From Viridibacillus arenosi (GTDB taxonomy: Bacteria; Bacillota; Bacilli; Bacillales_A; Planococcaceae): a stretch of DNA of 64,000 bases. The stretch lies in assembly GCF_001955655.1 (NCBI RefSeq), contig NZ_MSPW01000007.1, forward strand, positions 1 through 64,000, written 5' to 3'. The notes beneath the pieces were generated by a model, which saw only the letters and a list, made by a program, of their open reading frames with translations, made no database searches and had not been told where the DNA came from. Numbering within the stretch: position 1 is the first letter of the stretch; each line of letters starts with the position of its first letter. Below, one piece after another: positions 1 through 64,000 of the stretch. Both the position numbers and the translations under genes were made by a program.

Positions 1-110
1 TATCTATTTTTGTTTTGATCCACCAACAGAGTTGATGTTCAAAAACATTTATTGATTAACGTCTTGCATGTTCAGTTTTCAAGGTTCATTTTATCGTGTT
101 GTTTTGACGA
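1..110 (-). other. Leader of an rRNA operon (16S gene lies beyond the left edge)
   Basis: Read on the minus strand, this stretch follows two tandem strong promoters and contains CCTTGAAAACTGAAC (complement of 70-84), a sequence typical of the region just upstream of 16S rRNA in Bacillales. No gene is seen. The 16S gene itself is not in the window, so the call rests on the promoter pair and the leader motif. In related genomes an rRNA operon lies near gyrA, which fits. Confidence 0.65.
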
Positions 111-117
111 CTTATAA

Positions 118-248
118 ATCTTAACATTTATATCTTCAACTGTCAACCGCTTTTTAAAAAGTTTTATTTGAAAGTAAAGTTATTAAGTTTTGTTAAGTAC
201 GTCTTAGCGACAAGTAATATAATATAACACTTTCGATATAACTGTCAA
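118..248 (-). promoter_or_regulatory. Tandem rRNA promoters P1 and P2
   Basis: Two minus-strand sigma-A promoters are visible. P1 has a perfect -35 TTGACA (complement of 243-248) and an AT-rich -10 (TATATT at 221-226, 16-base spacer, or TATTAT at 219-224, 18-base spacer). P2 has TTGACA (complement of 141-146), a 17-base spacer and TAAGAT (118-123). Two consensus -35 boxes about 100 bases apart, pointing into an rRNA-like leader, is the usual arrangement for Bacillus rrn operons. Confidence 0.7.
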
Positions 249-268
249 CACTTTTTAATAAAAAATGA

Positions 269-349
269 AATTCTATCCCTAAAATATAAAACTACTTATC
301 TTTCTAAAGAGTTTCTTCCTATAGAACGACTTAATTAAGGGATAGAATT
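269..349 (-). terminator. Long inverted repeat after the HD-GYP gene, possible terminator
   Basis: AATTCTATCCCT (269-280) and AGGGATAGAATT (338-349) are a perfect 12-base inverted repeat separated by 57 bases. It lies between the HD-GYP stop codon and the rRNA promoters. On the minus strand the distal arm is followed by a T-rich stretch, so it could end HD-GYP transcription. The loop is long for a classical terminator. Confidence 0.35.
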
Positions 350-356
350 AATAAAG

Positions 357-1457
357 CTATTCGACGATTAATCTTTCGATATATAATATACGATTCCTTG
401 ATAAGTCTATAATTTCTGATGTATCTATTAACTTTACAACTGGACGAGTAGGGGTATCCTTATTTACAAAAACAATTGTTGCTAATGCAAAATTAGATAA
501 TTCTACTTTTGTTCCTAACGGTAAATCAGCTATACAGCTAAACAATGTGTGGACAACTTCAATATTAAATTTACCGAATTGCGATTCGCGAATCATTTCT
601 AATACTTTAAATGATGATTCCTTTTCTCTGTATACTCGTTCGCATGTCATAGCATGAAAAACATCAGCTACTGCAATAATATGAGAGTACACAGCAATGG
701 AATTACCTTTCTCACCTAATGGATAACCACTACCATCTAATCGCTCATGATGCTGATATATAGCAATTTTCATATCAGATTTTAAAAGAGGAATATCTTT
801 CACTAATTGTGCACTATAAAAGGGATGTTCTTGAATTTCTTTAAGTTCTAGCTCAGTTAAAGCCCCTGCTTTTTCAAGAATCTTTTTATTTACTTTTGCC
901 ATACCGCAATCAGCTAAAGCAGCTGCACTGGCAATTTGAATAATATCACCTTTTGTTAAGCCCATCTTATGCGCAATTACAGCCGAGATTAAACTCAGTG
1001 CAACTGAATGATGATAAATATAGTTTTTAGAATCTGAAAGTTCATTCAACGAAAAAATAAGTGCACGATCTCTTAATACATAATCTATTAACGGAAGTAT
1101 AATAGTACGAACCTTTACAATATCAACTTTACTGCCCGCTTGCCATTTAAAAAATTCGGCTTTAAATTCCGCAACACTCTTTCCATATTGGCTAGCAAAT
1201 GGTGTCATACTTTCTACTACCACTTCATCTTCCTTAACATTATCAGGAACTACCGTAATTTCCTTTTCTTTTTTTTCAATGATTGATGTAGTGAGCACTG
1301 GAATTTTTGGAATTTGGAAAGCCTGAAATACAATTAAATGCTCTCTAGTAATTTTAGTATCTTTATATACAATAGGATATTGTGTATTTGCCATTATATC
1401 TTCGGCCACAATACTACCCAATCGCAAATCAGCCACTTTCACTAATGTAGCGCTCAT
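357..1457 (-). CDS. HD-GYP domain protein with degenerate HD motif
   Basis: Encodes 366 aa from the ATG at 1457, which has AAAGGAG 8-9 bases upstream; a GTG two codons earlier sits too close to that site. The C-terminal half is an HD-GYP domain, the family that degrades cyclic di-GMP: the GYP segment HHERLDGSGYP is intact. At the position of the usual HDIGK the sequence reads ADCGM, so the metal-binding His of the HD pair is replaced by Ala. The N-terminal ~100 residues form an undefined sensory or adaptor region. No membrane segment is seen. It follows the opp operon after a terminator, so it is probably expressed separately. Whether it is a phosphodiesterase or only a binding or scaffold protein cannot be told. 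Confidence 0.8.
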   Translation of the reverse strand: MSATLVKVADLRLGSIVAEDIMANTQYPIVYKDTKITREHLIVFQAFQIPKIPVLTTSIIEKKEKEITVVPDNVKEDEVVVESMTPFASQYGKSVAEFKAEFFKWQAGSKVDIVKVRTIILPLIDYVLRDRALIFSLNELSDSKNYIYHHSVALSLISAVIAHKMGLTKGDIIQIASAAALADCGMAKVNKKILEKAGALTELELKEIQEHPFYSAQLVKDIPLLKSDMKIAIYQHHERLDGSGYPLGEKGNSIAVYSHIIAVADVFHAMTCERVYREKESSFKVLEMIRESQFGKFNIEVVHTLFSCIADLPLGTKVELSNFALATIVFVNKDTPTRPVVKLIDTSEIIDLSRNRILYIERLIVE

Positions 1458-1576
1458 ATGCACGCACTCCTTTAAAAGATAATTAATTTGTCCTAGTATA
1501 TATTGTATCTAAAACTTACTTTAATTGTAATATAAATATTCAGTCCTTTTATCAAATTAATTAAATTTTTGTTAGA

Positions 1577-1626
1577 ACAAAAAAACTCCGAGCATTGCAC
1601 ATATAGTGCAGTTGCTCGGAGTTTCT
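1577..1626 (-). terminator. Rho-independent terminator of the opp operon
   Basis: A long stem (AAACTCCGAGCA... paired with ...TGCTCGGAGTTT, including inner TGCAC/GTGCA pairing) followed by a run of T on the minus strand. It sits directly after oppA, the last gene of the operon. Confidence 0.85.
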
Positions 1627-1647
1627 TTAATTTGGTTACATACTTTG

Positions 1648-3450
1648 TTATTTAATTGGCTCTTCAGCAGTAAGTTCCAATTGGTTTAAATCAGATTCGT
1701 TAACCCAGTCTTTATTGTAGTTTTTCACACGTTTGTTAACTGGCATGATTTCTGTGCGGTAGTAAATTGGGAATACTGGCGCTTGTTCAGCCATGTAGAC
1801 TTGCCAATCCTTAAATGCCTTTGCACGGTATTCTGGATCAATTGCTTCTTCAGAATCAATATTAGCTAGTAATTTATCTAGCTCTGGAGAAGTGAAACGA
1901 CTATAACTGTAAGATGCATCACGCGCATAAATACCTGATGGAGATGGGTTAGTACCAGTACCCCACGCAGCCATATATACGTCAATATCTTTGTCATCAG
2001 CTTTTACTTTATCGTAGAAACTGTTGAATTCGATTAAACGACCTGTTGTTAAAACAACATTTAAACCAGCATCTTTCCAATTTTGCAAGTAAAATTGCAT
2101 CATAGCTTCATCTTTATCATCGCCAGCCATACCAGCAAGTTTGATTTCAAGTTTTTTACCGTTTTTATCTTCTCGTAATCCATCACCATCAACATCTTTA
2201 TATCCTGCATCATCTAATAATTTTTTTGCTTTTTCAGGATCATATTTGAATCCTTCTAATGAATCGTCATAGAATGCAGAGAATACTGGTGGAATCAATG
2301 AGTTAGAACGTGTACGTAAGCCACCATAATATTCTTCAGCTACTTGCTCAACATCCATTGCATATGCAAATGCTTGGCGTAGACTAACATCTCCCATTTT
2401 AGCGTTTGGATCTGTTACGTTTTCACCTTTTTTAGTGTCAAACTTACCAAGTTTAAAACCAACATAAGAGTAAGCCAATTCTTTACGACCTAGTACTGTT
2501 AAGTTTTCTAAATCTTTAACTGCATCATAATTCGTTGATCTATACGATGTAGCGATGTCATACTTACCAGCTTTTAGACCTTCTGCAATTTGAGTTGAAG
2601 GAACAGTTGTTAAAACAACTTTATCAATTTTAGGTTGGCCATTCCAGTAATGTTCGTTAGCTAAGAATTGTACTGATTCACCATTTACAATTTTATCAAA
2701 TTTAAATGCACCAAGAGTAACTGGTGTTTTACGGATTTTATCCGATTTGATTAATTCTTTGATTGCTACGTCTTTTAAGTAATGTTTTGGTGCTGCATAG
2801 CCCCATAAACCGTCACCACCATTATAAATAGCTGGTGATAATTTTTTGAATGTAATTTCTAAAGTTAAATCATCAATTTTTTTCAAACCTGAGATAGTTT
2901 TTGCTTTACCTGCATGGTACTCTGTAGCACCAATAATATTTTTGAAATCCCCATCATAACGAACACCAGTGTAATCTTTGTGACCAATGATCTCATATGG
3001 GTAAATAACGTCGTCTATAGTTAAAGGTTCACCATCAGACCATTTTACGCCTTCACGAATTTTAACCGTTACTTTTTTGTTATCAGCGTCTACTTTTAAT
3101 GAAGCGATACCTTCATCACTGATTAAGAAATCTTCTTTTGTCTTAAAGATTGAATTACTTGCAAAGGCCATAATTTCACTGTCATATGCATCTTCGTATA
3201 ATTCCGCTGAGAAAATCCCTTTGAACGGTGAATCATTTACAAGAGCGACTTGTAAAGTACCACCTTTGATTGCCTCGTCATTGTTTTCTACAGCTACTGG
3301 GAATGCGCTTGTATCTATTTTTTCTTCATCTTTCGGCTTATCCCCGCCACCGCTAGATTCATTTTTCTTGTCTTTGTCTCCGCCACATGCTGCTAAAACT
3401 AACACTAAAGCTAATAGCATAGAAACTAAAAACCAATTCTTTTTCTTCAT
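1648..3450 (-). CDS. oppA: Oligopeptide ABC transporter, substrate-binding lipoprotein
   Basis: 600 aa. Starts with a lipoprotein signal: KKK, a hydrophobic core, and the lipobox LAAC with Cys22 as the lipidated residue, followed by a charged, Gly/Ser-rich linker. The rest is a family 5 solute-binding protein with the usual two-lobed architecture and the KWSDGEPLTIDDV signature near residue 135. It should sit on the outer face of the membrane and hand peptides to OppBC. It is the last gene of the oppDFBCA operon, 16 bases after oppC, with GGAGG before its ATG. Substrate (peptides or another di/oligopeptide-like compound) is inferred from family and neighbours. Confidence 0.9.
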   Translation of the reverse strand: MKKKNWFLVSMLLALVLVLAACGGDKDKKNESSGGGDKPKDEEKIDTSAFPVAVENNDEAIKGGTLQVALVNDSPFKGIFSAELYEDAYDSEIMAFASNSIFKTKEDFLISDEGIASLKVDADNKKVTVKIREGVKWSDGEPLTIDDVIYPYEIIGHKDYTGVRYDGDFKNIIGATEYHAGKAKTISGLKKIDDLTLEITFKKLSPAIYNGGDGLWGYAAPKHYLKDVAIKELIKSDKIRKTPVTLGAFKFDKIVNGESVQFLANEHYWNGQPKIDKVVLTTVPSTQIAEGLKAGKYDIATSYRSTNYDAVKDLENLTVLGRKELAYSYVGFKLGKFDTKKGENVTDPNAKMGDVSLRQAFAYAMDVEQVAEEYYGGLRTRSNSLIPPVFSAFYDDSLEGFKYDPEKAKKLLDDAGYKDVDGDGLREDKNGKKLEIKLAGMAGDDKDEAMMQFYLQNWKDAGLNVVLTTGRLIEFNSFYDKVKADDKDIDVYMAAWGTGTNPSPSGIYARDASYSYSRFTSPELDKLLANIDSEEAIDPEYRAKAFKDWQVYMAEQAPVFPIYYRTEIMPVNKRVKNYNKDWVNESDLNQLELTAEEPIK

Positions 3451-3466
3451 CTTTTTTCCTCCTTTA

Positions 3467-4378
3467 TCATCCTAATCTCTGCCTTGCATCTGCTGAACGA
3501 CGTAAAGCCTGTCCAACATAATTTATTCCTAACATCAATACTAAAATTAGTAATGCTGCAGGTAACCAAACCCATAACTTCGTAGACAATACTTCGGGAT
3601 TTGCTGCGTAACTAACAAGAGTTCCTAAACTTGGTGTTGATGGTGGTAAACCGAAGCCAAGGAAGGATAATCCTGTTTCAATGCCGACATTTCCTGCAAA
3701 GTTCAATGTCAATTCAACAATAATAAGAGAACTTATATTCGGCATGATTTCTTTGAAAATAATAGTTGAATTACGAGTTCCCATTGTCTTAGAAGCACTA
3801 ACATAATCTCTTCTGCTTTCTGATAGGGATTTACTACGTATAAGTCTTGCAGTACCTATCCATAAGAAGAGACTCATTATCAATATAAAAGTCGTTACAG
3901 TATATTTAGGAATAATTGTAACGAACACGATAATAATCATAGTCGTTGGCAGTGTCAAAAAGAAGTCAATAATACGCATAAATATATTATCGATAAGCCC
4001 ACCAAAGTAGCCTGTTACTAAACCTATAACAACACCGGCAACTCCAGTGATAATCGTAATAATAATTGCAATTGTAATTGAGTTTCTAGCCCCAATAATT
4101 AATTGCCCTAAAATGGATCGCCCACCATGGTCTGCTCCAAGTATAAAGCCGTCACCTGGTTCCGCATATTTACCTCTTATGCTAATACGCATTAATTCCT
4201 CTTGATCAATGAAAAATGAGGCTACGTAAATGCCTACAATGATTAACCCTAATAAAATTAAAGAGAACATTGCTAGTTTATCTTTTTTAAACTCCCTTAA
4301 TATGACTTGGAATCCAGTCGGTGGAGAGCTAATTGTATCTTTTGTCGTGATTGCAGTACTTTCTGTTTGCTGTGTCAT
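3467..4378 (-). CDS. oppC: Oligopeptide ABC transporter permease OppC
   Basis: 303 aa inner-membrane permease. A cytoplasmic N-terminal stretch is followed by a first membrane segment (about residues 35-55), a periplasm-facing loop, and the binding-protein-dependent transport domain with about five more segments. The coupling segment (EAA-like loop) SASKTMGTRNSTIIFKEIMPN near residues 195-215 would contact the ATPases. It pairs with OppB to form the channel. AAAGGAG lies 12 bases before the ATG; 33 bases separate it from oppB. Confidence 0.9.
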   Translation of the reverse strand: MTQQTESTAITTKDTISSPPTGFQVILREFKKDKLAMFSLILLGLIIVGIYVASFFIDQEELMRISIRGKYAEPGDGFILGADHGGRSILGQLIIGARNSITIAIIITIITGVAGVVIGLVTGYFGGLIDNIFMRIIDFFLTLPTTMIIIVFVTIIPKYTVTTFILIMSLFLWIGTARLIRSKSLSESRRDYVSASKTMGTRNSTIIFKEIMPNISSLIIVELTLNFAGNVGIETGLSFLGFGLPPSTPSLGTLVSYAANPEVLSTKLWVWLPAALLILVLMLGINYVGQALRRSADARQRLG

Positions 4379-4411
4379 CTCTATTCACCTCTCCTTTGTC
4401 ATTAAGATTCA

Positions 4412-5374
4412 TCATTCTATCCGAATTCTTGGATCAACAATACTCATAATAATATCGGACAGTAGACTACCTAATAATGTTAAGAAGCCGAATAGCATGA
4501 CAAGCGTTGTAATTACGCTATAATCACGCGATGCAATAGATGAAATAAATAACTGCCCCATCCCCGGGTAGCCAAAGATTGTTTCGATAAATACTGATCC
4601 GCCCAATAATCCTGTAATAGTAAATCCGAAGAAGGCAGCGATTGGTAATAATGAGTTTCTAAAAATATGTTTAGTATAAACTTTCGAAATCGGAAGACCT
4701 TTACTTCGTGCTGTCTTAACATAATCCATTGATTTCGAATCGATTATTTCCGAACGTAAGTATTGAATTACTCCAGTAGTAGCTAGTAATGCATAAGTGA
4801 TAGCTGGCAAAAGCATATGATACACTTTGCTCCAGAAATAGCCCCAAGTACCAGGATCGTGAGAAACATCCACCGTTCCGCTAGTTGGGAAAATTGGAAT
4901 ATGATACCCAAACATAAATAAGAAAATCAACGATAATACAAATGTAGGAATCGCATAACTAATAAAGCTATATAAAACAATTCCCTTATCTAACAACGAA
5001 TCCTGATAGCGTCCAGCCAAAATACCTAACGGAATGGCAATAGCATATAGTAAAACAACACTTAATAACGATAGCCAAAATGTATTTAAAGCACGCTCAC
5101 CAATAAGTGATGAAACCGCTACTTTAAATGTATAGCTATCACCAAAGTCACCTTGGAAAGCATTTGTAATCCAATTGTAGTATTGGACATACCAAGGATC
5201 ATAGAATCCAGCTTTTATCCTTAACTCTTCTATTACGTTTGGATCTGTTTCTGGTGTTATTAACCCTGTAAACGGATCACCAGGCATAAACTTCGCCATG
5301 ACAAAGATAAGTAGACTAAGGACAAATAACTGTGGAATCATAACTAAAAATCGTCTTAATACTGTTTTCCACAT
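4412..5374 (-). CDS. oppB: Oligopeptide ABC transporter permease OppB
   Basis: 320 aa permease, half of the transport channel. Segment 1 (RRFLVMIPQLFVLSLLIFVMAKF) opens the protein, followed by the typical MPGDPF loop of the OppB/DppB family and five further membrane segments. The EAA loop DYVKTARSKGLPISKVYTKHIFRNSLLP marks the ATPase contact. AGGAGG precedes the ATG. One base separates it from oppF, so translation is probably coupled. Confidence 0.9.
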   Translation of the reverse strand: MWKTVLRRFLVMIPQLFVLSLLIFVMAKFMPGDPFTGLITPETDPNVIEELRIKAGFYDPWYVQYYNWITNAFQGDFGDSYTFKVAVSSLIGERALNTFWLSLLSVVLLYAIAIPLGILAGRYQDSLLDKGIVLYSFISYAIPTFVLSLIFLFMFGYHIPIFPTSGTVDVSHDPGTWGYFWSKVYHMLLPAITYALLATTGVIQYLRSEIIDSKSMDYVKTARSKGLPISKVYTKHIFRNSLLPIAAFFGFTITGLLGGSVFIETIFGYPGMGQLFISSIASRDYSVITTLVMLFGFLTLLGSLLSDIIMSIVDPRIRIE

Positions 5375-5375
5375 T

Positions 5376-6323
5376 TCAATTGCCTCCTTTTTCTTGCGTA
5401 TTCATGGCAACCGAATGCGTACTACTTAATTGTTTTAGAGCATAGACTTTGCCATTTTCATCATAATACTTATGTTGTTCCGTTTGATAAAGTGCTTCTA
5501 CTCCTTGACGCTCTGCTTTGCGTGCAATACGAGTAGAAGGTTCAATATTAGGTATTGCTGATAATAAGCGCTGTGTATATATATGTTGAGGATTTTTATA
5601 AACATCCTCACGACGACCAGTTTCAACAAAGCGCCCCTTATACATAATTGAGATATGATCACACATATGTTTTACAACACCTAAATCATGCGAGATAAAT
5701 AGATAACTCAAGCCATATTCCTGTTGAATATCCTTCATAAAGTTTAATACTTGAGCCTGTACTGATAAATCAAGCGCCGAAACAGGTTCATCTGCAATAA
5801 TCATTTTTGGATTACAAGCAACTGCTCGTGCAATACCAATACGCTGCTTTTGTCCTCCTGAAAATTCATGCGGATATTTATATTTAGCGTCCTCTGGCAT
5901 CCCTACAATTGCTAGCAATTCATTAATCCGTTTATTTTCCTCTTGATCACTTAACTTCAAAAAATTCCGAATTGGCTCAGCAATTATATCTTTAATACGT
6001 TTTCTTGGATTCATACTAGAATGTGAATCTTGGAAAATCATCTGTATATCTCTGTTATATGGTGAAGTTCTTTCGCGACGTTGATTAGTAACATTTTCTC
6101 CTTCATAAATAATGCTACCCGATGTAATTTTCTCAAGTCCGATAATTGCTTTCCCTGTGGTTGATTTACCAGAACCAGATTCACCAACTAGACCATATGT
6201 TTTACCTTTTTCAAATTCCATGCTAACACCATCAACTGCATAAACATGATCAACAACTGTATTGAAAAAGCCACCACGAATTGGGTAATGTACACATAAA
6301 TCTTTTATTTGCATAAAACTCAT
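5376..6323 (-). CDS. oppF: Oligopeptide ABC transporter ATPase OppF
   Basis: 315 aa ABC ATPase. Walker A GESGSGKST near residue 48, signature FSGGQKQR, Walker B MIIADEP followed by VSALD, and the H-loop SHDLGVVKH are all intact, so it should hydrolyse ATP. The C-terminus carries the OppF/DppF extension that ends many peptide-transport ATPases. Its ATG overlaps the end of oppD by four bases (ATGA), with GGGGG upstream, which indicates translational coupling. It would work as a heterodimer with OppD. Confidence 0.9.
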   Translation of the reverse strand: MSFMQIKDLCVHYPIRGGFFNTVVDHVYAVDGVSMEFEKGKTYGLVGESGSGKSTTGKAIIGLEKITSGSIIYEGENVTNQRRERTSPYNRDIQMIFQDSHSSMNPRKRIKDIIAEPIRNFLKLSDQEENKRINELLAIVGMPEDAKYKYPHEFSGGQKQRIGIARAVACNPKMIIADEPVSALDLSVQAQVLNFMKDIQQEYGLSYLFISHDLGVVKHMCDHISIMYKGRFVETGRREDVYKNPQHIYTQRLLSAIPNIEPSTRIARKAERQGVEALYQTEQHKYYDENGKVYALKQLSSTHSVAMNTQEKGGN

Positions 6324-7333
6324 CTTAGTTGTCCCCCTTCTGCACCTTCGAAATCAAAGTGTTTCCAGCAAGTACATCTTACAAGGTGACCAGGGGAAAC
6401 TTCATGTAATACTGGGTCTTCCTCATGTGTATCTGCAGCAAGCCACGGAATTCGAGATGAAAAACGGCATCCTTGACGCGGTAAATTTTTAAGTGATGGT
6501 ACTAAACCTTTAATTACTTGAAGTTTCTCATTTTCGCTATTCATCTGCGGAATTGAGTTAAGTAGTGATCTTGTATAAGGATGCTTAGGGTTATTAAATA
6601 ACTCCTCTACTGGCGCTTCTTCAATAATTTGACCTGCATACATAACCGCAACACGATCTGCAACTTCTGCAACAACTCCAAGGTCATGTGTAATTAATAT
6701 AATCCCACTCTTTGTCTCTGCTTGTAATTCTTTCAATAAATCTAGTATTTGTGCTTGAATCGTAACATCCAGCGCAGTTGTTGGCTCATCTGCTACGATA
6801 ATAGCTGGTTTACAAGCAATGGCAATGGCAATCATGACACGTTGACGCATTCCCCCTGATAATTGGTGTGGAAACTGATTTGCTACTCTTGCAGGATTAG
6901 GTATTCCAACTTGATTTAACAGTTCAAGAACACGTTCTGCTCTCTGCTCTTTTGTAAACTTCGTATGGTAAACTAAAGATTCTGAAATCTGTTCACCGAT
7001 TCGCATTAAAGGATTTAATGCAGATAATGGATCCTGGAATATCATCCCTATATCATTACCACGAATATCATTAAACTTATCTTCTGAAAGTCCCGCAAGG
7101 TTTAAATCTTTATAAAGAATCTCACCTGTGACTTTGGTATTGTTTGCAACGTGTAATCCAAGAATGGAAGTAGCAAGTGTACTTTTACCACAACCCGATT
7201 CTCCAACAATTGCTAAAATCTCATTTTTATTTAAGTTAATAGAAATATCATCTACAGCATTATAATATGTATCCTTTATTCGAAAACCGGTGTGTAAATT
7301 CCTGATGGTTAATAAATTCTCTGAGCTAGCCAA
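6320..7333 (-). CDS. oppD: Oligopeptide ABC transporter ATPase OppD
   Basis: 337 aa ABC ATPase, first gene of the operon. Walker A GESGCGKST, signature LSGGMRQRV, Walker B IIVADEP-TTALD and H-loop THDLGVV are present. The C-terminal segment has the oligopeptide-transporter extension with Cys residues (RQGCRFSSR, RCTCWKH) that in this family can hold an iron-sulfur cluster. The start is a TTG at 7333 with AAAGGAG seven bases upstream; no better start is near. Confidence 0.88.
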   Translation of the reverse strand: MASSENLLTIRNLHTGFRIKDTYYNAVDDISINLNKNEILAIVGESGCGKSTLATSILGLHVANNTKVTGEILYKDLNLAGLSEDKFNDIRGNDIGMIFQDPLSALNPLMRIGEQISESLVYHTKFTKEQRAERVLELLNQVGIPNPARVANQFPHQLSGGMRQRVMIAIAIACKPAIIVADEPTTALDVTIQAQILDLLKELQAETKSGIILITHDLGVVAEVADRVAVMYAGQIIEEAPVEELFNNPKHPYTRSLLNSIPQMNSENEKLQVIKGLVPSLKNLPRQGCRFSSRIPWLAADTHEEDPVLHEVSPGHLVRCTCWKHFDFEGAEGGQLR

Positions 7334-7861
7334 AATGTATCTCCTTTCAAAATCTCGTAATGTAGATAGAATATTAAGAAAATAATAACAGTGTCTTGAG
7401 CGAAAATATATACATAAAATTAAATAATATGTAAATTACTTTAAAAAACTCATACAAATGTTATATATTGATTTACATTTTACACACTCATTCCAATTTT
7501 AGTCAATCTATTTAATTATTTTTTCTCAATATAGTATAAAAATATGAAAATTCAATCTATTTGTAATGTAAAGCGCTTAACAGCGTCTATTAATCTATTA
7601 CTTTAAAGTAAGAAAGTATTTAAATAAAATATTTTAATATAATATATAATTTTCTATAGTATTATATTTATTCCTAGAGTGATAACATTTTTTGTCGTTT
7701 TTTGTAGAATTATAAATAAAATTTCCTAGAAAAACCCTATAATATTTGGTTTTTTTGTTTATCATGTCACCTCGTCAATTGTTCTTTCCTAAAGTCACAA
7801 AAATTACAGTTAATTTCCAATTTTAATTTCACTCTGTCTAATAAAGTTATGAAAATAATAA
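7334..7861. other. AT-rich non-coding region between oppD and gyrA
   Basis: About 530 bases with no credible gene. It must hold the opp promoter, but no clear -35/-10 pair was found. At 7567-7582 TGTAAAGCGCTTAACA is a near-palindrome with an AAGCGCTT core that resembles a catabolite-response element, but with five rather than four bases on each side of the CG, so it is not called as one. Confidence 0.5.
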
Positions 7862-7900
7862 TAAAAAAAGAACCTCGATTAGTTTTAATCGAGGTTCTTC
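7862..7900 (-). terminator. Terminator of gyrA
   Basis: GAACCTCGATTA (7870-7881) pairs perfectly with TAATCGAGGTTC (7886-7897) around a four-base loop, followed on the minus strand by a run of T. It lies 17 bases beyond the gyrA stop. Confidence 0.9.
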
Positions 7901-7916
7901 GTATTAATAAATACAA

Positions 7917-10448
7917 TTATTCTGTATCTGTTGGTTCAGAACTTGCATCAGTTTCTTCTACTGTTACTTCTCCTAATCCAGCAGATTCTACATTTTCATC
8001 TAACTCTTCATCTTCTTCAGATTCTTTTGCAACTTTTGCAACTGTTGCAACAAGCTCTTCATCGCCTAGACGAATTAGACGTACACCTTGTGTGCTACGT
8101 CCTGTTACAGAGATATCATTAATATCCATACGAATCAACATACCGTTAATTGTAATAAGCATTAAGTCTTCTGAACCATCCACTGTTTTCACAGCAGATA
8201 AGGGACCGTTCTTATCTGTAATTTGACAAGTTTTAATACCTACACCACCACGAGATTGAATTCTATATTCTTCTTCTGGCGTGCGTTTTCCGTAACCTTT
8301 TTCTGTTACAACTAAAATTTCTTGTCCTGGCTCAATCATTTCCATTCCGACAACATAGTCATCATCTTTTAAGCGGATACCACGAACCCCTGCAGCTGTA
8401 CGCCCCATTGATCGGATGTCTTCTTCATTAAATCGTACAAGCATACCATTACGTGTACCAATGATGATTTCTTTTTTCCCATCTGTAAGACGGACAGAAA
8501 TTAATTCATCATCTTCACGTAGAGATATAGCTATTAAACCATTGTTACGAATATTAGCAAAGTATGATACAGGAGTACGTTTCGTTACACCAGTACGTGT
8601 TGTGAAGATAAAGTAAGCATCATCTTCAAACGAAGGAACGCGTATCATTGCTGTTACTTGTTCATCCTTATCAACACTTAATAAGTTAACAATTGGTAAA
8701 CCTTTGGCTGTACGACCATACTCAGGGATTTCATAGCCTTTTGCACGGAATGCCTTACCCTTAGATGTAAAGAATACAATTGTATCATGCGTAGACGTAT
8801 TCATTAGATGTTCAACAAAGTCATCATCATTTGTACCCATCCCTTGAACGCCACGACCTCCACGTTTTTGACTTCGATATGTGTTCGCAGGTAAACGTTT
8901 GATATAGCCATTGTGAGTAAGAGTAATAACTGAATTCTCACGAGGAATTAAATCTTCGTCTTCAATCATTTCCATACCGCCAGCAGTGATTTCAGTACGA
9001 CGTTTATCATTGAAACGTTCTTTCACTTCAAGTAATTCGTCATGAATGATTTTGCGAATTTTACCTTCGTCTGCAAGAATTTCACGTAATTTAGCAATTA
9101 AAGCTTGTAATTCTTGATATTCACCTTCAATTTTCTCACGTTCTAAACCTGTTAAGCGTTGTAAACGCATATCTAAAATCGCTTGTGCTTGACGTTCACT
9201 TAGGCTGAATTTTTCCATTAGGCCACTTTTTGCTTCGTCACCTGTCTGTGAGCTGCGAATTAAGTGAATAATCTCATCAATATGATCAAGTGCAATACGT
9301 AAACCTTCTAAAATATGTGCACGATCTTCAGCTTTTTTCAGTTCGAATTGCGTACGTCTGCGAATTACTACTTTTTGGTGTTCTAAGTAATGATAAAGAG
9401 ATTCTTTCAAACTCAAAACTTTTGGTTGTCCATCTACTAACGCAAGCATGTTAATACCGAAACTCGACTGCATCGCTGTTTGTTTATATAAGTTATTCAA
9501 TACAACATTAGAATTTGCATCTTTGCGAATATCGATAGCTACACGCATACCGTTACGGTCAGACTCATCATTAATATTTGTAATACCATCAATTTTCTTA
9601 TCTCGTACTAACTCTGCAATTTTTTCGATTAATTTCGCTTTATTTACCTGGAAAGGAAGTTCGTGAATAACAATTGTATCTTTCCCATTTGATTTTTGTT
9701 CTATTTCAACTTTAGCACGAATAATAATAGAACCACGGCCAGTTTCATAGGCACGGCGGATTCCGCTTCGGCCTAAGATTGTACCACCTGTAGGAAAGTC
9801 TGGTCCTGGAATAATTTCCATTAGCTCTTCAGTTGTAATTGCTGGATTATCAGAGATTGCTAAAACACCATCAATAACCTCACCTAATTGATGAGGAGGA
9901 ATGTTAGTTGCCATACCAACAGCAATACCTGAAGCACCGTTGACAAGTAAGTTTGGATAACGTGCCGGTAACACGATTGGCTCTTTTTCATTGCCATCAT
10001 AGTTATCTTGGTAATCAATAGTGTCTTTATTAATATCACGCAGCATTTCCATTGCGATTTTAGACATACGGGATTCCGTATAACGCATGGCAGCGGCTCC
10101 ATCACCATCGACAGAACCGAAGTTACCATGACCATCAACTAACATATATCGATAGCTAAAATCTTGCGCCATACGTACCATTGCATCATAAATAGATGAG
10201 TCACCATGAGGATGGTACTTACCCATTACGTCACCAACGATACGTGCGGATTTTTTATATGGCTTATCAGAAGTACTACCTAACTCTTGCATACCGTACA
10301 AAATACGACGATGTACTGGTTTTAAACCATCGCGGACATCTGGTAAAGCACGAGAGACGATAACACTCATTGCATAACTTAAAAATGAAGTCTTAATTTC
10401 TTTACTTATGTTAATCCCCTTAACACCAGGATTATTAATTTCTGACAA
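7917..10448 (-). CDS. gyrA: DNA gyrase subunit A
   Basis: 843 aa breakage-and-reunion subunit of gyrase, which introduces negative supercoils as A2B2. The catalytic tyrosine is in AMRYTESRM near residue 122. The quinolone-resistance segment reads [13 protein letters not shown]: the Ser and acidic residue where resistance changes occur are both present, so it looks wild type. The GyrA box QKRGGRG, needed for DNA wrapping, follows around residue 520. The C-terminal tail is acidic. The start is TTG at 10448 with GGGAGG upstream. It follows gyrB by 26 bases and ends at a strong terminator. Confidence 0.97.
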
Positions 10449-10474
10449 AGTGCTTACCTCCCTTCACTAGCTCG

Positions 10475-12409
<1,935 letters not shown>

Positions 12410-12473
12410 CTACTCTTTCATGACATCAGTATGCGTTTTAAATTATTTTACTAACCACTGACCTGTATTAATA

Positions 12474-13595
12474 CTAGGTTTCTTCTACCTCAACAGAACC
12501 TTGTTTCACATGAAACATTGCTGCTTCTCGGATTGTATCATGGTCAATTCCTTCAACACTTGTTGTTGTCACAAAGGTCTGAACTTCACCTTGAATAGTA
12601 TTCAGTAAGTGTGACTGACGGTAATCATCTAACTCTGAAAGAACATCATCTAGTAACAAAATTGGCGCTTCCCCAACTTCTTGTTTAATAAGTTCAATTT
12701 CAGCTAATTTGAGTGATAGAGCCGTCGTACGTTGCTGACCTTGAGATCCATATGTTTGTACATCATAGTCATTCACAAGAAACTGCAAATCATCTCTATG
12801 TGGTCCAATTAATGTGACACCGCGTTCAAGCTCTCGTGGCAAGGCATCTTGTAACTTCTTCTCTAAGAAATTCGCCATTTCAGCAGTTGTCCAATGCGGG
12901 TCCATACCACTTACTGGACGATAACGAATTTGTAATCTCTCTAAATTTCGAGAGATACCAAAATGAATTGGTTCTGCCCACTCCTGGAGTAAATCCATAA
13001 ATTGAAATCTTTTATGAATAACTTTTACTGCAGCTTGAATATATTGTTCGGTATATACTTCAAACATTACATCTTGCAATGCCGATTTTCCTTGGTTTTT
13101 TTTCAATAAGTGATTCCGTTGCTTTAATAGCTTTTGAAATGTTAATAGATCATGTAAATATACTGGAGAAATTTGCCCGATTTCCATATCGAGAAAACGT
13201 CTTCTGATTTGGGGACTGCCTTTTACTACAGTTAAATCTTCCGGGGCAAACATCACGACATTCATCTGTCCAATATAATCACTTAAACGGCTTTGTTCTA
13301 AATGGTTAACCCTTGCTTTTTTTCCTTTTTTAGAAAGGGTTAATTCCAAAGGTAGATGACCATATTTTTTTTGAACGTCACCTTCTATTTTACCATAATC
13401 TTCGCTCCACCGTATCAATTCTTTCTCATTCGAGGTACGATGCGATTTTGCCATCGATAAAACATATATAGATTCCATAACATTTGTTTTTCCTTGTGCA
13501 TTTTCTCCTAAGAAAACATTGATTTTCGGAGAAAATGACAAGTCTAACGATTCATAATTACGGTAATTCGTCAGCTTTAACCGATCTATATACAT
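12474..13595 (-). CDS. recF: DNA replication and repair protein RecF
   Basis: 373 aa SMC-like ATPase that helps load RecA at gapped DNA. It has Walker [10 protein letters not shown] near residue 30, the signature region [18 protein letters not shown] and Walker [13 protein letters not shown]. Length matches the family. The ATG at 13595 begins one base after the yaaA stop, so the two are probably translated together. A near-perfect parS site (12502-12517) lies inside its 3' coding end. Confidence 0.95.
12502..12517. promoter_or_regulatory. parS site (centromere-like Spo0J binding site)
   Basis: TGTTTCACATGAAACA matches the B. subtilis parS consensus TGTTTCACGTGAAACA at 15 of 16 positions, with one change at the centre. 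It lies within the recF 3' end, left of oriC. Known function of the motif: nucleation of Spo0J/ParB spreading and SMC loading. Confidence 0.75.
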
Positions 13596-13596
13596 G

Positions 13597-13836
13597 TTAT
13601 TCTCCGTTCGTTGGACCAGTTATCTGAAATCTCCCTGTCCCAGGAATGTTCACAGTATCGCCAACATATAATTTACGTCCACGGCGATTATCTACTTCCC
13701 CGTTTACATAGACATCATTCTCTTGCAAGAACCATTTAGCCATTCCACCTGAGCTAATAGCATCTGTTATTTTTAATAATTGGCCAAGCGTTACAAATTC
13801 AGTATCAATAGCAATTTCATTCACAGTTAATTTCAT
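13597..13836 (-). CDS. yaaA: S4-domain protein YaaA
   Basis: 79 aa. A single S4-like RNA-binding fold: the segment [29 protein letters not shown] (residues 34-63) carries the conserved VYVNGE and RRGRKL elements. Family members sit between dnaN and recF throughout Bacillales; in B. subtilis YaaA is linked to ribosome assembly, though the exact role is unsettled. It lies after a terminator-like hairpin downstream of dnaN. Confidence 0.9.
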
Positions 13837-13887
13837 CCTCTTCTATTTTTCTCTATCCCTATATTTTACCGAACTTTTGTTCATAAG

Positions 13888-13922
13888 TAAAAAGGATAGT
13901 CATCGAAACGACTATCCTTTAG
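13888..13922 (-). terminator. Terminator or attenuator between dnaN and yaaA
   Basis: AAAGGATAGTC (13891-13901) pairs with GACTATCCTTT (13910-13920) around an eight-base loop and is followed by T residues on the minus strand. It would separate dnaA-dnaN transcription from yaaA-recF-gyrBA or allow partial read-through. Confidence 0.75.
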
Positions 13923-13931
13923 TAAAATCAG

Positions 13932-13956
13932 TTATTTATGACCAGGTCATAAATAA
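13932..13956. repeat. Perfect 25-base palindrome downstream of dnaN
   Basis: TTATTTATGACC and GGTCATAAATAA flank a single A. As RNA it could form only an AT-rich 11-pair stem with a three-base loop and no T-run, so it does not look like a terminator. The symmetry suggests a DNA-binding site for a dimer. It lies 46 bases beyond the dnaN stop, beside the separate hairpin at 13891-13920. Confidence 0.6.
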
Positions 13957-14002
13957 TCTTGGGAAATAATTTGCGTCTATCGTTATATCGAAATAGTTAT
14001 TT

Positions 14003-15139
14003 TTAGTAAGTACGAACAGGTAAAATCAATTGTAATATAGCATCGTCATGTACAGAGCGAATAATAAATGGTCTCATAGCACCTGTAAATTGAATAACAA
14101 CATCTTGGCCATCAATTGCTTTTAATGCATCCATCATATATTTTGCACTGAAAGAAATTTTCAATTCTTCCCCTACAAGTGAACTAACTTGAATTTGTTC
14201 TTCTACTTTTCCTACCTCAGGTGAATTCGAAGAAATTTCAATCGTGTCATCTTGCATAGTTGTAAAACGTACTACATTGTTACGATCTTCACGTGCAAGT
14301 AAAGAAGCACGGTCAATGGCTTGAAGTAAAGAGCGACCATTTACAGTCACATCTGTTTTATATTCTTCAGGAATTAGACGAGATGTATCAGGATAATTCC
14401 CTTCTAGTAAGCGTGAGAAGAATAAAACATCATTTGTTTTGAATAAAACTTGTTGGTTTGTCATAACAATATCTACAGGAGTAGTTGCATCGTTCAATAT
14501 TTTACTTAATTCAGTCAAACTTTTTCCAGGTACAACAACACTAGATTGTTCACTTGGTAAATGTTCTAAAGTAACTTTACGACGAGCAAGACGATGGCTA
14601 TCAGTTGCAACACATACAAGCTCTCCGTCTTTAATTTGCCAATGAACACCTGTTAATACTGGACGACTTTCACTTGTTGATACTGCAAATACTGTTTCGC
14701 GAATAATTGATTTTAATAGATCAGCAGGAACAGTAAATTGATTATCTTCACTCAACTCTGGTAATAAAGGATATTCAGTTGAATCTAAACCAATTAGGTG
14801 AAAGTCAGATTTACCTGAACGAATACGTGTTTGGAATTTTTCTGATACTTCAAATTCAACGTCATTAGTAGGTAACTTACGTACAATCTCATTGAACATT
14901 TTTGCTTGCAACACAATTGAACCTGGTTTTTCAACATTGATTAATTGTTCGCCATTTTCTTCAACAGGTATATACGTTTGGATTGTAATATCTGCATCAC
15001 TACCAGTTAAACGCATTCCTTCTTCGCTTACATCAATTTTTATTCCTGTCAAAATAGGGATTGTTGTTTTTGAACTAACTGCCTTCATGACATCATTTAG
15101 TCCATCCAATAAACGATCTCGCATGATATCAAATTTCAT
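14003..15139 (-). CDS. dnaN: DNA polymerase III beta subunit (sliding clamp)
   Basis: 378 aa ring-forming processivity clamp with three topologically similar domains. Recognisable segments are TIPILTGIKIDV near the N-terminus, SRPVLTGVHW in the second domain and the C-terminal LILPVRTY that lines the protein-binding pocket (M/LPVR). The ATG at 15139 follows GTGAGG; an in-frame GTG five codons earlier is itself part of that ribosome-binding sequence and is rejected. Expressed with dnaA across the inner part of oriC. Confidence 0.96.
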   Translation of the reverse strand: MKFDIMRDRLLDGLNDVMKAVSSKTTIPILTGIKIDVSEEGMRLTGSDADITIQTYIPVEENGEQLINVEKPGSIVLQAKMFNEIVRKLPTNDVEFEVSEKFQTRIRSGKSDFHLIGLDSTEYPLLPELSEDNQFTVPADLLKSIIRETVFAVSTSESRPVLTGVHWQIKDGELVCVATDSHRLARRKVTLEHLPSEQSSVVVPGKSLTELSKILNDATTPVDIVMTNQQVLFKTNDVLFFSRLLEGNYPDTSRLIPEEYKTDVTVNGRSLLQAIDRASLLAREDRNNVVRFTTMQDDTIEISSNSPEVGKVEEQIQVSSLVGEELKISFSAKYMMDALKAIDGQDVVIQFTGAMRPFIIRSVHDDAILQLILPVRTY

Positions 15140-15145
15140 AAAATT

Positions 15146-15305
15146 ATACCTCACTTATATATATTATTATTTATTAAAAGATTAATAGATATAGTAGTAG
15201 GGCCTGTGGATTTGTGGATAAGTCCAATTTAACGAATAAAATCAGCCTATCCGTGTGTAGACAGGCTGTGTATAAGTATGTTGTTAACTTTCCGGGTTAT
15301 CCACA
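15146..15305. other. oriC, inner part: DNA unwinding element, DnaA-trios and DnaA boxes
   Basis: Between dnaN and dnaA. Perfect DnaA boxes TTATCCACA at 15297-15305 (plus) and 15213-15221 (minus), TTATACACA at 15267-15275 (minus), and a weaker box 15205-15213. Next to the weak box are a GGCC cluster (15201-15204) and triplets TAA-TAG-ATA-TAG-TAG-TAG (15183-15200), then an AT-rich stretch toward dnaN (15146-15182). This reproduces the B. subtilis basal unwinding system of DnaA boxes, GC cluster and DnaA-trio, which places the melting site at about 15150-15200. Confidence 0.9.
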
Positions 15306-15310
15306 GGTTT

Positions 15311-16654
15311 TTACTTACCTAGCATACTCTTTATCTGTTTAATATCTTGCTGTAATTTCTGATCTTCTTTAAACATGGTTGAGATTTTCTCATGTGCATG
15401 GATGACCGTTGTATGATCACGACCACCAAATTCTTCACCAATTTTAGGTAATGAAAAATCGGTCAACTCGCGTGATAAATACATAGCAATTTGACGTGGA
15501 AATGCAATTGATTTTGTACGTTTTTTTGCAGTAAAATCTTCTAATTTCACATGAAAGTGTTCTCCAACAGCCTTTTGAATATCTAAAATTGTTACCATTC
15601 TAGGTACGGAGTTAGGAATAATATCCTTTAATGCTTGTGCAGCTAATTCAGCCGTAATATCTTGATTTACAAGCGATGAGTAAGCAACTACGCGGATTAA
15701 AGCACCTTCTAATTCACGAATATTAGAGTCAATTTGGTTTGCAATATATAGCATAACCTCATTTGGAATATCTAATCCATCAGCCTTTGCTTTTTTTCGT
15801 AATATTGCAATTCTCGTTTCTAAATCAGGTGGAGCGATATCCGTTATTAGACCCCATTCAAAGCGTGAGCGTAAGCGGTCTTCCAAAGTTGGAATCTCTT
15901 TTGGAGGTCGATCACTAGAGATAACTATTTGTTTCGATTCTTCGTGCAAAGTATTAAATGTATGGAAAAATTCTTCCTGAGTTGATTCTTTTCCAGCTAG
16001 GAATTGAATATCATCAATTAGTAGGACATCTACACTGCGATACTTATTACGAAATTCTACAGCTTTGTTGTCGCGGATAGAGTTAATGAACTCATTTGTA
16101 AATTTTTCAGATGACAAATAAACCACCTTAGCATTAGGGTTATGTTCCAATACATAGTGGCCAATTGCGTGCATTAAATGGGTTTTTCCTAAACCTACTC
16201 CCCCATATATAAATAATGGGTTATATGCTTTTGCTGGTGCTTCTGCAACGGCTAGCGAAGCAGCATGTGCGAAGCGGTTACCAGATCCAATAACGAATGT
16301 ATCAAATGTGTTTTTTAAGTTCAGCATACCAGGAGAGAAATCTGGACGATCATCTTGTTTTTCTTGAACACGTGGCGATGGAATATCAAAATCATCAAAG
16401 CCTGGGTCTTGTTGAACCACAAAACGGATATGCAAATCTTTTCCTGTTAATTCTGCCAAAATAGAAGCAATTAGCTGTACATAGTGATTTTCCAACCATT
16501 CACGCCCAAATGAATTTGGCGCTGCAATAGTTACGGTATCACCCTTGTATGAAAGTAGCTTCGTGGATTTAAGCCAAGTTTCAAAGCTTGGTTTTGAGAT
16601 CTTTTGTTTAACTTGTGAGAGCACTTTGTCCCATAACTCTTCTAAATGTTCCAA
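15311..16654 (-). CDS. dnaA: Chromosomal replication initiator DnaA
   Basis: 447 aa AAA+ initiator. Domain I (residues 1-80, [22 protein letters not shown]) binds partners; a short linker follows; domain III has Walker [10 protein letters not shown] near 151, Walker [11 protein letters not shown] and the sensor arginines; domain IV ends with the DnaA signature [15 protein letters not shown], which reads the DnaA box. The start is TTG at 16654 with AAAGGAG eight bases upstream. DnaA boxes flank the gene on both sides, as expected for autoregulation. Confidence 0.98.
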
Positions 16655-16764
16655 GCTTCTTTCTCCTTTACATAAATATCTCTATTGAATATTTGGTTAT
16701 AAATGCGGTTAAAATATGTTTATAAATGAACTATACATGATAGATACTCACAATAAAAACAAGC

Positions 16765-17064
16765 TGTGGATAAATGTTATTCTTAGGTGGTGGATAAAAC
16801 TATCCACACATTATCAACAATTGTGGATAACATTTTGCATACACAAATTTATTTACAGAGTAAAACACAATAATCTTATCAAAAAAAACCAGGCAGTTCA
16901 AGATTTTTTCGAAGTTATCCACAAATTGCATAAATATACACAACGAACTTATCCACAACAAGTGAATTTGTGTAGAACCTGTCTATAAGTCTTGTGGATA
17001 ATTTTGAGGGTGTAAAAAAGTGTCCACACTAGTTTTTGAGAGTGAGATAGTAGATTGTGGATAA
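16765..17064. other. oriC, outer part: DnaA-box cluster upstream of dnaA
   Basis: Perfect TTATCCACA boxes at 16765-16773 (minus), 16822-16830 (minus), 16915-16923 (plus), 16949-16957 (plus), 16993-17001 (minus) and 17056-17064 (minus). One-mismatch boxes at 16789-16797, 16800-16808, 16811-16819, 16934-16942 and 16980-16988. With the cluster on the other side of dnaA this makes a bipartite origin, as in B. subtilis. No gene is present between the dnaA start and rpmH. Confidence 0.93.
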
Positions 17065-17124
17065 CTTACTAATAAAAAAACGCTGCTAACTGGATCGCGA
17101 TAAAATGTATTTTCTAAATAAGCA

Positions 17125-17154
17125 TTGACAGAATGACTGGAATTTATATATAAT
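17125..17154 (+). promoter_or_regulatory. rpmH promoter
   Basis: TTGACA (17125-17130) and TATAAT (17149-17154) with an 18-base spacer, about 55 bases upstream of the rpmH ATG. AGGAGG (17195-17200) is the ribosome-binding site. Confidence 0.8.
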
Positions 17155-17210
17155 ATGCAAGACTGTCTGTAGTATTTTTTATAATAGACTTTCCAGGAGG
17201 TGTCATATAA

Positions 17211-17345
17211 ATGAAACGCACATACCAACCGAAAAAACGTAAACATAGTAAAGTACATGGCTTCCGCGCACGTATGAGTTCTAAAAATGGTCGTAGAGTA
17301 CTTGCTGCACGTCGCCGTAAAGGAAGAAAAGTATTATCAGCATAA
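17211..17345 (+). CDS. rpmH: 50S ribosomal protein L34
   Basis: 44 aa, extremely basic: [18 protein letters not shown]... ending KGRKVLSA, which matches L34 in length and sequence along its whole extent. It is a structural protein of the large subunit. AGGAGG lies ten bases before the ATG. First gene of the rightward cluster and adjacent to oriC, as in most Bacillales. Confidence 0.98.
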
Positions 17346-17347
17346 GT

Positions 17348-17378
17348 CCACTGACCAACATCAGTGGTCTTTTTTTTC
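17348..17378 (+). terminator. Terminator or attenuator after rpmH
   Basis: CCACTGA (17348-17354) pairs with TCAGTGG (17361-17367), followed by a T-rich run. It would reduce rnpA expression relative to rpmH. The 200 bases from here to rnpA hold no gene. Confidence 0.8.
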
Positions 17379-17566
17379 TTTATGGAGAAATTAGTGTTTA
17401 GTATTGTTGGTTTTTCTCCAAAACGGCCAAACTATTATGGTCAACTCCTTTTGCAAAGCTTTAAGAGGTAGGTCGTAAAAATATATCGTTTTGGAGGGAA
17501 TCAACGATCAGTGTAATTGAAACCTTCATATAGAGAAGAAAGAACAATGAATAAGCAGGTGCAAAG

Positions 17567-17920
17567 ATGAAAAAACGCCGCAGAATTAAAAAGAATGAAG
17601 ATTTTCAAAAAGTATTTCGTAAAGGCAAGTCATTTGCGAATCGTCAATTTGTTGTCTACTGTTTACCAAAAGAAGGACAAGAAGAATTTCGCATTGGGCT
17701 ATCCATTAATAAGAAAATAGGTAAGGCAGTCACTAGAAATCAAATCAAACGTTATATCCGTCAGAGTTTCTTCGAATTACAAGATGATTTGAGAAATGAT
17801 ATGGAATACGTGATCATCGCCAGACATCCGGCGGCCACTATAGATTTTCATGAAACGAAAAAGAGTTTACAGCATGTTTTAAAAATTGCGAAGGTTTTAA
17901 AAAGAAGTAGTAGAGAGTAA
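17567..17920 (+). CDS. rnpA: Ribonuclease P protein component
   Basis: 117 aa basic protein cofactor that helps the RNase P RNA mature tRNA 5' ends. The conserved RNR motif is seen as [14 protein letters not shown] near residues 53-66, after the [16 protein letters not shown] segment that forms the substrate cleft. The ATG at 17567 has AGGTG seven bases upstream. It lies between rpmH and spoIIIJ as in related genomes. Confidence 0.96.
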
Positions 17921-17979
17921 TAGAAGGTGCATGATAAAATAGCTGATAGAAAATGAAAGTTATTTTAGGGGGATGAAGA

Positions 17980-18747
17980 TTGAAGAAAAAACTTTGGATC
18001 ATTCTCGCGCTTACTTCAATAACATTATTATTAACTGGGTGTACAGAATATAACCAACCAATTTATAGTGACACTGAAGGTTTTTGGAGCAAATATATCG
18101 TTTGGCCATTCGTAGCTTTCATAACGCTATTTAAAGGATTACTGGGTACGTATGCTTGGGGAATAGTTTGTGTAACAATCATTATTCGCTTAGCTATTTT
18201 ACCGTTAATGATTAAACAGACAAAAAGTGCGAAGAAAATGCAAGAATTACAGCCTAAATTGGCGAAGTTAAAAGAGAAATACAGCTCCAAAGATGCAGTA
18301 ACTCAGAAAAAGTATCAAGAAGAAATGATGAAATTAATGAGCGAATCTGGTGCTAATCCAGCAGCTGGATGCTTACCAGTGCTGATTCAAATGCCAATTC
18401 TAGTTGGTTTCTATCACGCAATTAGTCGTATGAACTCGACACCAGAAATTAACTTGGGCGACTTTTTCATGTTCCCATTAGCAGAATCGAGTATTGTACT
18501 CGCTGTTCTAGCAGGTATCATGCAGTTTATTGTTCTACGTACTGGCCCAGCGATGGATAATCCTCAAATGCGAATTATGATGTACATCATGCCATTTATG
18601 ATTATTGGATTAGGTAGTTATTTACCTGCCGCTTTATCTCTTTACTGGGTAATTGGTAATATTATTACATTCATACAAAATCTTGTTATGTATAAGCCGT
18701 GGAACAAAACAACAAAACCTGCAAAAACAGGAGGGGCCAAAAAGTGA
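17980..18747 (+). CDS. spoIIIJ: Membrane protein insertase SpoIIIJ (YidC/Oxa1 family)
   Basis: 255 aa lipoprotein with lipobox LLTGC (Cys21), then about five membrane segments. It inserts membrane proteins and, in sporulating Bacillus, is needed for sigma-G activation in the forespore. The groove arginine is in TIIIRLAILPLMIKQTKS near residue 73, and the Oxa1 signature GCLPVLIQMPILVGFYHAI follows. The start is TTG at 17980 after AGGGGGA; an ATG just upstream is in another frame. It overlaps jag by four bases. Confidence 0.94.
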   Translation: MKKKLWIILALTSITLLLTGCTEYNQPIYSDTEGFWSKYIVWPFVAFITLFKGLLGTYAWGIVCVTIIIRLAILPLMIKQTKSAKKMQELQPKLAKLKEKYSSKDAVTQKKYQEEMMKLMSESGANPAAGCLPVLIQMPILVGFYHAISRMNSTPEINLGDFFMFPLAESSIVLAVLAGIMQFIVLRTGPAMDNPQMRIMMYIMPFMIIGLGSYLPAALSLYWVIGNIITFIQNLVMYKPWNKTTKPAKTGGAKK

Positions 18748-19568
18748 AACAGATTACGCAAATGGGAGCAACCGTAGAAGAAGCGATCTCTATAGCGTTA
18801 AAAGAGCTTGACCTTACCCGAGAGCAAGTAGATATTGAAATACTTCAAGAAGGTAAAAAGGGTTTTTTAGGTTTTGGTTCACGTAAAGCAAATGTACGCG
18901 TAACTGAAAAACAACTTGAGAAATCGGATCAAGAGCAACAATCTGTGCAACAGGCAATGGTAGAAGTGAGTGAAATTGAATCATCAGAAGCAGTAGCGCT
19001 TATTTCGAAAAGTGAAGTAGAAAATATACAAGAATCGACAACTGAAAACTTACAAGAACTATCACCTTTGGAAGTTGAAGAAAATGAATTAATAGATGAG
19101 AAACGTAACGATAACACAGTAGCTATTGAGCATGCAGTCACTTATTTAACAGATATAGCTAAGCAGTTAGATATCAATGACTTAACTATCGGTGTTGAAG
19201 AAAAGGGTAAAATTATTAATATTAGTTTAGAGAGCAAGAAGGCAGCATTACTAATTGGTAAACGTGGCCAAACGCTAAACTCCCTACAAGAATTGACACA
19301 ATTAGTTGTTCATCAATACGCAAAGCGATTCGTCTTAGTAAAATTAGACGTAGAAAATTATCGCAAGCGTCGCCAAGAATCATTGGAACAGCTAGCAAAT
19401 CGTATGGCAGATAAGGCCGTTCATACAGGGAAAAAGATTGAGTTAGAGCCAATGCCTTCGAATGAGCGAAAAATTATCCATCATATTCTTGCCAATCGAA
19501 TTGATATCGAGACGTATTCCGTTGGATCGGATACCAAACGCTATTTAGTTATTGAACCAATTCGATAA
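18744..19568 (+). CDS. jag: RNA-binding protein Jag (KhpB)
   Basis: 274 aa. A Jag_N domain (residues 1-50, with KKGFLGFG) is followed by an acidic low-complexity linker rich in Glu and Ser, a KH domain (LLIGKRGQTLNSLQ) and an R3H domain (NERKIIHHIL). The start is GTG at 18744 whose last bases overlap the spoIIIJ stop, with GGAGGGG upstream. Family members bind RNA with KhpA and influence cell division and, next to SpoIIIJ, sporulation. Confidence 0.93.
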   Translation: MKQITQMGATVEEAISIALKELDLTREQVDIEILQEGKKGFLGFGSRKANVRVTEKQLEKSDQEQQSVQQAMVEVSEIESSEAVALISKSEVENIQESTTENLQELSPLEVEENELIDEKRNDNTVAIEHAVTYLTDIAKQLDINDLTIGVEEKGKIINISLESKKAALLIGKRGQTLNSLQELTQLVVHQYAKRFVLVKLDVENYRKRRQESLEQLANRMADKAVHTGKKIELEPMPSNERKIIHHILANRIDIETYSVGSDTKRYLVIEPIR

Positions 19569-19583
19569 ATGAAATATTCTGTT

Positions 19584-19622
19584 AAAGCCCAGCTCATTTT
19601 AAATGAGCTGGGCTTTTGTTTG
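19584..19622 (+). terminator. Terminator after jag
   Basis: AAAGCCCAGCTCATTT (19584-19599) is followed after one base by its exact complement ending ...GGGCTTT (19616), then a T-rich run. A strong hairpin that ends the rpmH-rnpA-spoIIIJ-jag block. Confidence 0.92.
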
Positions 19623-20047
19623 TTTTAATGGATAATTTTAGTTGGTTAGCCTTTATCCATTTGATAAATAATAAATTTACGAATGAAAAATGGTTGTTTT
19701 TTCATTAAATAGAGCTATCTAGCTTCAGGAGCTAATGTTTGGGGAGTTTCGCAGTTAAACGAGCACCCTAAGCTAACAGGACGTTGGTATTGGAACCGTT
19801 ATGACACGACGTGGCGAACTTAGGTGGCTATCCTCAATTCTCAAAAAAAGTTGGAAAGTTTTTTGATTAGAAGATTCAAGTACTTGTAGAGCTTAACGAG
19901 TGCCTGTAGCATTCAAAAAAAGTAATACGGCTTTAGGTGCTAGCTACTTGGGGCTTTTTAACGGAAGGGTAAATTCAAAGAGCGATTTTGGCTTCCGCCT
20001 ACCAATGACCTTGTCGCTAAGCGGACGCCTTCTGCATTTAAAAAAAG
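19623..20047. other. Non-coding region with an imperfect duplicated block
   Basis: No credible gene: reading frames here lack ribosome-binding sites and resemble no family known to me. Two related blocks can be aligned: CTTCAGGAGCTAATGTTTGG (from 19725) and CTTTAGGTGCTAGCTACTTG (from 19931), both continuing into GGGG. The second is followed by GC-richer sequence (19980-20035). It may be the worn remains of an intergenic repeat. Confidence 0.35.
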
Positions 20048-20299
20048 TTGTCCACAATTCTACTTTTCGAGCTTTTATGCTATTATTGTATGTTAGAGAG
20101 TTAGTTCGTTTTCAGGTTATCCACATGTGGATAATTTTTAATTTTTTAGGAGGTATTATCTATGGAGTTCGATACAATTGCGGCTATCTCAACGCCAATG
20201 GGTGAAGGGGCAATTGCCATTGTCCGTTTGAGTGGAGATGATGCTGTTGCCATTGCAGATCGTGTGTTTCATGCACCGAATCGGAAAAAGTTATCCACA
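20048..20299. promoter_or_regulatory. DnaA-box cluster at the mnmE start, with a head-to-head box pair
   Basis: TTATCCACATGTGGATAA (20117-20134) is two perfect DnaA boxes fused head to head, 27 bases before the mnmE ATG. A one-mismatch box TTGTCCACA lies at 20048-20056 and a perfect box TTATCCACA inside mnmE at 20291-20299. The position suggests that DnaA could regulate mnmE or be titrated here. Confidence 0.75.
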
Positions 20300-21547
20300 C
20301 AGCCGTCACATACTATTCATTATGGACATTTAAAGGAGCCTGAATCAGGTGAGGTAGTAGAGGAAGTTATGCTATCGATGATGAAAGGACCAAAAACATT
20401 TACACGTGAAGATGTAGTAGAAATTAACTGTCATGGTGGAATAGTTTCAGTGAATCGAGTACTGCAATTAGTATTGAAGAATGGTGCGCGATTAGCTGAG
20501 CCTGGTGAATTTACAAAGAGAGCATTCTTAAATGGCCGAATCGATTTATCCCAAGCAGAAGCTGTAATGGATTTGATTCGTGCAAAAACAGACCGTGCGA
20601 TGAATGTAGCGCTTGGTCAAATGGACGGGAAATTATCACGATTAATCGGTGAACTTAGACAAGCACTATTAGAAACTTTAGCGCAAGTAGAAGTGAACAT
20701 AGATTATCCAGAATATGACGATGTTGAAGAAATGACAATTCCACTTATGCTCGAAAAGTCTACATGGGTAATGAAAGAAATCGAGAAACTTTTACAAACA
20801 TCTTCTCAGGGCAAAATTTTGCGTGAGGGCCTTTCAACTGTTATACTAGGTCGTCCGAATGTCGGCAAATCATCACTATTAAATAGCCTTGTACAAGAAA
20901 ATAAAGCAATCGTTACAGACGTTGCTGGTACAACGCGTGATATTATAGAAGAGTACGTAAATGTAAGAGGTGTTCCATTACGGTTGGTCGATACTGCAGG
21001 TATTCGCGAGACCGAGGATATCGTTGAGCGCATCGGTGTTGAACGCTCTAGGCAAGTATTGAAAGAAGCAGATTTAATTCTGCTGGTTGTGAATTATGGA
21101 GATGAACTTACTGAGGAAGATGAACGTCTTTTCGAAACGATTCAAAATATGGACTATATAGTCGTTGTTAATAAAACAGATTTGTCACAACAGATCGACT
21201 TAGCTCGTGTACAAGCATTAGCGGGCAATCGCAAAGTGGTGACAACATCACTACTTAAAGAAGAAGGTGTCACAGAGCTTGAGGAAGCAATTGCGGCATT
21301 ATTCTTTGAAGGATCATTGGAAGCTGGAGATATGACATATGTATCAAATGCACGGCATATCGCTTTACTACACCAAGCGCATTCAACGATTAAGGATGCT
21401 ATTGAAGCAGCTCACGCGGGTGTACCTGTCGATATGATTCAAATCGATGTCACTAGAACATGGGAACTTCTTGGTGAAATTATTGGAGATACCGTGCAAG
21501 AAAGCTTAATCAATCAGCTATTTTCACAATTCTGTTTAGGGAAATAA
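20162..21547 (+). CDS. mnmE: tRNA modification GTPase MnmE
   Basis: 461 aa. With MnmG it installs the carboxymethylaminomethyl group at the wobble uridine of several tRNAs. An N-terminal formyl-THF-binding domain (to ~120) is followed by a helical domain with an inserted G domain: GRPNVGKSS near 229, [19 protein letters not shown]. The C-terminal motif CLGK holds the catalytic Cys. AGGAGG precedes the ATG. The 5' coding end contains a DnaA box. Confidence 0.97.
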
Positions 21548-21575
21548 ACTTAAATATAGAAAGGAAGTAACGAGC

Positions 21576-23474
21576 ATGCCAACAAAATTTGAAGCAGGCA
21601 CGTTCGATGTGATTGTAATTGGAGCAGGTCATGCAGGAGTAGAAGCTGCATATGCTGCGTCAAGAATGGGTGCAAAAACACTTATGTTAACAATCAATCT
21701 TGATATGATCGCCTTTATGCCATGTAATCCTTCAGTAGGTGGCCCGGCTAAAGGGATTGTTGTACGCGAAATTGACGCATTAGGCGGTGCGATGAGTAAA
21801 ATTATCGATAAAACACATATCCAAATGCGTATGTTAAATACAGGTAAAGGTCCTGCAGTACGTGCTCTACGCGCACAAGCAGATAAAGTACTTTACCAAC
21901 AAGAAATGAAAAAGTTACTAGAAGACGAAGAAAATCTTACAATTCACCAAGCAATGGTAGATGAATTAATCGTTGAAGATGGTGAAGTAAAAGGTATCGT
22001 TACGCAAGTTGGTGCTGTTTATCATGCAAAAACAGTTATTGTTACAACAGGTACATTCCTACGTGGTGAAATCATTATTGGTGACTTGAAGTATTCAAGT
22101 GGTCCAAATAACCAACAGCCATCTATTAAATTAGCAGATAATCTAAAAGAACTTGGCTTTGAGTTAGTACGCTTTAAAACAGGTACACCACCACGTGTTA
22201 ACAGCAAAACAATTGATTACAGTAAAACTGAAATTCAGCCTGGTGATACAGAGCCTCGTGCATTTAGTTATGAAACGACTGAATATATTACAGATCAACT
22301 ACCATGTTGGCTGACATATACAAGTGAAGAAACACATGAAATCATTAATGATAATCTTCATTTATCTCCAATGTATTCAGGGATGATTAAAGGTACGGGC
22401 CCACGTTATTGCCCATCGATTGAAGATAAGGTTGTTCGTTTTAGTGATAAGCCTCGTCATCAATTATTCTTAGAACCAGAAGGTCGTAATACACGTGAAG
22501 TGTATGTTCAAGGGTTATCAACAAGCTTACCTGAACATGTACAACGCAAACTGTTGGAATCGGTGCCAGGTCTAGAAAAGGCAGAAATGATGAGAGCAGG
22601 TTACGCAATCGAATACGATGCAATTGTGCCAACACAATTATGGCCAACACTAGAAACTAAACGCATTGCAAACTTATATACAGCTGGACAAATTAACGGT
22701 ACTTCAGGTTATGAAGAAGCTGCTGGACAAGGTCTAATGGCTGGAATTAACGCTGCTGCTAAAGCGCTTAGTAAAGAAGAGATGATTCTAGGACGTGCAG
22801 ATGCATATATAGGTGTGTTAATCGATGACCTTGTAACAAAAGGAACAAACGAACCATATCGTCTATTAACATCTCGTGCAGAATACCGATTATTACTACG
22901 TCATGACAATGCGGATATGCGTTTATCTGATCGTGCTTATGAAGCAGGTTTAATTACTCAAGAACGTTATGATAGATTTAATATAAAACGTCAAAAAGTA
23001 GACAATGAAATTAAACGTCTTCGTGATACAATTTTAAAACCGGATGCTAAAACACAAGGTTTATTACGTGATTTAGGTAGTAGTGAATTAAAAGATGGTA
23101 TCCGTGCAGCTGATCTATTAAAACGACCAGAAATGACGTATGAATTATTGTCAACATTAACTGAGTCACCTGTTGAGTTATCAACAGAGGAAAAAGAGCA
23201 AATCGAAATTCAGGTAAAATATGAAGGTTATATTGAAAAAGCACTTCAACAAGTAGATAAGCTTAAAAAAATGGAAGACAAAAAAATTCCGGAGAACATT
23301 GATTATGAAGCAATTTCAGGAATTGCAACTGAAGCAAAACAAAAATTAAAACAAGTAAGACCACTATCTGTTGCGCAGGCATCACGTATTTCGGGTGTAA
23401 ACCCGGCTGACATTTCAATTTTACTAGTGTATATTGAACATGGTAGAATAGCGAAATTAGCGAGCAACGATTAA
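21576..23474 (+). CDS. mnmG: tRNA uridine modification enzyme MnmG (GidA)
   Basis: 632 aa FAD-dependent partner of MnmE. The N-terminal Rossmann motif [14 protein letters not shown] binds FAD; conserved blocks [10 protein letters not shown] and [12 protein letters not shown] and the C-terminal helical tRNA/MnmE-binding region (LARVEH-like stretch, ending [12 protein letters not shown]) are present. Full family length. AAGGAAG precedes the ATG; 28 bases after mnmE, so probably one operon with mnmE and rsmG. Confidence 0.97.
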
Positions 23475-23516
23475 TATGATAAAACCAACAGTGGCACTAC
23501 ATGGAAGGGGAAAATC

Positions 23517-24233
23517 ATGAACGAAGAACAGTTTGTGCAGGCTTTAAAAGAACAAGGAATTGAGTTATCAGAGGGACAGTTAAAACAATTTCATACTTAT
23601 TTTGAACTATTAGTTGAATGGAATGAGAAAATGAACTTAACTGCAATTACTGACCAGCCATCTGTTTATTTAAAGCATTTCTACGATTCTATTAGTGCTA
23701 CTTTTTATATGGATTTCGATAAAGTGCAATCGATATGTGATGTAGGAGCAGGTGCAGGTTTTCCGAGTATTCCGATTAAAATCTGTTTCCCACATTTACA
23801 AGTGACAATTGTAGATTCATTAAATAAACGTATTCAATTTTTAACACATTTAAGTGAACAGCTAAATTTAGATCATGTGGAATTTGTTCATTCACGTGCA
23901 GAGGATTTTGGTCAAAATCCGAAATATAGAGAACAATTTGATCTTGTGACAGCTCGTGCAGTCGCTAGATTATCAGTACTTTCTGAGTTATGTATACCGC
24001 TTGTGAAAACAAACGGCCATTTTGTTGCGATGAAAGCAGCAAGTGGTGATGAAGAGATGAAGGATGCAAAAAAGGCATTAACAGTATTAGGTGCTAAATT
24101 AGTAGATAGCTATTCATTCTTATTACCAATAGAAGATAGTGAACGTTCTATTTTTATTTTTAATAAAACAAAAAATACACCGAAGAAGTATCCACGTAAG
24201 CCAGGTGTACCAAACAAATCACCAATCCAATAA
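23517..24233 (+). CDS. rsmG: 16S rRNA m7G527 methyltransferase RsmG (GidB)
   Basis: 238 aa SAM-dependent methyltransferase that modifies 16S rRNA in the 530 loop. The SAM-binding motif is [16 protein letters not shown] near residue 76, followed by [11 protein letters not shown] and the acidic/Ala block [15 protein letters not shown] is also conserved. GGAAGGGG precedes the ATG. Its loss is known to give low-level streptomycin resistance in other bacteria; nothing here suggests damage. Confidence 0.96.
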
Positions 24234-24239
24234 TTGTTT

Positions 24240-24255
24240 CGTTCCACGTGAAACA
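24240..24255. promoter_or_regulatory. Degenerate parS site between rsmG and noc
   Basis: CGTTCCACGTGAAACA matches the parS consensus at 14 of 16 positions, with the right half perfect. It lies immediately after the rsmG stop. Probably a weaker Spo0J site. Confidence 0.55.
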
Positions 24256-24425
24256 TAAAAGGGTTCTTACGTTTTTTATAGAAAATAACTATAATGATAT
24301 GTAGAAGTTACTTATTGCACAATGATAGTCAAAATATAAATAGTTCTCTCCACCTTCTAACGGGCTTTTACCTATGATATTAGATGGAGAATGCTTGGAA
24401 ATATCGTTAAAGGTGGTGCCAAGGG

Positions 24426-25286
24426 ATGAAAAGTACTTTTTCACGTTTTTTTGGAAGTGGTGAGAAAGTAGAACACGACTCGAAAAATGAGGTAGAAAGT
24501 GCGGAATCGGTTGTTAAACTCCTTATTGATGAGATCCAGCCGAATCGTTATCAGCCACGTACAATTTTCGATGATTCGAAGATTGAAGAGCTTGCACGAA
24601 CAATCCGTACACACGGTGTAATTCAACCAATCGTCGTTCGAAAAATGGAAGAAGGTCATTACGAAATAATTGCCGGTGAGCGTCGTTATCGCGCGATGAA
24701 AATGCTAGAGTGGACAGAAGTGCCCGCAATCGTCCGTGAAATGAATGACAAAGAAACAGCTTCAGTGGCGTTAATTGAAAACTTACAACGTGAAGAACTT
24801 ACATCAATTGAGGAAGCACAGGCTTACCTAAAATTATTAGAACTTCATGGTTTAACACAAGAAGCACTTGCCCAAAGACTTGGTAAAGGTCAGTCAACAA
24901 TAGCTAATAAAATCCGCTTATTAAAGTTACCTGAAGAAATCCAAATGGCTATTTTAAAAAGGGAAATTTCAGAACGTCACGCACGTGCTTTGGTACCTGT
25001 TAAAGATAAGGAATTACAATTAGCGTTGTTACAAGAAATAATCGACAATGATTATAATGTACGACAGTTAGAGCAAAGAATTGATGGAATTCTAAATCCT
25101 GCTGAAAAGCCAAAGAAAAATAAACCAACCCGTAAAGCAATTAGTAAAGACATTCGTATTGCATTAAATACCATTCGACAATCACTTACGATGGTTACAA
25201 AAACAGGTATTAATGTAGAAGCCGAAGAAGAAGAACATGATGAGTTTTATCAAATCACTGTGAAGATACCGAAAAAGAAATCATAA
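24426..25286 (+). CDS. noc: Nucleoid occlusion protein Noc
   Basis: 286 aa ParB-family protein. It starts with [10 protein letters not shown], an amphipathic helix like the one that anchors Noc-DNA complexes to the membrane. The ParB/CTPase motifs follow ([42 protein letters not shown]), then a helix-turn-helix [24 protein letters not shown]. Noc keeps the division ring off the nucleoid by binding its own sites rather than parS. Position beside rsmG and separate from spo0J matches B. subtilis noc. Confidence 0.92.
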
Positions 25287-25300
25287 TTTCATCTATTTTA

Positions 25301-25340
25301 AACTCTTGTCTAGTATTTAAGACAAGAGTTTTTTTATATA
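25301..25340 (+). terminator. Terminator after noc
   Basis: AACTCTTGTCT (25301-25311) pairs perfectly with AGACAAGAGTT (25320-25330), followed by a T-run. It separates noc from soj-spo0J. Confidence 0.92.
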
Positions 25341-25458
25341 TATTTCTTTTATAATAAGAGCCTATTGTACTTTTTTTTGATAGAATGAAAATTAGGTATT
25401 CAAATTAATTTAATATTGCCTATTTTTATAAAATTGATTTTGGAAAGCAGGTGCACAT

Positions 25459-26220
25459 GTGGGTAAAACAATTGCAATCGCTAACCAGAAAGGCGGCGTA
25501 GGAAAAACTACAACATCAGTTAATCTTAGCGCTTGCCTCGCCCATTTAGGTAAAAAAGTATTAATGATTGATACAGACCCTCAAGGAAATGCAACGAGTG
25601 GAGTTGGGGTTAACAAAGGTGAAGTACATAAATGTATTTATGATGTGCTAATTGATGACGAACCAATTAAAGATGTCATTCGAGAAACAAAAGTAGAAAA
25701 TTTATATATAGTACCTGCTACAATTGCGTTAGCGGGGGCTGAAATAGAACTAGTATCAACAATTTCAAGAGAAGTACGGTTAAAACATGCAATTGAAGAT
25801 ATAAAAAACGACTATGATTACATCGTAATTGACTGTCCACCATCTCTTGGATTGTTAACAATTAATTCATTAACAGCATCTGATTCAATTTTGATTCCTG
25901 TACAATGTGAATATTACGCTTTAGAAGGATTAAGTCAGCTATTATCAACTGTCCGGTTAGTACAGAAGCATTTAAATCATCAACTAACAATTGAGGGTGT
26001 TTTATTGACGATGCTTGACGCACGTACGAATCTGGGTCTTCAAGTAATAGAAGAAGTGAAAAAATATTTTCAAGATAAAGTGTTTAAAACGGTTATCCCA
26101 CGTAATGTCCGTTTAAGTGAAGCGCCAAGTCACGGGGAACCAATTATTGTATATGATGCAAAATCGCGTGGGGCAGAAGGATATTTAGAGCTTGCAAGGG
26201 AAGTGATTAAAAATGGCTAA
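25459..26220 (+). CDS. soj: Chromosome partitioning ATPase Soj (ParA)
   Basis: 253 aa deviant Walker ATPase: NQKGGVGKTTTSVNLS at residues 8-23, with the signature lysine, and YDYIVIDCPPSLGLL as Walker B. As a dimer on the nucleoid it moves Spo0J-parS complexes and acts on DnaA to control initiation. The start is GTG at 25459 after GCAGGTG; an overlapping ATG is out of frame. It overlaps spo0J by eight bases. Confidence 0.95.
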   Translation: MGKTIAIANQKGGVGKTTTSVNLSACLAHLGKKVLMIDTDPQGNATSGVGVNKGEVHKCIYDVLIDDEPIKDVIRETKVENLYIVPATIALAGAEIELVSTISREVRLKHAIEDIKNDYDYIVIDCPPSLGLLTINSLTASDSILIPVQCEYYALEGLSQLLSTVRLVQKHLNHQLTIEGVLLTMLDARTNLGLQVIEEVKKYFQDKVFKTVIPRNVRLSEAPSHGEPIIVYDAKSRGAEGYLELAREVIKNG

Positions 26221-27052
26221 AGGTCTAGGAAAAGGAATTAACGCATTATTCCCAGGTGAATCTTTATCTAGTAATGAAACAATTGAGCATTTGGCATTAA
26301 CAGATTTACGAGCAAATCCATATCAACCTCGGAAAATTTTTGATGAGTCTGCAATCGAGGAATTGGCCATATCCATTAAAGAACATGGAGTTTTGCAACC
26401 AATTATTGCACGCAAACGAGTTAACTTTTATGAAATTGTTGTTGGTGAAAGACGATTTAGAGCTTCCAAACTTGCGGGGTTAACAGAAATTCCGGTTGTT
26501 GTCCGAGAGATGGACGATCAACAGATGATGGAGTTAGCAATTCTTGAGAATTTACAACGTGAAGATTTAACCCCAATTGAAGAGGCTGAGGCTTATACAA
26601 ATCTAATGGATAACTTAAACTTAACGCAGGAACAATTAGCAGCTCGTTTAGGGAAAAGTCGTCCACATATTGCGAACCATGTCCGGTTGTTAGCATTGCC
26701 GGAAGATGTGCGTATTCTTTTATCAGAAGGTAAAATCACAATGGGTCATGGTCGTGCATTACTGGGATTGAAAAGAAGAAAATTAATATCACAAGTAACT
26801 GAAAAAGTGTTAACTCAGCATTTGAACGTTCGTCAGTTAGAGGCATTAGTACAATCTATGAATGACAATGTTTCACGTGAAACAAAGAAGAAAGTGAAAA
26901 AGGATATTTTCATTGCCGAAAAGGAATCACAGTTACGTGATTATTTTGGTACGAACGTGACAATTAAGGAATCGAAAAATAAGGGGAAAATTGAAATTGA
27001 ATTTTTCTCTGCTGATGATTTAGAACGTATATTAGAATTACTCGAAGATTGA
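26213..27052 (+). CDS. spo0J: Chromosome partitioning protein Spo0J (ParB)
   Basis: 279 aa CTP-dependent DNA clamp that loads at parS. It starts with MAKGLGKGINALFPG, typical of Spo0J, followed by the CTP-binding motifs (NPYQPRKIF, VVGERRFRASK, ENLQREDLTPIEEAEAY) and the parS-reading helix-turn-helix LTQEQLAARLGKSRPHIANHVRLL. A perfect parS lies in its own coding sequence, as in B. subtilis. Paralogous to the nearby noc. Confidence 0.95.
   Translation: MAKGLGKGINALFPGESLSSNETIEHLALTDLRANPYQPRKIFDESAIEELAISIKEHGVLQPIIARKRVNFYEIVVGERRFRASKLAGLTEIPVVVREMDDQQMMELAILENLQREDLTPIEEAEAYTNLMDNLNLTQEQLAARLGKSRPHIANHVRLLALPEDVRILLSEGKITMGHGRALLGLKRRKLISQVTEKVLTQHLNVRQLEALVQSMNDNVSRETKKKVKKDIFIAEKESQLRDYFGTNVTIKESKNKGKIEIEFFSADDLERILELLED
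26869..26884. promoter_or_regulatory. Perfect parS site within spo0J
   Basis: TGTTTCACGTGAAACA is identical to the 16-base consensus palindrome. It encodes part of the linker before the C-terminal dimerisation domain. Confidence 0.95.
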
Positions 27053-27063
27053 GAGGATTTCAC

Positions 27064-27768
27064 TTGGTTCTATTAGGTACGGCAATAAACGCAGTGTTGA
27101 TTGTAATTGGCACGTTAATTGGTAGATTGTTACAGAGAATACCCGATAACACTAAAGAGACAGTGATGAGTATTATAGGTCTAGCTGTCGCAGTGTTGGG
27201 CATTCAAATGGGCATACAAAGTGAGAATTTTATCATCGTCATTGTTAGCCTTGTATTTGGTGCTATTCTAGGAGAATGGATTGATCTAGATAAGCAATTA
27301 AACCGTCTAGGTCAGTTTCTTGAGAGAAAACTAGGAAACAAGGCTAAAGATGGGAATATTTCACAAGGTTTTGTTAACGCTACTCTTATTTTTGTTATTG
27401 GTTCCATGGCTATAATAGGTGCGTTAGATAGTGGGCTACGTGATGATCATTCTGTTTTAATAACAAAAGGTATTATTGATGGTTTTACAGCAGTAATTTT
27501 AGCTTCGACACTAGGGATAGGAGTTATTTTATCTGCTGTTCCGGTATTTTTGTATCAAGGTATTATTGCTGTTTTTGCAGGACAAATTAGTCGGTTCATA
27601 CCTGATGCTGCACTACAAATGTTCATTCAAGAAATGACCGCGACAGGTGGTATTATGATTCTTGCAATAGGTCTTAATTTAGTAGGCTTAACGAAAATCC
27701 GCGTGGCCAATTTACTTCCGGGAATACTCATTGTGGCCATCGCGGTTATGTTCATGTACCTTTTTTAA
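27064..27768 (+). CDS. DUF554 family membrane protein
   Basis: 234 aa integral membrane protein with about six or seven hydrophobic segments, Gly-rich, including the family-typical GAILGEWIDLDKQL and GLNLVGLTKIRVANLLPG. Function unknown (YdfK/YqgA-like). The TTG at 27064 has GAGAGG seven bases upstream and is preferred over an in-frame TTG at 27049, which overlaps the spo0J stop. The 3' end overlaps yyaC on the other strand by 57 bases. Confidence 0.75.
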   Translation: MVLLGTAINAVLIVIGTLIGRLLQRIPDNTKETVMSIIGLAVAVLGIQMGIQSENFIIVIVSLVFGAILGEWIDLDKQLNRLGQFLERKLGNKAKDGNISQGFVNATLIFVIGSMAIIGALDSGLRDDHSVLITKGIIDGFTAVILASTLGIGVILSAVPVFLYQGIIAVFAGQISRFIPDAALQMFIQEMTATGGIMILAIGLNLVGLTKIRVANLLPGILIVAIAVMFMYLF

Positions 27769-28320
27769 AGAATAACGACTCCATGCTAAAAATAATGCGC
27801 GGGAAATTTGCTGGCTCATTTCGTACGTAACATGTAGGCGAGTGTTTTGTAAAACTGCATGCTCCATAAATCCTCCAATATTGACTATGCCTTTTATAGA
27901 CATATCGCCAATAGGGGGGAGCTCCTTCTTCACAGCTTTGCCAGGCAGTAAAGGTCCCTCATGTACAATAATTTCCCCAATGCGTTGCTGTGAACCAAGA
28001 CAAGCATCAATGGCAACTACAAACGGCTGTATTTCATGGGTAGATAAATTATCAACTGTATCTGTTAGATTCAGTGCATGAAGGGGTTTTTCCAAAGTCC
28101 CTATAATTTCATAAGGAAATGAAACATACTGATTTAAAAAACTGCCGGCTAATGGTCCGAGTGAGTCTCCAGTAGAGCGATCGGTTCCAATACAGCAAAA
28201 TACAAGATTTTCGTGATGAAATGGTATATGCTCTAAAAGGAAAGAGCTCAACCTCCAAATGGCACCTGATTCTTTATAATGAAGAACATGTGAAAATGGT
28301 TGATTCGAAGTTATAAGCAT
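27712..28320 (-). CDS. yyaC: Sporulation-linked protein YyaC (GPR-like fold family, DUF1256)
   Basis: 202 aa. Contains the family core FCCIGTDRSTGDSLGPLAGSFL (residues ~40-62), VVAIDACLGS near 103 and GPLLPGKAVKKELPPIGDMSIKGIVNIGGFMEH, which resemble the hydrogenase-maturation/GPR spore-protease fold. The family is restricted to spore formers and its substrate is unknown to me. It is read against the surrounding genes and against replication, consistent with a sporulation-specific unit. Confidence 0.82.
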   Translation of the reverse strand: MLITSNQPFSHVLHYKESGAIWRLSSFLLEHIPFHHENLVFCCIGTDRSTGDSLGPLAGSFLNQYVSFPYEIIGTLEKPLHALNLTDTVDNLSTHEIQPFVVAIDACLGSQQRIGEIIVHEGPLLPGKAVKKELPPIGDMSIKGIVNIGGFMEHAVLQNTRLHVTYEMSQQISRALFLAWSRYSLKKVHEHNRDGHNEYSRK

Positions 28321-28391
28321 CCAGAATCTCTCTTTCTTTTTTCAGCATTATACGCATAACGAGAATTTTTTATGCAAGAGGAGCGGCAAAA

Positions 28392-29282
28392 TTGGAAAAA
28401 ATGTATAAGAACTTTATGGCAGCTTTGACTAGTGAAGAAATGTGGATAGGTGTTGGTCTTGCAACAATAAAAATTACAGCAATCACGATATTATCAATGG
28501 TTGTTGTACGTGTAGCTAAAATAGCTATTCGTAAAGGATTTGAAATCCGTATGAAAGCGCCAGCCCCTTTACAACCAGCATCTGAAAGACGATATCGAAC
28601 TATTTTGAGACTGGTACAAAGTATTGTTTCATATGTAGTTTATTTTTCGGCGATTTTAGCGATATTATCAGCTGTAAATATAGATGTTAAAGGACTTTTA
28701 GCAGGTGCCGGAATCGTAGGTTTAGCAGTCGGGTTTGGTGCACAAAGCTTAGTGAAAGACGTCATCACTGGATTCTTCATTATTTTTGAAGATCAGTTTG
28801 GTGTTGGTGACTATATTAAAATCACTTCAGTAGAAGGTACTGTACTCGAAATTGGGTTACGTACAACTAAAATTAAAGGTGCTGCAGGAGAGATTAATAT
28901 TGTTCCAAATGGTTCAATCACTGATGTTGTAAACTATTCTATAAATAATTCAATTGCTATTATCGATGTAAGTGTTGCTTATAGCTCAGATATCGCAAAA
29001 GCAGAGCGCTTGATAGAGGAATATCTTAAAGAGCTACCAAAAAAACATGAAGAAATAACTGCGCCTCCTACATTATTAGGCGTACAAAATGTCGTAGGTG
29101 CAGAAGTTTCTCTTCGTATTTCAGTGGAAACATTACCAATGCAACATTTTGCAATATCACGTATGGTTCGTCGTGATGTAAAAGAAATTTTTGATCGAAA
29201 TCGTATCGAAATTCCTTATCCAAAAATGATGGTTTATGAAAGAGATAATAATCAAACATTTAACGAAGAAGGAGAAAGATGA
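28392..29282 (+). CDS. Small-conductance mechanosensitive channel (MscS family)
   Basis: 296 aa. Three membrane segments: about 18-40, 68-90 and the pore-lining helix AGAGIVGLAVGFGAQSLVKDVITGFFIIFEDQFGVGDYI (104-142) with the Gly/Ala pattern of MscS TM3. The soluble C-terminal cage follows. It should open under membrane tension to release solutes during osmotic downshock. The start is TTG at 28392 with GAGGAG upstream; an ATG three codons on lies too far from that site. Followed directly by the DUF951 gene. Confidence 0.9.
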   Translation: MEKMYKNFMAALTSEEMWIGVGLATIKITAITILSMVVVRVAKIAIRKGFEIRMKAPAPLQPASERRYRTILRLVQSIVSYVVYFSAILAILSAVNIDVKGLLAGAGIVGLAVGFGAQSLVKDVITGFFIIFEDQFGVGDYIKITSVEGTVLEIGLRTTKIKGAAGEINIVPNGSITDVVNYSINNSIAIIDVSVAYSSDIAKAERLIEEYLKELPKKHEEITAPPTLLGVQNVVGAEVSLRISVETLPMQHFAISRMVRRDVKEIFDRNRIEIPYPKMMVYERDNNQTFNEEGER

Positions 29283-29497
29283 TGGAAGCAAAAAAGTTTG
29301 AGTTGGGCGACGTTGTAGAAATGAAAAAACAACATCCTTGTGGAACAAACGAGTGGAAAATTATCCGAATGGGTGCAGATATTCGTATTAAATGCGAAGG
29401 ATGTCAGCATAGCGTGATGATTCCACGAAGAGACTTTGAAAAAAAGTTAAAGAAAATATTAATTCCTGCTAATCCTGTAACAGAAGAGCAAAATTAG
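29282..29497 (+). CDS. yyzM: DUF951 small Cys-containing protein (YyzM-like)
   Basis: 71 aa. Conserved LGDVVEMKKQHPCGTNEWKIIRMGADIRIKCEGC with three cysteines (HPCG and CEGC) that could bind metal. Function unknown; the gene lies between mscS and ychF in many Bacillales. The second of two adjacent ATGs (29282) is better spaced from GAAGGAG than the first (29279); its first bases overlap the mscS stop. Confidence 0.85.
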   Translation: MEAKKFELGDVVEMKKQHPCGTNEWKIIRMGADIRIKCEGCQHSVMIPRRDFEKKLKKILIPANPVTEEQN

Positions 29498-29579
29498 ACT
29501 TTTATTAGATGAGTCTCTATAATTAACAAGTCGTGTAAATATAATACTGTTTATGAAAAATTGAAAGGTTGTGAATAGA

Positions 29580-30680
29580 ATGGCTTTAACAGCTGGCATC
29601 GTAGGTTTACCAAACGTAGGTAAATCAACATTGTTTAATGCAATTACAAAAGCAGGAGCAGAATCTGCAAACTATCCATTCTGTACGATTGATCCAAACG
29701 TAGGAATCGTTGAAGTACCAGATAATCGTCTACAAAAATTAACGGAATTAGTAGAGCCGAAGAAAACTGTGCCAACAGCTTTTGAATTTACTGATATTGC
29801 TGGTATCGTAAAAGGCGCTAGTAAAGGTGAAGGGCTTGGTAACAAGTTCTTAGCACACATTCGTGAAGTAGATGCAATTACACAAGTAGTTCGTTGTTTC
29901 GCTGACGATAATATCACACATGTATCAGGTAAAGTAGATCCAATCGAAGATATCGAAGTTATTAACCTTGAGTTAATTCTTGCAGATTTAGAAGCAGTTG
30001 AAAAACGCTTGTCTCGTGTTGAAAAATTAGCAAAACAAAAAGATAAAGATGCAATGGCAGAAGCACCGATTTTGACTCGCCTAAAAGAAACTTTTGAAGC
30101 TGAAAAACCGGGTCGCTCTATTGACTTTACTGAAGAAGAATTTAAAATCGTTAAAGGGTTCCACCTACTGACTGTGAAACCTATGCTATACGTAGCTAAC
30201 GTTTCTGAAGATGAAGTAGCTAATGCTGACGACAATGAATATGTACAAAAAGTGCGCGAATATGCAAAAGCTGAAGGCGCAGAAGTAATTGTTATTTGTG
30301 CGAAAATCGAAGAAGAAATTGCAGAACTTGATGATGAAGAAAAAGCAATGTTCCTTGAAGAACTAGGAATCGAAGAATCTGGTTTAGACCAATTAATTCG
30401 TGCATCCTACAATCTACTTGGACTAGCAACTTACTTCACAGCAGGTGTACAAGAAGTACGTGCATGGACATTCCGTAAAGGGATGAAAGCACCACAATGC
30501 GCTGGTGTTATCCACTCTGACTTTGAACGTGGATTTATCCGTGCAGAAACAGTTGCTTACGAAGATTTAATGGCATATGGCTCAATGACTGCAGCCAAAG
30601 AAGCAGGTAAAGTACGTCAAGAAGGTAAAGAATACATCGTACAAGATGGCGATGTTATGTTATTCCGCTTCAACGTATAA
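29580..30680 (+). CDS. ychF: Redox-regulated P-loop ATPase/GTPase YchF
   Basis: 366 aa, matching the family length. G1 is GLPNVGKSTLFNAI at 8-21, then NYPFCTIDPN, the FTDIAGIVKGASKGEGLGNKFL switch region and a C-terminal TGS domain (VRAWTFRKGMKAPQCAGVIHSDFERGFIRAE). YchF hydrolyses ATP rather than GTP and associates with ribosomes. The ATG at 29580 is chosen over a GTG three codons upstream because family members start MALTAGIVG. Confidence 0.95.
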   Translation: MALTAGIVGLPNVGKSTLFNAITKAGAESANYPFCTIDPNVGIVEVPDNRLQKLTELVEPKKTVPTAFEFTDIAGIVKGASKGEGLGNKFLAHIREVDAITQVVRCFADDNITHVSGKVDPIEDIEVINLELILADLEAVEKRLSRVEKLAKQKDKDAMAEAPILTRLKETFEAEKPGRSIDFTEEEFKIVKGFHLLTVKPMLYVANVSEDEVANADDNEYVQKVREYAKAEGAEVIVICAKIEEEIAELDDEEKAMFLEELGIEESGLDQLIRASYNLLGLATYFTAGVQEVRAWTFRKGMKAPQCAGVIHSDFERGFIRAETVAYEDLMAYGSMTAAKEAGKVRQEGKEYIVQDGDVMLFRFNV

Positions 30681-30686
30681 TATAAA

Positions 30687-30728
30687 ATTAAAAGACAGTG
30701 CTGGATGTATCCGGCTCTGTCTTTTTTT
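30687..30728 (+). terminator. Terminator after ychF
   Basis: AAAGACAG..GGAT and ATCC..CTGTCTTT form an imperfect stem followed by a T-run. It may also serve the convergent gene on the minus strand. Confidence 0.8.
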
Positions 30729-30731
30729 ATT

Positions 30732-31283
30732 TTAATATGTTTTGTTTTTGTACAAATATAATCTAGGTAAATCAGGGTCATCTTTTACCCAAAATGTATT
30801 TGGATATTTACGAAGTGCGAAATACATAGCAAAATCCCCAACAGCACCAGCAATTAACCAAGCTCCTAATACAACAAGCATCGTACTATTAAAGTAGAGA
30901 CCAAAAACAGCAGGAATAACGCCGGTTGTCCAAAAAGGTAGTAGAAGTGCTTTTTTCATTGCCTTATTACAAATAGGCTCTTTCGTTGTTGCATAGGCAA
31001 CACCCATTTTCAAATTCACACCGTAATCCAGTGAGTGAAAAGGTACTTTACCAAAAATCATAAAACCAATTAAATGAAAAATTTCATGTAACACAATTAA
31101 AATAATATAATATACGATAAATAATATAATACTTAAAAGTGAAAAATTTAGTTCAAATACTTGATGGATCCAACCATTTAGAATAATAAGTCCGATCATT
31201 AAGCTAAAAGTCATAATGATGTTTTGCCAAGCTATTTTCTTTAAATCTAGCTCAATAATTGAAGGTTTTTCGTGTTCTATCAA
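30732..31283 (-). CDS. DUF3267 family putative membrane zinc metalloprotease
   Basis: 183 aa with four or five membrane segments. The zincin motif HEIFH (HExxH) lies in a hydrophobic stretch near residue 66, as in site-2-protease-like families; family annotation is by resemblance and no substrate is known. The TTG at 31283 has AGAGGTG seven bases upstream; the longer reading frame reaching 31355 has no ribosome-binding site and would run into the rpsF promoter. It is oriented against its neighbours. Confidence 0.75.
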   Translation of the reverse strand: MIEHEKPSIIELDLKKIAWQNIIMTFSLMIGLIILNGWIHQVFELNFSLLSIILFIVYYIILIVLHEIFHLIGFMIFGKVPFHSLDYGVNLKMGVAYATTKEPICNKAMKKALLLPFWTTGVIPAVFGLYFNSTMLVVLGAWLIAGAVGDFAMYFALRKYPNTFWVKDDPDLPRLYLYKNKTY

Positions 31284-31342
31284 AATAATCACCTCTACGC
31301 TAAGTATAATGGAAATGACTTGGAAAAGTATAGGGATGAAGG

Positions 31343-31371
31343 TTGCTATATTCAAATTAATGTGCTACAAT
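31343..31371 (+). promoter_or_regulatory. Promoter of rpsF-ssb-rpsR
   Basis: TTGCTA (31343-31348), a 17-base spacer and TACAAT (31366-31371). The transcript would have a leader of about 75 bases before rpsF; in other Bacillales this leader binds the S6:S18 complex for feedback control, which is possible here but not shown. Confidence 0.65.
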
Positions 31372-31452
31372 TCACTGATGTGAGTAATAAATTTACTTGC
31401 TCCTTGCCCACTGCAACTAGTCGGGCCAAAGTCCATAAGGAGGTGCTTATAG

Positions 31453-31743
31453 ATGAAAAAGTACGAATTAATGTACATCATTCGCCCAAACATTGAAGAA
31501 GATGCGAAGAAGGCTCTTGTAGAACGCTTCAACGAAATCTTAACTTCAAACGGCGCTGAAGTCATCGAATCTAAAGAGTGGGGCAAACGCCGCTTAGCTT
31601 ACGAAATCAATGATTTCCGTGAAGGTTTCTACCAAATCGTGAAAATCAACGCTGACGCTAAAGCTATCAACGAATACACTCGTCTTGCTAACATTAGCGA
31701 AGACATTATTCGCCACATTGCAGTTCGCGAAGAAGAAAAATAA
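31453..31743 (+). CDS. rpsF: 30S ribosomal protein S6
   Basis: 96 aa: [25 protein letters not shown] and [26 protein letters not shown] are characteristic of bacterial S6, which binds 16S rRNA with S18. AAGGAGGTG lies seven bases before the ATG. First gene of the conserved rpsF-ssb-rpsR operon. Confidence 0.97.
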
Positions 31744-31785
31744 TCTAAATTTATAAAAATCGCAGATAAAGGAGGTTGTATTCTG

Positions 31786-32334
31786 ATGATTAACCGAGTC
31801 GTATTAGTTGGAAGACTAACAAAAGATCCGGAACTTCGCTATACACCAAGTGGCGCAGCTGTTGCTCGCTTTACAATTGCTGTAAATAGAACATTTGCTA
31901 ACCAACAAGGTGAAAAACAAGCGGACTTTATTAACTGTGTTGTTTGGCGTAAACAAGCTGAAAATACTGCTAACTTCTTGAAAAAAGGAAGTCTAGCGGG
32001 CATAGAAGGCCGTATCCAAACAGGTAGTTATGAAGGACAAGATGGTAAACGTGTTTACACAACTGAAGTTGTTGCAGATAGCGTGCAGTTCTTAGAGCCG
32101 CGCGGTGCTGCAGGAGATCGTCCACAAGGACAGCAACAGTACGGTGGACAACCATCATATGGTGGTGAACAATCGTACAGCCAAGCTCCACAACAAAACA
32201 ACTATCAGCAACAACCATCTTATCAACAGAATCAATCACCTAGTCAGCAAAACTATACGCGTGTAGATGAAGATCCATTTGCTAACAACAATGGTGGTCC
32301 AATCGAAGTTTCTGAAGATGACTTACCATTCTAA
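31786..32334 (+). CDS. ssb: Single-stranded DNA-binding protein SSB
   Basis: 182 aa. An N-terminal OB fold ([35 protein letters not shown]...) to about residue 108 is followed by a Gln/Gly/Tyr-rich disordered tail and the acidic tip DDLPF that recruits repair and replication partners. Replication-type SSB in its usual place between rpsF and rpsR. Confidence 0.97.
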
Positions 32335-32389
32335 GTAAAAATCCATTGCACGCAATATATACCAATATACTTAAGGAGGCGACAATACT

Positions 32390-32626
32390 ATGGCACCACG
32401 TAGAGGAGGCCGCAAACGCCGTAAAGTTTGCTATTTCACTTCTAACAACATCAAACACATCGACTATAAAGATGTAGATTTGTTGAAAAAATTCATCTCT
32501 GAGCGCGGAAAAATTCTTCCACGCCGTGTAACTGGTACTAGCGCAAAATACCAACGTAAACTTACAGCTTCAATTAAAGTTTCTCGTATTATGGGCTTAC
32601 TTCCATTCAGCACAGAAGAAAGATAA
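32390..32626 (+). CDS. rpsR: 30S ribosomal protein S18
   Basis: 78 aa basic protein: [47 protein letters not shown] matches S18. It has one Cys rather than a four-Cys zinc motif, so it is a zinc-free form. AAGGAGGCG precedes the ATG. Last gene of its operon. Confidence 0.97.
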
Positions 32627-32635
32627 TAACTTTCT

Positions 32636-32668
32636 AAAGACCGGGTAACCGGTCTTTTTTTTTTTTTA
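32636..32668 (+). terminator. Terminator after rpsR
   Basis: AAAGACCGG (32636-32644), loop GTAA, CCGGTCTTT (32649-32657), then a long T-run. Confidence 0.95.
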
Positions 32669-32854
32669 CAAAAATAATACCTACATCAATCTAATTTATT
32701 TTATAGTAGTTAAACGAACTGCATAAAATATCTCCATTAAACACCTCATAATCCACAAAAGTATAGCCTAGTGCATTTTTGTTCATGAACATGAAACATG
32801 GTACAATAATAAGATGAAATAAAAGATAGTCTTTTGAAAAAAGGAAGGTTATAA

Positions 32855-33796
32855 ATGCCTAAAAATAAAACGCAACAACTGACACAAGGGGCGATGATGG
32901 CCGTAATATTTACAGCCCTTTTAGCGATTACTTCATATATTCCTATATTATCTTTGGTAACAATATGGTTTATTTCTTTTCCAATTGCTTGGTATAGTAC
33001 AATGTATGATCGCAAAGCATCAATGATAGTAGCTGTTGTTAGTATAGGAGTTTCTATACTTGTTACAGGTATAATGTCCCTGCCACTTGCTATTATTTTC
33101 TGCCTTGCAGGATTTTTAATTGGCGACACACTGCGTATGAAAAAAAGCAAAGTTTATTTATTTATGACTACAGGTATTAGTGTATTACTATCTATGGCGA
33201 TTATGTATGTTATCTCGGTAAAATTATTCAATGTAGATAGTTTGAAGATTTTGATGGACATCGCCAGAGAAAGCTATGAAAGATCAAATGAATTAGCTAA
33301 GACTATGCCGGGTGTTAAAGCGTTGACTGCTGAACAGTTAGAGCAAATGTTTAATTTAGTAACTATGGTAATGCCGACTATGATTACGATGTCTGTATTC
33401 ATAATCACTTTTATTATCATTACAGTTAATTTACCGTTATTAAAACGTTTTGGAATAACTGTTCCAAAATTTGCACCATTTAAAGACCTTCAATTGCCTA
33501 GATCGGTTTTATGGTACTATATGCTAGTTTTAATAGTGACATTATTTATAAAACCTGAAAGTGGCTCTTTCGCTGATATGGCTTTTTTGAATCTGTCATT
33601 TATACTGAGCACATTACTGCTGTTACAAGGGATTTCATTTATTCACTACTATATACATGAGCAAGAATGGCCTAAATGGGTTGCAATAATAAGTACTATT
33701 TTAGCGTTACCTCTATACTCGTTTGTTACGCTACTTGGTATTGTGGATTTAGGATTTAATATTCGTGCGCTTGTGACGGGAACGCCGAGAAAATAA
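32855..33796 (+). CDS. yybS: YybS family membrane protein (DUF2232)
   Basis: 313 aa integral membrane protein with about eight hydrophobic segments; the N-terminal GAMMAVIFTALLAITSYIPILSL and the C-terminal LQGISFIHYYIHEQ are typical of the family. Function not established. It precedes gdpP and rplI by short spacings in all Bacillales I recall. AAGGAAGG precedes the ATG. Confidence 0.88.
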   Translation: MPKNKTQQLTQGAMMAVIFTALLAITSYIPILSLVTIWFISFPIAWYSTMYDRKASMIVAVVSIGVSILVTGIMSLPLAIIFCLAGFLIGDTLRMKKSKVYLFMTTGISVLLSMAIMYVISVKLFNVDSLKILMDIARESYERSNELAKTMPGVKALTAEQLEQMFNLVTMVMPTMITMSVFIITFIIITVNLPLLKRFGITVPKFAPFKDLQLPRSVLWYYMLVLIVTLFIKPESGSFADMAFLNLSFILSTLLLLQGISFIHYYIHEQEWPKWVAIISTILALPLYSFVTLLGIVDLGFNIRALVTGTPRK

Positions 33797-33809
33797 GGAG
33801 CTGAATTCT

Positions 33810-35786
33810 ATGGGTACTTTGTTCAGAAAAAGACCAATTCGATATCCTCTTTTAATTCTGTCTCTTCTTAGTGTAGCAAGCGTTATCGTATGTATAATGT
33901 GGAATCCGTTCATTGGTATCGCTTATGGTCTTGTAGTGGTATTGGCGCTAATAATGACATGGAAAACGGAAAAAACAACCTATGAAGAAACAGAAAAGCA
34001 CATTGAAACACTCTCATATCGTATGAAAAAAGTAGGGGAAGAGGCCTTGCTTGAAATGCCTATTGGTATCATTTTAATTGATACTCAATATATGATTGAA
34101 TGGTCGAATCCATATATGCTAGGTATTTTAGATGTAGATACATTAATGGGAGAGGAGATTTTTACACTTTCAGAAGATCTCTATACATTAATCAAACATG
34201 ATGAGAAGCATGAGATGAATATCACTCTTAGGGATCGTAAGTATAGAGCATTTTATAAACCCGAAGAAAGGTTATTATATTTCTTTGATATCACTGAGCA
34301 AGTAGAAATTGAAACGCTTTACTATGAAGATCGGTCAGTAATAGCAGTCCTCTTTGTTGATAACTATGACGAAATCACACAAGGTATGGATGATCAAAAT
34401 CGTAGTCAGACAAATTCACTCATTACATCGCTTATTAATAATTGGGGCACACAATATGGTATTTTTATAAAGCGCATTTCGACGGATCGTTTTATAGCGA
34501 TACTAAATGAATCCATTTTACAAGAAATTGAGAAGAAGAAATTCTCTATTTTAGATGATATTCGTGAAACTACTGCAAAACAGAGTTTATCTTTGACATT
34601 AAGTATTGGTGTTGGTGCTGGTTCTCAATCACTTATAGAGCTGGGTGAACTAGCGCAATCTAGTTTAGATCTTGTTTTAGGGCGCGGTGGTGACCAGGTT
34701 GCAATCAAGCAACCTAATGGTAAAGTGAAATTTTACGGTGGTAAAACAAATCCTGTTGAAAAGCGTACTAGAGTACGTGCACGCGTTATTTCTCATGCAC
34801 TACGTGATTTAATCCAGGATAGTGATCAAGTCTTCGTAATGGGCCATAAAATGCCTGATATGGACGCCATAGGAGCAGCCATTGGAGTTCGTAAAATGGC
34901 TCAGATGAATAAAATTGATGGTTATGTCGTTATGGATTTCGATCAAATTGATAATAGTATTGTCCGCTTAATGAATGTGGTCAAGGAAAAGTCTGATCTC
35001 TATGATCGATTTATTACTCCGGAGGAAGCATTATCGAAAATTACCGATAAGTCATTATTAGTCGTTGTTGATACACATAAGCCATCGATGACTATTGAAG
35101 AGAAATTAATAAATAGGGCTGAGAAAGTCGTCGTAATTGACCACCATCGACGTGGCGAAGAGTTTGTGAAAAATCCGATGCTTGTATATATGGAACCTTA
35201 TGCGTCATCGACTGCGGAGCTTGTAACAGAATTATTAGAGTATCAACCAAAAAATGATAAAATAACAATGTTAGAGGCAACAGCTCTTCTGGCAGGCATT
35301 ATTGTCGATACAAAAAGTTTTACTTTACGTACTGGAGCGCGTACGTTTGAAGCAGCGTCGTATTTACGTACAAACGGTGCAGATACAATTTTAGTACAAC
35401 GTATATTGAAGGAAGATATCAATACGTATATTGAACGTTCTAAAATAGTCCAAACAGCGGAGTTTGTACATCAAGGGCTAGCTATAGCACGTGGGGATAA
35501 TGATAAGATTTATAACTCGGTTTTACTTGCACAAACAGCAGATATATTATTAACAATGAAAGACATTTCTGCATCATTTGTAGTTGCTCATCGTCATGAT
35601 GGAGTCATTGGTATTAGTGCGCGTTCACTAGGTGAGATTAACGTCCAGCTTGTAATGGAAGAGCTTGGCGGTGGTGGACATTTAACGAATGCTGCATGCC
35701 AATTAGACGTAGCAACAATTGATGAGGCTATTAACATGTTAAAAGAAGCAATAGAGGTTGTATTAGAAGGGAGTTCGGAATCATGA
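33810..35786 (+). CDS. gdpP: Cyclic-di-AMP phosphodiesterase GdpP (YybT)
   Basis: 658 aa. Two N-terminal membrane segments (about 12-50), a PAS domain (~75-150), a degenerate GGDEF domain (~170-310) and a DHH/DHHA1 phosphodiesterase. The catalytic motifs [15 protein letters not shown] (near 350) and [10 protein letters not shown] (near 443) plus [10 protein letters not shown] in DHHA1 are intact. It hydrolyses c-di-AMP and so affects potassium, cell-wall and beta-lactam responses. Its stop overlaps the rplI start. Confidence 0.95.
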
Positions 35787-36232
35787 AAGTAGTATTCTTA
35801 AAAGACGTTAAAGGTAAAGGCAAAAAAGGTGAAATCAAAAATGTAGCTGATGGTTATGCACATAATTTCTTATTAAAAAATAATCTAGCTGTTGAGGCAA
35901 ATCAAGCAGCAATTAGCCAATTAGATGGGCAAAAGAAAAAAGCTGAAAAAGATGCTGCTGCTGAATTAGCTGCTGCTAAAGATTTAAAAGCAAAAATTGA
36001 AGAGTTAACGGTTATACTAAAAGCAAAATCAGGTGAAGGTGGCCGTTTATTTGGTGCAGTGACTACAAAACAAATTGCAGATGGTTTAAATAAACAACAT
36101 GGTATCAAAATTGATAAACGTAAAATGGAATTAGCAGACGCTATTCGTGCACTAGGATTTACAAACGTACCAGTGAAGCTACATCATGAAGTAACAGCTA
36201 CACTGAAAGTACATGTTACAGAAGAAGCGTAA
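35783..36232 (+). CDS. rplI: 50S ribosomal protein L9
   Basis: 149 aa. The N-terminal rRNA-binding domain [30 protein letters not shown] is followed by a long Lys/Ala-rich helix (50-80) and a C-terminal globular domain. The ATG overlaps the gdpP stop (ATGA), with AAGGGAG upstream. Confidence 0.97.
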
Positions 36233-36244
36233 GGAGAGACATAT

Positions 36245-37603
36245 ATGAACGATCCATTATTGGAACGCGTTCCGCCTCATAATCTTGAAGCTGAACAATC
36301 TGTCATAGGAGCCATTTTTCTTGAACCACAATCACTCATAACGGCTTCAGAAATTCTTCTTGAAGATGATTTCTATAGATCTGCGCATGTTAAAATCTTC
36401 TCGACGATGTTGCGTCTAAGCGATCAAGGTAAAGCAATAGACGTCGTTACAGTGACAGAGGAACTTTCCAATCATAATGAGCTAGAAGACATCGGTGGCA
36501 TTTCTTACTTAACGGAACTTGCCAATGCTGTACCAACAGCAGCCAATGTCGCTTATTATGCACAAATCGTTTCAGAGAAGGCTTTATTACGCCGTTTAAT
36601 TAGAGTAGCAACGAAAATTGTAGAAGATGGTTATACACGTGAAGACGAAGTGGATGCACTTTTAGCAGAAGCTGAACGTAAAATGATGGAAGTGGCAAGC
36701 CGCAAAAACGCAGGCGACTTTAAGCCCGTGAAGGATGTACTCGTCCAAACATATGAAAATATTGAGCAGTTACAACACCGAAAAGGTGACGTTACAGGTA
36801 TTCCTACAGGATTCCGTGATTTGGATCGCCTAACAGCAGGGTTTCAACGTGGGGACCTAATCATTGTAGCAGCCCGACCTTCAGTTGGGAAAACAGCATT
36901 TGCTTTGAATGTTGCCCAAAATGTAGGAACAAAGACATCGGAAAATGTTGCTATCTTCTCACTGGAAATGGGTGCAGAACAGCTTGTCATGCGTATGATA
37001 TGTGCAGAAGGTAACATTGATGCACAAGTATTACGAACTGGTGCTTTAAATGTTGAAGATTGGCGCAAACTAACGATGGCAATGGGCAGTTTATCTAAAG
37101 CAGGCATTTTCATTGACGATACACCAGGTGTACGTATTAATGAAATACGAGCAAAGTGTCGCCGTTTGAAGCAAGAACATGGACTTGGCATGATTTTAAT
37201 CGACTATTTGCAGCTGATTCAAGGCAGTGGTAGTGGGCGTGAAAACCGCCAACAAGAAGTATCCGAAATCTCACGCTCTCTAAAAGCATTAGCGCGTGAA
37301 TTAGAAGTGCCTGTTATTGCTTTATCTCAGTTATCACGTGGCGTTGAACAACGTCAAGATAAACGACCAATGATGAGTGATTTACGTGAATCCGGGAGTA
37401 TTGAGCAGGATGCCGATATCGTTTCTTTCCTATATCGTGAAGATTACTACGATAAAGAAACGGAAGATGCTAATACGATTGAAATTATTGTAGCTAAGCA
37501 ACGTAATGGTCCAACAGATACGGTTAAGCTTGCGTTCGTTAAAGAACATAACAAATTTGTTAGTGTCGATTGGTCGCAGCATGAGCCAGCTGGAGGATAT
37601 TAG
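36245..37603 (+). CDS. dnaB: Replicative DNA helicase (DnaB family; DnaC in B. subtilis naming)
   Basis: 452 aa ring helicase. The N-terminal helical domain is PHNLEAEQSVIGAIFL...; the RecA-like domain has Walker A ARPSVGKTAFALN near 217, Walker B MILIDYLQL and SQLSRGVEQR, with the KQRNGPTDTV arginine-finger region near the end. AAGGAG precedes the ATG. It follows rplI by 12 bases, so yybS-gdpP-rplI-dnaB is probably one operon. Confidence 0.97.
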   Translation: MNDPLLERVPPHNLEAEQSVIGAIFLEPQSLITASEILLEDDFYRSAHVKIFSTMLRLSDQGKAIDVVTVTEELSNHNELEDIGGISYLTELANAVPTAANVAYYAQIVSEKALLRRLIRVATKIVEDGYTREDEVDALLAEAERKMMEVASRKNAGDFKPVKDVLVQTYENIEQLQHRKGDVTGIPTGFRDLDRLTAGFQRGDLIIVAARPSVGKTAFALNVAQNVGTKTSENVAIFSLEMGAEQLVMRMICAEGNIDAQVLRTGALNVEDWRKLTMAMGSLSKAGIFIDDTPGVRINEIRAKCRRLKQEHGLGMILIDYLQLIQGSGSGRENRQQEVSEISRSLKALARELEVPVIALSQLSRGVEQRQDKRPMMSDLRESGSIEQDADIVSFLYREDYYDKETEDANTIEIIVAKQRNGPTDTVKLAFVKEHNKFVSVDWSQHEPAGGY

Positions 37604-37611
37604 AGTATATG

Positions 37612-37664
37612 AAACACGAACGTTAATTGCTATATATTATAGTGCGTTCGTGTTTTTGTTTGTT
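37612..37664 (+). terminator. Terminator after dnaB, or PurBox-like inverted repeat
   Basis: AAACACGAACG (37612-37622) and CGTTCGTGTTT (37645-37655) are a perfect inverted repeat, followed by a T-rich run, which fits a terminator. The arms contain CGAAC/GTTCG, as do the PurR-binding PurBoxes found upstream of pur genes, and the repeat ends 15 bases before the purA -35 box, so an operator role is an alternative. Confidence 0.65.
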
Positions 37665-37669
37665 TTCAA

Positions 37670-37698
37670 TTGACTATTGCCTTTTCAGTTGATACAAT
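37670..37698 (+). promoter_or_regulatory. purA promoter
   Basis: TTGACT (37670-37675), a 17-base spacer, TACAAT (37693-37698). CGGAGG (37735-37740) is the ribosome-binding site for the ATG at 37749. Confidence 0.75.
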
Positions 37699-37748
37699 TA
37701 TCGTGTTTGATTCAGGATGCTTGAAAGCGTCTGACGGAGGTGCTGGTA

Positions 37749-39044
37749 ATGACATCAGTAGTAGTAGTGGGAACTCAATGGGGAGATGAAGGTAAAGGTA
37801 AAATCACCGACTTCCTATCAAAAAAAGCTGAAGCAATAGCTCGTTATGCGGGTGGAGATAATGCTGGCCATACGATAAAATTTGATGGTGAGACGTACAA
37901 GTTACACTTAATTCCATCAGGTATTTTCTATCAAGATAAGATTTCAGTTATCGGTAACGGATTAGTTGTAAATCCAAAATCCATCGTAACGGAATTGAAA
38001 GGGTTACAAGAGAGAGGCGTAAGTACTGAAAATCTTCGTATCTCTAACCGCGCACACGTTATTCTACCTTATCATATTAAACAAGATATCGTAGATGAAG
38101 AAAGCCGTGGAGACAACAAAATTGGGACAACTGCTAAAGGTATCGGACCTTGCTATCAAGATAAAGTAGCGCGTATTGGAATCCGTATGGCAGACTTATT
38201 GGACCGTGAAGTATTTGAGCATAAACTACGTGAAAACTTAGCTCTTAAAAATCGCCTTTTTGAGAAATTTTATGAAACAGAAGGGTTACATTTTGAAGAT
38301 ATCTTTGAGGAATACTATGGTTATGGTCAAGAAATTGCTAAATATGTAACAGACACTTCAAAAATCTTAAATGATGTTCTTGATGAAGGTGGTCGCGTAT
38401 TATTTGAAGGCGCACAAGGTGTTATGCTTGACGTCGATCAAGGAACATACCCATTTGTAACTTCTTCAAACCCAGTAGCTGGAGGAGTGGCAATTGGTGC
38501 CGGAGTTGGGCCATCTAGAGATATGCGCGTTATTGGCGTTTGTAAGGCTTATACATCTCGTGTTGGTGACGGGCCATTCCCAACTGAATTATTTGATGAA
38601 GTAGGTCACCAAATCCGCGAAGTAGGTCGTGAGTATGGTACAACTACAGGACGTCCACGCCGCGTTGGTTGGTTTGATAGCGTAGTAGTACGTCACTCAC
38701 GTCGAGTAAGTGGTATTACAGATCTATCGTTAAACTCAATTGATGTATTATCAGGACTTGAAACAGTTAAAATCTGTACAGCTTATAAATACAATGGTCA
38801 AATACTTACAGAATATCCTGCTAATCTTCACATTATTGAACAATGTGAACCAGTATATGAAGAACTTCCAGGTTGGTCTGAAGACGTTACAGGCTGCAGA
38901 ACGCTAGAAGAATTACCAGTGAACGCTCGTCGCTATGTTGAGCGCGTTAGTGAACTAGCTGGCATTCAAATTGCTACATTCTCAGTAGGACCAGACCGCG
39001 ATCAAACAAATGTCCTTGTAGATGTTTGGGAGAATAAGCATTAA
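37749..39044 (+). CDS. purA: Adenylosuccinate synthetase
   Basis: 431 aa. Converts IMP, aspartate and GTP to adenylosuccinate, the first committed step to AMP. The N-terminal P-loop [14 protein letters not shown] and the NAGHT segment ([10 protein letters not shown]), [35 protein letters not shown] and [14 protein letters not shown] are all present. The ATG at 37749 is eight bases after CGGAGG; a GTG three codons earlier overlaps that site. Confidence 0.97.
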
Positions 39045-39057
39045 TTAATAAATAGAA

Positions 39058-39090
39058 AAAAAGCGGAGATAATTATCTCCGCTTTTTTTA
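39058..39090 (+). terminator. Terminator after purA
   Basis: AAAGCGGAGAT (39060-39070), loop AATT, ATCTCCGCTTT (39075-39085) and a T-run. Confidence 0.95.
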
Positions 39091-39174
39091 TGGCATTACA
39101 CTGTATAATATTAATTTACACAAAATGCAAAATAGAATGGCAAAGTGCATAGAGATTAATATTTTTATTTAAAT

Positions 39175-39212
39175 AAAAAAGGTTAATTCTTTATAGGGAA
39201 TTAACCTTTTTA
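39175..39212 (-). terminator. Terminator of the YitT-family gene
   Basis: AAAAAGGTTAATTC pairs with GAATTAACCTTTTT around a short loop, only a few bases from the stop of the minus-strand gene. A and T runs on both sides could make it act in both directions. Confidence 0.88.
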
Positions 39213-39215
39213 CAT

Positions 39216-40133
39216 TTAGTGAATATCTTTCTTCTTAAAGCGTCCACCACGAACTTCAGCTATATTGCCGATTGCCAGGAATGCGTGGTCATCGAGTTCT
39301 TCAACAATTGTTGTTAGTTTAGATTCTTCTAGTCGCGTGATGACTGTGAAAATCACTTTTTTCCTGTCACCAGTATAAGCGCCTTCTCCTATTAAGTACG
39401 TTACTCCACGGCCAAGACGATCCATAATAGCGCGCCCAATTTCTTCATATTCTTCGCTAATAATATAGACTGATTTCGATTCATCGAGCCCTTGAATGAC
39501 TACATCGATTGTTTTGTAAGCAATGAAATAGGCTAGTACTGAATACATCGCTTGTTCCCATGTAAAAACAAAACCGGCTATAGCGAAAATGATTAGGTTG
39601 AAGAACATAATGATTTCGCCGACAGAGAACGGAGAGTTTTTGTTAAATAAAATGGCCATAATTTCAGTCCCATCAAGAGAGCCACCGTAGCGGATAACGA
39701 TACCGACACCAGTACCAAGAACAATTCCGCCAAATACTGTAGATAATAGTAAATCGTTTGTGACAGGTTCAATTGGGTGTAATAGAACCGTTGCTATAGA
39801 TAGAGTAGTAATTCCTAACGCGGTTGATAATGCAAATGTTTTCCCAATTTGCTTATAACCGAGGAAAAAGAAGGGTATGTTCAAGAGGAAAATAAATAAT
39901 CCTAGTGGTAGACCGCTAAGGTGAGAAACAATAATAGATATACCAACAATTCCACCATCTAAAATATTGTTTGGTACAAGAAATTGTTCCAAGCCAATCG
40001 CCATAATGATAGCACCGGTAATCACCATAATAATGCGTTTTAGTAAACGGGTTTTAGACGTTTTCCTATTTCTATCATTGATTTTTTTTGCTTCTGCTAA
40101 AATGTCTTCCATACTCCTGTTTGAGTCACTCAA
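39216..40133 (-). CDS. YitT family membrane protein (DUF161 + DUF2179)
   Basis: 305 aa. A short charged N-terminus is followed by about five or six membrane segments (33-55 onward), including VPNNILDGGIVGISIIV and GGSLDGTEIMAIL, which are the repeated DUF161 signatures, and a soluble C-terminal DUF2179 domain (SKSVYIISEEYEEIGRAIMDRLGRGVTYLIGEGAYTG). Transport or sensing role unknown. The TTG at 40133 has GGGGAG upstream. It is read against the flanking genes and has its own terminator. Confidence 0.85.
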   Translation of the reverse strand: MSDSNRSMEDILAEAKKINDRNRKTSKTRLLKRIIMVITGAIIMAIGLEQFLVPNNILDGGIVGISIIVSHLSGLPLGLFIFLLNIPFFFLGYKQIGKTFALSTALGITTLSIATVLLHPIEPVTNDLLLSTVFGGIVLGTGVGIVIRYGGSLDGTEIMAILFNKNSPFSVGEIIMFFNLIIFAIAGFVFTWEQAMYSVLAYFIAYKTIDVVIQGLDESKSVYIISEEYEEIGRAIMDRLGRGVTYLIGEGAYTGDRKKVIFTVITRLEESKLTTIVEELDDHAFLAIGNIAEVRGGRFKKKDIH

Positions 40134-40501
40134 ACTAATCTCCCCATTCTCTAAAAAAACTAATTATTCTAACTTAATTTTAACGGAATTTTCTAAAATG
40201 CAAAAGTAAAAAGAGTTATATTGTAACAATTTTCATGAAAATGAAATGAGATTTTTGTATATATAGAGAGTGGTATGGTGAATAATGTTTACAAAAAATG
40301 TTTATAATAAATAAAAAATACCTATTAAAACCCTTTATTTGTAAAAGATTTAAAATAAATGGAGTTAATTATACATTTTAGTGACATCAAGTGTAATATG
40401 TTCAATTGGAAATTGGAATATGTTAAATTAGAGAGGCTTGATTTCGACATAACTCTTGTAAATAATAATTGATTTTTATCAAAAAACGAAAGGAGCTTAT
40501 C
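40134..40501. other. AT-rich divergent intergenic region
   Basis: About 370 bases between the divergent YitT-family and M23 peptidase genes. It must hold promoters in both directions, but no -35/-10 pair stands out. I looked for a WalR-type direct repeat (TGTWAH-N5-TGTWAH) and did not find one. Confidence 0.4.
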
Positions 40502-41968
40502 ATGCGTTTGAATCGGAATGGTAGTGAGAACTCCATATTTTCTAAACGAAACCGCCAATCAATAGCAATGAAAGTAGCAACTATCGCAATATTCCTCGTG
40601 TCATTAGTAGGATTGAATAATGGTTATGTAAATGCTCAGAAAGACAATCAATTGCATAAAATTTATCATATATACATTAAGAATCAATACATGGGAGCAG
40701 TATCTAATGAAAAGTTGATTGATAAACATATTGAAGATAAGGTGAAAAAGGCTAGCACCCAATACGAAGATCTCTCGCTTAATGCTACACCAGATTTATC
40801 CGTTATATCAGAGCAAGTTTTCCAAGAGGATACAAATGACGAAGATACTTTAAAAAAGCTAGACGATGCTTTAAAAATTAAAGCTTCAGCATTTGCCTTA
40901 CTTATCGATGGTAAAGTGGCTACCTATGTCAAAGACATCGATGCATATGATGAAACAATTCGTCAGCTTAAATTACAGTATGTTTCAGCCGAAGAGCTTA
41001 AGTCATTGGATGCTATGGAAAATAATCATAAAACTTTACCACCATTAAAGAAAAATGAAACACGTATTGTGGATATTTCTATCAAACAATCAGTAGCTGG
41101 TATGACTCAGTATACAGATCCAGCTAATGTATTAACTACAAAGGAAGCTGTTAAATTACTAACAAAAGGCAAGCTTCAAGAGAAATCTTATACCGTTAAA
41201 AAAGGTGATACACTTAGTAGTATTGCAGCTAAATATAAACTTTCAACTTCTAAGCTTTTGAAACTCAATGAAAATTTAACAGATGAAAAATCTCTAACAA
41301 TTGGACATACCATAAAAGTAGCAGAGTTGGAGCCTTGGATTAATATCGAACTAACAAAAGAATCCATAAAGTCTGAGAAAATAGAGCACAAAACAATTAT
41401 TAAAAAAGATAAAACAATGCTAACAAGTGAAAAAGAAGTAAAACAAAAGGGCGAGGACGGTAAAAAGTTAGTAAGGCATGTAATAACTGAAATAGATGGT
41501 GAGCCTGCTTTAGAAAAAGTAACAACACAATCTGTTACGAAGGAAGCAGAAACACGTGTAATCGTGAAGGGAACAAAAGAAGTACCTTCACGTGGGAGCG
41601 GAAGCTTTGAATGGCCAGCAGAAGGTGGCTACATTTCAAGTGAGATGGGCTATCGTTGGGGCGAATTACATCGAGGACTTGATATTGCTAGACCAGATGG
41701 TTTCACAATTAAAGCAGCTGATAACGGTGAAGTCACATTTGCAGGTGTGGATGGATCTTACGGCAATAAGGTAACAATTGACCATAATAATGGCTTTCAA
41801 ACAGTCTATGGGCACTTGGCATCGATTGATGTGGAAGTTGGACAAGTTGTAGCGCAAGGGTCAAAATTAGGGGTCATGGGTACAACAGGTAATTCAACAG
41901 GTGTACACTTACATTTCGAAGTGTCTAAAAATGGAAAATTACTAAACCCGTTAAATGTATTAAAATAA
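40502..41968 (+). CDS. M23 family peptidoglycan endopeptidase with LysM and G5 domains
   Basis: 488 aa secreted or membrane-anchored cell-wall enzyme. A membrane/signal segment at about 24-42 (VATIAIFLVSLVGL) follows a basic N-terminus; a LysM domain YTVKKGDTLSSIAAKYKLS lies near 230-275; a G5-like segment (EKVTTQSVTKEAETRVIVKGTKEV) near 340-365; the M23 (LytM) domain carries HRGLD and HLHFE zinc ligands and GHLAS. It should cleave peptide crossbridges. The ATG at 40502 has AAAGGAG before it. Position just upstream of walRK suggests a link with cell-wall control. Confidence 0.9.
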   Translation: MRLNRNGSENSIFSKRNRQSIAMKVATIAIFLVSLVGLNNGYVNAQKDNQLHKIYHIYIKNQYMGAVSNEKLIDKHIEDKVKKASTQYEDLSLNATPDLSVISEQVFQEDTNDEDTLKKLDDALKIKASAFALLIDGKVATYVKDIDAYDETIRQLKLQYVSAEELKSLDAMENNHKTLPPLKKNETRIVDISIKQSVAGMTQYTDPANVLTTKEAVKLLTKGKLQEKSYTVKKGDTLSSIAAKYKLSTSKLLKLNENLTDEKSLTIGHTIKVAELEPWINIELTKESIKSEKIEHKTIIKKDKTMLTSEKEVKQKGEDGKKLVRHVITEIDGEPALEKVTTQSVTKEAETRVIVKGTKEVPSRGSGSFEWPAEGGYISSEMGYRWGELHRGLDIARPDGFTIKAADNGEVTFAGVDGSYGNKVTIDHNNGFQTVYGHLASIDVEVGQVVAQGSKLGVMGTTGNSTGVHLHFEVSKNGKLLNPLNVLK

Positions 41969-41979
41969 AATAGAACGTT

Positions 41980-42010
41980 ACAGTCCATTATCCAAGTGGA
42001 CTGTTTTTTT
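41980..42010 (+). terminator. Terminator after the M23 peptidase gene
   Basis: ACAGTCCA (41980-41987) pairs with TGGACTGT (41997-42004), followed by a T-run. Confidence 0.9.
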
Positions 42011-42192
42011 ACATAGAATGCTTTGTAAAATGGGTTAAGAATAACATTATTCCCGGGGAAATATTAATATACCTTGAATTCCAAAAGATGCACTGAAGGC
42101 TAAAGCATGATAGAGTTAAAGATGTGGAATATACGAAAACTAACGTTAATTGACAATATAAATCCAATTCATATATGAAGGGAAGTATAAAT

Positions 42193-42903
42193 GTGGACAA
42201 GACAATTTTAGTTGTAGATGATGAAAAACCGATTGCAGATATACTACAATTTAATTTAATAAAAGAGGGCTACAAAGTTGTTTGTGCCTATGATGGTGAT
42301 GAAGCACTTGAGAAAGTGGAAGAAATAAAACCAGATTTAATGCTTCTGGATATCATGTTACCAAAAAGAGATGGCATAGAAGTATGCCGTGAAGTACGAA
42401 AGAAATATGATATACCTATTATTATGTTAACAGCAAAAGACTCCGAAATTGATAAAGTATTAGGTTTAGAATTAGGAGCAGACGATTATGTGACTAAACC
42501 ATTTAGTACACGCGAATTAATCGCCCGTGTAAAAGCGAATATGCGTCGACATCAATCAACTATAGCAACAGAAGAGCAAGAAGAAACTTCAAGTGATATC
42601 GTAGTTGGCTCGCTTGTCATTCAACCAGAAGCGTATCTAGTATTAAAACGCGATGAAGCAATTGAACTTACACATCGTGAATTTGAATTACTACATTATC
42701 TAGCAAAACATATTGGTCAAGTTATGACGCGTGAGCATTTATTACAAACGGTATGGGGCTATGACTATTTTGGGGATGTCCGTACAGTGGATGTAACAAT
42801 CCGCCGCTTACGTGAGAAGATTGAAGACAATCCAAGTCATCCAGCATGGATCGTGACGCGCCGTGGCGTAGGATATTACTTAAGAAATCCTGAACAGGAG
42901 TAA
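42193..42903 (+). CDS. walR: Response regulator WalR (YycF)
   Basis: 236 aa OmpR-type regulator of cell-wall metabolism, usually essential. Receiver: acidic pocket DDE at 9-11, phosphoacceptor Asp53 in LMLLDIMLP, conserved Thr in MLTAKD and Lys in VTKPF. C-terminal winged helix ([27 protein letters not shown]...[13 protein letters not shown]). The start is GTG at 42193 with AAGGGAAG seven bases upstream; family members start (M)[10 protein letters not shown], so the ATG at 42175 is rejected. Confidence 0.96.
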
Positions 42904-42908
42904 AATAC

Positions 42909-44732
42909 ATGCAGAAAGTCCGTTTTTTTAAATCCGTTCACGTAAAGCTAGTACTTATTTACGTGTTATTAATTTTAATAGCTATGCAAATTATAGGATT
43001 CTACTTCGTACGGGAATTGGAACAAACATTAAAAGATAACTTTAAAACATCTGTTGACGACCGTTTAAAGCTAGTGACATTTAGTGTTAAAGAGGAACTT
43101 TTAAAAGAAAGACCAGAAACTGATCCTAGCTTGGAGCAAAGCTTGAAAACGGTATTAGGCGGAATATCTTCTGGAGATATAAGTGAAATTCAAGTTATCA
43201 ATGCTAGCTATCGGATTTTAGCTACATCTGATGCGAGTAATCAGTCCATCGTTGGACAGCGTGCGACGGATAAATTAGTGCGCCAATCAATAGCTACTCC
43301 AACTCGTTCAGAAAAAATCGCATTAGATGATCAAACTAAAACACGTGTATGGTTAGTAGCGACGCCTATTACTTCCAATGGTAAGGTCATTGGAACCGTT
43401 TATTTAAAATCGAATATTGAAAGTGTTTTTGGACAGATGAATGAGATTAATCGCATTTTGGCTGGAGGTACAGCACTTGCCTTAGCCATTACAGTTATAC
43501 TTGGTATTTTCATCGCAAAAACAATTACAAAACCAATATCAGATATGAGAAAGCAAGCCCAAGCAATGGCTAAAGGAAATTATTCGCGCAAAGTACGCGT
43601 TTATGGCAATGATGAAATTGGCCAACTTGCAATAGCCTTTAATCATTTAACAAATAGGCTTCAGGAAGCGCAATCCACAACAGAGGGTGAACGAAGAAAG
43701 CTAGCATCCGTTCTAGCTAATATGACAGATGGTGTAATTGCGACTGATCGAAAGGGCCGTATTATACTAATCAATACACCTGCTCAACAGCTTTTAAATA
43801 GTGAAAACGATGAATTAATGGGACGCCCACTTATTTCCGTTTTAGGGTTAGAAGAAGAATATACTTTTGAAGATCTAATCCATATGAAAGATGCTGTGAA
43901 TCTAGATTTTAGTTCACCAGAACGACCTTATATTTGGCGGGCGAATTTCTCTGTTATTCAAAAAGAAACTGGTTTTGTAAATGGTCTGATTACAGTTCTG
44001 CATGATATAACTGAACAAGAGAAGATAGAAATGGAGCGCCGTGAATTCGTATCTAACGTTTCGCATGAACTTCGTACGCCATTAACAACAATGCGTAGTT
44101 ACTTAGAAGCATTAGCGGATGGTGCATGGCGAGATGAAAATATCGCGCCTACTTTTCTAAATGTTACCCAAACAGAAACAGAGCGAATGATTCGTCTTGT
44201 AAATGATCTATTACAATTATCTCGTATGGATAGTAGAGAATATGAGTTAAATGCAGATATCGTAGATTTCAATAAATTTTTTGATCGAATTATTGATCGC
44301 TTTGAAATGTCTAAATCAAAAAACGTAGAATTCCAACGACACATCTCTGATATACCATGCTATGTAGAATTAGATACTGATAAAATTACACAAGTCATTG
44401 ATAATATTATTTCGAATGCATTAAAATATTCGCCAGATGGTGGTAATATTCGCTTTGGAGTAACAGCACAAGAAGGAATTTTAAAAGTCATGATTTCCGA
44501 TGATGGTATGGGAATACCGAAAGAAAATGTTGAGCGTATCTTTGATCGTTTTTATCGTGTAGACCGTGCTAGAGCCCGTTCTATGGGGGGCACTGGCCTC
44601 GGCTTAGCAATTTCTAGAGAGATGATTCATGCTCATGGTGGTAAAATTTGGGCAGAAAGTGAAGAGGGGAATGGTACAACGATCTTCTTCACATTGCCGT
44701 ACGAATTAGATGAGGCAGGTGAATGGGATTGA
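42909..44732 (+). CDS. walK: Sensor histidine kinase WalK (YycG)
   Basis: 607 aa. Two membrane segments (about 12-32 and 183-203) flank an extracellular PAS-like domain; then HAMP, a cytoplasmic PAS, HisKA with the phosphorylated His in FVSNVSHELRTPLTTM (near 386) and a HATPase domain with NIISNALKYSPDGG, DDGMGIP and GGTGLGLAIS. It phosphorylates WalR. AGGAG precedes the ATG, five bases after the walR stop. Its end overlaps yycH. Confidence 0.96.
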   Translation: MQKVRFFKSVHVKLVLIYVLLILIAMQIIGFYFVRELEQTLKDNFKTSVDDRLKLVTFSVKEELLKERPETDPSLEQSLKTVLGGISSGDISEIQVINASYRILATSDASNQSIVGQRATDKLVRQSIATPTRSEKIALDDQTKTRVWLVATPITSNGKVIGTVYLKSNIESVFGQMNEINRILAGGTALALAITVILGIFIAKTITKPISDMRKQAQAMAKGNYSRKVRVYGNDEIGQLAIAFNHLTNRLQEAQSTTEGERRKLASVLANMTDGVIATDRKGRIILINTPAQQLLNSENDELMGRPLISVLGLEEEYTFEDLIHMKDAVNLDFSSPERPYIWRANFSVIQKETGFVNGLITVLHDITEQEKIEMERREFVSNVSHELRTPLTTMRSYLEALADGAWRDENIAPTFLNVTQTETERMIRLVNDLLQLSRMDSREYELNADIVDFNKFFDRIIDRFEMSKSKNVEFQRHISDIPCYVELDTDKITQVIDNIISNALKYSPDGGNIRFGVTAQEGILKVMISDDGMGIPKENVERIFDRFYRVDRARARSMGGTGLGLAISREMIHAHGGKIWAESEEGNGTTIFFTLPYELDEAGEWD

Positions 44733-46087
44733 AGTATGTTGAGCAAACAAAGTCTATCGCTCTATTCGTCCTTGTCTTTTTGAGTATTACACTTACATTT
44801 TCTATTTGGACTTACAAACCAAACTATGAAACAATTGGAACTACGAAAGTCTTTGATATTTCAATTGGAAAACAGCGTCAAATGTCAGATATCATTAAGC
44901 CCTATCGTATGCTTTTTCATATGAGTGAAAAATGGAAAGGCACAAATGAAAATACTAAAATGGATCCTATTTTAAGTGAAATGAAAAACTGGGAACTTTC
45001 TGATTTGACACTTGTAAGTAATAATTTAGATGATAAAAAGCTCAATGAATTAATAGGTATGAATAATCGTATGACTTTGTTTTATACAGATGAAATACCT
45101 TTCCCTGTATTCTTCCAAAACCTATTACCCACACAGAATAAAAAATTAACGGAAGCATCATTCAATCGCATGATTATTGATTGGAATAAGTTAAACAATA
45201 GTAGCATGTCTAATAATGAGCTTATTGTTTTTTTTGCTAATTCAAAAAACAATAAATTGTATAAAGCTAAAGTAAAAGTTCAAAGTGAAAAACACTTCCA
45301 GACTAATGTAGTACAAGTGGCAAAAAGCTTCGCAAATTATCTTGAAATTGAACGTGAGGGAGCAAAGAGTTTCTATTTGCCGGCAAAAGCTATTAGCATT
45401 CCTAAATACACGTATATAATTGAATCAGATCCTGTTTATAACTATAAAAATGCGCTTTTCTCTAATCCTAATATAGTGAAACGTAGTCCAGATGAAGCAA
45501 CTGGCACAGAAAAGTACACAGATGACAAATCACTAATGACTATTGATGTTACAAAGAAAACGCTCAATTTCGTTAATACATCCATAGTAGAAAACAAAGA
45601 AAAGGCGTTAGAGTCAGATCTTATTTTGAATACATTTAGTTTTATTAATGAACATGGTGGCTGGACTGGCGACTTCCGGTATAGTGAAGTAGATTACGGG
45701 AATCAGAAGGTTACTTATCAAATGTATTTAGAAGATCAGCCAGTCTTTAGTGACCGATCAGTTACTTTAACGGAAATTTCGACTTATTGGGATTGGGGTA
45801 ACGACCGCATCTCGAAGTATTATCGTCCATACTACCAGCCGGTTCCTATTCCTTTAGTAAGGAATGATGGTAAGTTAATATCTGGACCAGAGGCAATAGA
45901 GAAACTAAAGGATAGAAAAGATATTAACTATGAAGATATTGAGGAAATTCGGTCAGGTTTTTATTTAACGAAAAATGCTAATCCAAATTTATTCACACTG
46001 GAGCCAATGTGGTTCTATAGTATCAATGGTAAGTGGGAACATTTATCGCCTGTTATTGCGGGAGGTGGCCAAATTGGATTGGAGTAA
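44723..46087 (+). CDS. yycH: WalK regulator YycH (WalH)
   Basis: 454 aa. One N-terminal membrane segment (about 8-28) and a large extracytoplasmic part. With YycI it contacts WalK in the membrane and modulates its activity. Sequence conservation in this family is low; the call rests on length, topology and the place in the wal operon. It overlaps walK by ten bases and yycI by fourteen, so translation is coupled. Confidence 0.9.
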   Translation: MGLKYVEQTKSIALFVLVFLSITLTFSIWTYKPNYETIGTTKVFDISIGKQRQMSDIIKPYRMLFHMSEKWKGTNENTKMDPILSEMKNWELSDLTLVSNNLDDKKLNELIGMNNRMTLFYTDEIPFPVFFQNLLPTQNKKLTEASFNRMIIDWNKLNNSSMSNNELIVFFANSKNNKLYKAKVKVQSEKHFQTNVVQVAKSFANYLEIEREGAKSFYLPAKAISIPKYTYIIESDPVYNYKNALFSNPNIVKRSPDEATGTEKYTDDKSLMTIDVTKKTLNFVNTSIVENKEKALESDLILNTFSFINEHGGWTGDFRYSEVDYGNQKVTYQMYLEDQPVFSDRSVTLTEISTYWDWGNDRISKYYRPYYQPVPIPLVRNDGKLISGPEAIEKLKDRKDINYEDIEEIRSGFYLTKNANPNLFTLEPMWFYSINGKWEHLSPVIAGGGQIGLE

Positions 46088-46910
46088 AACGAAAACAATC
46101 TTCATCATTGTATTTTCATTACTAAACGTTTTTCTTTATTCACTTTATGTCAATCGATACAATGAGGACCAAGATGTTGAAAAAGTTGGCGAAGCATCGT
46201 TAGAAGAGCGCTTAGAGGATGAGAATATTACGGTTAAAGGCCTACCTGCTAAAAATGAAAAAATTTCGTATATATCTGGTCAAATCAAGCACTTTAAACC
46301 TGCTGACTCCAAGAAATTTGATAATCAGCATTATGACATGACTAATGGTTCTATGCGGACTGTAAAATTTGAAAAACCAATATTACTCAGAAACATTAAA
46401 GATGCCACGAGTTTTGCAGAATTCATGCAAAAGTATGTGTATGAGGGAGAAACGTATAAACTTTGGCGTATAGATGAAGAAAAAAGAGAGGCAACCTTTT
46501 TCCAACAAATTGACAATCGCGTAATCTATTTTAATGAAAATGCGAGGATAACATTGCATTGGAATAAAGACTTAGCAGTGACAGGTTATGAACAAACGAT
46601 GTTTGAATCACTAGATGCATTTGGTGAGAAAAGTAAGGGTTTCACTGCTAGTGAAGCAATTAAAGTACTATATGAAAAAGGTCTGTTAAAGCAAGATTCG
46701 AATATTAATAAACCACAGCTTGGCTATTATACATTTGCTCCTTTAATAGAAACTCAAGTTCTTGCGCCAACATGGCATATCCGTGTTGATTTTGCGGATG
46801 GTGACGAAGCAGATTATTTTGTTAATGCGGTAGATGGTCAAGTTATCGATATTCAAGCAATAGAAAATGATAAAGAATTAAATAGCAATAAAGAAGTAGA
46901 AAGTGAATAA
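46074..46910 (+). CDS. yycI: WalK regulator YycI (WalI)
   Basis: 278 aa. Starts LDWSKTKTIFIIVFSLLNVFLYSLYVNRYNED: a single N-terminal membrane segment typical of YycI, then an extracytoplasmic domain. The TTG at 46074 has GGAGGTGG seven bases upstream; an ATG-initiated longer frame from 45975 lies inside yycH and lacks a ribosome-binding site. The C-terminal segment LGYYTFAPLIETQVLAPTWHIRVD is characteristic. Confidence 0.9.
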   Translation: MDWSKTKTIFIIVFSLLNVFLYSLYVNRYNEDQDVEKVGEASLEERLEDENITVKGLPAKNEKISYISGQIKHFKPADSKKFDNQHYDMTNGSMRTVKFEKPILLRNIKDATSFAEFMQKYVYEGETYKLWRIDEEKREATFFQQIDNRVIYFNENARITLHWNKDLAVTGYEQTMFESLDAFGEKSKGFTASEAIKVLYEKGLLKQDSNINKPQLGYYTFAPLIETQVLAPTWHIRVDFADGDEADYFVNAVDGQVIDIQAIENDKELNSNKEVESE

Positions 46911-46922
46911 GGAGTCTTTACT

Positions 46923-47711
46923 ATGCAGTTCAGTGTATTAGCAAGTGGTAGTACAGGTAATGCTATTTATGTAGAAAATGAGGACCATGCATTTATTGTA
47001 GATGCAGGTCTAACTGGCAAGAAAATGGAGCAGCTTTTTGCAAAAGTTGATCGCGATATAAAAAAACTAAGCGGTATTTTTGTAACGCATGAACATATTG
47101 ATCATATAAGAGGCGTGGGCGTTTTAGCACGTAAATATCATGTTCCAGTTTACGCCAACGCTAAAACATGGGCTGCAATGGATGACAAAGTTGGCAATAT
47201 TCCACTAGAACAGCGCTTCCAATTTGATATGGAAACAGTACAATCATTCGGCTCATTAGATGTCGAATCATTTGCTGTTTCTCATGATGCTGCGGATCCT
47301 ATGTTTTATACCTTCCATGAAAATGGTCGTAAACTTGTAGTTATTACGGATACAGGTTATGTCAGTGATCGAATGAAAGGGATTATCCAGGGTGCTGATT
47401 CCTTTGTTTTTGAAAGTAATCATGATGTAAGTATGCTACAAATGGGGAGTTATCCTTGGTCTACAAAGCGCCGTATACTAAGTGATGTTGGACATGTATC
47501 AAATGAAGATGCTGCTGTTGCTATGAGCGAAGTTGTAGAACAAAAACCAACACGTATTTATCTTTCCCATTTGAGTAAAGATAATAATATGAAAGATTTG
47601 GCTCGTATGAGTGTATCTCAAACGTTGCAATCATGTGGAATTATGCCAGGCGAATTTGTTACGTTATTAGATACCGATGCAGACGAACCTACTAAAGTTG
47701 TAACAGTATAG
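46923..47711 (+). CDS. yycJ: Metallo-beta-lactamase-fold protein YycJ (WalJ)
   Basis: 262 aa. The metal site [10 protein letters not shown] (HxHxDH) near residue 58 and the downstream His and Asp ligands ([18 protein letters not shown]) define the fold. YycJ/WalJ has been reported as an exonuclease-like protein linked to cell division and mismatch repair in Gram-positives. Last gene of the wal operon before a terminator. Confidence 0.93.
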
Positions 47712-47716
47712 TGATT

Positions 47717-47747
47717 TTAACCTCTCTTAAAAAGGGAGGTTTTTTTA
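47717..47747 (+). terminator. Terminator of the wal operon
   Basis: AACCTCTCTT pairs with AAGGGAGGTT (some G-U pairs) around a short loop, followed by seven T. Confidence 0.85.
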
Positions 47748-47804
47748 TGCACTTATAGGGAAATATATGCTACGAAGATGAAAAATAAAGTAAAAAATTT
47801 TGAA

Positions 47805-47838
47805 CTGATTTTTAATCCATTTTCATCTGATTTTAATC
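47805..47838 (+). promoter_or_regulatory. Direct repeat upstream of htrA, possible response-regulator site
   Basis: CTGATTTTTAATC (47805-47817) and CTGATTTTAATC (47827-47838) are direct repeats whose starts are 22 bases apart, two helical turns. They lie just upstream of a possible -10 (TATAGT, 47848-47853). Tandem half-sites on one DNA face are typical of OmpR-family regulators, and htrA genes of Bacillales answer to CssRS, but the identity of the binder is not shown. Confidence 0.45.
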
Positions 47839-47888
47839 TTCGAAAGATATAGTATAACTATCAGGTAAACAACGGAGGGATGATACGT

Positions 47889-49106
47889 ATGGGATATTAC
47901 GATAACATTAACGGAGAAGATAGAAGTCGTTCTAAAAAACGAAGTAGCAGAGCAGGCTATTTTTTTAGTGGTCTAATTGGTGTTATTATTGGTGCTTTAC
48001 TTGTTTGGCTGCTGATGCCATCGATGGTAGATCGTTTACCAAATGGTTCAGGAAGTTCGGGAGCCATAGGTACAAGCAATAACACAACGAAGCAAGTGAC
48101 AACTGAGGTAACAACAGATGTTACAGGAGCAGTTGAAAAAGTTGCAGGAGCGGTTGTCGGTATTACAAATATCCAAGAATCTGCACAAGATTTTTGGAGC
48201 CAAGCTGAACCAACTACCCAAGAAGCCGGAAGTGGTTCAGGAGTCATCTATAAAAAAGATGGTGACACAGCGTATATTGTAACAAATAATCATGTTGTTG
48301 AAGGCGCAAAACAATTAGAAGTAACATTAGCAGATGGTTCTAAAGCAGAAGCAAAACTAATCGGTAGTGACGTTTGGACAGATTTAGCAGTCATTTCAAT
48401 TTCAAGTAAGAAGGTTAACACAGTTGCTACATTTGGTAACTCTGAGGTTTTAAAACAAGGAGAGACAGTTATTGCAATTGGTAACCCATTAGGTCTTGAT
48501 TTTTCAGGTTCTGTTACAACAGGGGTTGTTTCGGGTAAGGATCGTACAGTACCAGTGGATTTAAACTCTGATGGTGAGCCAGATTGGCAAGCAGAGGTAT
48601 TACAAACAGATGCAGCTATTAACCCAGGTAACAGTGGTGGTGCACTTGTAAACCTTGCAGGTGAAGTGATAGGCATAAACTCAATGAAAATTTCGGAATC
48701 CACTGTTGAAGGTTTAGGATTTGCAATTCCTATTAACTCAGCAATTCCTGTTATCAATGAATTACAAAAATCAGGTAAAGTAGAAAGACCATCAATGGGC
48801 GTATCATTAATCGATCTAACAAATGTACCTGCATTCCATCAAACTCGTACATTAAAATTACCTGCTGAAATAACTGAAGGTATTGTTATTAGTAGCGTCG
48901 TTAAAAATTCATCAGCCGAAAAAGCAGGTTTAGAACAATATGATGTCATTGTTGAAATTGATGGCCAAAAAGTAGACAATTCAATTGATCTTCGAAAACA
49001 TTTATACAATGAAAAAAAGGTCGGCGATAAATTAAAAGTTAAAGCATACAGAGGTGGGGAAATAATTGAGAAGGAACTAACTTTAACGAATAGTCCAACA
49101 AGTTAA
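47889..49106 (+). CDS. htrA: Membrane-anchored serine protease HtrA
   Basis: 405 aa quality-control protease acting outside the membrane. A cytoplasmic basic N-terminus, one membrane segment (about 22-45), a Ser/Thr-rich linker, a trypsin-like domain with catalytic His (TNNHVV, ~135), Asp (TDLAVI, ~165) and Ser (GNSGGAL, ~248), and one C-terminal PDZ domain (VSLIDLTNV... VIVEIDGQKVDNSIDLRKHLY). The ATG at 47889 is ten bases after GGAGG; an ATG three codons upstream abuts the site. Its position after the wal operon is conserved. Confidence 0.95.
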   Translation: MGYYDNINGEDRSRSKKRSSRAGYFFSGLIGVIIGALLVWLLMPSMVDRLPNGSGSSGAIGTSNNTTKQVTTEVTTDVTGAVEKVAGAVVGITNIQESAQDFWSQAEPTTQEAGSGSGVIYKKDGDTAYIVTNNHVVEGAKQLEVTLADGSKAEAKLIGSDVWTDLAVISISSKKVNTVATFGNSEVLKQGETVIAIGNPLGLDFSGSVTTGVVSGKDRTVPVDLNSDGEPDWQAEVLQTDAAINPGNSGGALVNLAGEVIGINSMKISESTVEGLGFAIPINSAIPVINELQKSGKVERPSMGVSLIDLTNVPAFHQTRTLKLPAEITEGIVISSVVKNSSAEKAGLEQYDVIVEIDGQKVDNSIDLRKHLYNEKKVGDKLKVKAYRGGEIIEKELTLTNSPTS

Positions 49107-49146
49107 TCTTGTGGATAATGGAAATTAATTACTAACGTATCAACAG

Positions 49147-49192
49147 GCGAGTAGGAAACGTGAAGACACGACTTTCCTACTCGCTTTTCCTT
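49147..49192 (+). terminator. Terminator after htrA
   Basis: GCGAGTAGGAAA (49147-49158) pairs perfectly with TTTCCTACTCGC (49173-49184); the inner CGTG/CACG extends the stem; a T-rich stretch follows. Confidence 0.93.
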
Positions 49193-49273
49193 TGCTACAA
49201 TAGACTGTGGATAACATTGACCGAATTGTGTATAAGTTTGCGGAAATTTTGAAAATTGAAAGGATGAAATATT

Positions 49274-49438
49274 TTGAAAATATACAGCTGTGAAACGCAT
49301 ATAGGACACGCTTTAGACATGTTCGTGGCAGAACAAAAAGAGGTTCCGTTATTTGAAATGGCGACAGAGGAAGAAAAGTTATCCACAAGTTGTACTTATT
49401 GTGAAGAGGCAGCAACATATGTTGTGGCGAACGAATGA
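49274..49438 (+). CDS. CxxH/CxxC small protein
   Basis: 54 aa from the TTG at 49274 after GAAAGGATG. The sequence begins MKIYSCETHIGHALDMFV and ends CTYCEEAATYVVANE: CETH and CTYC are the paired CxxH/CxxC motifs of a small Bacillales family found next to rlmH, probably a metal-binding protein. Function unknown. A DnaA box lies inside the coding sequence. Confidence 0.88.
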   Translation: MKIYSCETHIGHALDMFVAEQKEVPLFEMATEEEKLSTSCTYCEEAATYVVANE

Positions 49439-49528
49439 ACGCACACAAGATATTGATGTAGCTTGTGGATATGTGTATAACTTCTGTGGATAACGTGTTT
49501 GTAAATTAAATGTGAAGGTGGATAACTT

Positions 49529-50008
49529 GTGAATATAGCGATTATTACCGTTGGGAAATTAAAAGAAAAATACTTAAAGATGGGGATTGAGGAGTATGTC
49601 AAGCGCCTTGGCGCCTATGCAAAAATCGATCTTATTGAAGTCCCAGACGAAAAAGCACCCGAACAATTAAGCGAAGCTGAAATGGAAATTGTTAAGAAAA
49701 AAGAAGGCGAACGCATTTTAGCTAAAATTTCACCTGACACTCACGTCATCGCTCTTGCTATCAACGGTAAAATGAAAACATCCGAAGAAATGTCCAAAGA
49801 CATCGAATCACTTATGACATATGGTAAAAGTAAAATTACTTTCGTCATCGGTGGCTCGCTTGGATTACATGACGATGTTCTGAAGCGCGCAAACGAAAAG
49901 CAATCATTCGGTAAAATGACATTACCTCATCAGTTGATGAAATTAGTGTTGGTAGAACAGATATATAGAAGTTTTAGGATTATGAAGGGTGAACCGTATC
50001 ATAAGTAA
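49529..50008 (+). CDS. rlmH: 23S rRNA pseudouridine-1915 N3-methyltransferase RlmH
   Basis: 159 aa SPOUT methyltransferase that modifies helix 69 of 23S rRNA. SAM-binding knot residues are in [13 protein letters not shown] and [31 protein letters not shown]. The start is GTG at 49529 after GAAGGTGG. The last 20 coding bases, ending in the stop codon, are repeated downstream: this is the homologue of staphylococcal orfX, the SCC insertion gene. The reading frame is intact. Confidence 0.97.
49989..50008 (+). repeat. att-like site 1, in the rlmH 3' end
   Basis: GTGAACCGTATCATAAGTAA, encoding the C-terminal EPYHK and stop of rlmH. The identity with copy 2 extends one base to the left. Confidence 0.85.
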
Positions 50009-50020
50009 GTGCGGTTTTAG

Positions 50021-50072
50021 AAGGGGATTTCTCTTAAGTCATTTAGTGACTGAGAGATGATCTCCTTTATTC
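50021..50072 (+). terminator. Bulged hairpin after rlmH
   Basis: AAGGGGAT...CTCT...AGTCA pairs with TGACT...AGAG...ATCTCCTT with small bulges; the following T-run is weak. It may end rlmH transcription or be the tip of the inserted element. Confidence 0.45.
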
Positions 50073-50079
50073 ATGTATT

Positions 50080-50200
50080 GATTTCCGTTTCAGACGGACG
50101 CGTTCCGCGGGCATGGCTTCAGTCTCCTCATCGCTTCGCTCCTGCGGGGCCTTCAGCTCATGCTATTCCCGCTGGAGCCGCCGTCTTCCACTACAATCCA
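50080..50200. repeat. GC-rich intergenic repeat element
   Basis: A block of about 120 bases far richer in G and C than its AT-rich surroundings, with CCGCGGGCATGGCTTCAG, CGCTTCGCTCCTGCGGGG and CCCGCTGGAGCCGCCGTC. Similar blocks recur between genes in many Bacillaceae genomes, as I recall; the family name is not known to me. It has internal complementarity (GCATG/CATGC). The overlapping reading frame is not a gene. Confidence 0.55.
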
Positions 50201-50317
50201 TCACCAACTAAAAATAGTGATTCACTAAAAAGTATACCTGTTTCCATTTAAGAATTTGTTGGACAGTCCTTTTTCTCCAAACTGAGTATAAGCATAAAAT
50301 GGGAATGGAGTGGATTT

Positions 50318-50391
50318 ATGAATCAAATGTTACTTTCATTTCTAAATCAGTTAGAAGAACATAGTATTTAGTATAAGTTAACGAAAATTCG
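50318..50391 (+). pseudogene. Short broken reading frame in cassette 1
   Basis: An ATG with GGAGTGG upstream opens MNQMLLSFLNQLEEHSI and stops after 17 codons; the same frame continues YKLTKIR and stops again. The good ribosome-binding site and amphipathic sequence suggest the start of a former gene. Family not recognised. Confidence 0.35.
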
Positions 50392-50495
50392 ATAGGCATG
50401 TTCAGATAAAATGAATGTGTTTATTTTTTATGGAATAAAAATTTTTGTAATGGAATACAAGTTCAATAGTTATAAGTGAGGGGGCAAAAGATAGG

Positions 50496-50582
50496 GACTT
50501 TGAGGAAATTTATCAAGCATATTTTCATGATGTATATTTATATATGAAATCATTATCGACAGATGAGATTTTTGAAGAGTGA
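50496..50582 (+). pseudogene. Fragment of an ECF RNA polymerase sigma factor gene
   Basis: Translates as DFEEIYQAYFHDVYLYMKSL then STDEIFEE and a stop. It resembles the sigma-70 region 2 start of ECF factors (FEEIYKEYFHDVY...). AGTGAGGGGG lies just upstream. The rest of the sigma gene is absent; scattered short frames after it, such as EWSVKWIEPLKVTGNGKI near 50710-50765, may be remnants of a neighbouring gene. Clearly non-functional. Confidence 0.6.
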
Positions 50583-50847
50583 ACGTGTATTGGTGCGAAT
50601 GTTAAATATTACCTCTGAAAGAGAACAAATGACAACAAAAATCGTGCGGAAAATGTAGCTCATGCAAACAGAATCAACAATCAGTTCTTATTCATTGGTA
50701 TCATATGAATGGTCTGTTAAGTGGATAGAACCATTGAAGGTGACTGGCAATGGAAAAATATAAGGACCTAACAAAAGCGAATTGAAGTTATTAGAAGTCC
50801 TTATGGTCGTTCCTATCATCGGATCTAAACAGGCTAGCGCTACCACG

Positions 50848-50867
50848 GTGAACCGTATCATAAGTAA
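50848..50867 (+). repeat. att-like site 2
   Basis: Exact copy of the last 20 bases of rlmH outside any gene. Preceded by ACG, which it shares with copy 3 but not with copy 1. Confidence 0.85.
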
Positions 50868-50992
50868 TATAGGTTTTCCATGTATAATAGGATACAGATA
50901 TAAAATTAAAAATAGTAAAATGATCTAGAACTAGACTGTTACCTAGAAATTATACTTTTAATTTTAGTAGGCTTTGATTGGAGAACATGTGA

Positions 50993-53044
50993 ATGTTAAG
51001 TGAACAGACGAGATATTCTAGGCTCGCGAATATAACCAAAGTAATTAATACAAAGTTAGAACTACGTGAAGTTTTACAGCGTGTAACGCAGGCAATATCC
51101 GAGGAAATCGTGCAATGTAACTCGGTTGGTATTTATTTACCCGAAAAAGATGGCACATTTAGAGGATTTGTAGGAAAGCCAGAAGATATGAATGGCATAA
51201 CACTCGATACACAGGTAATTGATATTGAAACAGACTTACTGGCCAAAGAAGTTATTGAAACTAAAAAAACCATCTATATCTCTGATACCTCAAAGGATAA
51301 TCGGCCGGACCCGAGATCGGTAGAAGCCTTCAAAATTAAATCCTTATTAGCACTGCCTATCTCATATGAACAAGAGATATTTGGTTTAGTTTTTTTATTT
51401 GATTATGGAACGCCGATGAATTTAACAGAGTCTGAAATTCAAAGTGTTGAAGCATATGTGAATATGGCTGCAGTTGCAATTCAAAACGCAAATAATTTAA
51501 AGCAAAAGGAAAACCTTATTGCAGAAAAGCAGTTGTTACTCGATGTTACACGTGATTTATCGATGTGTTCCTCCGTGCAGAAAAGTCTTGATAAATGTTT
51601 TTACTACTTAGGAAAGATTTTAGATAGCAAAAAAAGTGCAGCCCACATCCTGGATCCGTTGGGGAAAAACACAATCACGTTCATGAAGTTAAATAAAGAC
51701 TGTGATTGGACAGAAGCGAATTGGATGGAGAATCTTAAAAGCATAAGAATGAACCAAAGCTACGAAGCTATGATTCAACAGGTTATTAAAACAAAAAGTA
51801 TAATTCTCACTCCAAATATAGATAGTATGAGTCTACTTATGATTCCACTGGTTTCAATGGGGGAAGTATTAGGGGTTATAACAGTTGTCAATTTAGGAGG
51901 GGAAACTTGTAATTACCATGAATCTCAAATTCAATTAGCAAAATCGATAGTCGATGCCACAGCCCCTACGTTTTCAAACTTGTTATATATGGACCAACTT
52001 GAAAATATGGTGGAAGAGCGAACAAGGGAATTAGCTACTGCTAATGAAAAGGTTACAAGTGTTATTGAAAGTATAACGGATGGATTCTTTGCATTGAACA
52101 AAGAGTGGGAATTTCTTTACATGAATAAACATCAATATTTGCCGCAAAGGAAAACGGCAAAAGATGTATTAGGCCAGAATATATGGGGAATTTTCCCGAA
52201 ATGTGTAGACACGGTCATGTATAAGGAATTTCATCGTGCGATGTCAGAGCGAATAGCAGTACATTTCGAAATGACCTCAGCCTATGGTGATTATTGGTAC
52301 GAAGTAGTTGCTTACCCGTATGATGAGGGAATCTGCTGCCTTTTAAAAAACATAACCGAAAAAAAGAAATATGACAAGGAACTGAATAGATTATCAAACC
52401 TAGACTTAATAGGTCAGATGGCAGCAGGTATTAGCCATGAGATTAGAAATCCCATGACAACAGTACGAGGATTTTTGCAGCTATTAATAAAAGAGAGCGA
52501 ATTCGAAAAACATAATGATTACTTTAATGTAATGATCGAAGAACTTGACCGTGCCAATTCTATAATTACTGAATTTCTTTCTATAGGTAATACAAAGACA
52601 TCCGATTTACAGATGTTAGATTTAAATTCTATTATTCGAGATATTACTCCTTTAATAAAGATAGATACATTTAATCAAAACAAAATTATTCAATTTAATC
52701 TGAAAGACATTCCAGATTTACTTTTAAATCGTAACGAAATACGACAATTGATAATAAATCTATACCGTAATGGCTTAGAAGCAATGAGCACAGGTAAGGT
52801 TTTATCCATCAGTACCTACAAAGGAGATGGAAATTGTGTAGTTCTTGCAGTACGGGATCAAGGAGAAGGTATCAGTCCTGCGATAGTAGAGAAAATGGGT
52901 ACTCCATTTTACACGACCAAAGATAATGGCACTGGCTTAGGACTGGGCATATGCTATGCCATTGCTGCACGTCATAACGCAAAAATTGAAATTCAAACAG
53001 GATCTGAAGGAACTACTTTTTTTGTAAAATTTACTTGTATATGA
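50993..53044 (+). CDS. GAF-GAF-PAS sensor histidine kinase, cytoplasmic
   Basis: 683 aa. Two GAF domains (about 18-160 and 175-330), a short coiled linker (VEERTRELATANEKVTSVIES), a PAS domain (about 355-460), HisKA with the phosphorylated His in QMAAGISHEIRNPMTTVRGFLQ (~482), and a HATPase with NLYRNGLEAM, DQGEGIS and GTGLGLGI. No membrane segment, so it senses an internal signal. The HisKA sequence resembles the sporulation kinases that feed Spo0F in Bacillus, but no response regulator is adjacent. GGAG is nine bases before the ATG. First gene of cassette 2. Confidence 0.9.
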   Translation: MLSEQTRYSRLANITKVINTKLELREVLQRVTQAISEEIVQCNSVGIYLPEKDGTFRGFVGKPEDMNGITLDTQVIDIETDLLAKEVIETKKTIYISDTSKDNRPDPRSVEAFKIKSLLALPISYEQEIFGLVFLFDYGTPMNLTESEIQSVEAYVNMAAVAIQNANNLKQKENLIAEKQLLLDVTRDLSMCSSVQKSLDKCFYYLGKILDSKKSAAHILDPLGKNTITFMKLNKDCDWTEANWMENLKSIRMNQSYEAMIQQVIKTKSIILTPNIDSMSLLMIPLVSMGEVLGVITVVNLGGETCNYHESQIQLAKSIVDATAPTFSNLLYMDQLENMVEERTRELATANEKVTSVIESITDGFFALNKEWEFLYMNKHQYLPQRKTAKDVLGQNIWGIFPKCVDTVMYKEFHRAMSERIAVHFEMTSAYGDYWYEVVAYPYDEGICCLLKNITEKKKYDKELNRLSNLDLIGQMAAGISHEIRNPMTTVRGFLQLLIKESEFEKHNDYFNVMIEELDRANSIITEFLSIGNTKTSDLQMLDLNSIIRDITPLIKIDTFNQNKIIQFNLKDIPDLLLNRNEIRQLIINLYRNGLEAMSTGKVLSISTYKGDGNCVVLAVRDQGEGISPAIVEKMGTPFYTTKDNGTGLGLGICYAIAARHNAKIEIQTGSEGTTFFVKFTCI

Positions 53045-53100
53045 AAAAGTGAAACTCTGCTTTAGTGTTGTTACGAAGAACCGTAGAGTTGAATAGATTA

Positions 53101-53138
53101 GCAAGATATGCAAACTACTTTACTTGCATATCTTTTTT
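53101..53138 (+). terminator. Terminator after the GAF/PAS kinase gene
   Basis: AAGATATGCAA (53103-53113) pairs with TTGCATATCTT (53124-53134), followed by T residues. Confidence 0.88.
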
Positions 53139-53275
53139 GTTAAGAAGGTATTTACATATAATGCGCTGAATAAATAAATTTATAAGTCTAAATATTAAAA
53201 ACCTATTTCTATAATTATTAACAGCTATGATGAAATCTGCGCTATATTGATATGCTATTTCGAAGGAGGTGTAGA

Positions 53276-53773
53276 ATGAAGCAACTTTATATAAAGCAAA
53301 AGGTATTCAGTCTAAGTGGCAAATTTACGGTAAAGGATCAGCAGGAGAAGGATGTTTATTACGTAGAGGGTAGTTTTATGCAAATTCCAAAGACTTTCTC
53401 CATTATGAACACAAAAAGAGATGAAGTCGCGCTTATTACGAAAAAGGTGTTCAGCTTTTTACCGAAGTTTTTTGTTGAGGTAAATGGTCGAGAGGTGTTA
53501 ACGATTAAGAAGGAGTTTTCTTTCTTTAAAGCACGCTATACGATTGATGCAGCAGACATTGAGATACATGGTAACTGGTGGGATATGGATTTTCAGGTCC
53601 TACAGCATGGTGTAGTCATCGGTAAAGTGAACAAGGAGTGGTTCACTTGGGGAGATAGCTATAAGGTTCAAATATTGAATGAGGAGATGGAGGCCATCAT
53701 TATTGCGTTCGTTGTCGCAATTGATTGTGTGAAGGCTGACCATGCAGCCGCTTCCTCAGCAGCGACAATTTAA
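53276..53773 (+). CDS. LURP-one-related protein (Tubby C-like fold)
   Basis: 165 aa. The repeated pattern LYIKQKVFSLSGKFTVKDQQEKDVYYVEGSF ... KKVFSFLPKFFVEVNGREVLTIKKEFSFFKARYTI ... matches the LOR/YxjI family: a twelve-stranded barrel around a hydrophobic helix (here the C-terminal EAIIIAFVVAIDCVKA). Function in bacteria unknown; membrane-lipid binding is suspected from the fold. The ATG at 53276 has AAGGAGG before it. Confidence 0.85.
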   Translation: MKQLYIKQKVFSLSGKFTVKDQQEKDVYYVEGSFMQIPKTFSIMNTKRDEVALITKKVFSFLPKFFVEVNGREVLTIKKEFSFFKARYTIDAADIEIHGNWWDMDFQVLQHGVVIGKVNKEWFTWGDSYKVQILNEEMEAIIIAFVVAIDCVKADHAAASSAATI

Positions 53774-54129
53774 TGTAGGGACGTACAATATAAAAAATTC
53801 CGACGGGTCTTCTTTAAAAATTCAAAATTAAAAATAACAGTTGAAATAACATCAATAAAGTGGGGAAATTACGAATGGTTTCCCTGCTTTTTAATATGGA
53901 GTTTTTAATGATACAGTTAATAATAGTTAATAAAATTATTTTCGAGGATAGATGTATAAATGTATGCGATGTTATAATTTTGGACTTAATAAATATAAAA
54001 AAGAAGGGAGAAGCTACTAGATAAAATCTCTAACAATAAATAGTCAGAGTAAAAATAATTCATAAAATATTGATAAATAGGTATTCAAAGTTATTTTTTG
54101 TATATATCTTGTGTAGTAGCGATAGAAAA
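53774..54129. other. Intergenic region between the LOR and Dph6-like genes
   Basis: About 356 AT-rich bases. An imperfect hairpin GGGGAAA (53862-53868) / TTTCCC (53879-53884) followed by TGCTTTTT may terminate the LOR gene. GAAGGGAGAAG at 54004-54014 resembles a ribosome-binding site but no frame follows it. Confidence 0.45.
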
Positions 54130-54810
54130 ATGAAAAAATGGATTGATGGTGCAAAAAATAAAAAGTTTATAGCATCATATAGTGGAGGGAAAGACAGTAC
54201 TTTAGCATTATATAAAACTATGCAAGAAGGAACAGCCATAGGAATTATTGTAATGATGGAGGAAACTGGAGAAAGGTCAAGATCACATAGTCTTATTCCA
54301 TCAGTGCTTAAAGCACAAGCAGAATCTATAAGACTTCCGCTTTACACAGGGGCTGCGACATGGGAAGGTTATGAAGGAGTATTTGTAAAGCTGCTAAAAG
54401 ACGCGAAAGAATTAGGAGCAGAGGTGCTTGTAACAGGTGATATTGATGTACCAGAACAAGATTGTTGGCATGAAAGAGTTACAAGCAGTGTAGGGCTTGA
54501 ACTTGGTATGCCACTTTGGCAAAAAAGCCATAAAGATGTAGTAGAGGAGTTTATACATTTAGGATTTGTAACAAAGGTAGTGACAGTTAATTTGAAAAAA
54601 GGAATGAAAGAAGAAGATCTTGGACGTGTACTTACTTTAGAATATATGAAAGAGTTAGAAGAAAGGGGTATCGACCCTTGTGGTGAAGCAGGAGAGTTCC
54701 ATACTACAGTTATAAGTGGGCCACTTTTTAAACAAGATTTAAAGGTTAGAAATGGAGAAATTACGTCAAAAGGTGACTATATGTACCTAACATTAGAATT
54801 AGAAAATTAA
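54130..54810 (+). CDS. Dph6-like ATP pyrophosphatase (diphthine-ammonia ligase family)
   Basis: 226 aa. The PP-loop motif ASYSGGKDSTLALYKTM near residue 14 and the family blocks EETGERSRSHSL, VTGDIDVPEQDCWHERV, and the C-terminal GIDPCGEAGEFHTTVISGPLF match the Diphthami_syn_2 family. Eukaryotic and archaeal members make diphthamide on EF2; bacteria lack diphthamide, so the substrate here is unknown. The ATG at 54130 has only a weak ribosome-binding site; a TTG 20 codons upstream is possible. Last gene of cassette 2. Confidence 0.82.
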   Translation: MKKWIDGAKNKKFIASYSGGKDSTLALYKTMQEGTAIGIIVMMEETGERSRSHSLIPSVLKAQAESIRLPLYTGAATWEGYEGVFVKLLKDAKELGAEVLVTGDIDVPEQDCWHERVTSSVGLELGMPLWQKSHKDVVEEFIHLGFVTKVVTVNLKKGMKEEDLGRVLTLEYMKELEERGIDPCGEAGEFHTTVISGPLFKQDLKVRNGEITSKGDYMYLTLELEN

Positions 54811-54844
54811 CATTTTGAAAATAACCTCCATTAAAGGTGCAACG

Positions 54845-54864
54845 GTGAACCGTATCATAAGTAA
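54845..54864 (+). repeat. att-like site 3
   Basis: Exact copy of the last 20 bases of rlmH, 34 bases after the Dph6-like stop. Flanked by ACG on the left and AATGAGG on the right; the right flank is shared with copy 4. Confidence 0.85.
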
Positions 54865-54936
54865 ATGAGGGTTTATAAATGGCGTTTTTTATAATAATCT
54901 ATAAAATTAATTTATGTAATATGATAAAAAGATTAG

Positions 54937-54980
54937 AATAAACGATTTTCTTAAATGAAAATCGTTTATTGCTGCTTTTT
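54937..54980 (+). terminator. Perfect 14-base-pair hairpin in cassette 3
   Basis: AATAAACGATTTTC (54937-54950), loop TTAAAT, GAAAATCGTTTATT (54957-54970), then GCTGCTTTTTT. A terminator in form, though no gene lies directly upstream in cassette 3; it would stop reading that enters across att site 3. Confidence 0.8.
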
Positions 54981-55087
54981 TATGTAAATCTTTGTCCCAA
55001 TGTTTACTGTAAAACTTAATACATAATATTGTCTGATTAATATCATAGTATGTGAATAGAATGATATCAACATAAAAGAGGGATAAT

Positions 55088-55720
55088 ATGACGATAGTGC
55101 CTAAGCTGGCTTCAAAGTTACAACGTCGTGATGAAGAACCAAATATTGAACTAGCACAAGAATTAGTTAAGGATCATAATCTTGAAGGTATAAAAGAAGT
55201 AATACAAAACTTATCTAATAAGGATAAAGGAATTCAACAAGATTGTATTAAAGTAGCATATGAAATTGGAGAAGTTAAATCAGAGCTTATAAGTGAATTC
55301 GCTTTAACCTTTATAAATTTACTGAAAAGTAGAAATAACCGTTTAGTTTGGGGTGCAATGACAGTATTATCTACCATTGCAACAGTGTCATCTACGATTA
55401 TGATGGAGCATCTTGAAACGATTTTTTCAACGATGAAAACTGGCTCCGTTATTACTGTTGATAAAGGGGTATTAACTTTAGCAAAGTTAGCATCCGCAAG
55501 CAAGGAAAACAATGAACGAATTTTTCCTTTTCTGCTTCATCATTTAGAAACTTGCAGATTTAAAGAACTCCCTCAACACGCTGAGAGTACTCTTATAGCT
55601 TCTAATAATGATAATAAAGAAGCATTTTTAACTGTGTTAAAGCGAAGAGAGAATGAACTTACAGCACCTCAATTAAAAAGAATTAAAAAAATTTATAAAG
55701 TACTAGGGCTGGATGAATAA
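55088..55720 (+). CDS. HEAT/ARM-like helical repeat protein
   Basis: 210 aa, all-helical with repeat-like units of about 38-40 residues (IKEVIQNLSNKDKGIQQDCIKVAYEIG, FINLLKSRNNRLVWGAMTVLSTIA, ...KGVLTLAKLASASKENNERIFPFLLHHL). Such folds usually bind proteins or nucleic acid, as in the AlkD-like group, but no catalytic motif is recognised. AGAGGG precedes the ATG. The only gene of cassette 3. Confidence 0.75.
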   Translation: MTIVPKLASKLQRRDEEPNIELAQELVKDHNLEGIKEVIQNLSNKDKGIQQDCIKVAYEIGEVKSELISEFALTFINLLKSRNNRLVWGAMTVLSTIATVSSTIMMEHLETIFSTMKTGSVITVDKGVLTLAKLASASKENNERIFPFLLHHLETCRFKELPQHAESTLIASNNDNKEAFLTVLKRRENELTAPQLKRIKKIYKVLGLDE

Positions 55721-55775
55721 AATGTAGAAGAACTATGATGAAAGAATTAAGAAAACCTCGTATTGATTTATAACG

Positions 55776-55795
55776 GAGAACTGTATCATAAGTAA
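55776..55795 (+). repeat. att-like site 4 (two changes)
   Basis: GAGAACTGTATCATAAGTAA differs from the rlmH copy at two positions. Preceded by ACG as in copies 2 and 3 and followed by ATGAGG as in copy 3. AACCTC (55754-55759) and GAGGTT (55798-55803) make a short inverted repeat around it. The rightmost boundary of the region. Confidence 0.75.
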
Positions 55796-56035
55796 ATGAG
55801 GTTCTAATTTGTTTAACAAGTTTTTTCTAAAGTAATTATTTTGTATTTCATTTAAATATTTATTCTGACGATGTATCAACGGTTGAAGTTAGTATTACTC
55901 ACCTGCAGTAAAGCTATGCCAAGACCTCAATTTAAATTACATCGGTATTCATTAGATTTACTCAGTGCATATTTTCTGAACATATTACAATACTAAGCAT
56001 TGGATCACAATATGTTTGGAAAGGAATGTGGAACA

Positions 56036-56311
56036 ATGGCTAAGCACTCGGATACAAGTTGGAAAAAGGATCATCCAAGTACTTTGTTAAGCAACTCTGT
56101 TCAAAAGGCGGATCGTGCAGTTAAGCAAGCGATGTCACACCCAGAGGAGATAGCGGTTGAGCATGCTTTCAATTCAATATCCCATGCAGAAAATGCACTC
56201 TTAAATGCAGAACAACGTCATGAGCATATGGATACAGTGGGACAAAATAAAGATCAGTTAGAGTTGATAAGACAGCAATTGGTCGAAGCCGATGAGATTG
56301 TAAAAGAGTAG
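56036..56311 (+). CDS. Small helical protein of unknown function
   Basis: 91 aa, hydrophilic and predicted helical (SNSVQKADRAVKQAMSHPEEIAVEHAFNSISHAENALLNAEQ...). The ATG at 56036 follows AAAGGAATG; a longer frame from 56000 lacks a site. It recalls small DUF2564-type Bacillus proteins, but this resemblance is weak. A hairpin terminator follows. Confidence 0.65.
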   Translation: MAKHSDTSWKKDHPSTLLSNSVQKADRAVKQAMSHPEEIAVEHAFNSISHAENALLNAEQRHEHMDTVGQNKDQLELIRQQLVEADEIVKE

Positions 56312-56322
56312 CATTATAAGAC

Positions 56323-56362
56323 AATAACCCCGTAGGTTAACAATACTTACGAGGGTTATTTT
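56323..56362 (+). terminator. Terminator after the small helical gene
   Basis: AATAACCC...CGTA pairs with TACG...GGGTTATT around a loop, followed by TTTT. Confidence 0.75.
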
Positions 56363-56481
56363 TCTGGAGTGAAGGTTAAGAAGAATTTGCGAAGTAGATA
56401 CATTATTATTTTTCTTCAACATCTCTGAAAGTCGAGGTGAATTGATATGCTATTTATGCGGGTGTTTTTTCCACACATCCA

Positions 56482-56700
56482 ATGTCTATTGAATTAGATG
56501 GTGTACTTAAGAATGTGAGCTTTGTTTATCTCACAGAAACAATTGCTAATTCACCTATGAGAAATCTGACCATAACTCAACTTAATTGCGCTGTACTAGT
56601 ATATTTAGATACGAAGAATGTTCCCCTTTCTTTTATAGATATTCAGAAAAAAGTCATATTCGAGAGCTCTGATATTCCCACAGTTTTAGTTATTAAATAA
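56482..56700 (+). CDS. Hypothetical protein, possibly the 3' part of a broken gene
   Basis: 72 codons from the ATG (SIELDGVLKNVSFVYLTETIANSP...). There is no ribosome-binding site before it. A well-placed one (CGAGGTG) lies about 45 bases upstream and opens an ATG in another frame that stops after 16 codons (MLFMRVFFPHIQCLLN), so a frameshift may have split an older gene. No family recognised. Confidence 0.35.
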   Translation: MSIELDGVLKNVSFVYLTETIANSPMRNLTITQLNCAVLVYLDTKNVPLSFIDIQKKVIFESSDIPTVLVIK

Positions 56701-57183
56701 ATCTAAAATAATACATTGAACCTATTATATTACATCTTAAAAAAGTTATGTATCTGTTATCATTACTTATGAAAAAGCCTCTAGGTCGTACTTTGCAAAA
56801 GCTCTTCCCACGTTTTCTCTTTTGTTATAATTATTTTTACTAGATCAAATTCACCGTAATATACCGCATCCACCGAACGACTATCCGGCAAATGGATCTG
56901 GTAGGCTTCCGTTTGTTTAACTGAATTGATAATGGGTAAAGGCATTGCAAAAATTTAATTTTTGCAAGATGCTGAGTTAAGGACTTTTTACTGGCTTTTA
57001 AATAGCATATAACTATCAAATAGTAGTACATGTTTTAATTATTTCATAACTTTGATAGACTAGGATAGAATAATGATTAATATAGATAAGGTGTCTTCCT
57101 AGGTTGCGCCTTGTCTTGCTATGACGCCTAAGCATGAGCGCCTACATCTTTTTTGAAAATTTTAGGAGATAAGGAAGGTTAAT
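56701..57183. other. Intergenic region before mqo
   Basis: About 480 bases with no credible gene. GCGCCT or GCCT blocks recur at 57106-57150 within GTTGCGCCTTGTC, TGACGCCTAAGC and TGAGCGCCTAC; this may be a worn intergenic repeat. The mqo promoter should lie near 57060-57090 but is not clear. Confidence 0.35.
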
Positions 57184-58686
57184 ATGAGCAACAGTCAGAA
57201 TAAAACAGACGTTATCTTAATTGGTGCCGGAGTCATGAGTGCGACTTTGGGATCGTTACTGAAAGAATTAGCACCAGAATGGGAAATCAAAGTATTTGAG
57301 AAGCTCGCAGACGCGGGAGAGGAAAGCTCTAACGAATGGAATAATGCGGGAACAGGGCACGCTGCACTGTGCGAACTTAACTACACTTCCGAAAAATCGG
57401 ATGGCTCTATTGATATTAGCAAAGCTATAAACGTTAATGAACAATTCCAACTTTCAAGACAATTTTGGTCTTATCTTGTAAAAAACAATCTAATTAGTAA
57501 TCCACAAGACTTTATCATGCCATTACCTCATATGAGTATGGTACAAGGCGAAAAAAATGTAGAATTTTTAAAGAAACGTCATGAAACAATGACAAAAAAT
57601 CCATTGTTCCAAGGTATGGAATTTTCTGATGATCCGGAAACATTGAAAAAATGGATTCCACTTATTATGCAAGACCGTCCAGTGAATGAAGCAATTGCGG
57701 CAACAAAAATGGACATTGGAACTGATGTCAACTTTGGTGCTTTAACGCGTATGATATTCGATAACTTAAAGACTCAAAATGTCGATATCAATTATAAACA
57801 TAGTGTTGAAAGCATTAAGCGTACTAAAGATGGCTCATGGGAATTAAAAGTGCACGATATCGATGGCTGTAAAATGGAATACCATAAGGCGAAATTCGTA
57901 TTCCTCGGAGCTGGCGGAGGAAGCCTGGAGTTACTGCAAAAAACAGGTATCCCTGAAGGTAAGCACATTGGTGGATTCCCAATCAGCGGTTTATTCTTGG
58001 TATGTAAAAACCAAGAAGTTGCTGAGCAACATCATGCAAAAGTATACGGAAAAGCTAAAGTTGGTGCTCCACCAATGTCTGTTCCGCATCTTGACACACG
58101 ATATATTGATAACAAAAAATCATTGCTATTTGGACCGTTTGCCGGCTTCTCACCTAAGTTCTTAAAAACAGGTTCAAATATGGACTTAATAGCTTCTGTA
58201 AAACCGCATAATATTACAACATTATTGGCTGCAGGAGTTAAAGAGATGGGATTGACAAAATATCTGATCCAACAACTAATGTTATCGAAAGAACAGCGTA
58301 TGGAAGAGTTACGTGAGTTTATACCGAACGCTAAGAGCGAGGATTGGGATATTGTAGTCGCTGGTCAACGTGTACAAGTTATTAAAGATACTGAAGCAGG
58401 TGGTAAAGGAACACTTCAATTTGGTACAGAAGTTGTAAGTGCAGCTGATGGTTCAATTGCTGCTTTACTAGGAGCTTCTCCGGGTGCTTCTACTGCTGTT
58501 CACGTCATGCTTGAGGTATTAAATAAATGCTTCCCGCAACATATTAAAGAGTGGGAACCAAAAATAAAAGAAATGATTCCTTCTTATGGCGTATCATTAG
58601 CGAATAACCCAGAGCTTTTCCAAGAAATTCATAATTCAACAGCGCAGGCACTTGGTCTAAGCGAGGACTTGCAGGATAATAATTAA
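57184..58686 (+). CDS. mqo: Malate:quinone oxidoreductase
   Basis: 500 aa FAD-dependent, membrane-associated enzyme that oxidises malate to oxaloacetate and passes electrons to quinone. The N-terminal FAD motif is [13 protein letters not shown], and the family blocks [62 protein letters not shown] and [11 protein letters not shown] are present. Length fits. GGAGATAAGGAAGG precedes the ATG. Own terminator, so a single-gene unit. Confidence 0.96.
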
Positions 58687-58731
58687 TTTTTGGATGTAGA
58701 AATAAAGATACTGAATGAAAGTAAAACATAA

Positions 58732-58775
58732 AACCTTTGATCAATCTTTGGATTAATCAAAGGTTCTTTTTTTTT
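58732..58775 (+). terminator. Terminator after mqo
   Basis: AACCTTTGAT (58732-58741) pairs with ATCAAAGGTT (58756-58765), followed by a T-run. Confidence 0.93.
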
Positions 58776-58964
58776 AAAACTCGCCGTTAGATAGGTTACT
58801 CTTGATGGGGTCATCAGTAATTGAGTTCATTTCAATTTGCAATTTGAAGTTTAATGAAAAATAAAAGAAGGAGAATTGTTGATATATAGCATTCTCCCCC
58901 TTTTTATGAAATTGAAAATAATGTTTTTAAGAATCCATTTATATTGTTCTGTAACTTTTTATAA

Positions 58965-59498
58965 TTATTTAAAAAATGGAAGTTTTTTCAGTACAGCACA
59001 AACTGGAATGGCAGCACATATCCCTACCACATTTTGAACAATGTTTCCAGGAATAGAGGCAGCTGGTACAATCCAACTACTAAATATAACTCCTTCGCAA
59101 ATGTAATAACCAGCTAGCATAAAAGGAACTGAAATGATAGTAGCTAATAGATTGAAACCCATACTACGTCCATTACGGCCATTCGACCATGCAATTTTCC
59201 CAACTATATAACCTTGTAATCCGCGAGTTAAAATGGTGAATGGTGCCCACAATGTCCAACCAGAGACTAAGTCAAATAAACCCATCCCAATGGCACCCGC
59301 TATGGCGCCCTTTTTAGGTCCAAATAAGATGGATACAATAAAGAGCATAGCTGTTCCAAGATGCACTAAACCTCCATTTGCCGTGATAGGTAGTTTGATA
59401 TTTAATAAGAGCGTTGCAACGAAAACAAGTGCAATTAACATGGATGTTAAAATTAAATTAAAAGTACGTGCGTTTGAATAACTTGTTGTTTTTTGCAT
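58965..59498 (-). CDS. ECF transporter S component, substrate unknown
   Basis: 177 aa membrane protein with about five or six segments. Blocks GGLVHLGTAMLFIVSILFGPKKGAIAGAIGMGLFDLVSGWTLWAPFTILTRGLQGYIVGKIAW match vitamin-type S components of energy-coupling factor transporters. The ATP-driven EcfAA'T module is not in the window; such proteins usually share a common module. The second ATG (59498) is better spaced from GAAAGG than the first (59504). The substrate cannot be read from sequence; no riboswitch was recognised upstream. Confidence 0.8.
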   Translation of the reverse strand: MQKTTSYSNARTFNLILTSMLIALVFVATLLLNIKLPITANGGLVHLGTAMLFIVSILFGPKKGAIAGAIGMGLFDLVSGWTLWAPFTILTRGLQGYIVGKIAWSNGRNGRSMGFNLLATIISVPFMLAGYYICEGVIFSSWIVPAASIPGNIVQNVVGICAAIPVCAVLKKLPFFK

Positions 59499-59504
59499 AT
59501 TCAT

Positions 59505-60374
59505 AATCCTTTCTTATCTTTACTTTATAGGCATCAGGGAATAGTAGTGCATGGTTGCCCTTAATATATGATGACTGAATATTTAGAAAAATAAAATTAA
59601 AAAATTACCAAGATACCTTTATTGAGTACTAGTGCATAATCAGAGATCGTAGTCATAACTTGTACAAATTACTTTCAATGATAGCATCCTTCCCTTTAAA
59701 TCAATTTCTTCAATTATTGATAACCATAGCAAAGGATTGGTGTTTTTAAAAGTGCCAATTTTGCGTAAAACTTAGGTGCCAGTTTATATAAAAATCGTAA
59801 AAAATTTATGTTGAATCATAAAACAAAGAATTCAAGATTCGAAATAGGATAAATGATGTAATAAAAAACTTGAAAAATGATATTTAGAGACGTATGGTTT
59901 TAAAGGCGGTCTTTTCAAAATTCTTCAAATAAAAATTGCAATTAAATAAATCACGATGAACCTTACTATAAATAAAGGATAAAAATAAAATCAACTAAAC
60001 TAAATAGGAGAATGGCATAATGATTATCGATGTTATTTTTCTATTTCAATATTGGAAGAACATCGTCATTATAAGAATTGCAATGACCATACATTACAAT
60101 GCTAAATTTTGATTGTTTATGATAAATTATCTTAGTCTATTCAATAAAAAATTGATTTTGCGAATTTTTCGCAGTAGTATATACAGGCAATGTCTTTAAG
60201 AAAGTTTGATTAAACAAACGAGTAATTTTGATATTTACTATTATATAGTGCTATTGTTGGAAAGGAAGTTCTTGATTCCATTTCATAAGCAAATGAATAT
60301 TTTAAAAGAAATCCGTAGGATCTATTTCATTATTTATTTTTTCAATAAAAAACGATGAGGAAGTACCAGTTTGT
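59505..60374. other. 870-base region with little coding content
   Basis: Very AT-rich. It must hold the promoter of the minus-strand ECF gene and of the plus-strand kinase. Apart from one 30-codon frame at 60020-60112 nothing credible is encoded. TTTCATAAGCAAATGA at 60281-60296 resembles the right half of the att sites but is too degenerate to call. Confidence 0.4.
60020..60112 (+). CDS. Possible 30-residue hydrophobic peptide
   Basis: ATG with TAGGAG nine bases upstream opens MIIDVIFLFQYWKNIVIIRI... to a TGA. The hydrophobic, slightly basic peptide could insert in the membrane. It may equally be a chance frame. Confidence 0.2.
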   Translation: MIIDVIFLFQYWKNIVIIRIAMTIHYNAKF

Positions 60375-61682
60375 ATGAAAAATCGTAAAATAAAATTAAT
60401 TTTATTGTTATCTACTGTCTTATTATTAGTATTTACAAGTTTAAATATCTTTACATCTTATGTGAAGATGAAAAAGACGGTTGAAGAGTCAATCGCAAAC
60501 CAAAGCCTTGAGGCTGCAAAATCCATTGCGGCAGCGATAGATATAGAAGCATATCAACAATTTTTGAATGATCCTGTGAGAAACGAATATTATTGGGATC
60601 TAAGAAGCTACCTAAATGATGCAAGGGAAAAACTGGGTGCTTTATATGTATATACATTAGAAATTGATAATCCTAAGGTATCAAAAGCGATGATAGTGGG
60701 GCTACCTAAGGAAATAGAAAAGGGCTTTAATATTGGTGAGTTTTGTACAGTACCTGAAGAGCAGGTCAAAAAAGCGTATGAGGGAAATACATATGTAACA
60801 GGTGTAATTAAAGATCCCGATTATGGAGCTTATCTGTCTGTTGGTGTACCAATACAGGATGAAATGGGAAAGGTAATTGGATACCTAGGTATCGATATTA
60901 GTACTGATAAACTTAATGATATAAAAGTAAAGGTACTGGCAAATAATATCAATCTTTTCGTCTATAATGGTGTATTTATCTTGGTAGTAATTGGTTCATT
61001 TTTCATATTACAAAGATGGTATCAAAAAGAAGTGGCTAAAGAAGTAGGGTATACAGAAGATACTTATCAAGCGGAAATTAGAGCATTAATTACTTCTATA
61101 TCTTCTTTAAGGCATGATTTCACCAATCATATTCAAGTTTTACACGGGTTGCTACAGTTAGGAGAATCTGATCAAGCACAACAATACTTATCATCTCTGT
61201 CTAAAGAAGTTCAGGCGATTGAATCGTTAAAATTAAATATTGACCACCCCGGGCTTTCTATATTATTGCAAACAAAGAAACTTGCAGCACAAAATTATAA
61301 TATTGATATGAATTTTACAGTTTCTCACGATTCATTTGATAAAATAAAAACAACAGATTTAATTAAAATATTATCGAATTTAATTGATAACGCTATTGAT
61401 GCAACAATAGAATTACCTGAGAGTAAACGTAAAATAATGATTAGCTGTAAAGCAGATGATGTGCAATATGTATTTGAGATAACGAATACAGGACCGGAGA
61501 TTATGGAGAATGAACATATCTTTAAACAAGGGTATTCAACAAAAAAAGCAGAACGAGGAAAAATTAGAGGGCAAGGTTTATTTATTGTGAAGGAAATAGT
61601 GAATAAATATAATGGGGAAATCTCAATTGATTCAACAAATGAATTAAAGACTACAGCCATTGTGGAAATCCCTCTAAAATAA
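60375..61682 (+). CDS. Sensor histidine kinase, SpoOB/DcuS-like, orphan
   Basis: 435 aa. Two membrane segments (about 7-27 and 195-215) enclose an extracellular sensor domain with a dCache-like sequence (GALYVYTLEID...GYLGIDIS). The phosphoacceptor region SLRHDFTNHIQVLHGLLQLG (~245) is of the SpoOB-alpha/CitA-DcuS type, followed by a GHKL domain (LIDNAIDATIELP, GQGLFIVKEIV). No response regulator lies beside it. It may sense an organic acid, given mqo and lctP nearby, but that is only context. Confidence 0.85.
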   Translation: MKNRKIKLILLLSTVLLLVFTSLNIFTSYVKMKKTVEESIANQSLEAAKSIAAAIDIEAYQQFLNDPVRNEYYWDLRSYLNDAREKLGALYVYTLEIDNPKVSKAMIVGLPKEIEKGFNIGEFCTVPEEQVKKAYEGNTYVTGVIKDPDYGAYLSVGVPIQDEMGKVIGYLGIDISTDKLNDIKVKVLANNINLFVYNGVFILVVIGSFFILQRWYQKEVAKEVGYTEDTYQAEIRALITSISSLRHDFTNHIQVLHGLLQLGESDQAQQYLSSLSKEVQAIESLKLNIDHPGLSILLQTKKLAAQNYNIDMNFTVSHDSFDKIKTTDLIKILSNLIDNAIDATIELPESKRKIMISCKADDVQYVFEITNTGPEIMENEHIFKQGYSTKKAERGKIRGQGLFIVKEIVNKYNGEISIDSTNELKTTAIVEIPLK

Positions 61683-61698
61683 ATCTGACTGTAAATGT

Positions 61699-61733
61699 AA
61701 ACTTCCTACTAGTAGTTGTAGGAAGTTTTTTTA
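61699..61733 (+). terminator. Terminator after the orphan kinase gene
   Basis: AACTTCCTAC (61700-61709) pairs with GTAGGAAGTT (61718-61727), followed by a T-run. Confidence 0.92.
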
Positions 61734-61764
61734 AATCTCACTGAGTTCATTTGACCACATCAGT

Positions 61765-61804
61765 GGAAAAGAAAAGAGCTTTCACCTGTAACGATGAAAG
61801 CCCC
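61765..61804 (-). terminator. Terminator of the ldh-lctP operon
   Basis: On the minus strand GCTTTCA (61795-61801) pairs with TGAAAGC (61778-61784), followed by a T-rich tract, ten bases after the lctP stop. Confidence 0.8.
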
Positions 61805-61813
61805 TGACTAATT

Positions 61814-63388
61814 TTAATAAAAAATGGATAAAATAAATGTCCAAATACAAACAAATGCGAGTAATGCAACGCTGTATTTTAACGTCATTTTAGTTAATTC
61901 GGATTCCTTACCAGTTTGACCAACAGCAGCAGTTGCGATGGCAATTGATTGAGGGGAAATTAATTTTGCCATTACCCCACCAGCTGTATTAGCGGATACT
62001 AATAGAGCAGAATCTACTCCGATGATGATACCTGCTGTAGCTTGAATTGGTGCAAATAAGGTATTGTTATTAACAACTGATCCGGTCATAAATACGCCAA
62101 TCCACCCTAGTATTGGTGATAAAAATGGGAAGGCATTACCTGTAGTTGCTACTGCTTCACCTAATGCACTTGTTAATCCTGCGTAAGTCATTAACTTAGC
62201 AATCCCAAGAATGGCACAAATCATCACAATAGGAATCCAAAATTCCGAAATTGTTCTTCTTAAAAGCTTAACACCATGCCCAAAACCAATGCCTTTTGTC
62301 GTAAAAATAGTTGTTAAGGCTGCTAGCAATATTGCTGTACCTGTTGCACTTATTACTTCAATACTTGAACTTAATGTAGATCCAGGTATGCCAAATGTTA
62401 CTTTTGTAAAGTCTAGAGCTCCGCCTTCCGCAAACAAAGCTTTAAAAGGTGGAATACTCCATATTAAGATAAATAAACTCAATAAATAAAACGGAGACCA
62501 AGCTTTAATCACATCACTAGTTGTATGTTTTTCAATTTTAAGTTCTTTGTTGTTGAGTAAGAATATATTTTTTGGTCTCCATTTTTTTGAGAATAAAGCC
62601 AAAATCCCCATAGCAAGTAATGGAGGGATAATATCAGCTAGTTCAGGACCTATAGAAATGGTGATAATAGCTTGTGTCACCGTATAGGTGGTAGATACAA
62701 CGAGAATAGCTGGTAATGTTTCTTTAATCCCTTTGAATCCATCAATTAAGAAAATAAGTAAGAATGGAATTGTAAAATTAATGATTGGTAAGGTTAGTGC
62801 CGTCATTGTTGAAACGTCCATAGCAGTTACATTGCCTTCTAAATTTAATGTACCTGTAATTGCGACAGGTATACCAATTGCGCCAAACGCTCCAGAGGCA
62901 CCATTTGCTATAAGACAGAGCATAGCTGCTTGCAAAGGTTTGAATCCTAACGAAACCAAAAGTACCGCGCAAATTGCAATTGGAACACCAAAACCAGCTG
63001 CTCCTTCAAGGAATGCATTAAAACAAAAGCCTATTAGCAGTAGCTGCAGTCGTTGATCTTGTGAAATACCGGCGATACTTGCGCGTAATACATCAAATTT
63101 CCCTGAGTCAACTGAGATTTTATATAACCAAACTGCCATGACAATAATATAACCAATTGGCCATATTCCTTGAATGGCACCTTGAATGACGCTTCCAACC
63201 GATTCGCCAAAAGGTAATTTAAATACCATAATTGCGATAAAAAAGGTAATGACTAAATTTAATAAGGCAGCATAAATACCTTTCATTTTAAATATAGTCA
63301 AACACAAAATAAAAACAATAATTGGAATTGCCGCAACCATTGAGGAAATGAGTAGTTGATTAAAAGGATTATAAGTTTCTACTAACAT
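61814..63388 (-). CDS. lctP: L-lactate permease
   Basis: 524 aa proton-coupled lactate symporter with about 12-14 membrane segments. Family blocks FCFNAFLEGAAGFGVPIAICAVLLVSLGF and WIGVFMTGSVVNNNTLFAPIQATAG and the C-terminal ANTAGGVMAKLISPQSIAIATAAVG are intact. AAAGGAG lies nine bases before the ATG. It follows the lactate dehydrogenase gene by 43 bases, so the two are probably co-transcribed. Confidence 0.95.
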   Translation of the reverse strand: MLVETYNPFNQLLISSMVAAIPIIVFILCLTIFKMKGIYAALLNLVITFFIAIMVFKLPFGESVGSVIQGAIQGIWPIGYIIVMAVWLYKISVDSGKFDVLRASIAGISQDQRLQLLLIGFCFNAFLEGAAGFGVPIAICAVLLVSLGFKPLQAAMLCLIANGASGAFGAIGIPVAITGTLNLEGNVTAMDVSTMTALTLPIINFTIPFLLIFLIDGFKGIKETLPAILVVSTTYTVTQAIITISIGPELADIIPPLLAMGILALFSKKWRPKNIFLLNNKELKIEKHTTSDVIKAWSPFYLLSLFILIWSIPPFKALFAEGGALDFTKVTFGIPGSTLSSSIEVISATGTAILLAALTTIFTTKGIGFGHGVKLLRRTISEFWIPIVMICAILGIAKLMTYAGLTSALGEAVATTGNAFPFLSPILGWIGVFMTGSVVNNNTLFAPIQATAGIIIGVDSALLVSANTAGGVMAKLISPQSIAIATAAVGQTGKESELTKMTLKYSVALLAFVCIWTFILSIFY

Positions 63389-63431
63389 GGTCCATGGCTC
63401 CTTTGCTAGAAATTCCTACTCCATTTAGGAA

Positions 63432-64000
<569 letters not shown>

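Follow-up and report, generated by a model that had tools for sequence, protein, structure and literature searches.

A conserved DnaA-box cluster upstream of rlmH in Viridibacillus arenosi, a likely counterpart of the Bacillus subtilis yyzF/yydA cluster

The interval between htrA and rlmH of Viridibacillus arenosi contains a dense cluster of DnaA boxes. Most probably (about 0.8 on our estimate), it is an outside-oriC DnaA-box cluster (DBC) orthologous to that of yyzF/yydA in Bacillus subtilis, at which bound DnaA would repress the CxxH-rlmH operon and some of the cell's DnaA would in addition be sequestered. We infer DnaA binding, repression, and titration in V. arenosi by carrying them over from B. 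subtilis. The window, i.e., the whole stretch of DNA that was analysed, comprises 64,000 nucleotides.

Pattern matching identified six boxes matching the consensus TTATNCACA and two one-mismatch boxes between 49110 and 49525, as an earlier note on this DNA had described, and seven of the eight lie on the minus strand. The tightest span holding all six consensus boxes is 384 bp. In the list, distances are given from the rlmH start, and column identities are means over 40 Planococcaceae.

47880-49106: htrA, upstream neighbour of the cluster
49110..49118, minus strand: DnaA box TTATCCACA, -419, directly after the htrA stop; column identity 0.89
49206..49214, minus strand: DnaA box TTATCCACA, -323, over the predicted transcription start; column identity 0.97
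49227..49235, minus strand: DnaA box TTATACACA, -302, 21 bp from the 49206 box; column identity 0.91
49274..49438, plus strand: small CxxH/CxxC gene, TIGR04129 (61.1 bits, cut-off 35)
49379..49387, plus strand: DnaA box TTATCCACA, -150, within the CxxH gene, in frame Leu-Ser-Thr; column identity 0.98
49464..49472, minus strand: one-mismatch DnaA box ATATCCACA, -65, opening a three-box array; column identity 0.97
49472..49480, minus strand: DnaA box TTATACACA, -57; column identity 0.89
49485..49493, minus strand: DnaA box TTATCCACA, -44; column identity 0.92
49517..49525, minus strand: one-mismatch TTATCCACC of ambiguous role, overlapping the rlmH ribosome-binding site; column identity 0.92
49529..50008, plus strand: rlmH (yydA), 23S rRNA pseudouridine methyltransferase, GTG start

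Whole-window shuffles gave an expectation of 0.033 TTATNCACA boxes per 416 bp, which agrees with the earlier claim that chance would supply far fewer than one perfect box, and the probability of finding six or more is ~1.7e-12. Four or more perfect TTATCCACA boxes in 384 bp have a probability of ~2e-11, calculated from their genome-wide count of 55. As a pattern search returned 65 matches to the reversed-pattern control, perfect boxes show no genome-wide excess, and it is their clustering alone that is unusual. The one-mismatch box at 49464 is conserved as well as the perfect boxes. The 49517 sequence overlaps the presumed rlmH Shine-Dalgarno sequence (AAGGTGGATAAC...GTG), so its conservation is not creditable to DnaA alone and its status as a DnaA box is uncertain. 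The earlier count of eight holds for the matches, with the last of them confounded with the ribosome-binding site.

Sequences around rlmH were compared from Planococcaceae, the window's family, in which the search covered 19 genera, from other Bacilli, and from 80 named genome contigs. Among 74 Planococcaceae genomes, which are related species and not independent events, the 500 bp upstream of rlmH carry 2-7 consensus boxes, on average 5.26; shuffles give 0.05, and rlmH itself has none. The boxes occupy nearly fixed positions in most genera of the family, at about -420, -323, -302, -150 (plus strand), -57, and -44 from rlmH, and are displaced together where the gap between the CxxH gene and rlmH is longer. 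In the alignment of 40 genomes, column identity is 0.89-0.98 within the boxes, compared with 0.63 in other intergenic and 0.74 in other coding columns. Boxes are also common upstream of rlmH in Bacillaceae (mean of 3.5 in the named Bacillaceae and allies), and clusters were found there in Exiguobacterium, Listeria, and Staphylococcus, the last being our family f9, whose RlmH is near-identical to S. aureus structures. No cluster was found upstream of rlmH in the sampled Paenibacillaceae-like groups (f3 and f21), Brevibacillus, or halobacilli. The conservation proposed in the earlier note as a check on its claim thus extends across much of Bacillales.

The earlier note had also placed one box within the small CxxH/CxxC gene, and the 49379 box indeed lies in the TIGR04129 gene, where its codons in the reading frame are TTA TCC ACA (Leu-Ser-Thr), immediately ahead of the CxxC motif. 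Among 112 distinct CxxH genes with Leu-Ser-Thr, the tripeptide is encoded by TTATCCACA in 93, by TTATCAACA in 15, and by TTGTCCACA in 4, while rlmH codon usage predicts the perfect-box codons in 1.2%. AAG encodes the Lys ahead of the tripeptide in 93% (33% expected), a preference which fits the G preceding several boxes at the rlmH locus. Codon changes were counted on an rlmH-based tree, which handles kinship for the coding box only. For the Thr codon of the box, synonymous changes number 0 across 116 genes, and for the Leu codon 7 across 114 genes; the Ser codon of the box changes 12 times across 115 genes, nearly all of these being switches between TCC and TCA. Other four- and six-fold codons in the CxxH gene mostly show 22-52 changes, and one other Ser column is slow too (5 in 60). 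Leu-Ser-Thr and the box are lost together, for example, in Kurthia, which suggests that the DNA site is kept rather than the protein. The codon counts show that the coding box is constrained as DNA. Together with the nearly fixed spacing, the maintenance of a box in coding sequence points to the layout being under strong selection. At 20291, mnmE also has an in-frame Leu-Ser-Thr box; it was considered as a parallel and rejected, as outside the window's genus it occurs in only one genome, from another genus.

Binding of B. subtilis DnaA in vitro maps a strong region, peak no. 8, that lies upstream of yydA, spans yyzF, and contains 7 sites bound by ATP-DnaA with a Kd of 0.16 uM (PMC4447404), which matches the earlier statement that a DnaA-box cluster adjoins the orthologous yydA. 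The htrA-CxxH (TIGR04129)-rlmH position and the similar boxes of two close B. subtilis relatives identify the V. arenosi cluster as the orthologue of this known one. B. mojavensis and B. halotolerans have degenerate boxes and three perfect ones, located at -354, -320, and, on the plus strand within the small gene, -140. By its position, its TIGR04129 match, and the sequences of these relatives, the small CxxH gene appears to be the yyzF orthologue. Several TTATNCACA boxes, the position of a known cluster, and boxes kept in relatives all speak for a DBC.

Three further elements of the locus were delineated by folding and alignment.

49147..49184, plus strand: presumed htrA terminator, a strong stem-loop followed by TTTTCCTTT (folding)
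49193..49201, plus strand: extended -10-like element TGCTACAAT, presumed CxxH-rlmH promoter (40-genome alignment)
49443..49455, plus strand: 13-bp element ACACAANATNTWG, downstream of the CxxH stop and ahead of the three-box array

The stem-loop has a folding energy of -25.1 kcal/mol (z -5.75), equalled in 0 of 200 shuffles. The -10-like element has the consensus TG-N-TAMAAT in most of the 40 aligned genomes and is missing from most Sporosarcina, and no convincing -35 element was found with it. The promoter/terminator scanner called neither the htrA terminator nor the CxxH-rlmH promoter; given this and the Sporosarcina genomes without the motif, the promoter is only a predicted one. Judged from the position of TGCTACAAT, the transcript of the CxxH-rlmH operon would start within the 49206 box, so that repression would be no less direct a function than titration. 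The 13-bp element is conserved across Planococcaceae, and we take it to resemble most of an NrdR box with the closing half missing.

In the proposed mechanism, DnaA would bind the seven boxes cooperatively; for the B. subtilis orthologue, binding has been shown in vitro. With the 49206 and 49227 boxes on the predicted transcription start and the array at 49464-49493 directly ahead of rlmH, bound DnaA would repress the operon. Lying only 32 kb from oriC, the cluster would be copied shortly after initiation and, being of high affinity, could retain part of the DnaA pool, jointly with the mnmE, ywlC, and gcp/ydiF clusters, so that re-initiation would be delayed.

Within the B. subtilis set of trmE/mnmE, ywlC, gcp/ydiF, yqeG/sda, and ywcI/vpr, the first three clusters are shared, each occurring in this genome and in most of 30 Planococcaceae genomes, whereas yqeG of V. 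arenosi has no TTATNCACA box within ~1.5 kb.

20117..20134: sister cluster upstream of mnmE (trmE), two boxes back to back in inverted orientation, TTATCCACA/TGTGGATAA, present in the majority of the 30 family genomes

The gcp (tsaD)-ydiF interval contains 2-7 boxes in most of the 30 family genomes. The ywlC boxes lie around and within the ywlC start (locus L223, 2411-2514), in the first codons in most family genomes, which is another likely overlap of box and coding sequence. Elsewhere in the genome, two perfect and several near boxes occur on a 45-kb contig (locus L220, 2318-2416; genome G000, contig C9:18817-18915) within a 4.5-kb stretch without an ORF of at least 80 aa, possibly a plasmid origin or a decayed element. 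Perfect boxes also occur in pairs at two further loci, one close to a catalase gene (L221, 2139-2253) and one between aminotransferase and nitrilase-like genes (L222, 2299-2355), neither of them a known cluster of B. subtilis.

The clusters lie at very different genes, that of gcp/ydiF in a convergent intergenic region, which should hold no promoter, as would suit a passive DnaA sink whose overlap with the operon is incidental. In B. subtilis, deletion of the six outside clusters leads to early initiation (PMC5295017), strongly only when all six are gone (PMC5295017; PMC13220808), and the yydA/yyzF cluster is presumed to be one of the six removed in this Delta-6 strain. The chromosome of E. 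coli, which has an oriC-proximal box-rich zone, also titrates DnaA. However, the nearly fixed positions across the family and the box in coding sequence exceed the needs of a sink, since its boxes could move freely, and DnaA appears to repress the orthologous yyzF-yydD operon directly (PMC4447404). We therefore regard a role in titration only as rather unlikely. It should not be assumed, and titration may be minor, because B. subtilis tolerates ten-fold overproduction of DnaA without over-initiation (PMC13220808). The same tolerance, the Delta-6 effect that is strong only when complete, and the reported direct repression leave the earlier description of a DnaA-titrating locus that tunes initiation standing as to the conserved orthologous cluster and only partly supported as to titration and tuning.

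It is similarly doubtful that DnaA does no more than couple expression of the CxxH gene and rlmH to the state of replication, with a negligible effect on initiation. The boxes on the presumed start site and directly before rlmH would favor such control, as would the apparent repression in B. subtilis, where a review counts yyzF-yydD among the sets under direct DnaA regulation (PMC8203912). The early initiation of the Delta-6 strain (PMC5295017) argues against this, as do Staphylococcus and Listeria, in which the boxes persist upstream of rlmH and a search did not find the CxxH gene. Combined repression and titration remains our preferred reading. Published deletion experiments, as reviews describe them, do not separate titration from promoter control, and the fixed layout offers a handle to do so.

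A more speculative reading, to which we give little weight, is that DnaA forms a complex of required geometry by looping the start-site pair, the coding box, and the array over the CxxH gene, with a role beyond that of a DnaA sink. If so, the complex could change the state of DnaA or report replication status to a ribosome-modification gene, and the need for a box in the DNA would be the sole reason why the CxxH gene retains Leu-Ser-Thr.

The box density of the cluster is comparable to that of oriC, which was located as follows.

16765..17064: oriC part 1, upstream of dnaA, six perfect boxes
15213..15305: oriC part 2, between dnaA and dnaN, three boxes

GC skew changes sign only once, at ~14-17 kb, and is positive onward through 49 kb. 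Since dnaA, dnaN, the two box clusters, and this only skew switch coincide, oriC is placed at 15-17 kb. The rlmH cluster lies 32 kb from the boxes upstream of dnaA, which bears out the distance given earlier. It is highly improbable that the rlmH cluster is, or derives from, a second origin of replication, as it has neither a skew switch nor an AT-rich unwinding stretch adjoining the boxes (local GC 28-43%). Chance or compositional artefact is practically negligible given probabilities of ~1e-11 to 1e-12 and at least two boxes in each of the 74 family genomes.

The SCC-like att site mentioned in the earlier note is present at the far end of rlmH. The rlmH 3'-end sequence GAACCGTATCATAAGTAA occurs four times on the plus strand (49991, 50850, 54847, and 55778), three copies being exact and one having one mismatch, with spacings of 859, 3997, and 931 bp. 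Their arrangement suggests three SCC-like cassettes in tandem at rlmH; the second of these carries a sensor kinase gene and a DUF71-like gene. No functional link between the att site and the box cluster was found, and the att site was rejected as part of the system, as it lies at the opposite end of rlmH and the boxes are upstream of rlmH in all sampled family genomes.

These observations indicate that the DnaA sinks of B. subtilis are not confined to Bacillus, as at least four clusters are kept across Planococcaceae and the rlmH boxes reach Staphylococcus and Listeria. The E. coli datA locus and oriC-proximal box-rich zone have high-affinity boxes near oriC that lower free or active DnaA, as is proposed for the rlmH cluster. 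In contrast, datA acts via DnaA-ATP hydrolysis and IHF, and B. subtilis has neither IHF nor a known datA-like locus (PMC13220808); no homology is claimed. The closest known system is the B. subtilis yydA/yyzF cluster, which likewise lies upstream of yydA/rlmH across the small gene, has a similar number of sites (7), and, as seen in close B. subtilis relatives, a perfect box within the small gene. The V. arenosi cluster differs in being nearer oriC (32 kb versus ~100 kb, judged from the peak coordinate), in having six perfect boxes versus three in B. mojavensis and B. halotolerans, and in its exact spacing. To what is known of the B. subtilis cluster, our analysis adds the nearly fixed positions across a family, the taxonomic reach, and the hold at the DNA level on the coding box.
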